A stretch of 64,000 nt of DNA from Taiwanofungus camphoratus (lineage: Eukaryota; Basidiomycota; Agaricomycetes; Polyporales; Taiwanofungaceae). Below are positions 1 to 64,000 of the stretch, one piece after another. The position numbers were made by a program, and so were the translations under genes. A model generated the notes under the pieces. That model ran no database searches. It was not told where the DNA came from and was given only the letters and a program-made list of their open reading frames with translations. The number at the start of each line of letters is the position of its first letter. Positions within the stretch are counted from its first letter, which is position 1. The stretch is taken from assembly GCA_003999685.1 (NCBI GenBank), contig CP021220.1, forward strand, positions 1,984,001-2,048,000, given 5' to 3'.

Positions 1-566
1 AGTTAGTATACCCACATCCTGTATTTCCAAGGCGTTTGTGTACCTTCTACCCTTGGAGATTCTAGGGTTACACAATGGCTACTCCACACCATATCGGGTC
101 GGGTGGTGCCCAGCTGATTGTTTTGTCTCTGACGAACACAAGCACACAATTTAATGCATATGCACTGATACATGTACCACGTACGCTACACGGTAGCGTG
201 GACTTTGTCCATACGCTGATCAGTGGAGGATATATCTTAAGGTCTTCTTCGAACAGAGAGCCTCGCTCGCAGCAGGTCCGTCATACGCGATACTCTCGCA
301 TAGCGCAGCTCACAGTGCGCAAACGGACAACTGTGCCTTCAACAGATCAAGTAAATCCTATGGCGGGGACGTAATTGGAGCACATTGGGCAACCAACGTA
401 GCGCATATAATGTAATTCCAAGCGACCATAAATGACTGCACGGCTATAATGCTCACATCCTGATTCCTTTACAAGATCATCATGATATTTGCATATTGCC
501 ATGGCATAAGATATGGTGAGCGTAGAAGAACATGTAAAAACAAGTGGACAGCCTGATAACGATCGT
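1..566. other. Left edge, no gene recognised
   Basis: No protein-family homology is visible here. A 99-codon plus-strand reading frame (75-374) has no recognisable domain and no convincing codon pattern. The stretch probably holds the 3' flank of the uS9 gene and the edge of an off-window gene. Confidence 0.4.
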
Positions 567-1112
567 TTAACGGTAACTGTACGGTGGACAATCTCAGCAT
601 TGCATACTATCTAAGGAGACAGAGAAAAGACACACGATTTTTGTCTGCGGGCACGAGCGCCAGCACCACCGAACTTCTTCGGCTCCATTCTCCTCGGGTC
701 CGCGATAAGCAATGTTCTGTCGTACGCCACCAGCTTCTTCTTCAACTCCATAGCACTGTATGCGTCGACATACTTGGCGTAATAGGCAACGAGCGCTTTG
801 GCAATCGCTTGGCGGATAGCATATACTTGCGAGGTGTGTCCACCACCCTTTACGCGTACACGAATATCCATGATCCCGAACGAATCTTCACCGGCGACGA
901 GAACAGGCTCATATACCTTGAGACGGAGAATCTCAGGGTTCAGGAGGCTGATGGGCGAGCCGTTGATGTGAATAAGACCACGCCCCTCCTTCGCGTGAGC
1001 GACCGCAGTCGCGGTCTGCGATACTGATTAACAAATTCCTTCCACAAGATCAAGCCTTGTAATATACCTTCTTTTTGCCGAATGTCTGCACGGCCTTTGC
1101 TGACGATGCCAT
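567..1112 (-). CDS. RPS16: 40S ribosomal protein S16 (uS9)
   Basis: Cytosolic small-subunit protein whose C-terminal tail reaches the decoding P site. I read three exons: 1112-1068 ([15 protein letters not shown]), 1015-636, and a 10-nt last exon 576-567. The last exon completes the universally conserved K-S-Y-R C-terminus, split as TC|T TAC CGT TAA. Internal landmarks are [19 protein letters not shown] and [12 protein letters not shown]. Total length is 144 aa, against 143 in yeast, with exact frame closure, so the start and tiny final exon are well supported. It is transcribed away from the mitochondrial uL4 gene. Seen: exons and motifs. Family knowledge: function. Confidence 0.95.
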
Positions 1113-1556
1113 TTGTTGAAAGAGAGGACTAGCCTGGGTTATGGGCAACGCGAATGGCTATAGAAACAGGAGCTTCAGCATGATGGTGAGGGGCGAAAGC
1201 AGAACGAGAACAAGCAACAGATGTCATCCTAGATGCACAGGCCGGATCCATCCCATTCGAGCGCATTTTCTCCACAGAAACCGTTACAGCAAAACAAGAT
1301 AGCCTTCAACCGCATCTTGGACAGTCGGAAAACATACACTCACCCCTCCGAATGTCTTCTAAAATTTGCAGGACGTATGAGGACAGTCGACAGTGCTGCT
1401 ACCCACTACCTGGTCGAGAACTTTCCCACGCTCACAAATCTGTCCCTACTGCGTAGGCGCTCGTCGCTCGCACACTGCTTCTCATATGTTGTCTGCGATA
1501 AGGCGCGCTCTGTGGCAGGCAGGTTGACCCTTTGTCTGTAGATCTGCGTACTGATC
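1113..1556. promoter_or_regulatory. Divergent spacer between RPS16 and uL4m
   Basis: About 440 bp separate the two start codons and must hold both promoters. An ATG at 1488 begins a short basic, presequence-like peptide (MLSAIRRALWQA), but it cannot be spliced in frame to the uL4m exon with the acceptors I can see, so I treat it as leader or spacer. Confidence 0.4.
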
Positions 1557-2481
1557 TTGTGCTCTGTGAAGCCACCCCGACTTGCTTGTCGCCGACTATC
1601 GACTGTGACGAGTGCTGAGACGCCGTCCGTCACCTCTTTAGCGGCACAACCTGGTCAACATGCCATATCGACACCTTCACCGGGGCTGAGCAAGGCCCCC
1701 GGGGGCACTCCCACAGAGTTTCCCAACGGTACCTACTATGGCTCTCAGGCTCTGTGACGTTGATTCATTTTAAGACTGCACAGCGTCACCATTCGTCAAA
1801 CCTTTATACTTGACCATGTCCTCCCTGGTGCATCCTGGAGAGGCTAGCTCTTCAGCGTCAGATAGTGTTGTGGAACTGGACCCTTTCATTTTCTCGCATC
1901 CTATCCGTCGGGACATTCTACATCTATGCGTCGTGCACTACTTGGACTATATTCGACAAGGAACAGCTTCCACCAAGACACGCGGTGAAGTGCGCGGGTC
2001 AGGACGCAAGATACGACCCCAGAAAGGCACAGGACAGGCGCGTCTAGGCGACGGACAGAGTCCAATGTTACGTGGAGGAGGCGTCGCCTTCGGCCCGAAG
2101 CCTCGGGACTTCAGCACAAAGCTGAATAGGAAGGTCATCCAAATGGGCATGCGTGTGGCGTTGAGTGCAAGGGTGAAGGAGAACGCCCTCGGAGTCGTGG
2201 AGAGCTTGGAATGGCCCAGCGCCAAGACTAAGGACCTGGCGGAGAGGATCGAAGAGTTGGGATGGAGGAAGACGCTCTTCGTATCAGGACTGGATTCGGT
2301 GCCGGAGGGTCTGAAGAGGGCAAGCAGTAACATCTACAAGGTGCAAACCACTACTGCGCCGGAGCTGAAGGTATACGATTTGGTGAAATGGCCCAGAGTG
2401 GTTCTTGACCTTGCAGCGGTAGAGTGGTTCGAGCGGACACTCGGGAAGCCGGTTGTGCCTCCGCGAGTCTACGCATTGTAA
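1557..2481 (+). CDS. Mitochondrial large-subunit ribosomal protein uL4m
   Basis: Component of the mitochondrial 54S subunit lining the exit tunnel. Two exons are read: 1557-1728 and 1784-2481 (intron gtacct...cacag), giving 289 aa, the usual length of fungal uL4m. The N-terminus is basic with an R-R-L-S-T segment typical of a matrix presequence. The conserved core follows: HPIRRDILHLCVVHYLD, RQGTASTKTRGEV, SGRKIRPQKGTGQARLGD and SPMLRGGGVAFGPKPRDF. The start is the weakest point, because an upstream ATG at 1488 also encodes a presequence-like stretch but I find no in-frame junction. The gene shares a divergent promoter region with cytosolic RPS16. Confidence 0.9.
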
Positions 2482-2667
2482 TAATTCTGCCGTTCATGAT
2501 GTTTACATCTGTTCGAACAATCGAGACATGCATTCTTCCTTGAGATCAGATGGTACACGGCGAACGGTAACGATTCCCATTTTTTACACACTACAGTGAA
2601 TATCTTTACTATCTGTTTTGAAGCACAATGATATGCAAAAACTTCAAACGGAAGTATTTATATTGTG

Positions 2668-2673
2668 ACGCGT
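2668..2673. promoter_or_regulatory. MCB-like ACGCGT box upstream of RAD51
   Basis: ACGCGT followed at once by CACGTG lies about 155 bp before the RAD51 start codon. In yeasts ACGCGT is the MBF site that gives G1/S expression of DNA repair genes. Here the role is inferred from sequence and position only; a six-base match is weak evidence on its own. Confidence 0.4.
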
Positions 2674-2827
2674 CCACGTGACGAAACGCGCCGCGATCTC
2701 ACCCCTGCCATGAATGATGGTAAACGCCAATCATCTAGTGTGTCTTCGGCCTTCTTTGTCTGCACCAATTCATCCTTCCATATTCTCTCCCCCAAACTAG
2801 TACAGAAACTTCTTGTGAACAACTACA

Positions 2828-4087
2828 ATGGCATCTCAATCGCAAGGATCTCAGAACGACGAAGAGGAAGTTCAGGTATCTGGACCTCTCCTTATTCAGA
2901 AGCTCCAGGAAGCCGGGATCAACGCCCAGGACGTCAAGAAACTTGCAGAGACAGGACTTCATACTGTAGAAGCAGTTGCATACACGCCGAAGAAGACTCT
3001 CATGCAAATCAAGGGTATCTCAGAACAGAAGGCTGATAAGATTCTTGCAGAAGGTTTGCAGTGAACGCTTTGCTCTAAGTCGTACATCTGACCTCGTACT
3101 GCGTGAACAGCGCATAAGATTATTCCGCTTGGATTCCAAAGTGCCACAGAAGTTCATGCCCGCCGATCAGAGCTCGTTCACATCACTACTGGCTCTAAAA
3201 ACCTTGATGCCTTACTCGGCGGTGGTGTCGAGACTGGTGCCATCACTGAGCTCTTTGGTGAATTCCGCACGGGGAAATCGCAAATATGTCATACTCTTGC
3301 TGTCACATGTCAATTACCTATCGACATGGGCGGCGGTGAGGGCAAGTGTCTATACATCGACACGGAAGGCACCTTCCGTCCGGTGCGATTGTTGGCGGTT
3401 GCGGAGAGGTTGGGACTGAGTGGAGATGAGGTTTTGGACAATGTGGCCTGTGCGCGGGCGTACAATGCCGATCATCAGATGCAGCTTTTGACTGGGGCGA
3501 GTGCGCTCATGTCTGAGTCGAGGTCAGTCTCTGGCTATATGCGTGTACACGTGCTACGATTGACTGGATCAATTCACGCCCATGCAGATTCTGTTTGCTA
3601 ATTGTCGACTCATGTACCGCCCTTTACCGTACGGACTTCAGTGGGCGTGGTGAACTCGCAGCGCGCCAGGCCCATCTTGGGAAGTTCCTTCGCACATTGC
3701 AACGGCTCGCCGACGAAGTACGAGTCTCTTCTCAATACTAATTTGTCCTCCCTGACGCCGGTCCCTTATTCGCAGTTCGGCATTGCTGTGGTCATGACCA
3801 ACCAAGTAATGTCGAATCCGGACGCCTCGGCTGGTCCGTATATGGCAAACGAAAAGAAGCCAGTTGGTGGTAATATTTTGGCGCATGCGTCGACTACTCG
3901 GTAAATAGTATTCATGTCTTATTGTTTTGGGTCCTCGCCGCTGATTGAAACTTGTAGTATACAGCTCAAGAAGGGTAGAGGAGCAAATCGTCAAGCAAAG
4001 ATTTATGACTCACCGTGCCTACCGGAGTCGGAGACTCAGTTCGCTATTCTATCAAGTGGTATCGGAGATCCAGAAGAGGACGCATGA
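2828..4087 (+). CDS. RAD51: RAD51 recombinase
   Basis: Forms nucleoprotein filaments on single-stranded DNA and catalyses strand exchange in homologous recombination. Five exons: 2828-3053, 3111-3522, 3588-3717, 3776-3900, 3958-4087; total 340 aa, the normal RAD51 length. The N-terminal helix-hairpin-helix region reads [20 protein letters not shown] and [14 protein letters not shown]. The ATPase core has Walker [10 protein letters not shown] (the usual GKT is GKS here), Walker B LLIVDS, then [23 protein letters not shown] and HASTTRLQLKKGRG. N-terminal VEAVAY and GGGEGK motifs favour RAD51 over DMC1. The ATG follows a short leader about 350 bp after the uL4m stop, so the genes are separately promoted. 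Confidence 0.95.
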
Positions 4088-4415
4088 GACGGTACAGTTC
4101 ATTGTGTCTTTTTATCCAGTCCCTTTATGGGGGTTTGTACGTCATGTGTAAGATTGTCGAGTAGACAGTTATCCGGCGAAGAACGACCATTTCATTACAC
4201 CCGGGCGCCAAAAGCAAGTCACCTAGTACTATATACTACAAGGTTGATGATTATACAGTTGTGTCATAGTCCAGTTGAATGGGTCTGGATCCAGTTGAGT
4301 GGAAATGACAGTGATAGCGGTGTACAGAGTCGATCTATCTAAGAATACACCCTCCGTAGCGGTCTTTTGTAAGCAAGACTATGGTTGAGCAAATATGACG
4401 CGACCGCCTTGCATT
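4088..4415. other. Convergent 3' spacer RAD51 / PGDH
   Basis: About 330 bp between two converging stop codons. I see no coding signal; it should hold both polyadenylation regions. Confidence 0.5.
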
Positions 4416-5870
4416 TTACGCCAATAACCGTGTGAGGATGTTGGCGCTCGTCTTGCTGATGAGTTCCCGGAGCTTGTTCACGTCCTGTGGGCTGACGTCC
4501 GCAATATCCGCCATCAGGTATGCCACGTCGCCCTTCGAGTCCGAATACTGTTTCTCGACGTTGTACGGCGATAACACCTCGTTCACCTGACGCAGCACCC
4601 CCGGGATGTTGTTATGCACATGGCATACACGCACGTGAGTACCCTGCTCCGCCGTAATCGCGCGCAGGTCCACCTCCGGGAAGTTAACCGAACCCAGGCT
4701 AGAGCCGTAATTCAAGTAGCGCACGAGCGCGGAGGACACCTCCTCACCGATCATGCGCTGTGCCTCCTCCGTGGACCCGCCTATGTGCGGGGTCAGGATG
4801 ACATTCGAGAGGGAGCGCAACTCACTTGCCCAGGAATTGAGCTGATCGCCGAATGGGGCACCGTTCGAGCCCGGCTCTGCGGGAAAGACATCGAGCGCCG
4901 CACCTGCGAGATGCCCTGACTTCACGGCATTGATCATCGCTGGGATGTCGACAACTCGGCCACGCGCGTTGTTGATAAGGTAAGCCCCCTTCTTCATTTC
5001 CGCAAGCTGCCCTGTCGAGATCATCTCTATCGTCTCAGGTAATTCCGGGACGTGAAGAGTAACGAAATCGGAATTATTGAGGAGGACGGTCAGGGTCTCA
5101 ACTTGACGTGCTGAACCGAGCGGCATGATGTTGATGACATCGTAGAAGAGTACGCGCATACCAAACGCTTCCGCGAGCACGGACAGTTGTGATCCGATGT
5201 GACCATACCCAATGATACCGAGGGTTTTTCCGCGTATTTCCCAGCAACCCTTGGACTGCTTGTTCCAGATGCCTTGGCGCATTTCCCAAGAGCGCTGGAA
5301 GTATTGTCGAGAGAGGGCAATGATCTCGGATATCACGAGCTCTGCAACCGAGCGCGAGTTGGAGAAGGGAGAATTGAAGACAGGGATGCCGGCTTTGGCA
5401 GCTGTGTCCAGGTCGACCTGGTTGGTGCCTATGCAGAAGCAGCCAATGACAAGGAGCTGTTAACATCTTCACATCAGCATGTACTTTTTGGCGACCATGT
5501 CGGGGTCAAAACTCACCTTGGATGCTGCTTTGATGACCCGCTCTGTGATTTTCGTCTTGCTGCGAATGCCGATCGCATGGTAAGAGCCAATTTTCTCAAC
5601 CAGTTCATCCTCGGACATGGCCTTTGTATGATGGTCGACGTGGAACCCCTGGGTCTGGAAAGCCTTGACAGCTTCCTGACTGATGTTCTCGAGAATGAGC
5701 AGCCTCAAGTCTTCATTGTCAACGGGATGCAAGACTCTCGGCACGCGAACTGCAGTAGATGCTATGGAGTCTCGACGGTACCGTTCATGGAGATTGGTAG
5801 TCGACGGAGACATTGAAGCAGATACGACGTTAGCCGGCTTGGAGGTCGGGATAGAAACTGCAGAAGTCAT
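4416..5870 (-). CDS. SER33: D-3-phosphoglycerate dehydrogenase (serine biosynthesis)
   Basis: Oxidises 3-phosphoglycerate to 3-phosphohydroxypyruvate with NAD+, the first step of serine synthesis. Two exons: 5870-5517 and 5456-4416 (60-bp intron, phase 0), 464 aa against 469 in yeast Ser3. The Rossmann glycine motif is IIGYGHIGSQLSVLAEAFGM. Catalytic blocks are NNARGRVVD (Arg), DVFPAEP (Glu) and LTPHIGGST (His). The C-terminus from about residue 390 is an ACT domain, HNNIPGVLRQVNEVL, the usual place for serine feedback. It starts 278 bp from the divergent HIS7 start, with TGACTC boxes between them, which suggests joint control by amino-acid supply. Confidence 0.95.
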
Positions 5871-6148
5871 TTTCGGCTAGCGAGCTTTATAGAAGGGTCG
5901 AGCGTCTGGGGGAGACCGGGGTGCGCTAAGGGAGGTTACGTTCAGAGAATCCAGAGTCAATGTCAGGAGTCACACTGGCGCTCGTTTGGCGCCCATAAAT
6001 TGAGGCGCCATTTATACGCCATTCACGAAAATCACAGGATAAGATAAGATAAGATTTTTTGGGCCTTGAATCTGCAGCTGCACAGTATTCACAATGACTC
6101 GATGACCTTGATTTCACTTGTCCTTGTATTCTCACTTCTGATAACCTC
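5871..6148. promoter_or_regulatory. Shared SER / HIS7 promoter with Gcn4-type and GATA sites
   Basis: Three TGACTC cores lie here: GAGTCA at 5954-5959 and 5967-5972, and TGACTC at 6095-6100. TGACTC is the classic core bound by Gcn4/Cpc1 in front of fungal amino-acid genes. A tandem GATAA repeat (three units from 6038) matches AreA/Nit2-type GATA factor sites. Chance would give roughly 0.14 TGACTC per 278 bp on both strands. Seen: the motifs. Known: the factors in other fungi. Inferred: joint general amino-acid control of both genes. Confidence 0.7.
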
Positions 6149-7924
6149 ATGGATCTTTACCTTCTCGATTACGGCGCGGGAAACGTTCAGAGTTTGGCCA
6201 ACACCCTGACGAAGTTGGGCTACGAGTTTCAGTGGATATCATCTCCTGCAGACTTCGACAAGGCCACTGTCAGTTTCTGTTCCTTCCACCAAAATTTTCA
6301 GTATGGCATATGCCGACCAGTAGTATGTTTATAGAGTCTGATATTTCCAGGAGTTGGTGCATTCGGAAGCGCCATTGATGGGCTGAATGCTCGGGGCTAT
6401 CTCCAGCCTCTGCGGAAGTACATCGACTCAGGACGACCCTACTTTGGAATCTGCATCGGGCTACAGGTACTATTTCAGAAGTCAACAGAATCGCCCTCGT
6501 CAAAAGGCCTCGGGTTGATCCCTTCTATTATTGAGGAGTTCAGCAACGCCGACAAGTCAGTCCCTCACATGGGCTGGAATTCGGTCCAGTTCCTCGATTC
6601 GGGGGCAGAGACGCACGAGGGTTTGGACGAATCATCCCATTATTACTATGTCCACTCATATTGTGCAAAATATGATTGGAATACCCCGGAAGCAGCCCAG
6701 TGGGCTCATACTACAACACAGTATGGACAGGAATTATTTGTCGCGACCGTCCGTAAAGGCAACGTTTTCGGTTGCCAGTTCCACCCCGAAAAATCGGGCA
6801 CTGCAGGCCTCAAGCTTCTTGATGCGTGGCTAAGTAAACCAGAATCATCTCGTGTCTCAACACCTCCCACCCTTCCAATTCATCGTCTTCCCAGATCGAA
6901 TGATGGCTTCACAAAACGCATTGTCGCATGCATGGATGTCCGATCGAACGATGACGGCGACCTCGTCGTAACGAAGGGCGATCAATACGACGTGCGCGAG
7001 AAGGCCCCTTCCCTATCCAGCGGCGTTGGTACGGATGCCTGGCGCTCACACACCGCCGGCGCCGTGCGTAATCTCGGCAAGCCCGTCGCACTTGCCGCAA
7101 GATACTACGCAGCAGGCGCAGACGAGATTTGCCTCATGAATATCACGTCCTTCCGCCATTCGCCGCTGCAAGATCAACCCATGCTTGCCGTCGTGCGTGC
7201 AGCAGCCGAGCAGGTCTTCGTGCCGCTCACGATCGGCGGCGGGATCAAGGATAGCATTGATCCTGATGGTACGCCGCGCTCCGCACTCGAGATCGCTGGC
7301 GCGTATTTCCGTGCTGGGGCGGACAAGGTAAGCATCGCCACTGAGGCGGTATTTGCCGTTGAACGGATGCGAGAGCGTGTCAAAGACGGAAGCCCGGGCG
7401 AGGGTGATGGCACGAGTGCTATCGAGACAATTGCCCATGCCTATGGGCGCCAAGCAGTTGTTGTCTCGATTGACCCCCGCAGGGTATATGTCGACCCGAG
7501 TAATAATGGGCCTTACCAGGATGAACTTATTTTTGGAAAACCCGACGGCGCGGAGAAAGAGCGTGGCAAGGCGTGGTGGTATCAGTGTACCGTAAAAGGG
7601 GGTCGAGAGAACCGGCCCCTCTCAGTCGTGCAGCTTGCTAAGGGCGTGGAGAAGCTAGGCGCGGGTGAGATAATTCTCAACAGCATCGACCGTGACGGGA
7701 CAGGGCTTGGGTTCGATACTGATCTGATTGCGCTCGTGAGAAAGAACGTGCGGATACCTGTCGTGGCGAGTAGCGGAGCTGGTAGGAAGGAGCACTTCGT
7801 TGAGGTGTTTAAGCAGACGAATGTGGAGGCTGCTCTTGCTGCGGGCATCTTTCACCGTGGAGAAGTTGGAATTGATGAGGTGAAGGAGGAACTTCTGGTA
7901 AATAATATCAACGTAAGAACTTGA
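6149..7924 (+). CDS. HIS7: Imidazole glycerol phosphate synthase (fused HisH-HisF)
   Basis: Bifunctional step of histidine synthesis: glutaminase plus cyclase, producing IGP and AICAR. Two exons, 6149-6268 and 6335-7924, 569 aa (yeast His7 is 552). The N-terminal class-I amidotransferase part has LDYGAGNVQSL, IFPGVGAFGSA, the nucleophile region FGICIGLQ (Cys) and FHPEKSG (His and Glu). The C-terminal HisF barrel has RIVACMDV, LTIGGGIKD, VVSIDPRRVYV, ILNSIDRDGTG and VVASSGAG. The ATG opens directly into the MDLYLLDYGAGN block, so the start is secure. It shares its promoter with the serine gene on the other strand and converges on PAL1. Confidence 0.96.
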
Positions 7925-8422
7925 TAAATTATTCTTCTTCGTCCGAGATCCGATTTAGGTGCAAAGTTCACAGGCGTTGGTTTTTCAGCGGAATAGGTTA
8001 TTCAGTAACGATCAATGTACATACATATGGAAGAAGAGGCCTTAAAAGAAGGTGGTACTTTACCGACAATCAAGATTCCAGCTACAAAAAGTACAATAGA
8101 GAATGTGTCTCTGGAATGAAGCAGTAAATATCTGAGAGAACGTCGTCGGTATCAAGAGGCGAAGGAAAGAGTAGTAAGACAGAAGACGGTTAAGGACGAG
8201 TCTCGGCAGGAATACGAAGCTGGCGAACCAGAAAGCGATCTTCGGGCTCGAAAAGGCGAACCGTATGGATAGTCCTTTCCGAGTGGTGTGACATGTCTGC
8301 GGTGTAAACAGGAAAAGGGGGGGACGGAGAGCAATATTTAGGAGGAAGGCATACGATCGCCCTCGCGTGGCGGTTCATCAACGACGTACGTGTGTATAAA
8401 GGAGTTTCTTATCGTCTTTCAA
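7925..8422. other. Convergent spacer HIS7 / PAL1
   Basis: About 500 bp between converging genes. Only short frames without homology are present; presumed 3' untranslated regions. Confidence 0.5.
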
Positions 8423-10081
8423 TCATTTCGAACCCCTCACCACACCCCTGACTTTCTTCAGGAGGCTAGTCTTCCTGCCCAGTCCGGGGGACCCGGCAGC
8501 ACCGCCAATAGTACCATCGAAGTATCCGGGGACGTTCTCGCCAGGAGGACTTCCCCCGCCTTTCATGGCAGGCGTCGCTGGCAGTGACTTCTCCTTGTTG
8601 GGCGGTAAGGGATCCTCAACGTACACGTAGCCACCCTCATCTGAAGCGCTCGTCGGCGACAGGTCGTCTCTCCGTACGTTACTTACGTTGGCGGCACGCC
8701 CAAAGCGACCAAGGAACGAGTTCTGCGGGCGGTGAGTGGGCCTGGTGACGTGTGCGGCCGTTGTCGAATGTGTGGCGGCAGAGTTCTCCGTAGACGAGGT
8801 CGGTGACGGGTCGCGATCACCTCCAACAAGGTGCGCGTTGTCGTCGGGTCCCATTGGAACGTTAGGCGCATCCCGCATCTGGCGGATCCGGCGGATGATG
8901 GACTTGTTGCGCTTTGGAGCGCCCGGGGAAGGAGGGTCACCACCAGGGGAAATCGGGGCGGGTACCTCACCATCCTCAATAAAGATTGGCTGAGGAGGAG
9001 GTAACGCAGCGCGACGGGCACGGTCAGACTGCTGGCGACGGCTGGAAGGTGGCTGGGCATCGTCTATGTAGTCACGGTATCTATCGCGTGGGTTTCGCTC
9101 GTCTTTGGAGCGCCTCGTGTTAGCATTGCCTGCCAACCCATGACGCGATGACACAGTGTACTCCCCGCTGGGGCGTGAGGTAGGGCCACCGCCAGCAGAA
9201 AAGTCTTCGAATGGTTCGGGTTCGTGCATGCCCCAAGCCTCCGCAATAGCGTCATGATTCTTCTTCTTCGGTGCCTCGTACGGCACGTATACATCCGGCG
9301 ACGGGTATGGAGACTCGTACCTGCCGCTGGAATTTATTTCTTGTGCAGCCGCAAGAGCTCGCTTGTCTGCATCGGTGACAGCGCTCCATGCCAGCATAGG
9401 TGCTTTCGTACGATGCCGGTTGCGAGATGGTGCGCATGCATCAAAGGGACCATCGTGGTGGAACACTACAAATAAACGGGTCAGAATTGGGCCGCCATAG
9501 GACCTGGTAAAGTGGGTAGGGACGCACTAGGACCGACTCCAGAGAAATCCAGCCTATCGATGACATCCGCGTGCGAAGAGCCCTTCTTGGACGCCCGTGT
9601 GCGACCGCCTGACTTGGACTTTTCGGCGGAATTGGCTGCGCGAAGGACTGAGTCCTGCGATAGGGACCGACGAGATGCAGGAGCTACGGGAGGTCTCGAG
9701 CTGGGATGGCTAAATAAGTTGACAGAGCCATAACAACAATGCTTCAATGCGATTGGAATTAACGTACGATGGCATTTCAGTCTGACTGCGGCCTATCCTG
9801 TTGCGAGGGTTCTGATCCGTCGTCCGTAGTTGGACGGTATCACGGACAGCCTCGACGACGTTATCGCGACTCATTGGGGAAGAAGGGAATTGCCTCTTAG
9901 CTGGAGAAGCCTTCGCCTGGACCTTTGGTGGTGTAGGGGGAGGTCTTTGAGTGGTTTGATGGAGAGGTGAGTTCCTCGTTAGTGTCGGAACACCGTAGGA
10001 TGAAAAAGATGGGGTGTGCAATGACGGATCGCTGAATGGATCAGAGGGAGTCCGATGGCGGTGAGATTTAGAGACTTGCAT
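8423..10081 (-). CDS. PAL1: Pal1-family cell morphogenesis protein
   Basis: Fungal Pal1 proteins sit at the cell cortex and endocytic sites and help keep cell shape. Three coding exons: 10081-9768, 9709-9504, 9465-8423, 520 aa with exact frame closure. The diagnostic block begins exon 3: VFHHDGPFDACAPSRN, then KAPMLAW and YDEFVP-like YVPYEAPKKKNHDAIAEAWG. The rest is proline-, serine- and arginine-rich and probably disordered. The first in-frame ATG is 10081; upstream a clean intron (gtaagt at 10147 to an acceptor just before the ATG) interrupts the 5' leader. Seen: Pal1 block and splice sites. Inferred: cortical role from family. Confidence 0.87.
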
Positions 10082-10087
10082 CGCTCT

Positions 10088-10147
10088 GCTAGAAGAAGGG
10101 GGCACAGATTCGATTCAACGGTCAGGCGATTAACTTCGGCAACTTAC
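10088..10147 (-). other. 5' UTR intron of PAL1
   Basis: Starts gtaagt at 10147 and ends in a pyrimidine-rich stretch with ctag just ahead of the PAL1 ATG. No ATG is visible in the exon sequence upstream of it, so it splits the leader rather than the coding region. Confidence 0.6.
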
Positions 10148-10640
10148 TGATTGTGACACCGCAGCGCCTACAGCAAGAGATGTGCCAGTAGTGAAGCTTA
10201 CAGACTACGACACTCGGTACAGTACAAAAAGACAGGAAACATAAAGGGGTTCGTGGTGGTAAAAAGCAGAGCTGGATAGGAAGGGTGAGCAGCTGGGGGC
10301 GCTGGTCAAGGGGGACTGCTCCAATCAACAGCGCCCCACTTTGTCAGCCTTCCTCATTTGGGGGTCCGCCAAAGCCTATTTTCCATTTACGGTTCGACTG
10401 TTATCTATTTATGGGTGCGAGGAGGCTGGTTTACTAGACCCGTGCTAGCTCGACCTCCTTCAAGACCTTAGCCTAAGCAGATAAGCACTGGCAAATCAAG
10501 ATGATTTCACTGAAATACACCATTCATACATCTGGAACCTGTTTTAGCACGGTACACTGGCCACGCACTCTCTACTGTACCACCTGCGGAAAAATTTGAA
10601 TGCAAACATAGGTCCAGTCGCGAAATAATCAACGAAGCGA
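10148..10640. other. PAL1 promoter and MetE-like 3' flank
   Basis: About 490 bp with no coding signal; holds the PAL1 upstream region and the tail of the next minus-strand gene. Confidence 0.45.
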
Positions 10641-12470
10641 TCACTTCCAAATTTGCTTGGCGGCCTCCACAACCAGCGCCAATTTGCTCCTTTCCTCCTA
10701 TAACGAGCGACGATAGTAAATCAGCTAGGGTGCAAACAAATCAAAGTCGAACGTGCGACTTGCCTCCTCAGAAATGGGATTGCCTTCGAACACTGATGCG
10801 AACCCGCATTGTGGGCTGATACATATCCTGCAAGAACGTCAACATCGCGCGTCCGAATACGCAGCGCGGGTATGTCATCTCACTGATGGAGCGCGTCCGC
10901 CTTCGAGCGCTTGGGATTCCCCTCGGAGATGATCTCAGCAGCCCACTCGACCCGTTTCTTAATATCAGCTATACTTTCGAGCTGTTCTCATTGCTCAATT
11001 CTTTCTGCAGATTGATAGCATATTTAGAAAAGACGGGACTAACGCACAGTTCCATTCTTTGTGGTGATAAGGCCTAGAACGACAACCTTACCGAGCGGCA
11101 GATGTCGTAAAGGTTCGAGACCTCCGGCACGATCCGTGTCATATTCCAGCTGGGAAGAGAAATTAATTAGGCGCACGATTCGACAACGCAGATAGACAAC
11201 TCACATAGTAGCAATCGACGTTCAGATCCCTGAAGAGTTTAACAGCGATACGGCCCAGCCCACCCTCTGAGTAGTGCATTCCCTGGGTATGCAAATCAGC
11301 ATCCGATTTGTGACTTCACGATTAGTAAATGAATACAACCTTGAAGTTTCCCCTACACATGTGGACTCCAACTGTCAGATCTTCAGGTCGACCTCTGAGA
11401 ATATTGTTGTAGACCCCAATATACATGCTCAGCAATGCTTCATGGTCCACTTGAGCCACTTCCATACCCGAAATCATACTTTCCGCACAGAAGAAACAAA
11501 AGTTGGGATCGTCAAATTGAATGTTACGGCATCCCATCTGATATAATTCGTTGATCTCCTCGCGATAGGCTTGGATAAGGTCTGTGAAGTACTCCTCTGG
11601 AGTAATAGGAAATGTACGTAATGGCGTACCCATAATATGATTGCTGGTATCACGTACCATCGTTCTTATAAACGGACGTGTCATAAGTAAGGTCGGACCC
11701 ATGCCGAAGATGCATCCATGTTGGACAATTAATAGTTATCTTGATGTACTTGGCATCCTGACGGTGGTCAGTACAATCCGCCGTAACAGAATACATAACG
11801 GTAATACTACCTCCAGAGGAATCAGTCCTTTGAGGAATTTGAAATCTTCCGTATGAACTCCCCTCATCCTCTTGATCTTGCTCTATACGAAATTCGAATT
11901 GTGTTAGAGTCCCATGCAGCGGACAAGTGACCTCGCTCACCGTGCAGTACTGAGAAGGCCATCCAGTCAATCCCATAGCCTGGAGTACACTTACGTAGGG
12001 GACATATGACTGCACGACGCATTGAGTAGTTGACTATAAATGCAATGGGGTAATTGTTTACCTTGAACTCAGCGAGTGGTCCTATAGATCAACAGTTGAG
12101 GTTTCAAAGAACACCTGGTCAGGGAACGCTCACTGGCTGGAATTGTCACCATGCCATCAAGATTCTCGAACATCCCCTGGTAATAGGCTCCTCTGCCATA
12201 TTGATTGACATTTGAGGACCACATTCAGTGTTAAATCATTCACAAACCATCGCACCTCCGCATTTCGCCGTCCGTGAATGTCTTCATGCCAACCTCTTGC
12301 TGAAGCTTCACGGCCTCTGGGATAGCCTCATCTTCAACGGTCTTGAAATCTTCCGCGGCACATCTGTGCGCTTCAAACTCGAGGCGTTTTGCGACGAGTT
12401 TGGACGGGCGAAGGAGCGAACCGATGTGTTCAGCACGAAAAGGAGGATTGAGGTGTATCTGTGGGACCAT
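10641..12470 (-). CDS. UROD/MetE-like protein (methionine synthase C-terminal fold)
   Basis: Relative of the catalytic half of cobalamin-independent methionine synthase; the substrate of this fungal branch is not established. I read twelve exons: 12470-12256, 12192-12134, 12081-12062, 12009-11941, 11882-11811, 11757-11658, 11596-11340, 11282-11205, 11149-11048, 10981-10884, 10827-10764, 10697-10641, 396 aa with every phase matching. Landmarks: RAEHIGSLLRP, CPTWMHLRHGS, RNIQFDDPNFCFF, VHMCRGNF (His and Cys, likely zinc ligands) and ISPQCGFASVFEGNP (third Cys). The last junction works only with a GC donor (GAG|gcaagt at 10763). It is transcribed in the same direction as PAL1. Confidence 0.88.
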
Positions 12471-13277
12471 GATTGAAATGGAGTTCGGGAGCCAAGGTCG
12501 AGCTTAAGCTATAACGAACACGGACGTTTCAATACTTATGTATCAAGGGATGTCGTAACGGGCTGCTGGAGAGATTTCATTCGCAGATCCGAAGAGCAAG
12601 CCTTTAATTAGAGCCAGCGATGTGTTCTATTAATCCATCCATGGCACCATGGCCGTATTAATCGCAAATTCAATGTCAATCTAAAAGAACGAATAACCCA
12701 AGCTCCAAAAGTAATCCTATGGCAGTGACAAATACAAAAGGGGACTTATGCATACGACATGTACCGTACCGTGTGATATCGCCAGCAGTTTGGAGGACTC
12801 CGGCTGCGCTAATCGGCTTATTTGCTGATTACGATTTTGGAGGAACTTGTTGCGACCCTGCACGCCGCTCGCACATTCATGCAAGCACAATAACAGTAGA
12901 GGCGCTGAATCGTATGAATCACAAGATAGGTGAAGTCCGTCGGTGCTTGAGGTGAAGTTTGCTATTGTCCAATGTACAGAGAAAGACAACGAGCAGCACT
13001 TGTGCGGGCTGTCAGACAACAGGCAGCGAGAGCTTACGAGAACAGGAAGAGCATCGACACTACTGTCACATTGTGAGAGCAGCTTCTTGTGGGACGAACT
13101 TGCCAACATGGGACTCGAAGAAATAGGTAAATGGTAAGCCTGTTTCCGACTTGCTGTGACCGTGTTAGAAAGGATGAGTCACGTGAACAAGCGGGCGCTG
13201 CGCCATCCCCGCTAGTTGCCGAGATAGCAAACCGAATTTCTCGTCGTCAGTCCTCCCCCAAGACAACCCTCCTCAAG
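12471..13277. other. Gene-poor spacer before RPL13
   Basis: About 800 bp. A 130-codon minus-strand frame (12717-13109) has no recognisable domain and low-complexity Ser/Leu content. Nothing else seen apart from the RPL13 leader at the right end. Confidence 0.45.
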
Positions 13278-13473
13278 GTGAGTATGCTTTCATATGATAT
13301 GGGAATGCTGCAGAACGCTGCTATGCAGCCCTTTCGAACGATCGGAGCAGTTTTCTTGCCCAAATCTTAGAGAGAAAGAGCTGGATCGACGGTGCACCTG
13401 TTGGATGTAGTCTATTCTGGGTGCCAACGAACTCTGCGTGATAGGCATTGCTAACCGTCTCTGTTGTTTCTAG
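13278..13473 (+). other. 5' UTR intron of RPL13
   Basis: A strong donor (aag|gtgagt at 13278) and a pyrimidine-rich acceptor (ttgtttctag ending at 13473) lie 8 nt before the ATG. Long leader introns are common in fungal ribosomal protein genes. Confidence 0.6.
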
Positions 13474-13481
13474 ACATAACG

Positions 13482-14281
13482 ATGGGGTTTGCACACAATA
13501 ACGGTGCGTTTTTTCTCCTGAAAAAAATGAGACAAGAACATGTGTAATGATACAGCACGTCTGCAGTCCTCCATCAGAACCACTTTCGCAAGGACTGGCA
13601 AAGCCGTGTCCGCACCTGGTTCGACCAGCCCGGCCGCAAGCTCCGCCGTCGTCAGGCTCGTAAGACCAAAGCCGCCAAGCTTGGTGTCCGTCCTCTCACC
13701 CTCCTCCGCCCCGCTGTCCGTGCCCAGACTGTACGCTACAACAGGAAGGTTCGCGAGGGCCGAGGGTTCACGCTTGCTGAACTCAAGGAGGCAGGCATTG
13801 GTAAGAAGGAAGCTCGTGGCATCGGCATCGTTGTTGACCACCGGAGGAGAAATTTGAGTGAGGAGGGCAAGGCGCTCAACGTGGAGCGTCTGAAGGCGTA
13901 CAAGGCGAGGTTGATTGTGTTCCCGCGCAACGCTCAGAAGCCCAAGAAGGGTGACTCTACCGTGCGTACCATTCAGAACATTTTGATGCGTTATGCTGAA
14001 AAGTGAAATAGGGTGATGAACTCACCGCCCCCACAACCCGCACTAATCTCACCCTCCCCGATCCCTACGAATACGAGGCACCTCGCACGATCACTGAGGA
14101 AGAGAAGGAGTTCCAGGCATACCGCACCCTCCGCAACGAGCGTGCTATTGCTCGGCATGAGGGCAAGCGCAAACAGCGGGAAGCCAAGGTTCGTATTTAC
14201 TCGAAATGTGGTTAGCGTGTGCCTACTGACATAGTCATGTTATTGCAGAAGGCCGAGGAAGAGGCGAACAAGAAGAAGTAG
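13482..14281 (+). CDS. RPL13: 60S ribosomal protein L13 (eL13)
   Basis: Cytosolic large-subunit protein. Four exons: 13482-13503, 13567-13961, 14012-14188, 14249-14281, giving 208 aa (yeast 199, human 211). The tiny first exon encodes MGFAHNN, then [50 protein letters not shown] and a lysine-rich end EEEANKKK. Frames close exactly. A leader intron precedes the ATG. The gene converges on the desaturase, whose stop is about 270 bp downstream. Confidence 0.96.
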
Positions 14282-14547
14282 AGTTTCTTTTTGGCACTTT
14301 CCTCATCTTTCTGTCCATACCTGCACCTATGCTCTACGCATCACTCATGTATTCAAAATTTGGCTGTGCTGGGGCTTTTCGCGTCACATGCTACATGCAA
14401 TCAATATGACGACCGCGCCTTTGCTTTACTAGTAAGCGTCCCTGTTTAGTAAATTGATCACTCGGCACGAGCAAAGCGGACAACACACCCCCCATTCATT
14501 GAGCGAGGAACAGATATAGAATACCTAAGTGGATGCAATCCATTGCC

Positions 14548-16338
14548 TCAACCCTTGACAGCCTCCTGAATTTCAGCATCCGCCACCATGTGTACAATCT
14601 TTACTTGGTCCGCTACTGATTTCAACACACCTCTCACGTCGCCGTTGCCCTCTACAAATCCGAACTCAGCGTATTCCAATCCCTGCTCCTGCGCAAACTC
14701 CTTGACGAGCATACTAGCTTTGCGGAGATTGTGTCGGGGTAGACGCGGGAAGAAGTGATGTGTTACCTGGAGATGAAGACCACCGTGAATGAACTCAATT
14801 TCAGGCGGGCAGATCACGTCAACCGTAGTGCGGAGCTGGCGCGCAGGGAAGGACTCGGTCACGCCTAAATCGGCAGTTGATCGCGAGAAATGGGAAAGAA
14901 CAATCTAGGGTGTACTGGTGAGATTTTTTGTAACAGCAACGGATTCATTGGGCGCATTCACCTGGATATGCACCGGACAGGCTGTAATATTACTGACAAG
15001 TAAGTAAACAAGTGACTTGCGCCATGTTCCACATCCTCGCAGTACAGATATGTACCAGCAGCAGAACAAGCTAAGGCAGAAAATTTCCATCCACCACCAC
15101 CATCGCCCCCCTACAGCCCGCTTTGGCTGTCGGGCAGTTTTCGCTAGGAAGGAGTACGATTGAACATACAGGTTAAAGCGCGCCAAGGACAAGATTACGT
15201 AAAACAGTTTGTGCTGGAGAGGGATGAAGAGTTCAGCAAGGAAGTCGAAGACCACAACACGCTTGTAGTATGATGACCAGAGCGAATTGAAGAACGCGGG
15301 TGAGATGGCGAAGAATGGGAGATGTTGTATGTCAGGATCACTGTTCAAGGGGTTGGTTGAGGCTGCGCGTCTATAATGACAGTAACGTACTGAGAAGGAT
15401 GATTCGTGACCACTTGAAGATGTGCGGTCATCATTCTGCCCCTCGGATAAATCTAAGTGTTCGACTTACGGTGATGTACATTGTGACTCTGAAAAACTCG
15501 CGTTAGATACTATACATAGTTCATATACGTAAATACTAACATCGACCCACCAACCAATACTCAGACCTCCAATGAAATCAGCGACGAAGATGGCAATAAG
15601 CCGATCCATTGTCCAGTCATGGGTGACACCGAGATGACCAAGGTCATGAGCAAAGAAAGTCAGTTGATGCCAGAGCAGTCCGAGACAGAAGGCACTGGGA
15701 ACCAGCCATCCTTTCATGTAGAGAAAGGCAGAGAAGACAGCAAGCAGGGTATAGCGGACGAATTCGGGACCGTAACCCGTCAGGAAGGGAGTTTTGTAGA
15801 GCCCTGCGTCTACAACACGCTTGTGGAGTATCTTGTAAGCTACTGAATGCTCTGCTTGGATCTTGGGGGACAGTGAGGTGGGGGGAGGTAGCAACACCGA
15901 AAGGGATGGCGCAGACGGCGTGCATTCCTCCTTTTTGACCAGCAATATCTGAGAGGAAGGGGAAAGCTCCGTATCTTCGACAGACCTCACTGCCGCTGCC
16001 TCATTGTACCACTCGTCTTTACCGTCCTTTCCAAGCCTCCTAACCCAACCGTTCATGACGGGAGGAACGAGCGGTTCCCAACCAGCTTCTCCGACTTCCA
16101 CACCGCCGATCACGTAACTCTTCATCTTTCGTAGCGTTTCATCGGAGTGAAACGCATGAATCTCGTCTGTTGCATCGCGTCCAACGAAGTGAAGGACGGC
16201 AAGGGTACCGCCAGGGTGTGCCGAAAGCCATGAGGGGGGAATACGGACGACCTTGTTTTCGAGGATGACGAGAGTCTCGCCCGCGAGGATACGGTCGGCG
16301 ATTTGATCGCGAGTCCATATTACGGAGGGAAGATCCAT
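14548..16338 (-). CDS. Cytochrome b5-fused desaturase, delta-8 sphingolipid type
   Basis: Probably introduces a delta-8 double bond in the sphingoid base of fungal glucosylceramides, in the ER membrane. Exons: 16338-15541, 15488-15470, 15412-15391, 15340-14962, 14904-14548; 524 aa. The N-terminal cytochrome b5 domain carries HPGG (heme His) and a second His in the FVGRDATDEIHAFHS block. Three histidine boxes follow: HDLGH; SHNVHHLVTNHPSHDPD; and QVTHHFFPRLPRHN, with the Q-x2-HH form typical of front-end desaturases. Hydrophobic membrane segments lie between them. The second box is split over two very short exons of 19 and 22 nt. Substrate assignment is from family resemblance; another front-end desaturase is possible. 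Confidence 0.9.
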
Positions 16339-16532
16339 TTACTCGCGATGCAAGGTAGCACTGGTAGCAACTCCGGATCGGTCACTGTGGACGAGTTGCC
16401 CCCGTGTATTTCGTTATTATAACAGCCACCCCGAACAAACAACATCAAATCACGCGAGTTCGAATTCGCCACTAGGCTCTCACTATCATTTTTCTTTTCT
16501 CAAGCCGCTGGGCGGCTGTGCACAGCATTGGA

Positions 16533-19255
16533 ATGGTTAAGTATATCAGATCGAAGGAGCTCTCCAGGCGGGAGCTCCGCAAGATTTTGCGGCTCAATAT
16601 TGAATATCAACCGCGGTCGAATGATGGGCTCAAAGGGCCGTCGCTTGCGTCGGGTTCGGCTCCTTCAAGCAACAGGATGCCCGCAGTTAAGAAATCAAGA
16701 CGGTTCTTACCGCGTGCACGAAACACTGGGGGGAAACACAAGCCGATTCTGGTTGCTGACCTCGCGTCTCCTCGGAAGAAGAAGACGTTGCCTAAACTGG
16801 ACGTCGTTAGCAATGACTGCAGTGACGCGTCAGTCTTTCACGATTGTGTATACCGTTCCTTGTCTGATGTCGATCGTCAGTTCTGAAGAAGAAATGTCAG
16901 CGTTGCTGAACGCGTTTCACAGCCGTATCTGTCAGACAGCAGACAAGTTTAAGGATGATACCAGAAGGCTCGATGCTCTAAGGGCCACTACGCCAGTACC
17001 GCCAATTTTATCTCCTGGACCCAAACGTCATAACAAGTTGATCCTGCAGAAATTGTTGAACGCCGAATTCCGGCGGTCCCCAGTCCTTTCTCATAATAGT
17101 GTTCCTACTAAACCAACGGCTTCATCCGAACAACCACAAGTCTCACGAAACAGTTCAGGCACTAGCGACTCAAAGATTCTTCAGTGTGACGAAGTTGGAG
17201 ATACTACGTCGTCATCCTTTAGGACTGCCGACGTTGCTGTCGGTTATCCAGCTGTAATGAAGGCAAAAGCCTCATGTTCAAAGGCGCAGCCGACTTCATC
17301 AACAACACCCAAAGCTGCGCGCTCATCTTCAGGAAACGTAAAACGTTCAAGTTCCTCCCAATGTAGGCATACTCGCATCTCGCCAATCCGGCCCTTTACG
17401 CTTCTGGTCAAGAACGTTTCTGAAACTCCAGGTATTAAGACTGAAATACTACCATCTACTCCCACAGTTCATATATCTTGCGATGTACATCACCGTTGCA
17501 CAGAAATATTGGGACTTCTAGATAGCAACCAGCTGAATCAAGAATTCGAGGATAATCTTGACAGTGCCACGGTCAAAGCAATCCTGGAACGAGATAAAGA
17601 ATCCTCTTCTATGAAGAAACCGACCTCCGCTCCGCTCCTTCTGCTTAAGCCTGCTTTTGACAAACAGAATCCTTTTCTGTTACCTATCGCTCGAGAAGTC
17701 AAACCAACGGTTGAACAGCTTACGGGTCTCCCTCGCACCCCACCTCGCACAGCTTCCGCCCCTTTCAAGTCTAATTGTTCTACTGGTGCGAAACCTCATG
17801 CTTCAACATCGGTGAAATCCGTCGTATGTGAGCATTCCTCAGCCGCTGGGCAAGCGAGGTCGGCAACTGCCATGAAAATGAACATAAATCGGAAATTATC
17901 TGGACCTCTTCTAACGCCTGCGGCTATAGCTGGGCCGTCAGTGGGTGTCAAGACTGATGCCTCTTGCACTAGCCATTCAGCACGTATGGAACCTCTGAAT
18001 GTTTCCTGTGTGGATTCTTCTCGAGCTCCTAGTTGCTCTCTTGATTCTAAGCGACAGTTATCGGACAAGATATTCCCTGGCGATGCGTCTCTCTCCAAGG
18101 AACAGCCTTCGCCGCAGGTAATCTCAAAGGATGGTACAAAATCCTGGATAGGCGCTGGACTACACTGTTCTTGTCCTTTCTTGCTCTCGGGTAAGGACAA
18201 ATATGAACACTCTCCTTATGCCCTTTCTAGTGTGGCCAAGTCTTCGTCAATAAGGCCGGACACCAAAGTTGGCCGTTCTGACGCACCAAGTCAATCCTGT
18301 CGTAGCAGGCCAGCGTCCTCAGTTTGCATCGATACAGCGGCTTCTTACACTCGCAGGACAGCACCCACTACTTGCACTTCTTCCAGCAAGGCACTACCCA
18401 TGTGCGATGCTCATATCAGGGACCAACAGCCCACGTCAACTGCTAGTGTTTGTGATACTAGCGTTCGTCAGCCAAAACCCACTCATGGCAAACATGGCAA
18501 AATCGATGGGACTCTTGCTTCCAAGAATTATTCCTTTCGGACCAAACAAAGCTCCTTTCGTTCCTTTAGGCTCAAAACGTCCGTCATCCTCCTGAGCGTG
18601 CGCCCCTCGCTGGTAGGCTACAGCCGAGTGCGCGTCTCCTCTTTGCGGGTCAAGACTACCACAAGTAATTATCCTGTTAGCCATTCTGACTTCAATTCCA
18701 ATTTTCGTACTGTTTCAGCATCGGGGTCGACAAAGCATCATCTATTTTGTACTTGCGCAGCGCATCGTGCATCCTCAGTGGCGATGGCGAAATCTTTGAC
18801 GTCAAGGTCCTCAGCGCCACCCTCGAAGCCTAAATGGGTGACCGTTGCTCCTCCTCCGGCTGAGCGGTGTCGCAATTCAGGCCTGTCCATTGTCGGGTCA
18901 CCTAATTTGTCCGTCAGCGGCACGCCGGATGTGTCTTGTGTGCGATCTCTCCCGAGAAGTTCCCGACACGGCCCTCTTTCGCATTTGCCACGGAATATCC
19001 TTGATGACAGAGCGGGTGTCGGAGCGAGCGCGCTTGACTCGCAGTCGTCGGCATCGGAAACATTGGACATCCCGCGCCAGAGCCATCTCCAGAACATGGA
19101 GTATGAAAGCCTTTTCCACGTTGTTGGTAAGGGGCTATTGAGACTGGTCTGGAGAGTGTTTGCACGTAGATAACGCAAGTCATCAAAATCCAATTTCGGT
19201 ATCTCGGCATGGTGCTGACGGGAGTCGTCTAGGTCGACAGCTTGTGATGCAATAA
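16533..19255 (+). CDS. Large Ser/Thr-rich protein of unknown function
   Basis: I do not recognise this protein. Exon 1 (16533-16828) encodes a basic start with MVKYIRSKELSRRELRK and PRKKKTLPKL, a possible nuclear-localisation stretch. A phase-2 intron with good signals (gtcagt...gtcag) joins it to a long open exon from 16881 through an acidic SNDCSDASEEEMS segment and a predicted helical part (ALLNAFHSRICQTADKFKDD). The remaining ~700 residues are Ser/Thr/Pro-rich and probably disordered. The long exon can end at a stop at 19173; a good donor (gtaagg at 19127) and an acceptor ending at 19169 would instead give a last exon 19170-19255. Length is about 860 aa either way. Very biased composition; no known domain. 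Confidence 0.6.
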
Positions 19256-19666
19256 TCCTGTTCCTTTTGCCATTCACACTTTAGATATGCTAGAGATCCA
19301 TCTGTATGTCCCATTCCTATACCATCTAAAGCACTGGCTGCTTCATCGTCATTTGTTCGAGAGGGATTATTGAATCGCGCAACTTGAATCCATGCGGAGG
19401 CGAATTAAGACTCAGCGAACCATCAATCGAGCTGATATCTGCATAGTCCGCATATTCTCTTGTACACATGTGGACCTGTATGACAGGTAGCGCCCTGAAG
19501 TCAAAAGCAGGCGGTAGATGTCACTCGCTAACAGCCTCACCGCCGTCCACTTTGTCGCTGGCCGGAGCCCGCAACAGCTTTCCGTCTTTCTTTCGTTCAA
19601 TATCCATTCCTTATAGTACATCTTCAGGCCTGCAGGGTGCAATAGGTTTTCAGATTCATTTCTAGC
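19256..19666. other. Spacer before membrane-protein gene
   Basis: About 410 bp with no coding homology; presumed promoter and leader of the following plus-strand gene. Confidence 0.45.
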
Positions 19667-21573
19667 ATGCGCCTCCGCTTGGGGCTCTTGCTGACTGTAT
19701 TGTCCTCATGGCTGTCTTCGCGAGCGTATGCGGCCAACTTCACCTTTTCCTACGGGAACCCCACACAATGCGACGACTTTTCCGTCTCATGGACAGGCAC
19801 GTACATCTTATTCATATAACGCCACATCTTGTTTATTGGAATACATCCCCTGAGCAGGTGGAACACCGCCGTTCCAGCTTTCCCTAATACCCGTGCGTCT
19901 TACGGTGCCCAATCCTCCCTAGATACACACATGAATGTCGTTCACAGGCGTTTGATGTTCCACTGACGACTTCGATTCCTTCCTCTAACTTCAGCAATGG
20001 AAAAGGCTCGTTCCAAGTACAGCTCCCATTCGCTCAAAAGCAACAGATACTCGTCGTCATGTCCGACGCTAGTGGCTTCGCGTCCGGCGGCATCTCGAAC
20101 GTACTATCTGTAGGTCCCTCCACTAGCGGATCACAGTGCAACACGACGGATCGAGGTGTGTTAATCCTTCCGACTGCGCAGGTTGCACTTGTTTGACCAT
20201 GATTGCAATTCTACATCCGTTGATTTCACATATGACACTGATTCGGCCCTGGCACAATGCAGGTAGGATGATTATGATCATTCTGAGCCGCGCTTGAAAC
20301 AAGTCAGTCTGATATTATGCGGTAATAGGACTTATACCTTCAGTGACTACGGAGGAGCGGTGCAGCCTGTCAGTATAACAGTAAGTTACTAGAGGATTAG
20401 ACATTGGACGCGTTTCACGGTGCCGTGTAGGGGCTCATCCCAGGAGGCAATTCTTTTATCTTGAACCCACCGACCGGTCCTACTTCCTTTGACTGGATCA
20501 CCGATGTTGCTTCTGGCACCTTCATTGTTTTTGTGATGACGGACTCGAAGGGTCGCCAAGGTGGCAGCACTCAGATCAATCTAGTCGGTTTGTCAGACGA
20601 TGCCACCTGCCTTACTGGCAGTGTGCCTTCCTCAGTCGCCAATCCTCCCTCCGCAACGGCCTCCGGAACCAGCAGCTCCAGCTCCAGCTCCAGCTCCATT
20701 TCTAACCCCACAAACCCTGTCGGGGGAGACTCGAGCCGGTCAGCAGTATCGGGGGGAACTATTGCTGGTGCTGTCATAGGCGGACTGATCGGTCTTGTCA
20801 TCTTGACCTCGCTCATCGTGTTTTTCCTCAAGAAGCGAGCTCATAGCGGACGCTTTTACGACGAGGGCTCGTATGCTTACCGCCCAACGCGTAGAAAGCA
20901 ACCTGTTGACCTGGCACATGAGACCTCCGATTCCATGCCCGCCCCTCTTGTCCACCCGTATCCCTTCTACAATAGATCTGACAGTGCCCTGAACGAAGAG
21001 TACACTGCCCCGCCGGCGTCTGTAGCTAGCCTTATGAACGGAGGGAGTCCATATGGGTCTACAATGTTTCCGCTCACAGACGGAGTGTCGACTATCTCAA
21101 GGCCAGATTCGGGAGTGGGTGGTACACCAGAATCCGTAGGATTTGCGCATGTTCGGCAGAACAGTGCTGCCTCGTCATGGCAAGATCAAAGCACGTCCTC
21201 AGGGGCTAGGCGGAAAGCTGGTGTGGCTGGCATGCCGAGTTATCAGGCTCCTGCGCGTTTCATCCTGCACACAGATGCAGAAGATGCAGAGCCCGAGGAG
21301 GTCGTCGAACTTCCTCCGCAATACAGCGAACGACGGGCGCCGCCGGGTATCACAAAGCTTGCGGAAGAAGGCGGTGCATCTACCATGCCGTCTACACATG
21401 CGGCTGCAACTCCAGTCCTATCCCCACCCATGTCTCCACCACCTGGTAGACAGTCGAATACGACGGCGGCACGCCCAGAGCCATCATTAGGAATTTTTGA
21501 GCAAGACGATCATGGATCCATTGCAGGTCTACAAGACCCTTTGTCACCGGGTCCTCCGACGCCACGGCCATAG
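19667..21573 (+). CDS. Single-pass membrane protein with secreted N-terminal domain
   Basis: Belongs to a family of mushroom-type fungal single-span proteins of unknown function. Exon 1 (19667-19796) begins with a signal peptide (RLGLLLTVLSSWL, cleavage near AYAANF). The next exon (19858-19892) restores SWTGGTPPFQ, conserved in the family, only if a GC donor is used. Later exons include 19948-20155, 20329-20380 and 20431-21573. The stretch between about 20156 and 20262 contains family-like coding (DFTYDTDSALAQC) but I cannot find an acceptor that keeps frame. A Ser-rich stalk precedes one membrane helix (TIAGAVIGGLIGLVILTSL) and a basic stop-transfer KKR. The long cytosolic tail is disordered and has a PPQY motif, a possible Rsp5/Nedd4 WW-domain ligand. 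Confidence 0.75.
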
Positions 21574-22463
21574 ACTTGGGCAAGAGTGAAAGCGTACAGT
21601 TTGTAGCGTGAGGAAGCGGTGACTTCCTCGTGTCTCTCTCCTGCCGTTGCCTCTCGACTCTCGACGACCGCCTACATCTCTTTCACCAGCCACACGCAGC
21701 TCCTTTCATGACGATGAATAACTTCTTAAATTCCAGTATTTATTTCCCGGACACTTTCTCTTCATCTTATACTATCTCCGTACAACTTCTCCACTTAAAA
21801 CGCCTATTCAACTTCCGCTTTTTTGCACTTTCTCGCTTACTTTAGTCTTGGCACACGTATCCTTCCATCCGTTGAACGTTCCACAACTTTTCCGAAGTGC
21901 TCATGTGGCTGACTCAATTTCCCTGCCTGCCGGTCCGGTGTATTTGCATTTCTTGTCCCCTCAAGTGGTGTCAACTGTACCATTACACACAATGCTGTTA
22001 CTACTGCGGCAGAGCACATTTGTAGTCAAGAAAGTATTCTATCAGTCACGCCAATAATGTGCATGTCTGACGAGCCAGCAGTTCTAAACTATTGCGTGTG
22101 TACCGTCTTGACTGATATTCTGTGCGTAGGAGGAATATAGAAGAGATAGCGATAGAATATCGAGGGTGAGCAAATACAACTCTACTGGGCGCATACATGG
22201 GAGACGTTGTGTACTACTGGGATGTACGTGGCCGAACACGGGGATAGGGGGAATTGGATTAATGTGCGAACAGTAAATTGAAGGGTGGTCACGAAGTTAG
22301 AGTGCTAGAAGACATTTCCTCTGGATACAAACAACGACATAAACGAAGATGGACGTGAAAGGGGAAGAGGACAGATAGAATACAATTACATTAGCTCGCA
22401 CCGCGCACGTCGCCGCCGTAACAATGATACAGACGCTCTGTCGACGCAACCATTCACTGGGCT
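21574..22463. other. Convergent spacer, no gene seen
   Basis: About 890 bp, pyrimidine-rich at its left. Only short frames without homology. It contains the 3' ends of the two converging genes. Confidence 0.45.
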
Positions 22464-23426
22464 CTATAGCTGCGGTTGCGGCAAGCCAATAGGCTGAGGC
22501 ATGATGAGAGGTTCTGCAACCATAGGCTGGTCGGACGGGCCAGTCTCAAGGCCTGTGCGTGCAAATGCAGCAATCATGGCGTCTTGCTCCTTGCGGCGCT
22601 TGTGACGGCGTCTGCGGTCGTCTTTGATCATACGGGCGACGCGTCGGCGATGTGAGCTGCGCATACTGGGGTCCGCAATGGTGTGTTTGCACGCATAGCA
22701 TACTAGGTCTATGCTGGCAAGCAGACGCAACGTCTCCGAATGGTTCTGCGCCTTGACAACGAATCATTTCAAGGTAAGAGAGCGCGAATTGCACGTCGTA
22801 GATGTGAAATATGTACTTACGTTCAGAGACCATGAGACTATACGATCACCATCGACAATTCCTACGACGACAAAATTTCCGCGTTTCTCCGCTTGCAATG
22901 CAACGTCCTCCAATTTTCAATAAGTTTAAAATTAGTCAGTCACCCAATGCGAACCTTAACGTACTTCGCCGAATGTTGTCATAACCTTGTGAGATTGAGC
23001 TGATTTGACAACTGTCAAAGGTCCACATCTCAGACATCTAGATGAACCATGCGACAAAGGTACATTCAGACCCACTTAAGCGCGATGACTGCCCTGGCTG
23101 TCCTGAAATCTCTTGAGTTACGATACCTCGTCCCATGTAGGTCCAAGAATCTCTATCTGGTTTGCGGACATGTATCTTGACTGGGATATCACGGAAGGGG
23201 TCGCGGATCTGCGGGGCTGAAGCAACCAGGGCTCTCATTTCTTGATATAAATGGTCCAGTCGAGTTAGAACTGGTTGCAACGAGATGTAGAGTACGGCGC
23301 GTGAAGCGTGTACATCAACCCACCTCCTTCATTGGCATGACTCACTTGAACGACAGGTACTTGGTTATTCGAATATTGGGGTACGAACTGCGATGACTGG
23401 GCCTCGATGGCAGCTTCTGTGTCCAT
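22464..23426 (-). CDS. Small protein with two CxxC pairs and a basic C-terminal helix
   Basis: Not recognised. Proposed exons: 23426-23324, 23270-23072, 23037-22965, 22907-22821, 22745-22464; 247 aa with all phases consistent. The middle reads CLRCGPLTVVKSAQSHKVM and later IDLVCYACKHTIADPS, so two CxxC pairs could form one zinc site. Between them is a beta-rich piece (GNFVVVGIVDGDRIVSWSL). Next comes a strongly basic helix (RRRVARMIKDDRRRRHKRRK), which suggests nucleic-acid binding or nuclear import. One intron (23071-23038) would be only 34 nt, so that junction is uncertain. Confidence 0.6.
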
Positions 23427-24177
23427 TCTTTGGTCTTCGGTCTAACGTGCATTGCTCAAGTCCTGGTGGTGCTTTCAGATAGACAAACATATAGACGTAC
23501 TATTTCCATCATGGTATGAGATCCGACAGTTGAGGATGCAGAGCGAGTACCGCAGGGATTGAACGATGAAATTCGAGGCTGAACACTGAGACCAAGCTCT
23601 ATGCAGGTCACGAAGTCGTTCTACTCCATCACGTGATTGTCCCAGCCTGGCACGCCAATTTGGGTGGCCGCGGCACGGTGCTGATAGTATACTACTTGAG
23701 TTCCATTGAGTCCTTGCTTTTCCACCAAATCCCTAGATTAAAAACCTCACATTCTGTCTTCATACCATAGCTTATGTACAATGTACTCCGCGTCCGGTCT
23801 GTTGACAAAGGCTGACGGTGAACTTCACATTCTCAACTCGTTCCACAGTTCGTCGAAATCGGTAATCGGTTTGCTTTGTTCGTTCCTCAAAGTCATTTGG
23901 CAAACGCCACCCTTAACGTTCTGCCTGCAAAGGCGAAACTATGATGCCCATCAGTCCCAGCTAATTAGAGCGCAGCTGGTCTTGCCTAGAATTTGTTAAT
24001 TGAGTGTCATATTACAGACTGCAAGGAAAACGTTTCTGACAAAGGATGTCCTCTTCTCTTTTGTTTGAGGCTAAGTTTACGTTCGTCGAGGATAAATAGA
24101 CTCTTTCAACCCACGCATGGTTCCCATTTGCCCGAGGACAAAGGCTCCCTTCATGTATAAATTGTCGATGTCAGTAA
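23427..24177. other. Divergent spacer, possible tiny ORF
   Basis: About 750 bp between two divergent genes. A 37-codon spliced frame (23774-23791 joined to 23849-23944) encodes MYNVLRFVEIGNRF...NVLPAKAKL. It has decent splice signals but no family I recognise. Confidence 0.3.
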
Positions 24178-24804
24178 ATGGTTCAACGACTTTTCAAAGT
24201 AACGATGCCTGGACGTGCCAGAACAACCTCAAAGTCGTCCGAAGACGTATTTACGGCCAGTCAGCTAGCTCGCGACGATGAACGAGAAGCACAGAGAGCA
24301 TGTATGTACGATGATGATAGGATCATCACGCGCAAGGAAAGCCAGGTTAGCAACGTTGCACCATCCGTTCAGGCTCCTTCCCAATACATTTGCTGTGTGC
24401 TATAGCGAGATGATGAAGATGACGACTACTGTCCTCTAAGCAGTAGCCAGTCAGATGTCTCGACCGAGTATGCATGCAGTCAATCGACCTTGGCTAGTTC
24501 CCAATCGAGTTCAGTGGCCTCACAAGGGTCCTACTGTGAGCAGGCGGATGGCGGAGGATTTCCCGGTGATCGCTTGAACGGAGAAAAGCTACTGTTGATC
24601 GCCAAGGCACGTCAATTTGTGCTGAACAAACGTCCACATCTCATTGGTTTCGTTGTCAAAATCATCGAGATACTCTACGGTCTTCAGCGAAACGATGCAC
24701 AGAAGGCATGGAGTTTTGTCCATGATCACGATGGCGTGGTTGCCAACTGGAGCGCTGCAGATACGGAGTCATTGGCAAAGGAGGAGTGGGAGCAGCTTCA
24801 GTAG
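24178..24804 (+). CDS. Small unknown protein, disordered N-terminus and helical C-terminus
   Basis: Not recognised. Two exons, 24178-24345 and 24406-24804 (60-bp phase-0 intron), 188 aa. The first 95 residues are charged and Ser-rich (SSSQSDVSTEYAC, SQSSSVASQGS). From about residue 110 the sequence becomes helix-like and hydrophobic: EKLLLIAKARQFVLNKRP, then GFVVKIIEILYGLQRND. A second possible start is the ATG at 24205. The stop lies about 90 bp from the converging TAF5 stop. No domain name can be supported. Confidence 0.55.
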
Positions 24805-24895
24805 ATCACACCAATGACATCTAATTTTCAGTTCGTTATGTCGGAGGGAGCTACTTGATACAGAATACATTACATTATAACAACAGTGCCGACTA

Positions 24896-27762
24896 TCATC
24901 GCTGTTCGGGTACTAAATATGAGCCAGCGACAAGGCATAAGTTACGCGGCGTGAATTGTACATTGATGATAGGTGTCCGCTTGGTGGGGAATGTTGCCAG
25001 TAGATCAGTCCTAGGAGACGTCATTCGTATTAGCACGGTATCAACCCACCCAAGCACGCACGTTTCAATGCTCTCTTCTTCTTTCCCGCTTGCGCCCTCT
25101 GCTGCACCGCCGGACGATCCAAATCCGTTGACCAGCGCCCCATTTTCCCGCGTCTTTCCGGGCAATCCGCCCGCACTCTTCACATCCCAACACCGTACAG
25201 TCCAGTCAGCACCTCCGCTCACCAGCATCGTCGACTCAGCACTAAATGCAAGGGAGTATATGGACGCAGTGTGGCCCGTCATTTTTTTGATTCGCCGACC
25301 TGAGCCGAGATCCCAAAGGTTGATCGCCAGGTCTTCACCTTTTGAACAGAGTTAATTGTGTATTTGTAAACTCCCCACAGAAATGTGCAAATACTGACCT
25401 GCGCTAGCTAAATAGCGGCCGTCTGGACTGAAAGCAAGCGAAGAGACAATCCCTTGATGCCCAACAAAAACTCGGACGCAACTTCCTTTCTGGACGTCCC
25501 AGAGCCGCGCCGTCCAATCACTAGAGCCTGTTCCAAGATAAAGCGAATTTGGATGAAACTGGACACACTAGAAAAGAGCCAAGATCTGTTCTTGAGCGTC
25601 AGTGGGTCATACATAACGGAGAAACGTACATCGACATCGCTCAGATGCCCGGCGTATACTCTCAGCGCGGATATCTTGTCGGTGGACCAAAGCCGTGCCG
25701 TCCGGTCGCGACTAGCGGTAGCGAAGTAAATTCCCATCGGACTCCATTGCACATCCCATACTGGGTTTTGGTGCCCCCGATATGCCACAACATTAGTCAT
25801 GGTATCAAGGGACCAAAGTCGAGTCGTAGCATCCGCTGATGCCGAAAGGAGAAATTTGGGTGGGGTGGCTGATCCACCAACCGGGTCAAATGAAACGGAA
25901 TATACAGGCCCACTGTGTCCAATCAATTTTCGGGTGGTTGATCCGCTCTTCTCGCGCACTTTACGAAGTGACGTTGCTGAACCGAAAGAAAATTAGGACT
26001 GTATTTTACAAGCTCATGGTAAACGAAGAACGATCCATACCATCTCGTATAGAACTTGACTGAAAATCACTCCTATACCCTTTTAGCTTCTCACCCTTGA
26101 GGCTCCAGAGTCGAATATAACTCTCAGAAAACCCTGCAGCCATCACAGAGGTGTCCTCAGAAAAAGCACAACATGGTGCACTATCGTTCGATTGCGCGTC
26201 AGTTAATCGACATCTCGATGAATTTAGCTGACGCACATACCCTTCACCGACATCATGCAGTGTATACGTGCAGATGCTAGGCAAGGCACGGTATCTGACT
26301 GCTGCAGCCTGTTGTGCATTCACATTGGAGAGAACTGATGGTTCTAGTCGTATCCGCTTTCGCATGTCCCGCACTTTTTCGACCTCTCTCTTGACATCGA
26401 TAGTCTTAAAGGAAGGAGGATGTGGCGGCAAATCAGACAGCGAGGGGGCAACAACTCCGGGTATGGGCGCTGGCCGGGTGTGGTGGGCATCATACTGGGC
26501 ATTAGGATCGCGATCTATCATAGCTTGCTCTCGGAGAACACGCTCAGTTTCTGTGCGCAATTCCTCCGGTAGTGGTGGTGGACCAAGCTTCAGCTCTCCT
26601 TTCGACGAGTTAAACGTGTGAGGATCAGTAATAGCACTGCCATTGGCCTGAGGAATAACAGATGACAAGAGGCCGGTGGACTCTTCCCATGCACTAGGTG
26701 AGACCGATGTCGTGGTTGAAGTTGTTACTGCATTGCAAATTATTACATGTTCTAAAGACCGAGTGAGGATGCTTATATTTACCGTCAAATCGTAGATGAT
26801 TATTCACGACTCTCATAACTGCGGCTCGTCCTCTTTTCCCCCTTTCTCCAGTAAATCCCTCCCCTATGCCGGTTGCTTCGCCGCCCACGCCCTCCGTCAA
26901 CCAGCCGACGAGAAGGCCAAATCCAGACCGACTCATCCGTACAATGTACTTCTCGTTTCTAAACCGCTGTGCATATTCATTGCTTTGGACATGAATGGGA
27001 AGACGCAATGTTGACAATGAATGCAAAATGGCGCCATGTATAGGGGCTAGTGAAGGCGAAAATTCATCAAAAAACTTGCGTGCTTGTGAAAAGAATATTT
27101 ATATTTAAGTCTATTCCAAACATTACAGGGGCGGACGGATTGCAACGCACCAGCTTCCTTATACCCATACTGTACAAGGTCGAGGTAAAAGTGACAGAAA
27201 ATCGGAAACAACATTGGTCGGAACTCAGGCTACCATAAGAGTCAGGTACGGAAGAAGACGACGAGTGTGATATACTTACTCGATACATATCAAGAGATCC
27301 ATCTACCCATGCTTCAAGTTCTCGAAAACCCTCCTGTTTATCATTCGGGTCGAGGGAAAGGATCTCCTCAGCACCTATAGGTCCTATGCTCGCTAAGAGG
27401 TTTTGAATGTTCGTATTATTGCCCATGGCAGCCAGCTCTTGCAGGACACTCGCAGCATCCTTAAAGACGTTTTCTCCGGGACGAGCTGACTTTTGTGCAA
27501 AGACATTCAGGCGCTTCAAGAGCTCTTCCGCGGAGATTGTACTAGTGTCTGTCTGCTTGCCCTTATCGTCAAGAGAAACGCCATCGAGGGTTTCAAGCAA
27601 TGCCTGTTCAGCGGCCTTATGGCCTCTGGCGCGTAAGTATTCCAATACAAGACGGTCAGTAGCGGAAGAATTAGTAGAAGGGTCCGAAGCAGTTGATGTT
27701 GGGTTCACATTCGCAGAGGAAGGCCCGTCGGGAGTGGAGGTAGTAGGGGTAGTTGCAGACAT
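24896..27762 (-). CDS. TAF5: TFIID subunit TAF5 (WD40)
   Basis: Scaffold subunit of the general transcription factor TFIID, and in many fungi also of SAGA. About nine exons, all junctions readable in frame. N-terminus: Ser/Thr-rich leader, then LisH-like TDRLVLEYLRARGHKAAEQ. The NTD2 domain follows: PEFRPMLFPIFCHFYLDLVQ, then ARKFFDEFSPSLAPIHG and NEKYIVRMSRSGFGLLVGWL. The C-terminal half is a WD40 propeller with LIGHSGPVYSVSFDP, YRGHQNPVWDVQWSP, YAGHLSDVDCVQFHP, FVGHQGIVSSLAFSPDGRY and MTGHTASIYSLAFSAE. Low-complexity inserts occur in the linker and in the last repeat (GFGSSGGAAEGASGKEE). Start taken at MSATTPTTSTPDG, the first ATG of an uninterrupted exon. Confidence 0.93.
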
Positions 27763-28835
27763 GATATACGAATACGACGGTTTTGAGTCGATAGCACTAG
27801 CCTAGACAGTCGCAAAGCCAGTCCGTATTTATGAAAGGAAACACAGACGGTGGTGGCACAACAAGTTTGGCGCTGGCGAGCGCGACCGTCAGGCGCCCAT
27901 AGATATTCATTGACAAATAATGCCCTGTTTTCCACATCAGAATCCGTTTCATGCGTTATGCTCGCTATTCTCTTTTCGTGAACTTCGCTGCTCTCACACC
28001 CAACAGTATTCTCATCTGCGTGTGACATCTCCAAGTTCTCCTGAAATATCAATCAATCTCCGTTACTTCGAGACCGCAAGGAGAGGAAAGATGGTAACCT
28101 GGTGCATACGCCATCTACTTCTTGTCACTACCTGCGATTTCCAATGCCTGGGCATCCTCCGGCTCTCGTCTCTCACTCTCTGACATCCGCTAGCGGAAGA
28201 CACGTAGTTGCCTGTCTTCTGTCACGATTGTCTATGCCGCTTCTCATTACCGGCAATAGAAGACGCAGTGCATGCTTTACTTGACCCTTGCTATACCTTC
28301 GCAGTGACTGTCTACAATCTGCCTAGGAACTCTGCCATTTGTAGCATCCACATGTGCTCGAAATCTTCGTAGCGTTTTCACGAGAGTCGATCTCAGCGAC
28401 CTTGTGGCGAAGTACGTGATGTGTGTCTTTGATCGCACCTCATTGTATGCTCATGAAAGCGATAGGCATGTTCACAGTCTGCGCCCCGGTGCGACATGTT
28501 AGCGATGGGGTCCGTGGATTGGGCCAGGGACTTTGGCGTTGCGCGGATCGGTCAGTCCTTGTCACCGGTGTTCTTGAGATTTACTATCCTATGATGTGTA
28601 CAATATAGTCTGTACTAATGCGAAGCCAGCATTTCTCTGTAGCGACCATGCATATACGTTTGCAAGCTTATCATTCGACTTGCAATTGTCCACGATCATT
28701 GGAATAGTATACATAGCTTTGATTAGGTATTCTCCTACCAGCAGAATTGAGATCAAGACGAACAAGCTATGGGTTATAACACAATGTAAAAGTAACACAA
28801 TGGAAAAGCAAGATCAGGAGGCGGTTCTAACACTT
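27763..28835. other. TAF5 upstream region, no further gene seen
   Basis: About 1.07 kb. Contains the TAF5 promoter and the 3' flank of the RecQ gene. Short frames (for example 27920-28183 plus strand) show no homology. Confidence 0.45.
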
Positions 28836-31707
28836 TCATCTTCGTGCTCGTTTGTTACTATCACGACTGCCCGTTCTGACAGGGTACGAAATTTGCCCAT
28901 AGGAACGCTTCTGTGTAGTGGTGGTCACTACCACGTTTTTGGCGTACCCTGCCTTCTTACATTCCATGTCGAATGCCGTAACTAGTGCATTAAAATCCGC
29001 TGAGACCATGCTGCCGAAAAGAGGGTGCGAACTCGACCATTTTCCAGCTGTCAGACGCGGGGATGTGATACCAAAGGCCATGCGTGCCAGCAACCGTGGG
29101 TCGTCCCGCTCCGGACAAGCAGCAAGGATGGCTTCAAGTTTCTTCGGATCAGGGATTGACTCTGCCTGAGAAGTAAATTCCAATTTTGCGCCAGTAGTAC
29201 AGAAGGTGCATTTTCCGCACATCCCTTCTAGGACGGCGTCTTCGTCATTGAAATACACGGCAAGAGCATGCGCCAGACCTAAAGTGACGAACGTGAACTT
29301 CAGATACAGACGTCTTCCAGCGCAAATCAGAACTTGAAAACACACAGTCGTCATTTGTGGCAAAGTCAATGACCTGTCGAAGCTTCCGAACAGCCTCGTC
29401 TTCTCGACCTAGCATGCTGTGATACATGCTGTCCGCTAATTTCTTAATTCCCTCCGTGGATTTAGGCAACGGGTTGATAACGATGTAACGCTGTGAAACG
29501 TCCATTTAGCTTCGTGCTTCTGAAAGAATGTAGCCGTTCACGTACTGCTCTGAGTTGAGACGGCTTCGAGGTGATGTAACCTTTTGAGAGATACAATGAA
29601 TCCCCGTCTTTTACATCGTCTCCAAAACTTACCGTCAAATTCCCAACCGCTAATATATTTTGCGAGATCTATCCTATCGATTTTTGAGTGATTGGTCACC
29701 GCGTTCATGTCAATCTGTGATACATGAGGTTCCTGCAATAATTACCTACAACAACTCCCACATGGTGGCCTATACGTACCTGATAATTTGACCGCTTCGC
29801 GGTCCAGCACGTTCTAATAGCCTTTCCAGCAGAAGAATCATCTGCCATGACCTTCTTCCAGCCTTCAGGAGAACGTGCAGATATGTCATAAATGGAGTAG
29901 AAAGGCGTAACCGCTCGGATATGACTGTAGTCAAGTTCAAGCTGAGCGTAACACAAGTTAAGGACATTGGACTATTCGGATGTGCATCAGATATCCGTCC
30001 ACGGTTGGATACGAGAGTACCTACTCTAATATCGTAGCTGGATAGGTTGCGGAAAACAATAATCGAGTGTCAGTTGTCTGCGGATGGATACGGAAAACGT
30101 GATGCCCACATCTTAGACTGGTGATAATGATTGAAATCGATGGTCCCGTCAGGAGTGGGTTCTCGCAAGGCGACTTCTTGCAACCAAAGTTCCAGGTTAC
30201 TCTTGGCACATGTATCACCTCGAGCAAAACCCTCAAGGACCGGTATGTCTACAGCCGATAGGAACATGAAGCAGGTTGATTCCAGACCATCTCGACCTGC
30301 TCTGCCAACTTCCTGGCTGTAGTTCTCCAGTGTCTTAGGCATGTTGAAGTGAATCACCTAGACAATCTCCGTTACATCGAGCCACTGGCAGACGTTTGCA
30401 GCTCACCTGTCGAATGTCAGCTGCAAAAAGGATTTTCAATATGAATCGTTCGAGCGCCTCCATTCATCTAACCTTTATCAATGCCCATCCCAAAAGCAAT
30501 TGTGGCACACACAATGCCTTTCTCTGATTCCATAAACTTCTGTTGGACTTGTTCTCGTTTTTCACTTGACAGTCCTGCATGATAAACCATCGGTTGAAGA
30601 CCATGTGGGCGAAGAAGGTCCGCTACCTCCTCAGCTTGCTTCTGAAGAGTAACATAGATGATTGCTGATCCCGTTCTGGACTTCAACACAGGGATGAGCC
30701 TGTTTAGTTTGTCATCCAGATTGTGCGCAATTTCAACTCGGAAAGCAAGACTTGAACAAAGTACTTTTGGTCAGTCTTAACTGAGCCTACTGAAGATTTG
30801 GACTTACTTGGGACGATAACTTGTGGTACGGAAGACACCACTGACGGGGTCTATGTGAAAGCTCTTGCAAATATCGGTGGCAACATCCTTCGTAGCCGTA
30901 GCTGTGAGACAGAGCACACGTTCAACGTCTAATTCTTCAGCAAATCTGGCAATCTTAAGATATTCAGGACGGAAACTAGCACCCCACTGTGAGGAAGCTC
31001 AGTGCTCGTTCCATCTCAGTAACTACGATCAAGGGGATGCACCTGAGAGATACAGTGCGATTCATCCACAGCAAGCAGAGATATCTTAACGCGACCCATC
31101 ATCGTAATAAATGACTCATTGTTGAGCCTGAAAACATAAGAAAGCTCTCAGCATATATGGTGGGAGAAACGCGACTTCGGTTGTCAGATACATACCGTTC
31201 TGGAGCCACATACAAAATCTTTATTGCTCCCGACAGGACCTCACTTTTTACCCAAGCAGTCCTATCTGCAGTGAGACTACTATCCAGACTGGCCGCTTTG
31301 ACACCACGCATCACGAGGGCATTCACCTGATCCTTCATAAGGGCAATCAGGGGCGAGATAACGAGTGTCAAACCCTAGCATGTAAGACGGTGTCAGTGAG
31401 TGTGAGTCTATTGCGAATGAATGATTACCTCTAAACATAATGCAGGGACTTGATAAGTTAAACTTTTACCACCTATCGACATTATTGTTCAATGCAAGGC
31501 AATAACAGCGAGAGTAAGACAGACCTCCGGTAGGCAAAAGAACAAGTGCATTCGTGTTCGAAACCAGTAGCCTCTGAATAACCTATGAAGAGAAATGTGT
31601 CAATGACCGTAATAGGTAACGCAGGCAACAACACGTACAGCCTCCTGGGCCAGACGAAACGATGAAAACCCGAAAGTCTCCCTAAGAACATGATATGCTC
31701 TATTCAT
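28836..31707 (-). CDS. RecQ-family DNA helicase
   Basis: ATP-dependent 3'-5' DNA helicase for genome stability. Multi-exon. Motifs in order: FRLAQEAVIQRLL (Q motif area), LLPTGGGKSLTYQVPAL (Walker A, split by an intron), TLVISPLIALMKDQV (Ia), LLAVDESHCISQWGASFRPEY (Walker B as DESH rather than the common DEAH), LTATATKDV (III), SAIIYVTLQKQAEEV (IV), VCATIAFGMGIDK (V) and ENYSQEVGRAGRDGLES (VI). A RecQ-Ct part follows with a cysteine cluster near CGKCTFC and a winged-helix-like region. I see no HRDC domain. The start is uncertain: ATG 31707 (MNRAYHVLRETFGF) fits the helicase fold, while an ATG at 31931 opens an upstream exon I could not join in frame. Confidence 0.88.
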
Positions 31708-32328
31708 CTTCAGACTGAGCGGACCTTTAGCTCACTACAAATAAAATGAAAAGAATGCGCCAAGGAGATCGTGTATATTACTTGGTGAATGATGGTGGTG
31801 GAATAGTAGTCCTGACACTGAGGCTGAAAGACGCGTTCGCGATCACGGGAATTTGTTCGCGAAAGTAACGTACTCGTGACTTGTGACAACGCCTGGGTTT
31901 CATTATATAATATTGATATTTCATCAAGCATGCCATCAGGGTTGTAAGTAAAACTCAAACTTGACCCCTCGTCTTTTAACGGCGTCGTGACCTTGACTTG
32001 ATCAAACGAGGGCCAGAGAGTCAAACTGTGACCTTCCGGGCACGTTTGAATCCGTCATCCTCATAATTATCCATGCGAAAGTCATGCTTTAGCTTGCCAG
32101 TGACGGGGTCATGACCCGGTCAACACTGAGATTCATGCTCGATGCCTACAGACAACAAACACTCATGTCTCAGTAGGAAACATGCATTATTATCGATAAG
32201 TGAATCAAAGAAGCACGACAGCTGATTCATGGCGGCCAAAAAGATGGGCCGAAAGTATTGATTCCTCTCCAAGGACGTAAAGCAAGAATGTATGGAAGAC
32301 ATGCAATCACACGCAGTGTGAGCTCAGA
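31708..32328. other. RecQ upstream region
   Basis: About 620 bp. Holds a possible RecQ 5' exon near 31931-31780 encoding a leucine- and glutamate-bearing helix, plus the NoxA 3' flank. No separate gene seen. Confidence 0.4.
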
Positions 32329-34484
32329 TTAGAAGTGTTCCTGAGTACAACCATAAAATAAGCAAAGGAGTGACAAACATCATGTTGGTGTACGGACCTT
32401 AGCGAATGTGAACTTGATGTTGGGCGTGGTCGATGCTTGGCAAGCTTCCTTGATAGACTTGGCGAGGACGCCAGGTCCGCAGAAATAAGTCTGAAGAAGA
32501 GGAGCACAGAATTCATGAGATACAATTTCCACCGCCGAAACCAACAACGCTCACTCCAACTGTAGTCTTCAGCTGCGAGTTGGTGCCAGGGAGGTATTGA
32601 CCAACTTCAAGGGCCTGACGCAAGCGTCCATAAATGCTTTTCCAGTCAGGGCGGCCGAACATGGTGCGAGTGCGCAGAAGTGTGAGAGGATCATACTCAG
32701 AACCCGGATCGTTGACAGCAATGTTCCAGAGCATGTCTTCACCAATCTTCTGCGTGAGGTAGATGTTGATGCGGAGGAAATTGGCTATGAAAAACTACCA
32801 GTGAGCGACACCTAATAAAATGACGTTGAGCACACACGGTCTGCTTGGGCGGCCTCAACTTCCTGCAGTAATGTCTGGAACCAACCGAAGGATGGGGCAT
32901 CACGACATATCCAAAAGAACTCCACCCGCTTCAGGGACTGAAGTGTCCCCTTTTTCTGATGGTACCAAATGTGTTTCAGGATCGATGCGAAGGGGGTGAC
33001 GCCTGTTGAAATTGAAATAAGCATCGCACACGACGATTGAACCGTGGGTGACACTGGAAGGCGCTGCTCACCTATACCAGCACCGATCAATACAGCAACT
33101 TCGACATCGAAAACATCTTCAGCCGGGGCTCCGTAAGGACCATCGATCCTAACCACTGGCAATGAACGTGACATTGCAGTAGAATCAAGTTCCACATAAT
33201 CGCCGCGAGTGCCATAAATGGTGTCATCCTTCTCGCTTCCCTTCATAGCAGCTTGCGTCATGGCGGCCACCACCGAGGGCCCTGCACCAACGCGTTCTCC
33301 TAGCGCATGAGTCCAGTCACCTACTTGACGAATGTGCACGGATACGTAAGGATCTTCGGGTGCAGATGTGATTGTGAACTACAAAATGCGGCGAGACAGG
33401 TTACAAGATACGTGAGCACACCTACCCAGACAATGCAGTGGATATGTTACGCACAGGATGCCACTGCAAGCCCGAGATATCAGGAACTTGTATGAATAGC
33501 CACTGGCCAGGGACATATTTGAAACTGGGCTTCACGATACGAAGTTCCATGGCCCCTGTAGATGCATCAGTACTTATCAATACGGTTCAAAGGGATTACG
33601 CGTACCACTCGGGTGAACAAGAACCTTTGACAATCGTGTAGCTCGACGGGCTCTGATCTCTCTCCACATTCTCTCTCCGAAATATAAGATCCCAGGCCAG
33701 ATAGTGAAACGCCAGCTTTCGTAGCCAAGACAGTGCTCAGTAGAATAGAAGGGAAACGTCTTAATGTAATCAGGGCCGGCAGAGTCACGAACGAAACAGC
33801 CAGTGGCATGCGTATATAGACCGACAAAGAAGAAGAAAGCGAGGTGATGAGTGTACCAGAAAGCTTCAAAGCACTGAGCGCGAATCTTGTGATGCGCAGT
33901 GGTGTAGATGAGAACCATGATCAGGAGCATGAAGTGTCCAGTGATGCCGCCCGCTTGCGTGTAGTGAATGTCTAATGCAGTTTCCGGTCTGACCTCTGAT
34001 GTACACAATTCTCAGAACAGAAAAATATACACGTAGAAGGGACTACGTACGAGTGCGCTCGACATTAAAGAAGTTGACGTAATGTGCAGTGGTGTGAACC
34101 ATGGACCAAAAGGCCATGGAGTAGGCGACCTGTCGATGGAACCAGATGTTCTCGTCTGCAGGGAAAAGCCAAGCTAGCTTCGGACGGATGAGCCGAATAA
34201 TGTTGCGCAGCATAGGAAGGAGAAGAGCCCCCGCAGTGAATGCGAGGACGAGACCAGCTCCTCGAGAAATCCAAACAGAAAACTTGAGCGCATTGAGAGC
34301 AGACAACTTCTTGTTTGTTTCCTGAAATAAGTCGTTTAAACGCATCTACTCCTCTCATATGAATTGAACTGACCTGCGCCCACCACCCGTAAGCAAAAAG
34401 CCCTAATTGCAAGCCATAGAAGAGGAAGTTGAAAACAAGCCTCCTGGGAGTGAGGAACTCGCGGCGAAACCAGCTTTCGCCCAT
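32329..34484 (-). CDS. NOXA: NADPH oxidase A (superoxide-generating)
   Basis: Membrane flavocytochrome that passes electrons from NADPH through FAD and two hemes to oxygen, making superoxide used in fungal hyphal differentiation. Starts [15 protein letters not shown], typical of NoxA, and ends with a 3-codon exon giving K-E-H-F. Several introns, each in frame. Ferric-reductase-like membrane helices contain the heme histidines: [21 protein letters not shown] and [24 protein letters not shown] motif [17 protein letters not shown] motifs [25 protein letters not shown] and the C-terminal [12 protein letters not shown]. No EF-hand extension is present, so this is NoxA rather than the calcium-binding NoxC class. 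Homologues act with a NoxR/p67 regulator, not seen here. Confidence 0.93.
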
Positions 34485-35038
34485 CGCTGTGTACTGTTAC
34501 AATGAATTGGAGGTATCCCGATACCAGGACGATGTTCGGGTCCGGCCACACAAACAAAAGAAAGTAGAAAGAGAGGAGAGGATGAAAAGAGTGGGAGAGA
34601 ACACAGTGAGAAGTTAAGTGACAATGCAACACATGATACTTATTTATCAAACTCAGCGTCGTGAGGCCTTGGGCTACCATGGCAATGCCTCTAATTCCAT
34701 AATCCGGACGACTACTACCGTCTGGCTACTATCTGAAGTCCGTTCTCCAACACTAGATTGCCCGAGGCATGGTCAACTTATCATATGTCAACACCGACGT
34801 GTGAACTCGCAAGATGTCGATTTTCGAAGGGAAACGAAGGCTCAAGGTTTCTGGCATCATGATCATCATTCTCAATTACACTGGCCGTGTCAATGGAGAC
34901 CTGGCCATTGACGACCATTTCTGGGAAGCTACCATGGTTGTAATCTGTGCGTCCAATTCAGGATAGTTTCAGAGCAAATGTGAAGTTCACAGCGGTAGTG
35001 TGCACATGGCTCGACGTAAATGACTGATAGTTTACCGG
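34485..35038. other. NoxA promoter region
   Basis: About 550 bp between the MAD2 stop and the NoxA start, both minus strand. No coding homology found. Confidence 0.45.
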
Positions 35039-35898
35039 TCACCCTTCATACCGATAGGCCACCATGGCCTCGATCCGGTGTACATCTGTGCTGAAGCTCC
35101 TCAATTTGACCTGCTGACTCTTGCTGGCCTCTATTGCCAGTGGGTCGGTATCCACCCACTCGTCCGCGGGAATGTCGGCAGACTCGGACGTATATGCGAG
35201 AATGTTGAATACTGTCGGTTCGTCAATGACAGGGAGGAACGTGACCGTTGATACGATCTGCTTCAGGATATTACGAATCTCTGCTTGGATCTCTGCTTCA
35301 GGTTTAACAGGTGCCCTGTGGAGAAAATGTACAATGTTAGAGGGCAAAAACTGACGATAACCTATGTACAGGATACATACGGCTGGGATGTGTCTGACGC
35401 TTCCTCAACGAGATTGATGTCGAATACCCAGCGTTCAAGTGTTGTCCGGGAATCCTTTGATATTATCGCCAGCACGAGTTGCGTCACGGAGCCCGTAAGA
35501 AGCCATTCTATGTGACCTTCAGCTACATAAAGGCAATATGGTGCGAATGCTGACTCACTGTTGACCTGTTTGAGGATCCTGCGAAGGCCTTATGACCGAG
35601 AGTTCGTGTGTACGATAGTTGATATAGGAACGTACTTCTCTAGATAATTTTCGAGAGCAAGGTCTTGAGTAACGAGAACCGTTTGACCGTACTTCTTGAC
35701 CATGTGAAAATCATCGGCAGGGTATACACCTCTTTGAAACAATATACTGTACTGGACAATGAGAGACGGATTACGGCGAGATTCTAAAGTGGCTCAAACA
35801 GACGTATTCGCGGCGAATTTGAAGAACTCAGTAACGAGATTCGTGGAGCCCTTTAGGGTAATAGCCTGGCGAGTAGGAGCTTGCTTTGTTGCCGGCAT
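35039..35898 (-). CDS. MAD2: Spindle assembly checkpoint protein Mad2
   Basis: HORMA-domain protein that binds Cdc20 and Mad1 at unattached kinetochores to delay anaphase. The first exon gives MPATKQAPTRQAITLKGSTNLVTEFFKFAANT. Next exons give ILFQRGVYPADDFHMVKKYG and LVTQDLALENYLEK. The last large exon gives PADEWVDTDP, VKLRSFSTDVHRIEAMVAYRYEG, the mobile C-terminal safety-belt region of Mad2. Five or so exons, total around 200 aa, the family norm. The GSTN/VTEFF block fixes the start. An ACGCGT box lies about 100 bp upstream. Confidence 0.92.
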
Positions 35899-35994
35899 AT
35901 TGAGTCAACCGTCAAAGGAGTGTTCGTGAATCGTATCTGAGACGGTGTGAATTGAGCGATCGCGTTGTGCGCGTTCACGTTTCAACCTTACACC

Positions 35995-36000
35995 ACGCGT
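35995..36000. promoter_or_regulatory. MCB-like ACGCGT box upstream of MAD2
   Basis: ACGCGT about 97 bp before the MAD2 ATG, followed within 10 bp by CACGTG, the same ACGCGT plus CACGTG pairing seen ahead of RAD51. Possible G1/S control; inferred from motif only. Confidence 0.35.
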
Positions 36001-36161
36001 CCCTCACGTGAGTGTGGTAGGATCTGACAAAGTGCTTTGTGAAAATCCATTGGTTCTCTAGTCCCATGGGGTAAAACGTGTATAATTTCGAGGCCATGCG
36101 TATTGTTTAAATAACGCACGAATAACCAATTACTTCGTGCTTCCAACAACGTAACCCTTAT

Positions 36162-37466
36162 CTACCCTCCATAGGATGAAACTTGTCCATTCGATTCCAC
36201 ATTAATGTCAATTTCGACAGTTAGCATCTGCTCCAGCAGGAATTCATCATTAGAACTACTGTCGTCTTCCTCGGGTCCCACATCGACGCCATTTTTAGAG
36301 GTAGGATCGATGGTGATCATAGCAGGCTTCCTGGCCCGGTGCGAGGGTATTCGTCTCCTGGGTTGAGATGTGATTGCTCGGCGAGCCTTGGTAGCATGGC
36401 TCCCTTCAGCATCGCTTGAATCGGAAGTCAAGGTGAGATCAATGACTGTTGGCGTTAGATATTTTTCAGGTGAATGCCTTCTTTCGGTTCCTGTGGTCCC
36501 CGAGACAGGTAGACGGTCCGTGCTGAAACATGTTGCAATAGGCTCAGGATTCGATGTGGCAGCAAATTGACGAACAGCTGGCAGCATATATGACATCCCA
36601 GTGGTTAAGACACACTTTGAGCCCAGTGCCCATGACGCTGAGACCTGCACGTACCATCCTCCGGTGTCTGCGCTGGGCGTATAGCCTTGAGCTTGGAACG
36701 AAGGGGCAGTACCTTCCGTTTAATAGGAGACTTCACCAACTTTGGCCGCTTTCCCAGACGTCCAGAGATGTCGCCTAAGTAAGTATTGTGTCTGGGTCGC
36801 TTTCTGATACGACCAACGGCTTGACTGGCAAAGCCAAACAAGTTAGGCAACATATGAGTATGACAGGAAATCAATCCTACCAATCATCGAACGCCTTTTT
36901 GGCAGCTACAATTAACGGCGTGTAGACTCCTCTTACCCAGCTACAAAGTGATTCAAATCCATGATCCATGTAGTATGCTCCGATAACCGTCTCGAACAAA
37001 TCTGCTGTTGCTTTTATCTGAGGTTTCGACTTCGAGGGAGCAGAAGTGCCTTCCCCGAATGTCCTGATGGTTAGTGCCTCGAGGACCGAACTGCTGACGG
37101 CAAGGATATCCATTTTCTCCGCCAGATGAGAGAACGTGGTGTTCGAATGAAGGGCTGCTCGGACATTCTGCAGTGAAAGTGGTCTGCGTGCTTAGGGATT
37201 TGTATACGGTAGCTGTTCGTTCGACGCACAGTGTATAAGTGGGGCGACCCCTCAGGAATCTGGGCGTACAATTGGCGCCCGATTGTCGCATACATTAAAG
37301 CATCACCCAAGAATTCCAGGCGCTCGTTCTCATCAAGCGTATTGTTGCATGGAGACAACAACCTTGCCCATGTTTGGTCTGACAAAGGTGGTAGTGCGGC
37401 ATCGAAATGTGGGTGGCTTATTGCAGCCAGTATTGATTTCTGGATGGCTGGGTACAACGATACCAT
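36162..37466 (-). CDS. RNase III-domain protein with SIM-containing tail
   Basis: Probably cleaves or binds double-stranded RNA. Four exons can be read. The N-terminal half is one RNase III domain: NERLEFLGDALMYATIGRQL is the signature (catalytic Glu and Asp), followed after an intron by NVRAALHSNTTFSHLAEKM, then KATADLFETVIGAYYMDHG with the second acidic pair. No double-stranded-RNA-binding domain follows. Instead there is a basic stretch (GRIRKRPRHN, GKRPKLVKSPIKRK) and a disordered acidic tail with TPTVIDLTLTSDSSDAEG, a textbook SUMO-interacting motif (V-I-D-L-T then Ser/acidic). Start is MVSLYPAIQKS. It is divergent from Nup170. Not a Dicer and not the mitochondrial mL44 type as far as I can see. 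Confidence 0.82.
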
Positions 37467-37717
37467 ATTCCCGATGATTGGTGAATTGGAGTGATACTGG
37501 GATCATGAAATGGATAAAGGTTGAGTTGTGGGGGACCACCAACTGTAGCACTCCGAGGACTGCAAGTCTCAAGTGGCAGCGCGGCTGTCGCGAGTCTCGA
37601 CGCGAGTCCCGCCGACGCGCTGGCACGTGATTGGACAAAAAGGACGCGTTGAAGTTGCAGCGTGATCGACTTTGACTTCAGGCTTTTGTGTTCGCCCACC
37701 TGGGACTTAACGACTTT

Positions 37718-40700
37718 ATGATGTCCATGCACAACTTCGTTGCATCTTCTTCTACCGGTCTGCACAAGTATATGAACGGCAAAAGTCAACAAATGCTATC
37801 TACCGCGAAGACGGTACCCGTTTTGGAACTGCCCGCACTCCAAAGTGCCAGTCGTGTGTTACAAGATCAGATCAATAAGGATGCCCAAGCCATCCCGGAC
37901 CTGGGTGATATGCTCACTATCCGTATGTCTGCCTCCGCTTTAGTCTGTTGTGTGCGCATCTCAGCGGAGAAGCATAGCGGGCGTGCCGTCATCAGCTTCG
38001 TACAGCGTCTTTCCAGACGACTATCGCGTTCCATTTCAGAAGAGGAGATTGGTTGGTATACCGGAAGGACTCTTCCAATATTACAACAGTATGTATTTTA
38101 GGTCACCGAGTCCAATCTAGGACTCACGATGCCTTAGCCACAAGCGTCACATCACATATGGGGTTGATGTCCGAAATTGAACGTGTCTGGATCACGATTG
38201 ACAATAACTTATTCTTATGGGATTACATTGAAGGGTGAGCCCGAAGTATCAGTTTCTTTTCCTGTTCTGAGCTCGACCCCGTATTAGTCAAGAGCTGAGC
38301 TCATATTCGGACCAACCAGACGTGATCACACATGTTGCTCTTGTGAGGCCTAAACTTGGAGTATTCATCGATGAAATAACATTCCTTCTGGTGATATGCA
38401 CACCGGTGACCGTCCTTCTGATTGGCATATCCACACACCCAGTGAGCGGGTCTAATAACCGTGCTCACAAAGAGATCAAGCTGTACGCCACCGACATGAC
38501 AGTGCCTTGTGACGTTGAAATGACGTCTGTCGTCGGGACTCAGGAGGGACGTATATTCATGTGTGGTGTGCAAGATGGATGCCTATATGAACTGCATTAT
38601 CAAGAAAAGGAAGGATGGTTTGGAAAGAGGGTACAGATCATCAACCATTCTGTGGGAGGTGTACACAGTCTTATTCCTCGACTGGGCGCTTCTAAGTCGG
38701 AAGGTAAGGCATATTTTTTATTTATGGGAGTCTTTGCAAAATGTTTTGCAGATCGTATCGTTTCGGTCGTCTCGGATATTCCACGGAATTGCTTCTACAC
38801 TCTGACCACCAAGAACACAATATCAGTGTACAAAACCAATGGTGATAAAAGTGTGCAAAACCTCCAAACTCTATCCAACTTGTACAAAGCAGCCCACGAC
38901 AAGGCGCCCGGAGCCCCTGCTCTCATTCCTCAAAACTTCAACATTATTGGACTACACGCCATCGATCCCGCAGAATCACGGTCTGGGGTTCAGCTCGTAG
39001 CCATCACAGCCAATGGCGTCCGTTTGTATTTTTCCTCTTCTTCAGCTTTCGGGTACGGGTACAACTTTGCAAGCGGTGCCAGAGCACAGAGCACGACTCG
39101 ACCTCTGCATCTCATTCATGTCAGATTGCCTCCTCCCAACCTTCTTCATCCAGATGAACAATCAAATCCTTACCGCCCATCTGTTGTTACCTACGGCATC
39201 TCGCAAGCTCCACAACAGCCCACATCACGCCCATATATTGTGTCTCGTCTCGAGAACTTCTGCTACGAGGCTGGCCTTACAATAGCTGCTCAACCTGGGG
39301 ACGTTGATGGCACTGACTATATCCTGTGTATGTCTCCAGATCTGACTCGTGTAGGTTCACTTGGGCAATTACATGGACCTCCTCCGCAACAGCCACACGC
39401 CCAATATGCCAGTACTTCATATGGAAATATGCCGGACCCAAGTCGTCCGCCGCTTACAGAATATGCGACGCTACTCTCTATTCCTGGACGCACTTGGGCT
39501 ATGGCCGCCGCGCCTCGTTCTATGCTGGGATCATGTACACCGCCTAATACGCCCTCGCCTATTACGACTAACGAGCTAGCCTATCAGCTCTCAGAACACA
39601 CGCGGCAATTCATGATTCTCACAAATGTGGGATTAACTTTCTTGGTCAAGAGAAGAGCACTTGACTACTTGCGGGACGTAATCGAGGAGTTTCAGATAGA
39701 AGGCAACGCGCAGCCACTCATCGAGTTCAGAGACAGGTAGGGCCTCGCATGATAGTACGATACGAGGCAACTTATGCTTTGCAGTTTTGGACGAGATCAG
39801 ACATGTGCCATGCTTCTAGCTATTGCGAGTGGCAATACTTTCCTAGATATTGGAGATCAATCTCCAGTAGGAACCATCAGCACTGTAAGCCCTGAAATAG
39901 CTATCGTGGCGAAACAGGCATTCTACGATTTCGGCGAGCGGCCGATGTGGGCGGAGAGGGTCACTTATGGAACTAGTGAGCCTTCCAAGTATCGAACTTG
40001 GACCTCCTAATGTTTTACCAGGCGAAGGATCTGGCACAGCCATATTCAGCGGTCGACGTGAAGGGTTAGCCATGTATTTTGCTCGATTGGTGCGTCCCTT
40101 TTGGAAGGCGAAGTTAACCAAACCCGGGTGAGTTCAGTCGAAACTCGTTCTCTGCATAATCAGGGGGCTGACCGAAGAAACAATAAAGTCTGGCAGGGCT
40201 GCAGGACTTAAATATACACGAGGAATTATTGATCACAGCGCAGAAAAATTTATATGCGTTAAAGGAGCTGTTGGATACAAATCCTCATTTGTTTCATTCC
40301 GCTCCTGGAGACCACACAGGTGCTCGTTCTGCTACCGCCAGTGAGCAGGAGGCATGGAAAGTTAGCACACGTTTCGCTTGCATAACCCATTCGCGGAACT
40401 GATGCTATGCCTCAGGCTGAACAGGAATCTGTTTCCGAGCTACTGAGTCTGCTAGCACGGACAATAGAAGCTATTTCTTTCATTCTGCTTCTCAATGACC
40501 ATCGGTTAGGAGAGCTTATCAGACAGTAAGTCCTATCTCAACGAGGTCAAGCTGCAGGTGATGATACCAATAGATGCGAGCCTGACATACAGAAATTGGT
40601 AACATCTATGACTTCTGAGGATCTCATCACAGATCAGAAGGGGGTCACTACCTCGCGGGCCCTAGTCAATGTCGTCATCAACCAACAAATAGGCCAGCAG

Positions 40701-42849
40701 ATTAGCGTAGGTTAATTGAGGTTTTTGCCAGTAATTAGTTGCTGACTCGTTCATGGTAGGTTGATACAATCAGCGAAGTCTTGCAGCAACGCTGTGGATC
40801 ATTCTGCAGCACGGACGATGTCATGCTTTACAAGGTAAGATGCTTTCGGATGTCGACTGCGTGACATCAGCCTGAGCCGACAATGACCTAGGCCAGGGAA
40901 AACGTTCGCAAGGCTGTTGAGACCCGAAGTGCCGCGGAGCGCCAGACCTGGCTGAGCGAATCTCTCAGGTATTTATATGAACTGGATCCCGGATTCTGAT
41001 GCTCAGCGCCACCATAGATTGTTCATGAAAGGAGCTCGCAATATTGAATTTGAAAAACTTCGGGAGATCTGCGGGGACTATCAGCAGCTGAATTATGCGA
41101 AAGGTTCGCATGAAACTGACACAAATTAGGTGTGGCATGATATGCTGATTTGATTCTCGTGACGCGCTTGAAGGCTCTGTCGAGCTGCCCCTGCATTGTG
41201 CTCAGGTAGTTGACATAGATTGTCAAGGGCGGGAATATTGGCACGCCAAGTGCCCTCCGAATGATCCTCGAGCTCAGTTTTGGGAGCGGCGGGTACATTG
41301 CTATGAATTAATTCTAGACTCGCTGTCGGTTTTCGAGGAACGAAGCATTGCTGCGAAACAGCCCGGCGGGCAAAGTCTCACCGCCGAAGATCCTGAGAGA
41401 GTACGCAGTCACGCATATGAACTTGCGTTCGACAGCGAGGACGAGATGTTCCATTCAATTCTCTATGATTGGTTGATACGGAGAGGTATGGCTGACGAAT
41501 TGCTGGAGGTTCGTTCAATGAACGATTCAAGCTACTTCGTCGAATTCGCATGATTGACCTACATGTTGTATAGATGAGACCTGCTTATCTTGAGGCTCAC
41601 CTCAGACGGGAACCCGTCACAGTGCAGAAGTTCCAGCTCCTGTGGCAATTTTACGTCAAAGATGGACAGCCGCTACGGGCAGCTGAAGTACTCGGTGCTC
41701 TAGCGGAATCTACAGAGTGCGCAGGATCTTATCCTTGTAGAAGCTGACGCTGATGGCTGTATCTCTCGACCAGGTTCGATCTCCCATTGGATGCTCGCCT
41801 GGAGTATCTTACCTTGGCCGTTGGCAACGCGAAGTCCCATCCCATCTCTGTGGGCAGTAGGCACGAAACTGCGATTGCTTTCCTTACGGACCTAGAGGAG
41901 AAGCTTGAGGTCGCTCGTGTGCAGCTTGAGATGTATAGTACACTACTTCCTCATATCAACGATCCAGGCGAAGTTGGAGAAAAGATCAAATTCCTCTCGA
42001 AGGGGTTGATGACAATCACAGAGGTGAGCAAACTAACCGCTACACTCTGGGCGCCTTACAATTGACTTGCAATGCTGGACTTAGTTATACCAAGAATATG
42101 CCGAGCCTTTTGACTTGTCAACTATCATGCTTCTCATCCTGCATGTGTCCGAGCATCGCGATGGGAATCTTGTAGGACCAATATGGAACAAGATATTTGC
42201 GGAAGGTTCGCAAGGAAGTTGTTGTAGCATCCGTTGGCTTAACTATCCTTCGTAGCGTTGGACGGAGCGAGCCCTGAAGTAGGCGCGGACCGGATTATCT
42301 CGAAGGTTGTACCGCTAGGTCAACGCTTCTACCCGTCTGACAGTGCTTTCCCGCTTCGTGAGTGCCCGTGCTTGCTGGGATATAGATAGATGAGTTTGAT
42401 TTTTTAATTCAGGATATGTTGCGTCTCTACTCGTGCGCTTCAGTCTGGCTCACAAAAGGTCAGTCCCATATGGCTGGGCCCCCCGGATATTGGTGCAATG
42501 TGGCGTCCCACACTCTGAAATATGGGACATCTTCTACGAGATGTACGAATCAGAGGTACGCATATCTTCTCCAATATAAAGAAGATCTGCTAGATCAGCC
42601 CTGGTGTGCTAGATACCGCCATTCAATGAACAAGCGAATGTGCAGACTATTTCTTCCGATATTGCTGTACTACTGACAGATTGGCTGGAAGAGGCCAAAC
42701 GCCCGCAGTCTGCAGCTGCTCGCGAAGAGCTTCCTGTATTCCGGATAGATCAAGCGGTCGACCAATACCTGAAGGAGCTGGAACAGGGCCGGACAGAGAC
42801 GAGGGCTGCCTACGAGAATATAAAACGCCAACTGCGGCGAAATTGGTAG
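37718..42849 (+). CDS. NUP170: Inner-ring nucleoporin Nup170/Nup155
   Basis: Large scaffold nucleoporin of the inner ring, linking membrane and Nup53/Nup192 partners. Many exons (around twenty), interrupted by 50-60 bp introns. N-terminal beta-propeller features: SVFPDDYRVPFQKRR-like start after the first exon, then IFMCGVQDGCLYELHYQ, GWFGKRVQIINHSVGG, RIVSVVSDIPRNCFYTLT and LVAITANGVRLYFSS. After the propeller: FLVKRRALDYLRDVIEEF, SFGRDQTCAMLLAIASGN and GLAMYFARLVRPFWKAKL. The helical C-terminal solenoid is ELPLHCAQVVDIDCQGREYW, FQLLWQFYVKDGQPLRAAEVL and the end ENIKRQLRRNW. The start is the first ATG of the MMSMHNFVASSS exon; a reading frame upstream of it lacks an ATG. It converges on the RING-CH gene, 157 bp away. 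Confidence 0.92.
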
Positions 42850-43005
42850 ACGCGGTATCATTTAAGTTTACTCCCGTGTGGATGTACAGACTGGATGTAA
42901 TATGGAAGACAAGGAATATGTGAAGGTAGATAAGGATGCCCAGTGATATGCAAGCTGGAGCAAGTCCATCTTGAAAACAGAAAGAGTAAATTGGGTTCCA
43001 TGGGT

Positions 43006-43972
43006 TTAAGCGACTTCAAGTATGGCATCCTCAGCGCGCAGGAGGACACGTTTCGTCAGTTTTTCGGTCAACTGAAAGACTTTATAAAGTGCCCTAGCAG
43101 TTCTATCAGAACAGAACATCAAACAACAAAGCTGATAAGCTTACCTGGCAGCGCCCATCAGGACCGTAGCGACGATAAACAGGGCGACGAGGTCTCTCGA
43201 ACCTTGCCCTCTCTGTGTCCTGAATCTGAGCCAGGCGAACGGTAGAGGTACGGAGAGAAGCATGTGAGCAATGGAACCTGCTCCCACGACAGGCAGACCC
43301 AAAAGAAAGCGTCGCACAAGGCGTTTGAGAAAGCCAGGCGGTGTGCTAGAAGGACGAACTCGGGACATAGGTTGCGTTACACGCGAGTGGAGGATAGACT
43401 CGTCAAGCAACCTGTCGTCAACGAAAATACGGATAGTCGCCTTAACGAGACCTTGTATAACTTCCAACGGAGAATAATAGAAGCCATAGGAAAACAAAGT
43501 TGAGTCAGAATCGGAGGATAAGATGAAAGTCGTGACGAAAGAGCTGCACAGGACAATTATAGTGAAGAGCACCGAAGAAAGTGCTGCTATGACAACTATG
43601 GTCGGAAAGGTAGAGTTGAGGTCAAAACCTGCTAATCTACGTGAGTACAACTCACTCGGGTTGGTCGCGACGCCCAATACACGTGTGCGCGCAAAGTGGT
43701 ACTTGTAGCCACACTGTGGGCATGAGTAGAATGCACTGCGATTAGTAGACGTGTTTCGCCAGCGCTGCAGACATTTAACGTGGACATGCTATGTCAGGGA
43801 GTTCCGTAGAGTAAACAAGAGTAAGCGGATTCGCTGCCTTGAACTTTTACAACATTGATGCTGTACATACGCTAATTGATCCTTTGCAGAGACATGGTCT
43901 GATGAGCCTGCCTAACTCCGAGTCCTCTCCTTCAAAGCATATGCGACATTGTTTCGCATTATTGTCCGCCAT
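43006..43972 (-). CDS. RING-CH (MARCH-type) membrane E3 ubiquitin ligase
   Basis: Likely adds ubiquitin to membrane proteins. Three exons. The N-terminal RING-CH finger is complete: CRICFEGEDSE, CLCKGSIS, then across an intron HVHVKCLQRWR and FYSCPQCGYKY, in the C4HC3 arrangement with the Trp typical of the variant RING. Two hydrophobic segments follow: TIVVIAALSSVLFTIIVLCSSF and a second near GAGSIAHMLLSVPLPFAWL. An earlier stop at 43141 is avoided by a good donor (ag|gtaagc); the last exon then gives TARALYKVFQLTEKLTKRVLLRAED and stops at 43006. Start is ATG 43972 (MADNNAKQCRIC). Confidence 0.87.
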
Positions 43973-44567
43973 AGTTGCGGCAACAATTCTTGGTTGAGAT
44001 TTCAAGAGGCAGTGGCTCTATTATAGCAGCGATGCTGGTAGAGCTGATAATGGTGAGACATGGGAGATGCGAACAAGAATGGAGGCTCATGCGCCGACAC
44101 GATGGGCGTCAATACTTCTCGATCACGTGCATCCATACATTCAGGTCTCGTCGCCGTGTCAGTAAAGTTCAACAGTTCTTCTCTGTAAAAAAGGATAGTC
44201 AACCTAGTCACAAACCTAGTCCCCAAATTGCACCAATGGACTAACTAGTCATTTTTCTTGAATGCCGCTGTCCAAATTTGGAGAAAATAGTCACGCATCA
44301 GTCAAGGTGTAGTCGATTCAAGCGACTAATGCGTGACTATGCTCCCTGATATAGTCACCACTCGAGAAGTGCCGTCTTCACCGGCAGAAACCTTGCTTGA
44401 CTTTGAACCATGAAGGATACAAAGTAAACAGATGATATGTAAAATTTATGAAATTCATTCCTGTGAATAAATTTGACAGATTGCAATGAATACTATCAGT
44501 GGAATACAATTTCATGAATTGCATCCTCTCCCTTTAAAAATCTGATAAATTCATAGTATACACAATA
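43973..44567. other. AT-rich spacer up to the retroelement nest
   Basis: About 590 bp, becoming AT-rich towards 44567. It holds the RING-CH promoter and a bulged inverted repeat described separately. No coding homology. Confidence 0.5.
44287..44340. repeat. Bulged inverted repeat
   Basis: A 12-bp perfect inverted repeat (ATAGTCACGCAT at 44287-44298, complement at 44329-44340) encloses a second 6-bp pair (TAGTCG / CGACTA). Together they would fold as a hairpin with an 11-nt bulge. The motif tagtc recurs several times nearby. It may be a MITE remnant; no target duplication was found. Confidence 0.45.
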
Positions 44568-45110
44568 TGATACAATTTCTTTTATCGCATGTCTTATCGG
44601 TCGGACCTCGGACCGGTCCCATGACCTTTCGCTTCTAGGACAGGCCTCGGGTAGGCCCAGCTTCGTCGCGCAGTGCCTTGATTCATCGCTGCTTACGGTA
44701 CGGGCCCCGGTTACTCATGGACTATGACTCATATCGGGCCCCGCTTACACATTCCGTCTTACGCTTACTGATTGCTAATACGGCCCGATGACTCATATCG
44801 CCTTACTTACGCTTACTCATGCTGATTCTTAGACCACGTGCCATGGTCCGTGCGCAGAGTAGAATACGTATATAAGGCCCTGTACTTTGTGGGTCGGACC
44901 TTAAGTTTGATCTGGTTACCAAGTAGCTAGTCACCACTAGCAATCTTATACTCGTATCTTGCGACCTCTCGCTTCGTACCTGAGTACTCGCTCGACTCTA
45001 TCGACTTCGCCCAGGAGGACATACGCAGTGTCCATAAAGCCTCACTACTATCTCTAGTAGCCAGGTCCTCACGTTCGAGGCTTTCCGGTCGTTGATACCA
45101 GTTTGTATCA
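44568..45110 (+). repeat. 5' LTR of element A1
   Basis: 543 bp, bounded by TGATAC...GTATCA. Contains TATATAA at 44869-44875 and two exact ATGACTCAT sites (44724-44732, 44788-44796). Compared with the A2 LTRs it lacks an 11-bp duplication of ACGGGCCCCGG. Confidence 0.9.
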
Positions 45111-45304
45111 AAAGATCGAACTTCCGCTAAGTCGCCCCTAGTCTTATCTAGTAGGGCTAACCGTTAGACATCACGTCTACCATCGAGACAGTCGACCCCA
45201 CCGCTTGGGGATTGTCGACTCAAGTAAATGACGCGCCGCTTCTGTACGATCGTCTTTGTTGGACCTTCGTTGATCAGAACCTCGATCCGATCTACCCGAA
45301 CTCC

Positions 45305-45309
45305 CCACT
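45305..45309 (+). repeat. Target duplication CCACT, left copy (element B into A1 gag)
   Basis: CCACT stands directly before the B 5' LTR and again directly after the B 3' LTR at 60456-60460. Removing B with one copy restores the gag sequence order seen in A2 (aactc-ccact-tgcgtgg). Confidence 0.9.
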
Positions 45310-45654
45310 TGATACAATTTCTATTTCTTGTCATTACCATGGTCATTACTTACATATAGACTATTACTGTACGGGCCCCAGATCGGCCCCGCTTACTTAT
45401 AGGACTCTGACTCATATCCGGGCCGCTTACCACATTCCTCATCACTCATACATATTGCTAATACGCCCGGATTGTACCACTTTCCATTTATCTATAGTCG
45501 TACCACATTACGGACCTCCTGCCCTAGAGTAGTTCTTGGTCCGTGCTCACGATACGTACTTGTATATATAGCATGTACTTAGTTCAGTTCAGACCTTAAG
45601 TCTGATCTAGTTACCATTAGTCTTTCGACTATCATATTCGTGTCTTGTATCCTC
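45310..45654 (+). repeat. 5' LTR of element B, left part
   Basis: First 345 bp of the LTR, starting TGATACAATTTC, with TATATATA about 35 bp before the primer-complementary segment 45597-45608. It ends in the TCCTC target copy, where A2 begins. Confidence 0.9.
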
Positions 45655-46208
45655 TGATACAAACTGGTATCAACGACCGGAAAGCCTCGAACGTGAGGAC
45701 CTGGCTACGAGAGATAGTAGTGAGGCTTTATGGACACTGCGTATGTCCTCCTGGGCGAAGTCGATAGAGTCGAGCGAGTACTCAGATACGAAGCGAGAGG
45801 TCGCAAGATACGAGTATAAGATTGCTAGTGGTGACTAGCTACTTGGTAACCAGATCGAACTTAAGGTCCGACCTACAAAGTACAGGGCCTTATATACGTA
45901 TTCTACTCTGCGCACGGACCATGGCACGTGGTCTAGGAATCAGCATGAGTAAGCGTAAGTAAGGCGATATGAGTCATCGGGCCGTATTAGCAATCAGTAA
46001 GCGTAAGACGGAATGTGTAAGCGGGGCCCGATATGAGTCATAGTCCATGAGTAACCGGGGCCCGTCCGGGGCCCGTACCATAAGCAGCGATGAGTCAAGA
46101 TGCTGCGCAAAGAAACTGGGCCTACCTGAGGCCCCTCCTAGAAGCGAAAGGTCACAGGACCGATCCGAGGTCCGACCGATAAGACATGCGATGAAAGAAA
46201 TTGTATCA
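45655..46208 (-). repeat. 3' LTR of element A2
   Basis: 554 bp, TGATAC...GTATCA, preceded (in element sense) by a G-rich polypurine run aagtaggggggtaa. Confidence 0.93.
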
Positions 46209-46486
46209 TTACCCCCCTACTTATGATTGAACGCCTGGTCAATCAACTAAAACTCCAATGGGGACGCGTCGAGTTTCTCCGAGTCGAACTTTTGGCGACC
46301 GTCGACGAACTTGACGAACTTCCGAGGATGAACTTGAAAAAACTTGCCTGGAAGTGACGAGCGGGTGTTTCACCGCGACCTATAAGGGATGACCCTTCCA
46401 ACCATAGGGGATGACCCCTCCAACCGTGAGCGTCCTTTCAGCTCGAACTTTTACAGTTTTACGACATGTCGGTCGTACGGTGTAGT

Positions 46487-46741
46487 TTAACGACGTGCAC
46501 GGTCGTACCCTCGCAGTTTAACGACATGCAGGAACCACTCTGGATGATACGGCGGTTCCGGGTCGTAGGCGAATGCGTAATTGACGGCGATGCATTCGCG
46601 CGTAAGGTGCCCAGGGGATGGGCGACTACAGCGGAGACATTTGTAGTCGGGGCACGTCCTGTGCGAGTGACGGGTGCTACCGCAGAGGTAGCACGGACCG
46701 TAGCGAGTGAACGAGGATGAAGGACCGTTTGACTGAGACAT
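46487..46741 (-). CDS. A2 third ORF: paired zinc-knuckle peptide
   Basis: An 84-codon frame 37 bp after the pol stop. It holds two knuckles in tandem: CYLCGSTRHSHRTC (C-x2-C-x4-H-x4-C), then after PDY, CLRCSRPSPGHLTREC (C-x2-C-x6-H-x4-C). The spacing and the linker match the third ORF of element B, so I take it as homologous. Function unknown; nucleic-acid binding is the obvious guess. Confidence 0.7.
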   Translation of the reverse strand: MSQSNGPSSSFTRYGPCYLCGSTRHSHRTCPDYKCLRCSRPSPGHLTRECIAVNYAFAYDPEPPYHPEWFLHVVKLRGYDRARR

Positions 46742-46777
46742 GCGAGCGATGAGTGGGGTGAAAATGCGACTTTCTTT

Positions 46778-49700
46778 TCATCGTAAGTTCTTGCGCTGCT
46801 TATATGCGTTCAGCAGCTCGTCCGCAGTACCGGCTAAGTTCTCTTCCGGTTCCCATGAGTCATCGGCGGATGAGTAACCTTTCCACCTGACTCGATATTC
46901 TCGGCGATTCCTTCGGCGATTCTCACGATGTCCAACCAGAGCTTCGACTTCGTAGTTATCTTCACCGCTGATAAGCTCCGGTGGTGGTTCCGTGTAGTTG
47001 GGACCATGGGTGTCCGTCTCGGTATATGGTAAAAGAAGTGCAGCGTGGAAAACGGGGTGCACCCGCCAGGTCGCCGGGAGTTTCAGCTTGTAAGACACCG
47101 GTCCTAGAACGTCCGTGATTTCAAAGGGTCCCTCGCGCTTGGGAGCCAATTTCCTCGTCGGGTATGGCAGCTTTAGATTCCGTGAGTCTAGCCATACCTT
47201 TTGTCCTTTGCGGAAACCCGTTCCGTTGGGTTTCACGCGTCTTGCTAACACCGCCTGTGCTAGCTCCATTGCTGAGTGTGCGTCTTCCCGAATCTTCTGC
47301 AAGTTCCGCAGTCGATAAGCAGCGCCCGGTGTGTCCGATCCGGGGTGTACGACGGGAATTCCTCGAGGTTCATAGCCCATCATGACCTTGAAGGGTGACG
47401 CCTTAATTGTTGAATGCTCACGCGAGTTGTGAGCGAATTGTGCTGAACCCAGCAGCGACGACCAATTGTCCGGGTTGTTGCTCGTGAAACATCGCAGGTA
47501 GATCTCCAGTTCCTGGTTGACTCGTTCCGTCTCTCCGTCCGTTTGAGGGTGGAACGCTGTGCTCATAGCTGACTTGACTCCGGTCATACGGCAGAGCTCC
47601 TGGAATACCTTTGATGCGAACTGTGGTCCCCGATCGCTAATGATCTTGTCCGGAAGACCAAACCACTTGTACACCTCACGATATAATGCCTCGGCTGTTC
47701 CTGATGCGTCAATCGTTTTGTTGCATGGAATGAAAACTACCCCCTTCGTAAGGTCGTGGTCCACAACGACCAGAATTGAATCGTAGCCCTCCGAAGTCGG
47801 TAAGTCCGTAATGAAATCGCAGCAGAATGTACTGAACGGGGTGGCGTGCTGCGCGGATTTGATCGGGAGTAGGGCTGGTCGGGTGGGGTGCGTATTAACC
47901 TTCATTTGCTGGCAGGTGCCGCAACCTTTGACGTATCGCGTGACGAAGTCAGCCATTCCAGGCCACCAGTAATCTCGTCGAATAGACGAGAGGGTCTTTT
48001 GAATTCCAGGGTGGCCGGCGGAGAGGAGGTCGTGATAATTCGAGACCGTGTGTCGTCGTAGATCCTCATCTAGGGGAATATACACCCGATTATCGTAGAG
48101 GAGGTCTCCGTCTCGAATTGTCCAGTGGTCATTTGAGCCGTTTCGTGCATTGCGCATCCCTTCCGTATACACCGAGTCATTTACACATGCTTCTGCGATG
48201 GAAGCCCTTAGACTTGTGTCGATTGCTGCTGCCCATACCTTGTCTGGTAGAACGGTTACATCTTGGTTGTCTGATGAACCGTCGTCGTGGTCAGGGCGTC
48301 GGGAGAGCGCGTCGCTTTGCACCATTTGCGTGCCCGGGACATGAATTAACCTGTAATCGAATTCGGACAAGCGAAGAGCCCATCGTGCTTGTCTTCGATT
48401 CAGATTCCGTGCCGTTTTCCAGTACGTCAGGTTCTTGTGGTCGCTATAGATCGTGACTGGGTACGGGCTTCCGATGAGAAGGTGACTCCATTCGTTGAGG
48501 CCTCTCATGACGCCCATGAGTTCCCGGTCATAGACGTCGTAGTTTCGTTCCGCTGGTGTCATACTCTGGGAAATATAACCACACGGATGCCAATCGCCGT
48601 TGTCGTCCTTTTGCCTGAGGACGGCGCCCGTGGCGAACTTTGATGCATCTGTTTCCAATGCGAACGGCTTCTCCGGGTCAGGCATCTGTAGAACCGGTTG
48701 TTCCAGGAAAGCTTTCTTCAGTGCCTCGAAAGCTTCCTGTTGTTCATCGTCCCAATGCCATTTGACGTCCTTTCGCGTAAGCGAGACCAAAGGCTGGGCC
48801 AGATGCGAGAAGCTGTGTATGAACCGACGGTAGAAGTTCCCGAATCCAACGAACGATCTAACCTCCCTGAGGTTCTTAGGTATCGGCCAGTCCCTGATGC
48901 CGGCTACCTTGATTGGGTCCATGGCGAGTTGTCCGGGTCTGATGATCATGCCTAGGAATTCAACTTCTTGCACGTCGAATTTGCACTTTTCCGGTTTGAG
49001 ATACAGGTCGGTATCTCGAAGTCGCTCGATAACTCGCCGTGTTCGCTTTTTGTGCTCCTCGGGGTCCGTTGAATAGATAAGGATGTCGTCCATATAGATT
49101 GCCAACCATCCTTCCTTGAGCATGTCCGCGAAGACCGTGTTCATCATTCGTTGGAACGTCGCCGGTGAGTTGCACATCCCGAAGAACATTACCAGGGGTT
49201 CGTAGAACGAGGGAGGTCCTTCCCCTGCTGCTGGAATGCCGAAAGCTGCCTTCCATTCGTCACCTTCCTTGATGCGAAGGTTGTTGTATCCTTGACGAAG
49301 GTCCATCTTTGTGAAGATCGTGGCGTTATTGAGGCGTTCCAGAAGTTCCGTTACGAGGGGAAGAGGGTATCTGTCCTTGATCGTTCCCTCGTTGAGTTCT
49401 CTATAGTCCTGGCACGGTCGATAGCCGCCGTCCTTCTTATCCACGAAGAAGAACGGACTGGCGAGTGGCGATTTGGACGGTCGGATGTATCCTTTCTCTA
49501 TATTCTCTTCGAGGAACGTGTCTAGTTCCGTTCGTTGATCTCGGTTGAGAGAATACGTCGACTGCTTGAAGTCCTTAAAATCCGGCTTGAGATTTATCTC
49601 GTGGTCGAACTCCGAATGTCGAGGAAGTCTCGCGGCTCTGGTTTTGTCGAACACTGGGAGGAGATCGTGGAGGTACTCAGGGACGAGTTCCGTGACCGGT

Positions 49701-50662
49701 TTCTCCTCTTTCTTGGCGTGTTCCTTGATAGCGAGTTCCGTAGACGTGGTGAGTCGGCCGATGTCGTGCTTGACCTGCCAGATAAGACCGTTTTCGAGAC
49801 GACGATAGGGTCCGTCGAGAGGGTATTTTTCCTCCGTAAGAGGTGCGTCTCGATACGCTGGATACGAGTCTCGTCCATATGTCGTGATCCGATCGTCTCC
49901 CTCGATGAACGCTATGACTAGTTCATCGTCGTCGATCGTTTCCATCGCCTGATCCAAAGTGATACCGTTGACCGATTCTTCTACCAGGGGTGCGACGGGG
50001 ATGTCGCGGCGTGCCGTCTGCCTAGACATGTCTGTCGTTGGCAAGACAGGAGACATGGTGTCGATCACCTCGAAGTCTCCTTCGTCTTCTACCTCCTCAA
50101 TGGTGGGCTGCCATTGTTCTTTGAGGCGTTTCTCTCGTTCGGCAAGGAACGCCGCTACTTGTGGACAAGGGGGGGCTGACCAGTCTACCTCATAATCTAG
50201 TACGGGATCCAGGGCTTCTTCCTGTTCTCGTTCCGCTAGTTTCTTCAGCTCCAGTCGCGCTACTCGTTGCGCAATGATCCCCTTCTTCCACTCTCGAGAT
50301 TCCTGTAGAGTCATGCGGTGCTTCAGTTCCACACGACCCCCCTTCCAGTCGATACTGGGGTTCTCGAGTTTGAGCCATGTATGCCCGAAGATGACGTCTT
50401 CGTTCCCTATACTGGCCACGTATGCTTTGACAAACCGGGGCTCATTCCCGATTTTGTACGATAGCAAGGCTCGTCTGTTAATGAGCGCTTGTTTGTTGGC
50501 AGTGCCGTCCACGTTGAACACCGGTATCGGGCGTGGTAGCGCCTCAGTCCGTAACTTGTGTTCCTTAACAAATCGTGGATGCACGAATATTCCCGATGCG
50601 CCACTGTCGATGAAGGCGCGGGCTTCGACGGCTTTTCGTCCCACAGTAATCGGAATGTGCAA
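46778..50662 (-). CDS. A2 pol polyprotein with chromodomain
   Basis: A 1294-codon open frame. In order: aspartic protease (FIDSGASGIF), reverse transcriptase (FTKMDLRQGYNNLRI, active site YMDDILIYS), RNase H (LETDASKFATGAVL, YDRELMGVMRGL), integrase with HHCC finger (HPGIQKT ... CGTCQQMK) and DDE core (TAFHPQTDGETERVNQELE), then a C-terminal chromodomain (YRVRWKGYSSADDSWEPEENL). The chromodomain places it among chromoviruses, which tend to insert near modified histones. Looks whole. Confidence 0.93.
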   Translation of the reverse strand: MHIPITVGRKAVEARAFIDSGASGIFVHPRFVKEHKLRTEALPRPIPVFNVDGTANKQALINRRALLSYKIGNEPRFVKAYVASIGNEDVIFGHTWLKLENPSIDWKGGRVELKHRMTLQESREWKKGIIAQRVARLELKKLAEREQEEALDPVLDYEVDWSAPPCPQVAAFLAEREKRLKEQWQPTIEEVEDEGDFEVIDTMSPVLPTTDMSRQTARRDIPVAPLVEESVNGITLDQAMETIDDDELVIAFIEGDDRITTYGRDSYPAYRDAPLTEEKYPLDGPYRRLENGLIWQVKHDIGRLTTSTELAIKEHAKKEEKPVTELVPEYLHDLLPVFDKTRAARLPRHSEFDHEINLKPDFKDFKQSTYSLNRDQRTELDTFLEENIEKGYIRPSKSPLASPFFFVDKKDGGYRPCQDYRELNEGTIKDRYPLPLVTELLERLNNATIFTKMDLRQGYNNLRIKEGDEWKAAFGIPAAGEGPPSFYEPLVMFFGMCNSPATFQRMMNTVFADMLKEGWLAIYMDDILIYSTDPEEHKKRTRRVIERLRDTDLYLKPEKCKFDVQEVEFLGMIIRPGQLAMDPIKVAGIRDWPIPKNLREVRSFVGFGNFYRRFIHSFSHLAQPLVSLTRKDVKWHWDDEQQEAFEALKKAFLEQPVLQMPDPEKPFALETDASKFATGAVLRQKDDNGDWHPCGYISQSMTPAERNYDVYDRELMGVMRGLNEWSHLLIGSPYPVTIYSDHKNLTYWKTARNLNRRQARWALRLSEFDYRLIHVPGTQMVQSDALSRRPDHDDGSSDNQDVTVLPDKVWAAAIDTSLRASIAEACVNDSVYTEGMRNARNGSNDHWTIRDGDLLYDNRVYIPLDEDLRRHTVSNYHDLLSAGHPGIQKTLSSIRRDYWWPGMADFVTRYVKGCGTCQQMKVNTHPTRPALLPIKSAQHATPFSTFCCDFITDLPTSEGYDSILVVVDHDLTKGVVFIPCNKTIDASGTAEALYREVYKWFGLPDKIISDRGPQFASKVFQELCRMTGVKSAMSTAFHPQTDGETERVNQELEIYLRCFTSNNPDNWSSLLGSAQFAHNSREHSTIKASPFKVMMGYEPRGIPVVHPGSDTPGAAYRLRNLQKIREDAHSAMELAQAVLARRVKPNGTGFRKGQKVWLDSRNLKLPYPTRKLAPKREGPFEITDVLGPVSYKLKLPATWRVHPVFHAALLLPYTETDTHGPNYTEPPPELISGEDNYEVEALVGHRENRRRNRREYRVRWKGYSSADDSWEPEENLAGTADELLNAYKQRKNLR

Positions 50663-50745
50663 AGCTCTGTCATTCCTGACTACAAGTACAACACGGGACA
50701 GTGAAATGGATACGGGCAGTGGTTGCGTCGGCTCACCCTGCCCCT

Positions 50746-52068
50746 TTAAAAATCCTCCGTTCCTAACTCCTCGAACATCGCCCTTTTCTCATCCGATGAG
50801 AGCGTCTTGATGTACGAGCGGAAATCCATGGGGGATCGCACCTCGGGTTCCTTCGAGGTATTCCTTTGGCCAGCTTTGGCCGTCTTCTTCGGACACTTGC
50901 GCACCGCGTGCCCTCCCTTGTGGCAGTAGAAACATAGACGATTATCCATGTGGTACTTCCTTTCTTTCTCGCTGAGGTTGCATCCGTCCTCCCACTTCTT
51001 GGTAAACGGTGTGGGACGCGAGGTAGTGAGTGCGTCCACCTCCATGGGCTCGCCATAGTCAACGTCGTTGGTGGCGGAGAGGGTCTGGTCGATCCCTCTG
51101 TAGACGGCGTCGAGATGGAGAACATCGGCGTACCATTTCTCCATGGAGTTGGGTCGCTCTGTATTGGTGCGGCCTGCAAGTGTCGTGTAGATCTGGCGGT
51201 CCAGACCTTTGATGAAGATCGCCCTCAACGTGGGGTAATCGTTCTCGGTGCGTTGGCCTTGGAGGCTCGTGAAAGCGTCCTTTAACTTGGCCTTCTCTGC
51301 CAGGAGTCGGAACCTCTCCACGTACATCTTCGTACTGACCCTGGTCTTCTTGTTTAGTTGTTTGGCCGGCAACTCCATTAGCACTTGATGAGCCCTCTGG
51401 ACTCCTTCGTGCTCGGGGAACGCGAGTCGCAAGCTCGCCTTAAATACGTCCCAGCTAGCGTAGGGAGCATGCCCTCCCGCGGCCCGTTCGTAGAACGTAT
51501 CGCGCCAGATACGTGCATCCTGCCCTCCTTTCATGAGAGCGACCGTGTAAGCGATCTTTGCGTCATCGCTTAACCTTTGGTTGTTGGTGGCAGTGAGGTA
51601 ATGCTCCACCCGCTGGAGGAAACGCTCCAGATCTTCTCCTTGCCCGGTGAACGGATCCGGTGCAGGAATGTCGAGCTTAAGGGGTCGACTCCCCTGTTGC
51701 TGTTGCGCCGAGAGGTGCGCTATGAGCGCCTCGAGCTCCGCCCTGGTCATTGTTGCGATAGTAGCCATCGTGGTGGGAGTGGTAGGTGTTACAGGGGTGG
51801 AAGGAAGTGATGGGGACGTGGGAGTGGTCGGGGTGGCTATCAACGGTGTCGATGGTATCGACGCGGGAAAGAAACCAGCTGGGTCTCTTCCGTCTGGCGG
51901 AGGGTTACGTCTGAAATAGGAGGCTAATTTCTCCTGTGCTCGGCGATCCGAAATTGTCCCTGCCCACGCAAGTGGAGAGTTCGGGTAGATCGGGTCGAGG
52001 TTCTGATCAACGAAAGTCCAACGAAGACGATCGTACAGAAGCGGCGCGTCGTTTACTTGAGTCGGCAA
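50746..52068 (-). CDS. A2 gag
   Basis: About 440 codons. Capsid-like core (PFTGQGEDLERFLQRVEHYL, GGQDARIWRDTFYERAAGG, AFPEHEGVQRAHQ) and one C-terminal CCHC knuckle (CFYCHKGGHAVRKC). Closely similar to the gag parts of A1 and B. The region around the first codons has no obvious ATG, so the exact start is unclear. Confidence 0.88.
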   Translation of the reverse strand: MPTQVNDAPLLYDRLRWTFVDQNLDPIYPNSPLAWAGTISDRRAQEKLASYFRRNPPPDGRDPAGFFPASIPSTPLIATPTTPTSPSLPSTPVTPTTPTTMATIATMTRAELEALIAHLSAQQQQGSRPLKLDIPAPDPFTGQGEDLERFLQRVEHYLTATNNQRLSDDAKIAYTVALMKGGQDARIWRDTFYERAAGGHAPYASWDVFKASLRLAFPEHEGVQRAHQVLMELPAKQLNKKTRVSTKMYVERFRLLAEKAKLKDAFTSLQGQRTENDYPTLRAIFIKGLDRQIYTTLAGRTNTERPNSMEKWYADVLHLDAVYRGIDQTLSATNDVDYGEPMEVDALTTSRPTPFTKKWEDGCNLSEKERKYHMDNRLCFYCHKGGHAVRKCPKKTAKAGQRNTSKEPEVRSPMDFRSYIKTLSSDEKRAMFEELGTEDF

Positions 52069-52169
52069 TCCCCAAGCGGCGGGGTCGATTGTCTCGATGG
52101 TAGACGTGATGCCTACTGGTTAGCCCTACTAGATAAGACTAGGGGCGACTTAACGTAAGTTCGATCTTT

Positions 52170-52723
52170 TGATACAAACTGGTATCAACGACCGGAAAGC
52201 CTCGAACGTGAGGACCTGGCTACGAGAGATAGTAGTGAGGCTTTATGGACACTGCGTATGTCCTCCTGGGCGAAGTCGATAGAGTCGAGCGAGTACTCAG
52301 GTACGAAGCGAGAGGTCGCAAGATACGAGTATAAGATTGCTAGTGGTGACTAGCTACTTGGTAACCAGATCGAACTTAAGGTCCGACCTACAAAGTACAG
52401 GGCCTTATATACGTATTCTACTCTGCGCACGGACCATGGCACGTGGTCTAGGAATCAGCATGAGTAAGCGTAAGTAAGGCGATATGAGTCATCGGGCCGT
52501 ATTAGCAATCAGTAAGCGTAAGACGGAATGTGTAAGCGGGGCCCGATATGAGTCATAGTCCATGAGTAACCGGGGCCCGTCCGGGGCCCGTACCATAAGC
52601 AGCGATGAGTCAAGATGCTGCGCAAAGAAACTGGGCCTACCCGAGGCCCCTCCTAGAAGCGAAAGGTCACAGGACCGATCCGAGGTCCGACCGATAAGAC
52701 ATGCGATGAAAGAAATTGTATCA
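52170..52723 (-). repeat. 5' LTR of element A2
   Basis: 554 bp. Carries ATGAGTCAT (complement of ATGACTCAT) at 52484-52492 and 52548-52556. Segment 52367-52378 is complementary to the primer-site region 52156-52167 just inside the LTR. Confidence 0.93.
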
Positions 52724-52874
52724 TCCTCTCGCTCATATCTGAGTGATACTCGCTCGAGTCTACGGACTTCACGACACTCGGTCTATATCGACCATAAGAC
52801 CTCGCCACCTACTATTGTGGTCAGGCCCTCACGTGTGAGGCAACATCTAGGATCCAAGATACCAATTTGTATCA
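52724..52874 (+). repeat. 5' LTR of element B, right part
   Basis: Continues the B LTR after A2, beginning with the second TCCTC target copy and ending GTATCA at 52874. Next to it, 52877-52888 is the candidate self-priming site. Confidence 0.9.
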
Positions 52875-53021
52875 AAAGATCAGACTTACGCTAAGCCGCC
52901 CCTAGTATCATCTAGCGGGCATACATCCACTACTACGTCTTACCTCAGGACCGTCGATCCTGAATATTGGGGGTTACCTTCACAGGGAGAGGAACCACTT
53001 CTCTACAACATCGAACAACGA

Positions 53022-54353
53022 GTGTTCGTAGACGCGAACCGGAATCCAATCTATCCGAGTTCACCGCTTACCTGGGTTAGAACAACATCCAGACGATCGA
53101 TCCAACAAGCGCAGGCCAATCTCGCTGTCTACTTCCAGCGAAACCCTGTCAACGAAGGGAAGGACATCTCCATCCTATTCACAGGAGGATCACAGGAATC
53201 CACACCCGTTGAACCAACCACCGAGGACCCGTTCACCCCCTCTATCTCCCGAAACCCCACTCCCACCCCATCCTCTTCCACATCCACTTCTATAATATCC
53301 GCACCCACACCTCGACGAGTTACAATGGCCACAATTGGGAACATGACCCAGCAGCAGCTGGAGACACTCATCGCTCGCCTCAGCACCCAGCAGCAGGGAG
53401 CTCGAGCCCTCAAGCTCGACATTCCTGCACCAGACCCATTCACGGGACAAGGAGAAGACCTGGACCGATTCGTCCAGCGGGTGGAACATTATTTCACCGC
53501 CATAAACAACACCAATCTCAGCGATGACGCAAAGATCGCATTCGCGGTCGCTCTCATGAAGGGAGGGCAAGACGCACGCATATGGCGTGACACGTTCTAT
53601 GAACGAGCAGCAGAGGGCCAGGCGCCCTACAGGACATGGGACATATTCAAGGCATCCTTGAAATTGGCATTCCCAGAACATGAAGGAGTACAGCGAGCGC
53701 ACCAGGTGCTCATGGAACTACCAGCCAAACAGCTGAACAAGAAAACGAGGGCCACTACTAAAATGTATGTGGAAAGATTCCGACTTTTGGCCGAAAAGGC
53801 GAAATTGAAGGACGCGACCATCGATGCAAACGGGAACCGCACCGAAAACGACTACCCTACCCTTAGGGCGATATTCATCAAGGGACTAGATCGCCAGATC
53901 TACGCCACACTAGCTGGAAGGGCCACATCCGAAAGGCCGGATACCATGGAAAAATGGTACAGGGACGTCCTATCCTTGGACGCAATCTATAGGGGGATCG
54001 ATCAAATCTCCAACATCACCACTACGGTCGACTATGGCGAACCCATGGACGTGGACGCCGTCGTCACCCGTCCCACCCGCACTTCTCTATCTTCCTCTAA
54101 CAGAAAGCAATGGACGGATGGCTGCTCCTTGAACGAAAGTGAAAGGAAATACCACCGTGACAACAACCTATGCTTCTATTGCCATAATAGGGGACATTCG
54201 GCACGAGACTGTCGCAAGAAGGCGGCAGCAAGGATGAAGGACACGCCCAAGACGCAAGACATGTGTCCCACGAACTATCGCTCTTACATCAAAAGCCTAT
54301 CTGCCGATGAGAAAAGAGAGGTCATGGAAGAATTGGCTGCGGAGGATTTTTAA
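53022..54353 (+). CDS. Element B gag
   Basis: 443 codons, similar throughout to A-family gag: TLIARLSTQQQGARALKLD, then PDPFTGQGEDLDRFVQRVEH, AFPEHEGVQRAHQVLMELP, and a CCHC knuckle CFYCHNRGHSARDC. Pol follows 14 bp after the stop in another frame. Homology to A-type gag continues upstream of 53022, so the true start may lie earlier. Confidence 0.88.
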   Translation: MFVDANRNPIYPSSPLTWVRTTSRRSIQQAQANLAVYFQRNPVNEGKDISILFTGGSQESTPVEPTTEDPFTPSISRNPTPTPSSSTSTSIISAPTPRRVTMATIGNMTQQQLETLIARLSTQQQGARALKLDIPAPDPFTGQGEDLDRFVQRVEHYFTAINNTNLSDDAKIAFAVALMKGGQDARIWRDTFYERAAEGQAPYRTWDIFKASLKLAFPEHEGVQRAHQVLMELPAKQLNKKTRATTKMYVERFRLLAEKAKLKDATIDANGNRTENDYPTLRAIFIKGLDRQIYATLAGRATSERPDTMEKWYRDVLSLDAIYRGIDQISNITTTVDYGEPMDVDAVVTRPTRTSLSSSNRKQWTDGCSLNESERKYHRDNNLCFYCHNRGHSARDCRKKAAARMKDTPKTQDMCPTNYRSYIKSLSADEKREVMEELAAEDF

Positions 54354-54367
54354 AGGGGCAGGGTGAG

Positions 54368-57300
54368 TTGACGCAACCACTGCCCATCTCAGTTTCACTA
54401 TCCCGCGTTGTATTAGTAGTTCGGAATGAAAGAGCCTTACACATTCCGATTACTGTGGGACGAAAAGACGTCGAAGCACGCGCCTTCATTGATAGCGGCG
54501 CCTCTGGGATATTCATACATCCCAGATTTGTCAAGGAACACAACATCCACACTGAGGCTCTACCTCGCCCAATGCCCGTGTTCAATGTGGACGGAACGGC
54601 TAACAAGCAAGCCACCATCACAAAAAGGGCCCTTCTTTCATACAAAATAGAAGGAGAACCCCGATTCGTCAAGGCCTATGTAGCCAGCATAGGAAACGAA
54701 GATATTATCTTCGGGCATACCTGGCTAAAATTGGAAAACCCGGACATCGATTGGAAGACGGGACGGGTGGAGCTTAAACACCGCATGACTCTGGAAGAAT
54801 CTAGGGAATGGAAGAAAAACCTATTGGAAACCAGAGCTAAACGACTGGAGATCAAGAGATTAACAGCAGAATCTCTCTCAGAAGAAATCATCAAGGCTCG
54901 CCAACCCACAGTCGAAGAAGTAGAGGACGAAGGAGATGGGGAAGTCGTAGACACCATGTCCCCAGTCCTGCCAACGGAAGAAACCCCACGTCAAACGACA
55001 CCCCGAGACTTGCTAGTCTCCACCCCGGAAGAAAACTCGGTAAATGGAATCACACTCGAACAGGCCATGGAAACGATCGACGACGATGAGCTGGTCATAG
55101 CATTCGTTGAAGGAGATGATCGAATCACAACGTATGGGCGGGACTCACATCCAGCATATCGAGACGCCCCGCTCTCGGAAAAGGCATACCCCCTCGATGG
55201 AACGTATCGTCGCCTCGAAAATGGTCTAATCTGGCAGGTCAAACATGACATCGGTCGTCTTACCACGTCTACGGAACTCGCTATCAAGGAACACGCAAAG
55301 AAAGAGGAGAAACCCGTCAGGGAACTTGTACCTGAATACCTTCACGATCTCCTACCCGTATTCGACAAGCAAGCAGCGGCCCGACTCCCTAAGCATACAG
55401 AACATGACCACGAGATCAACTTAAAGGAAGATTTCAAGGAATTCAAGCAGTCCACTTATTCGCTCAACCGAGAGGAACGAGAGGAGCTGGATAAGTTCCT
55501 GGAAGAAAACCTTCAAAAAGGGTACATTCGTCCGTCGAAATCACCATTGGCTAGCCCATTCTTCTTCGTAGAAAAGAAGGATGGGGGATATCGACCTTGT
55601 CAGGATTATCGAGAACTCAACGAAGGAACTATCAAGGATCGTTATCCACTCCCTCTCATATCGGAACTCCTGGAACGGCTGAACAAGGCGACCATCTTCA
55701 CCAAGATGGATCTCAGGCAAGGGTACAACAATATACGGATCCGAGAAGGAGACGAATGGAAGGCGGCTTTCGGTGTTCCAGCAGCTGGGGAAGGACCTCC
55801 CTCGTTCTACGAACCCCTGGTAATGTTCTTCGGGATGTGCAACTCACCAGCAACCTTCCAACGTATGATGAACACAGTCTTCGCTGACATGCTCAAGGAG
55901 GGATGGTTAGCAATCTACATGGACGACATCCTTATCTACTCGACAGACCCTGAGGAGCATAAAAAACGGACACGGCGAGTTATCGAAAGGCTCCGGGATA
56001 CCGACCTGTATCTCAAACCGGAAAAATGCAAATTCGACGTGCAAGAAGTCAAATTCTTGGGGATGATCATTAGACCCGGACAACTCGCCATGGACCCGGT
56101 CAAGGTGGCCGGCATCAAAGACTGGCCGATACCTAAGAACCTCAGAGAGGTTCGGTCGTTCATCGGGTTTGGAAACTTTTACTGTCGGTTTATACATAGA
56201 TTCTCGCATCTGGCCCAACCCCTGATCTCGCTTACGCGAAAAGACGTCAAATGGCATTGGGACGACGAACAACAGGAGGCATTCGAAACACTTAAGAAAG
56301 CTTTCCTGGAACAACCGGTCCTATTGATGCCTGATCTGGAGAAACCGTTCGCGATGGAAACCGATGCATCGAAATTTGCCACCGGCGCTGTCCTCAGGCA
56401 AAAAGACGATAATGGAGATTGGCACCCATGCGGTTATATCTCCCAGAGCATGACACCGGCGGAACGAAATTACGATGTTTACGATCGGGAACTTATGGCG
56501 GTCATGAGAGGGCTCAATGAATGGAGCCACCTCCTCATCGGTAGCCCGTATCCAGTCATGATTTACAGCGATCACAAGAATCTGACATACTGGAAGACGG
56601 CACGGAATCTAAATCGAAGACAGGCACGATGGGCTTTACGCCTATCCGAATTCGATTACAGGTTGGTTCATGTACCCGGCACACAAATGGTGCAAAGTGA
56701 CGCGCTCTCCCGACGCCCAGACCACGACGATGGTTCATCCGACAACCAGGATGTGACCGTCCTACCAGACAAAGTGTGGGCTGCAGCAATCGACACAAGT
56801 CTCAGGGCTTCCATCAGAGAAGCGAGCGTAAATGACTCGATGTACACAGAAGGATTACACCATGCACAAAACGGCTCAGACAACCACTGGACAATTCGGA
56901 ACGGAGACCTCCTCTACGATAATCGGGTATATATCCCCCTGAACGAGGATCTACGGCGACAAACGGTCTCGAATTACCACGATCTTCCCTCCGCCGGTCA
57001 CCCTGGAATTCAAAAGACCGTCTCGTCTATTCGATGAGACTACTGGTGGCCTGGAATGGCTGACTTTGTCACACGATACGTCAAAGGATGTGGCACTTGC
57101 CAGCAAATGAAAGTTAACACACACCCAACCCGACCGGCCCTACTCCCGATCAAATCCGCGCAGCACGCCACTCCGTTCAGTACATTCTGCTGCGATTTCA
57201 TTACAGATTTGCCGATTTCAGAGGGGTACGATTCGATTTTGGTCGTCGTGGACCACGACCTTACGAAGGGGGTAATTTTCATTCCATGCAACAAGACAAT

Positions 57301-58234
57301 TGACGCATCAGGAACAGCCGAGACATTATATCGCGAAGTATACAAGTGGTTTGGTCTTCCGGACAAAATCATTAGCGATCGAGGACCACAATTCGCGTCA
57401 AAGGTATTCCAGGAACTCTGCCGCATGACCGGAGTCAAGTCGGCTATGAGCACGGCGTTCCACCCCCAAACAGATGGGGAGACGGAACGAGTCAACCAGG
57501 AACTGGAGATTTACCTGCGATGCTTTACGAGCAACAACCCAGACAAATGGTCTTCCCTACTCAGCGCAGCACAATTCGCTCACAACTCAAGGGAACATAC
57601 GACAATCAAGGCGTCGCCGTTTAAAGTCATGATGGGTTTCGAACCGCGAGGAATTCCTGTAGTACACAAGGGGTCGGACACACCCGGCGCAGCTTACCGG
57701 CTAAAGAACCTCCAGAAAATAAGGGAACAAGCACATGCGGCGATGGAGCTAGCTCAGGCTGTTCTGGCAAAACGGATCAAGCCACGAGGGAAAGGTTTTC
57801 GTAAAGGACAACAAGTATGGCTCGACTCTCGGAACCTAAAGCTGCCATACCCCTCCAGGAAGTTAGCACCCAAAAGAGAGGGACCCTTCGAAATCGTCGA
57901 AGTCCTAGGCCCGGTTTCTTACAAGCTGAAACTCCCGGAGACATGGCGAGTACACCCCGTTTTCCACGCTGCCCTTCTATCGCCATACACAGAAACGGAG
58001 ATCCATGGCCAGAACTACACGAGGCCACCTCCGGAACTTATCGAAGGCGAAGACAACTACGAAGTCGAAGCCATCATCGGACATCGGGAGAACTTACGAA
58101 AGAATTGCCGCGAGTACAGGATCAGGTGGAAAGGATATTCTTCGGCAGATGACTCATGGGAACCGGAAGCAAACTTAACCGGTACTGCGGAGGAACTTCT
58201 GGAAGCATATAAGGAGAGGAAGAACTTGAGCTAA
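54368..58234 (+). pseudogene. Element B pol region (broken, about one break)
   Basis: Protease (DSGASGIFIHP), RT (YMDDILIYS), RNase H (METDASKFATGAVLRQ), integrase and C-terminal chromodomain (YRIRWKGYSSADDSWEPEANL) are all recognisable in the family order. Very similar to A2 pol. Treated as a fossil with about one break. Confidence 0.88.
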
Positions 58235-58277
58235 GACCAGTTCACCTCCTCCAAACGAACTACCATCCACACGCAAC

Positions 58278-59690
58278 ATGCCTCGCCAGTCTAACACCAC
58301 CGCCCAAGCTGCCGCTCGTGGCCGAGCCCGTACCTTTCTTGCCACTCGACGTGCTACCCGCACACCCCAGACGGTCACCTCTTCCACGGTAGCACCATCT
58401 TCATCATCGGCATCCTCGACGTCCAATGGACAAAGCCCACTCTTTGGATTTCAAACCACCGCACTGTTTCGCAACCCCGTCCCAGGAGAAGGGGCTTTAC
58501 CCCGACAAGCCAACATCATCTACCATCCTCGTTGCCTCTACGATGTGGACCCAATCCTTCTTGACATCCTCACTCGACACTCCAAGGACATCGCACGCCT
58601 GCTTAGGTCCTTACCAAATACGCGAAACAACCAGGACGAGCAGGAGGCATTCGGAGAATACATCGACGCTAGGCTGCAATACTTAGGAGCAGTAGACGAC
58701 GCAACCGAGCAGCTGGCCATATGGAAGGACAGGGTCCAGCAACTAGACTTCAAGGTGATCCGCACCTTACGACGAATGGATGATATGTCTATGGCTCGCC
58801 ATCTTCAGGACATGATCTCCCCGCATCAGCGAACCAGCCACGCCAGGTTCGTACGGCGATCTCAACCCGACACCATCACACGCGGACTTACCCCTCCGCC
58901 TGAACCTGAAAATCCCCTACAAACCTTCATCGATACCCCGGCCGGGCAACAATCCATCGGAGCCGCACCAAGTAGGATCGACTCACTCCCTAACTACATG
59001 CGCCCAGGACCCAACTGGAGACCTCGAGGACGCTGCCACGCCTGCGGTAGCATGATGCATTGGGTACGCGATTGTCCCGACTACACCTGTGCCAGATGTC
59101 ATCGCACTGCTCCGGGGCATCTATCTCGAGAATGCACAGTGGCTCGCCACGCTTCGGCTCCGCCCATCTTACCCGCCCCCGGAGAAGGTCGTCGTCGCGA
59201 GATAGTCGATTCGATCCATCGCCCCACGCAAGCACCTATCCCCGTTATGTCCACCACCAACCCTCCACGCGTTCTCATGTCCAGGAGAGAACAACCCCTT
59301 CCCCCTATCCTGTCACGCTCCAGAAACAATGAACCAATCGCTCCCCCCCCAACCAATGCAATACCCGGCCCATCTCGAACACACACGCCCTACCCTCACC
59401 CACGCGCCCCCGGGCCACCACTCAACCATTTGTCCGGACCGGGTATACCGCCCAACCCACACCCTGCAGAACCCGGGGCAAGTATTGGTCCCTTCACTCG
59501 TGGCCCCAACGGCCGATTCACACCTCCCCCAGTCATCCCACCTCCCCCGTCCAGTTATCACGTCCCCCCTATCGTTTCTCCACCGCCTGTTTACCGCCGC
59601 GGGACTTACGACCCGCCCACAAACTCCTACATGAACGACGACGAGTGGGACGACTACGAGTTCGAGGATTACGGTGATGGTGAGCAGTAG
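58278..59690 (+). CDS. Element B third ORF, 470 codons, paired zinc knuckles
   Basis: An open frame starting 44 bp after pol, inside the element. The N-terminal third is basic and Ser/Thr-rich, followed by a helical stretch (FGEYIDARLQYLGAVDDATE, VIRTLRRMDDMSMARHL). At about residue 253 comes CHACGSMMHWVRDC then PDY then CARCHRTAPGHLSREC: the same two-knuckle module as in A2. The C-terminal 170 residues are Pro-rich and end very acidic (NDDEWDDYEFEDYGDGEQ). Ty3/gypsy elements normally end coding with pol, so this is an accessory gene of unknown function, distinct from gag, which has its own single knuckle. Confidence 0.8.
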   Translation: MPRQSNTTAQAAARGRARTFLATRRATRTPQTVTSSTVAPSSSSASSTSNGQSPLFGFQTTALFRNPVPGEGALPRQANIIYHPRCLYDVDPILLDILTRHSKDIARLLRSLPNTRNNQDEQEAFGEYIDARLQYLGAVDDATEQLAIWKDRVQQLDFKVIRTLRRMDDMSMARHLQDMISPHQRTSHARFVRRSQPDTITRGLTPPPEPENPLQTFIDTPAGQQSIGAAPSRIDSLPNYMRPGPNWRPRGRCHACGSMMHWVRDCPDYTCARCHRTAPGHLSRECTVARHASAPPILPAPGEGRRREIVDSIHRPTQAPIPVMSTTNPPRVLMSRREQPLPPILSRSRNNEPIAPPPTNAIPGPSRTHTPYPHPRAPGPPLNHLSGPGIPPNPHPAEPGASIGPFTRGPNGRFTPPPVIPPPPSSYHVPPIVSPPPVYRRGTYDPPTNSYMNDDEWDDYEFEDYGDGEQ

Positions 59691-59964
59691 GGGTACTGTT
59701 TGCTTGAGGCGGTAGGTTGCAAGCGGTGCTGGGTCCTTACCCGGCCGCCCACATGCCTACATTGCACGAGGCTTACACGATGTCGTGGGTCCTTACCCGG
59801 TCGCTGTCTGTCTCACACGAAACGAGATGAAACACTCTCACACAAGGTTCGAGGTGAAACACCCTCATGGTACGCGGTGAAACATCCGCATGGCTGATGA
59901 ACATTTTTATTTAACGGAAAATCAAGTAGGGTCGTTCAGAGATCGACCTTAAGTAAGGGGGTAA

Positions 59965-60455
59965 TGATACAATTTCTATTTCTTGTCATTACCATGGTCA
60001 TTACTTACATATAGACTATTACTGTACGGGCCCCAGATCGGCCCCGCTTACTTATAGGACTCTGACTCATATCCGGGCCGCTTACCACATTCCTCATCAC
60101 TCATACATATTGCTAATACGCCCGGATTGTACCACTTTCCATTTATCTATAGTCATACCACATTACGGACCTCCTGCCCTAGAGTAGTTCTTGGTCCGTG
60201 CTCACGATACGTACTTGTATATATAGCATGTACTTAGTTCAGTTCAGACCTTAAGTCTGATCTAGTTACCATTAGTCTTTCGACTATCATATTCGTGTCT
60301 TGTATCCTCTCGCTCATATCTGAGTGATACTCGCTCGAGTCTACGGACTTCACGACACTCGGTCTATATCGACCATAAGACCTCGCCACCTACTATTGTG
60401 GTCAGGCCCTCACGTGTGAGGCAACATCTAGGATCCAAGATACCAATTTGTATCA
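59965..60455 (+). repeat. 3' LTR of element B
   Basis: 491 bp, TGATAC...GTATCA, preceded by the polypurine run aagtaagggggtaa. TATATATA at 60218-60225; TGACTCA at 60063-60069. Followed by the second CCACT target copy at 60456-60460. Confidence 0.93.
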
Positions 60456-61685
60456 CCACTTGCGTGGGCAGGGACAATTTCGAATCGACGAGCACAGGAG
60501 AAATTAGCCTCCTATTTCAGACATAACCCTCCGCCAGAAGGAAGAGACCCAGCTGGTTTCTTTCCCGCGTCGATACCCTCGACACCGTTGATAGCCACCC
60601 CGACTACTCCCACGTTCCCATCCCTCCCTTCCACACCCGTAACACCTACAACCCCTACCACGATGGCTACTATCGCAACAATGACCAGGGCGGAGCTCGA
60701 GGCGCTCATAGCGCACCTTTCGGCGCAACAGCAACAGGGGAGTCGACCCCTTAAGCTCGACATTCCTGCACCGGAGCCGTTCACCGGGCAAGGAGAAGAT
60801 CTGGAGCGTTTCCTCCAGCGGGTGGAGCACTACCTCACTGCCACCAACAATCAGGGGTTAAGCGATGATGCAAAAATCGCTTACACAGTCGCTCTCATGA
60901 AAGGAGGGCAGGACGCACGTATCTGGCGCGATACGTTTTACGAACGGGCCGCGGGAGGGCATGCTCCCTACGCTAGCTGGGACGTATTCAAGGCGAGCTT
61001 GCGACTCGCGTTCCCCGAGCACGAAGGAGTCCAGAGGGCTCACCAGGTGCTAATGGAGTTGCCGGCCAAGCAACTAAACAAGAAGACCAGGGTCAGTACA
61101 AAGATGTACGTGGAGAGGTTCCGACTCCTGGCAGAGAAGGCCAAGTTAAAGGACGCCGTCGTGGGCCTCCAAGGCCAACGCACCGAGAACGATTACCCCA
61201 CGTTGAGGGCGATCTTCATCAAAGGTCTGGACCGCCAGATCTACACAACACTCGCAGGTCGCACCAACACGGAACGACCCAACTCCATGGAAAAATGGTA
61301 CACCGACGTTCTTCACCTCGACGTCGTCTACAGAGGGATCGACCAAACCCTCTCCGCTACCTCCGACGTCGACTACGGCGAACCCATGGAAGTGGACGCA
61401 CTCGTTACCCCGCGTCCCACACCGTTCACCAAGAAGTGGGAAGACAGATGCAACCTTAGCGAGAAGGAAAGGAAGTACCACATGGACAATCGTCTATGTT
61501 TCTACTGCCACAAGGGAGGACACGCGGTGCGCAGGTGTCCGAAGAAGACGGCCAAAACAGGCCAAAGAAATACCTCGAAGGAACCCGAGGCACGATCCCC
61601 CATGGATTTCCGCTCGTACATCAAGACGCTCTCATCGGATGAGAAAAGGGCGATGTTCGAGGAGTTAGGAATGGAGGATTTTTAA
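60456..61685 (+). mobile_element. Element A1 gag, remainder after element B
   Basis: Resumes A1 gag at the CCACT duplication: RREKLAS-type start, LEALIAHLSAQQQQGSRPL, GGQDARIWRDTFYERAAGG and the knuckle CFYCHKGGHAVRRC. Nearly identical to A2 gag over the shared part. Confidence 0.88.
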
Positions 61686-61699
61686 AGGGGCAGGGTGAG

Positions 61700-64000
61700 C
61701 CGACGCAACCACTGCCCGTATCCATTTCACTGTCCCGTGTTGTACTTGTAGTTCGGAATGACAGAGCTCTTCACTTTCCGATTACTGTGGGACGAAAAGC
61801 CATCAAAGCCCGCGCCTTTATCGATAGTGGCGCATCGGGAATATTCGTGCATCCACGATTTGTTAAGGAACACAAGTTACGGACTGAGGCGCTACCATGC
61901 CCAATACCGGTGTTCAACGTGGACGGCACTGCCAACAAGCAAGCGCTCATTAACAGACGAGCCTTGCTATCGTACAAAATCGGGAACGAGCCCCGGTTTG
62001 TCAAAGCATACGTGGCCAGTATAGGGAACGAAGACGTCATCTTCGGACATACATGGCTCAAACTCGAGAACCCCAGTATCGACTGGAAGGGGGGTCGTGT
62101 GGAACTGAAGCACCGCATGACCCTGCAAGAGTCTCGGGAGTGGAAGAAGGGGATCATCGTGCAACGAGTGGCGCGACTGGAGCTGAAGAAACTAGCCGAA
62201 TGAGAACAGGAGGAAGCCCTGGATCCCGTGCTAGACTATGAGGTAGACTGGTCAGCACCCCCTTGTCCACAAGTAGCGGCATTCCTCGCCAAACGAGACA
62301 AATGCCTCAAACAACAATGGCAGCCCACCGTTGAGGAGGTAGAGGACGAAGGAGACTTCGAGGTGATCGACACCATGTCTCCTGTCCTGCCGACGACAGA
62401 CATGTCTAGGCAGACGGCACGCCGCGACATCCCAGTTGCACTCCTGGTAGAAGAATCGGTCAACGGTATCACACTGGATCAGGCGATGGAAACGATCGAC
62501 GACGATGAACTGGTTATCGCGTTCATCGAAGGAGACGATCGGATCACGACATATGGACGAGACTCGTACCCAGCGTATCGAGATGCACCTCTTACGGAGG
62601 AGAAGTACCCTCTCGACAGAACCTATCGTCGTCTAGAAAATGGTCTTATCTGGCAGGTCAAGCACAACATTGGTCGACTCACCACATCCACAAAACTCGC
62701 GATCAAGGAACACGCCAAGAAAGAGGAGAAACCGGTCACGGAACTCATCCCTGAGTACCTCCATGACCTCCTCCCGGTGTTCGACAAAGCCAAAGCAGCG
62801 AGACTTCCCTGGCATTCGGAGTTCGACCACGAGATAAATCTCAAGCCGGATTTTAAGGACTTCAAGCAGACAATGTATTCTCTTAACCGGGATCAACGAG
62901 CAGAACTGGACAAGTTCCTCGAAGAGAATATAGAGAAGGGATACATCCGACCGTCCAAATCGCCACTCGCAAGTCTGTTCTTCTTCGTGGATAAGAAGGA
63001 CGGTGGATACCGACCTTGCCAGGACTATAGGGAACTCAACGAGGGAACGATCAAAGACAAATACCCTCTTCCCCTCGTAACGGAGCTTCTGGAACGCCTC
63101 AATAACGCCACGATCTTCACGAAGATGGACCTTCGTCAAGGATACAACAACCTTCGCATCAAGGAAGGTGACGAATGGAAGGCGGCTTTCGGTGTTCCAG
63201 CAGCAGGGGAAGGACCTCCCTCGTTCTACGAACCCCTGGTAATGTTCTTCGGGATGTGCAACTCACCGGCAACGTTCCAGCGGATGATGAACACGGTCTT
63301 CGCAGACATGCTCAAGGAAGGATGGTTGGCAATCTATATGGACGACATCCTTATCTACTCGACAGACCCCGAGGAGCATAAGAAGCGAACACGGCGAGTT
63401 ATCGAAAGACTTCGAGATACCGACCTGTATCTCAAACCGGAAAAGTGCAAATTCGACGTGCAAGAAGTCGAATTCTTAGGCATGATCATCAGACCCGGAC
63501 AACTCGCCATGGACCCAGTCAAGGTAGCCGGCATCAAGGATTGGCCGATACCTAAGAACCTCAGGGAGGTTAGGTCGTTCATCGGATTTGGGAACTTCTA
63601 CCGTCGGTTCATACACAGCTTCTCGCATCTGGCCCAGCCCCTGGTCTCGCTTACGCGAAAGGACATCAAATGGCACTGGGACGATGAACAGCAGGAAGCT
63701 TTCGAGGCACTGAAGAAAGCTTTCCTGGAACAACCGGTTTTGCAGATGTCTGACCCAGAGAAGCCGTTTGCTTTGGAAACGGATGCATCGAAGTTCGCCA
63801 CGGGCGCCGTCCTCAGGCAAAAGGACGACAACGGCGATTGGCATCCATGCGGTTATATTTCCCAGAGCATGACGCCAGCGGAACGAAATTACGACGTCTA
63901 TGACCGAGAACTCATGGGCGTCATGAGGGGACTCAATGAATGGAGTCACCTTCTCATCGGTAGCCCGTATCCAGTCACGATCTATAGCGACCACAAGAAT
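61700..64000 (+). mobile_element. Element A1 pol, left part to window edge
   Basis: Protease (IDSGASGIFVHPRF), linker, reverse transcriptase (YMDDILIYS) and the beginning of RNase H (LETDASKFATGAVL) are readable before the window ends. A few breaks are present. High similarity to A2 pol shows both belong to family A. Confidence 0.87.

Follow-up and report, generated by a model that had tools for sequence, protein, structure and literature searches.

Probable self-priming of reverse transcription in chromodomain Ty3/gypsy retrotransposons of Taiwanofungus camphoratus

Three nested retrotransposons in a 64-kb window (the whole stretch of Taiwanofungus camphoratus DNA analysed here, 64,000 nucleotides of contig CP021220.1) very probably start reverse transcription from their own RNA, through self-priming of the Tf1/sushi type. 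This reading, drawn from sequence comparison and modelled folding, is based on the complementarity between a segment of each LTR and the primer-binding site (PBS) that follows the 5' LTR, on the position of the two, on their recurrence in unrelated sequences, on changes found on both sides, on the predicted fold, and on the finding that none of the tRNA 3' ends tested matches. A first-pass annotation of the window had proposed the Tf1/sushi layout, and the recurrence, a constant 2-nt offset, the predicted folding and the chromodomain Ty3/gypsy identity of the elements, self-priming being established in that group, lend support to that proposal.

The three elements are all Ty3/gypsy chromodomain retrotransposons, with A2 lying within B and B within A1. 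A1 is an older copy, whose 5' LTR (44568-45110, +) is 94.8% identical to the A2 LTR. Element B (45310-60455, +) sits in the A1 leader, flanked by a CCACT target duplication (45305-45309 / 60456-60460); its 5' LTR is split by the A2 insertion and ends at 52874, its 3' LTR occupies 59965-60455 (+), and the pair shows 1 difference in about 490 positions. Element A2 (45655-52723, -) is located in the B 5' LTR between the copies of a TCCTC target duplication (45650-45654 / 52724-52728); its 5' LTR spans 52170-52723 (-), and its LTR pair is 99.6% identical, with 2 differences in 555 aligned positions. The pol open frame of A2 (46778-50788, -), for which Ty3 is the closest solved relative, contains protease-like, reverse transcriptase (RT), RNase H, integrase, SH3_Tf2-1 and chromodomain regions, and the A2 gag frame (50746-52068, -) had no Pfam match. 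The B gag frame (53022-54353, +) gave a weak DUF4939 match, below the DUF4939 cut-off, and the B pol region (54311-58234, +) consists of two open pieces, one with RT/RNase H and the other with the integrase core, SH3_Tf2-1 and the chromodomain. An in-frame stop at 57035-57037 (+) breaks B pol, despite the nearly identical B LTRs. In A2 (50749-50788, -) as in B (54311-54350, +), pol lies in the -1 frame relative to gag and shares about 40 nt with it. B has an extra frame of 486 codons in the interval from integrase to 3' LTR (58230-59687, +), with one zinc knuckle (PF00098); in A2, the corresponding interval has no frame of at least 150 aa.

Pfam matches in A2, B and two further families, D and E, followed the Ty3/gypsy domain order of RT, RNase H and integrase after protease, and all four carried a chromodomain (PF00385) together with SH3_Tf2-1 at the integrase C terminus. 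Protease matches, just under or over the Pfam cut-offs, were found in A2 and B only. The purine-rich tract before the 3' LTR ends in GGGGGTAA or GGGGGTAG in A, B, D and E (46209-46217, -; 59957-59964, +; L112; L110).

In A1, A2 and B alike, exactly 2 nt separate the 5' LTR from the PBS. In B, the PBS AGATCAGACTTA (52877-52888, +) is the exact 12-nt complement of a putative primer segment, TAAGTCTGATCT, present in both the 5' LTR (45597-45608, +) and the 3' LTR (60252-60263, +). In A2, the PBS AGATCGAACTTA (52156-52167, -), which reads TAAGTTCGATCT on the plus strand, faces the primer segment TAAGTTCGATCT of the 5' LTR (52367-52378, -), a candidate RNA 5' end whose distance from the upstream start of TATATAA is 33 nt; the same segment recurs in the 3' LTR (45852-45863, -). 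The first-pass annotation had reported these B and A2 positions with 12-of-12 complements, all of which were correct on re-reading the sequence. It had also paired A1 with one G-U, and we found the same: the primer segment TAAGTTTGATCT in the A1 5' LTR (44902-44913, +) forms 11 pairs, including one G-U, with the PBS AGATCGAACTTC (45113-45124, +), the end base being mismatched, as the range of 45113-45123 given earlier implies. No other exact copy of the A2 and B 12-mers occurs anywhere in the 64-kb window.

Across families A, B, C, D and E, the exact complement at offset 2 measured 12, 12, 12, 11 and 11 nt, respectively. Chance was assessed with 5,000 approximately dinucleotide-preserving shuffles per LTR; against the observed 12 nt in A and B and 11 nt in D and E, a complement of at least 11 nt at offset 2 arose in no shuffle for A, B or D and in one (a 12) for E. 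From offset 14 onward, the longest complement was 7 nt in the A-E leaders and 9 nt in a Copia leader, and a Copia element from this genome, our negative control for self-complementarity, reached an own-LTR complement of only 5 nt at offsets 0-8. The complementarity is confirmed as real and well beyond chance. We consider it extremely unlikely that one ancient coincidence without function was inherited by all copies: although A, B and C have a related 12-mer and their copies are not independent, this account is at odds with the shuffles and is largely refuted by D and E, which carry unrelated sequences at the same offset.

Genome-wide searches, covering 33.2 Mb on 15 contigs, provided these further families. 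Family E, with a pol frame of 1403 aa, has the PBS AGAATACGACT and the LTR complement AGTCGTATTCT in 11/11 sites. Family D has the PBS AGGACAAGATT and the LTR complement AATCTTGTCCT in L111 and in four of five further stretches (5/6 in total), one a variant; in the variant L129, both sides are altered (AGAACAAGATT / AATCTTGTTCT). The spacer between LTR and PBS is 2 nt in all these D and E sites, and the D and E PBS sequences are unrelated to those of A/B and to each other, the offset being identical. RT identity was 95% between A and B, 83% between D and E, and 67-69% between A/B and D/E.

PBS patterns gave 135, 59 and 54 matches genome-wide, compared with 1, 1 and 0 for reversed controls; the 135 belong to the A/B pattern, which had two free positions and allowed up to 2 mismatches. 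From 100 of these 135 matches listed, we sampled 40 A/B/C sites, namely one variant and 39 exact matches picked by eye so as not to be among the best 40 for A or the best 40 for B; family C represents a third U3 type, with the primer as in A. At least 11 pairs with an LTR segment were formed at 39/40 sites, so that the complementarity claimed for the window is kept in other copies; 12 pairs were formed at 32 sites, and all were Watson-Crick at 28. Because only the PBS side was constrained by the pattern, the LTR side constitutes an independent test. The sole one of the 40 sites that matched the PBS pattern and had no primer was L097. The primer-to-PBS distance was 165-221 nt in the 39 paired A/B/C sites and 165-352 nt across families. 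Ten further B copies had the exact primer in 10/10 cases, and overall the primer:PBS pairing was fully Watson-Crick in 56/69 copies. At least 125 of 150 listed RT domains had such a site on the same strand, at 1.2-4.2 kb upstream (A/B 79, E 39, D 7; the other 25 were without one), in a tally where the A/B sites came mostly from DNA matches spanning the PBS with their letters largely unread, and where distances were taken from differing reference points.

The spacing of the putative promoter would put the expected RNA start near the LTR segment. The segment had been placed about 33 bp after the TATA box, and in family members, too, a TATA-like box starts 33-35 nt upstream of the primer: in 51/51 primer-bearing A/B/C copies (52 fetched), in 23/23 E copies and in 7/8 D copies, using a motif list that was chosen after examples had been seen and that includes the degenerate D form TACTTAA. 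Family D has a degenerate TATA only. Folding of the leader from primer through PBS, in six sequences from five families (one of them a joined sequence), predicted the primer:PBS helix in 6/6, with mean pair probabilities of 0.922-0.975. In the Tf1 'pretzel' RNA, which has three duplexes, this helix corresponds to the central one. The U5-side duplex of that structure had z values of -4.05 in A, -2.18 in B, -1.44 in C, -1.70 in E and -0.56 in D, and was clear in A and B only.

The pairing could be real and nevertheless serve another step, such as a packaging fold, dimerisation or translation control, with an unknown RNA acting as primer; long-range leader helices of this kind could act at other stages, and the support here comes from sequence and predicted folding. 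We regard this as very improbable, since in families A-E the helix sits exactly at the PBS, 2 nt past the LTR; its length equals that of Tf1 or exceeds it by one, and the TATA spacing places its second arm close to where the RNA should start.

We also compared the PBS sequences with tRNAs, using 53 segments of a partial tRNA set. The best 3'-end match was 7/14 for A and 8/14 for B, D and E, in keeping with the earlier statement that a TGG-type tRNA site is lacking. The longest run shared with any tRNA was 9 nt for A (in the T-arm of L068), 7 for B, 9 for D (a mitochondrial tRNA) and 7 for E, compared with 12, 12, 11 and 11 nt for the elements' own LTRs; for an internal match of the half-tRNA type, the longest run within this set was 9 nt in A and 7 nt in B. 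Priming by a host tRNA or a fragment of one (3' end, half-tRNA or T-arm), with the LTR match secondary, would find its best sequence in that 9-nt T-arm match, which lies away from the tRNA 3' end and is not common to B. Such priming could also have a parallel in the Copia elements of the genome, where GGTTATGAGCCC directly follows the LTR in 3/5 fetched 5' stretches (L113, L131 and L134) and resembles the half-tRNA-Met type. However, the tRNA matches fall short of the 11-12 nt found with the LTR, and the A/B difference in the PBS is mirrored by none of the tested tRNAs, which makes tRNA priming highly unlikely.

One of the 53 segments, L155, is the sole genomic match of the 13-base pattern complementary to the Copia PBS; it was considered as an initiator tRNA gene and rejected, as neither ARAGORN nor Rfam called a tRNA there. 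The tRNA-rich contig C15 of the assembly (G000), taken as mitochondrial, has a period of ~115 kb, as expected of a circular molecule whose assembly ran past a full turn.

A and B differ at two positions, on the PBS and on the primer alike. When the PBS was shuffled among the 51 A/B/C copies, 39 perfect pairings were observed against 18.7 expected, a number reached in 0/10,000 shuffles; within A/C only, 25/36 were perfect against 20.7 expected, and 144/10,000 shuffles were as high. These fractions are not probabilities, because the copies are related. In the E subfamilies, two more positions were changed on both sides. The E variant PBS AGAATACAACT was accompanied by the predicted T at primer position 4 in 5/7 copies, and among 23 E copies a PBS A went with a primer T in 6/8 and a PBS G with a primer C in 13/15 (Fisher p 0.006, relatedness ignored). 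The PBS form AGG was paired with primer CC in 2/2 copies (L185 and L186), and L178 combined CC with the PBS form AGA. At the level of subfamilies, the changes are paired.

Predictions for individual copies were less successful. Primers predicted beforehand for 16 variant PBS sites were exact in only 4 (L176, L177, L181 and L186), corresponding to 4/12 in E, 0/3 in D and 0/1 in A; many single-copy variants therefore look like decay after insertion. The three D variants, the A variant and L191, a further variant outside the 16, retained the usual primer or had otherwise lost pairs, L191 having an end mismatch. Many primer and PBS variants among L175-L191 are C/T or G/A transitions, for which methylation-linked decay is possible.

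In an RNAalifold consensus of 49 A/B/C copies, the primer:PBS helix is the outermost one; two of its pairs vary on both sides, and the covariation term is slightly unfavourable (+1.32 of a total of -10.83). The compensatory A/B change noted in the first-pass annotation does exist on both sides, but is weaker evidence of selection than was implied, because self-priming may simply copy the primer into the new PBS and because copies that share ancestry do not count as independent.

Our model of self-priming is as follows. Transcription would start about 33-35 nt after the TATA start, so that the RNA 5' end would be the LTR segment, of 12 nt in A and B or 11 nt in D and E, which would fold onto the PBS just past the LTR. 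The element's RNase H would then cut after primer nucleotide 12 or 11, freeing a 3' end whose extension across the 2-nt spacer into U5 would yield minus-strand strong-stop DNA; two extra bases of this DNA would later be trimmed by integrase. The primer would also serve, at least in part, as template for the new PBS, and this would keep both sides matched.

When the plus strand is transferred in elements primed by a tRNA, the PBS can be rewritten with the primer as template. By analogy, we tentatively suggest, as an idea somewhat less probable than its opposite, that the PBS of the present elements is rewritten from the primer in every cycle and that primer and PBS drift together without awaiting paired mutations. 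If so, lineages could swap the primer entirely, as between the unrelated A/B, D and E sequences, while the geometry stays fixed (2-nt spacer, 11-12 nt, 33-35 nt after TATA), and two-sided changes would mark the use of the primer instead of proving that the helix is under selection.

The mechanism is already known, although uncommon. According to PMC10085805, self-priming is shared by the Tf1/sushi group, and it has been implicated from fungi to vertebrates (PMC4600332). We count the present elements as new members because self-priming has already been described for Tf1/sushi and proposed for Tcn1. Among the titles and abstract beginnings listed on self-priming in fungi and basidiomycetes, from a literature with few subscription journals, we recognised no comparable survey. 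What these elements add is their copy number, unrelated primers with a fixed geometry, and paired changes. The layout appears to be kept across two diverged chromovirus groups with three unrelated primers in one genome, which offers a natural data set on the joint evolution of a primer and its binding site. A complement at LTR+2 with a fixed TATA spacing also provides a simple genomic test for self-priming in elements listed as lacking a PBS.

Several known elements bear comparison. Skipper chromoviruses of dictyostelids are Ty3/gypsy elements that likewise carry a chromodomain, and many of them have no PBS of the tRNA type; unlike ours, they have a polypyrimidine stretch in its place, for which no LTR complement is reported to have been found (PMC5006619). 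Fungal GalEa elements also lack an ordinary tRNA PBS, but belong to the Copia group and have a hairpin there, again reportedly with no complement found (PMC5445492). Tcn1-clade elements of mosses and club-mosses are mostly predicted to be self-primed, and other plant chromoviruses are not (PMC6317226); their hosts are plants. For SM-Tcn1 of Selaginella, another group found neither tRNA priming nor self-priming (PMC2864245). The basidiomycete Ty3/gypsy element Tcn1 of Cryptococcus neoformans, which we liken by description only, has been proposed to self-prime in the manner of Tf1, and Tcn2-5 may use a novel form of priming (PMC7175516, citing earlier work for Tcn1).

Among the closest counterparts is Tf1 of Schizosaccharomyces pombe, with Tf2, Tj1 and Tosmo1-3. 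It is likewise a chromodomain Ty3/gypsy element; its RNA 5' end is complementary to a PBS just after the LTR, as that of our elements would be. Fission-yeast elements of the Tf1 group are built with a single frame or with an in-frame stop (PMC10085805), unlike the overlapping gag and pol of A2 and B, and the PBS-downstream duplex of the Tf1 'pretzel' was unsupported by folding here (z -0.86 to +2.25). The pairing itself is 11 nt in Tf1 (PMC7175516), as in families D and E, and 12 nt in A and B.
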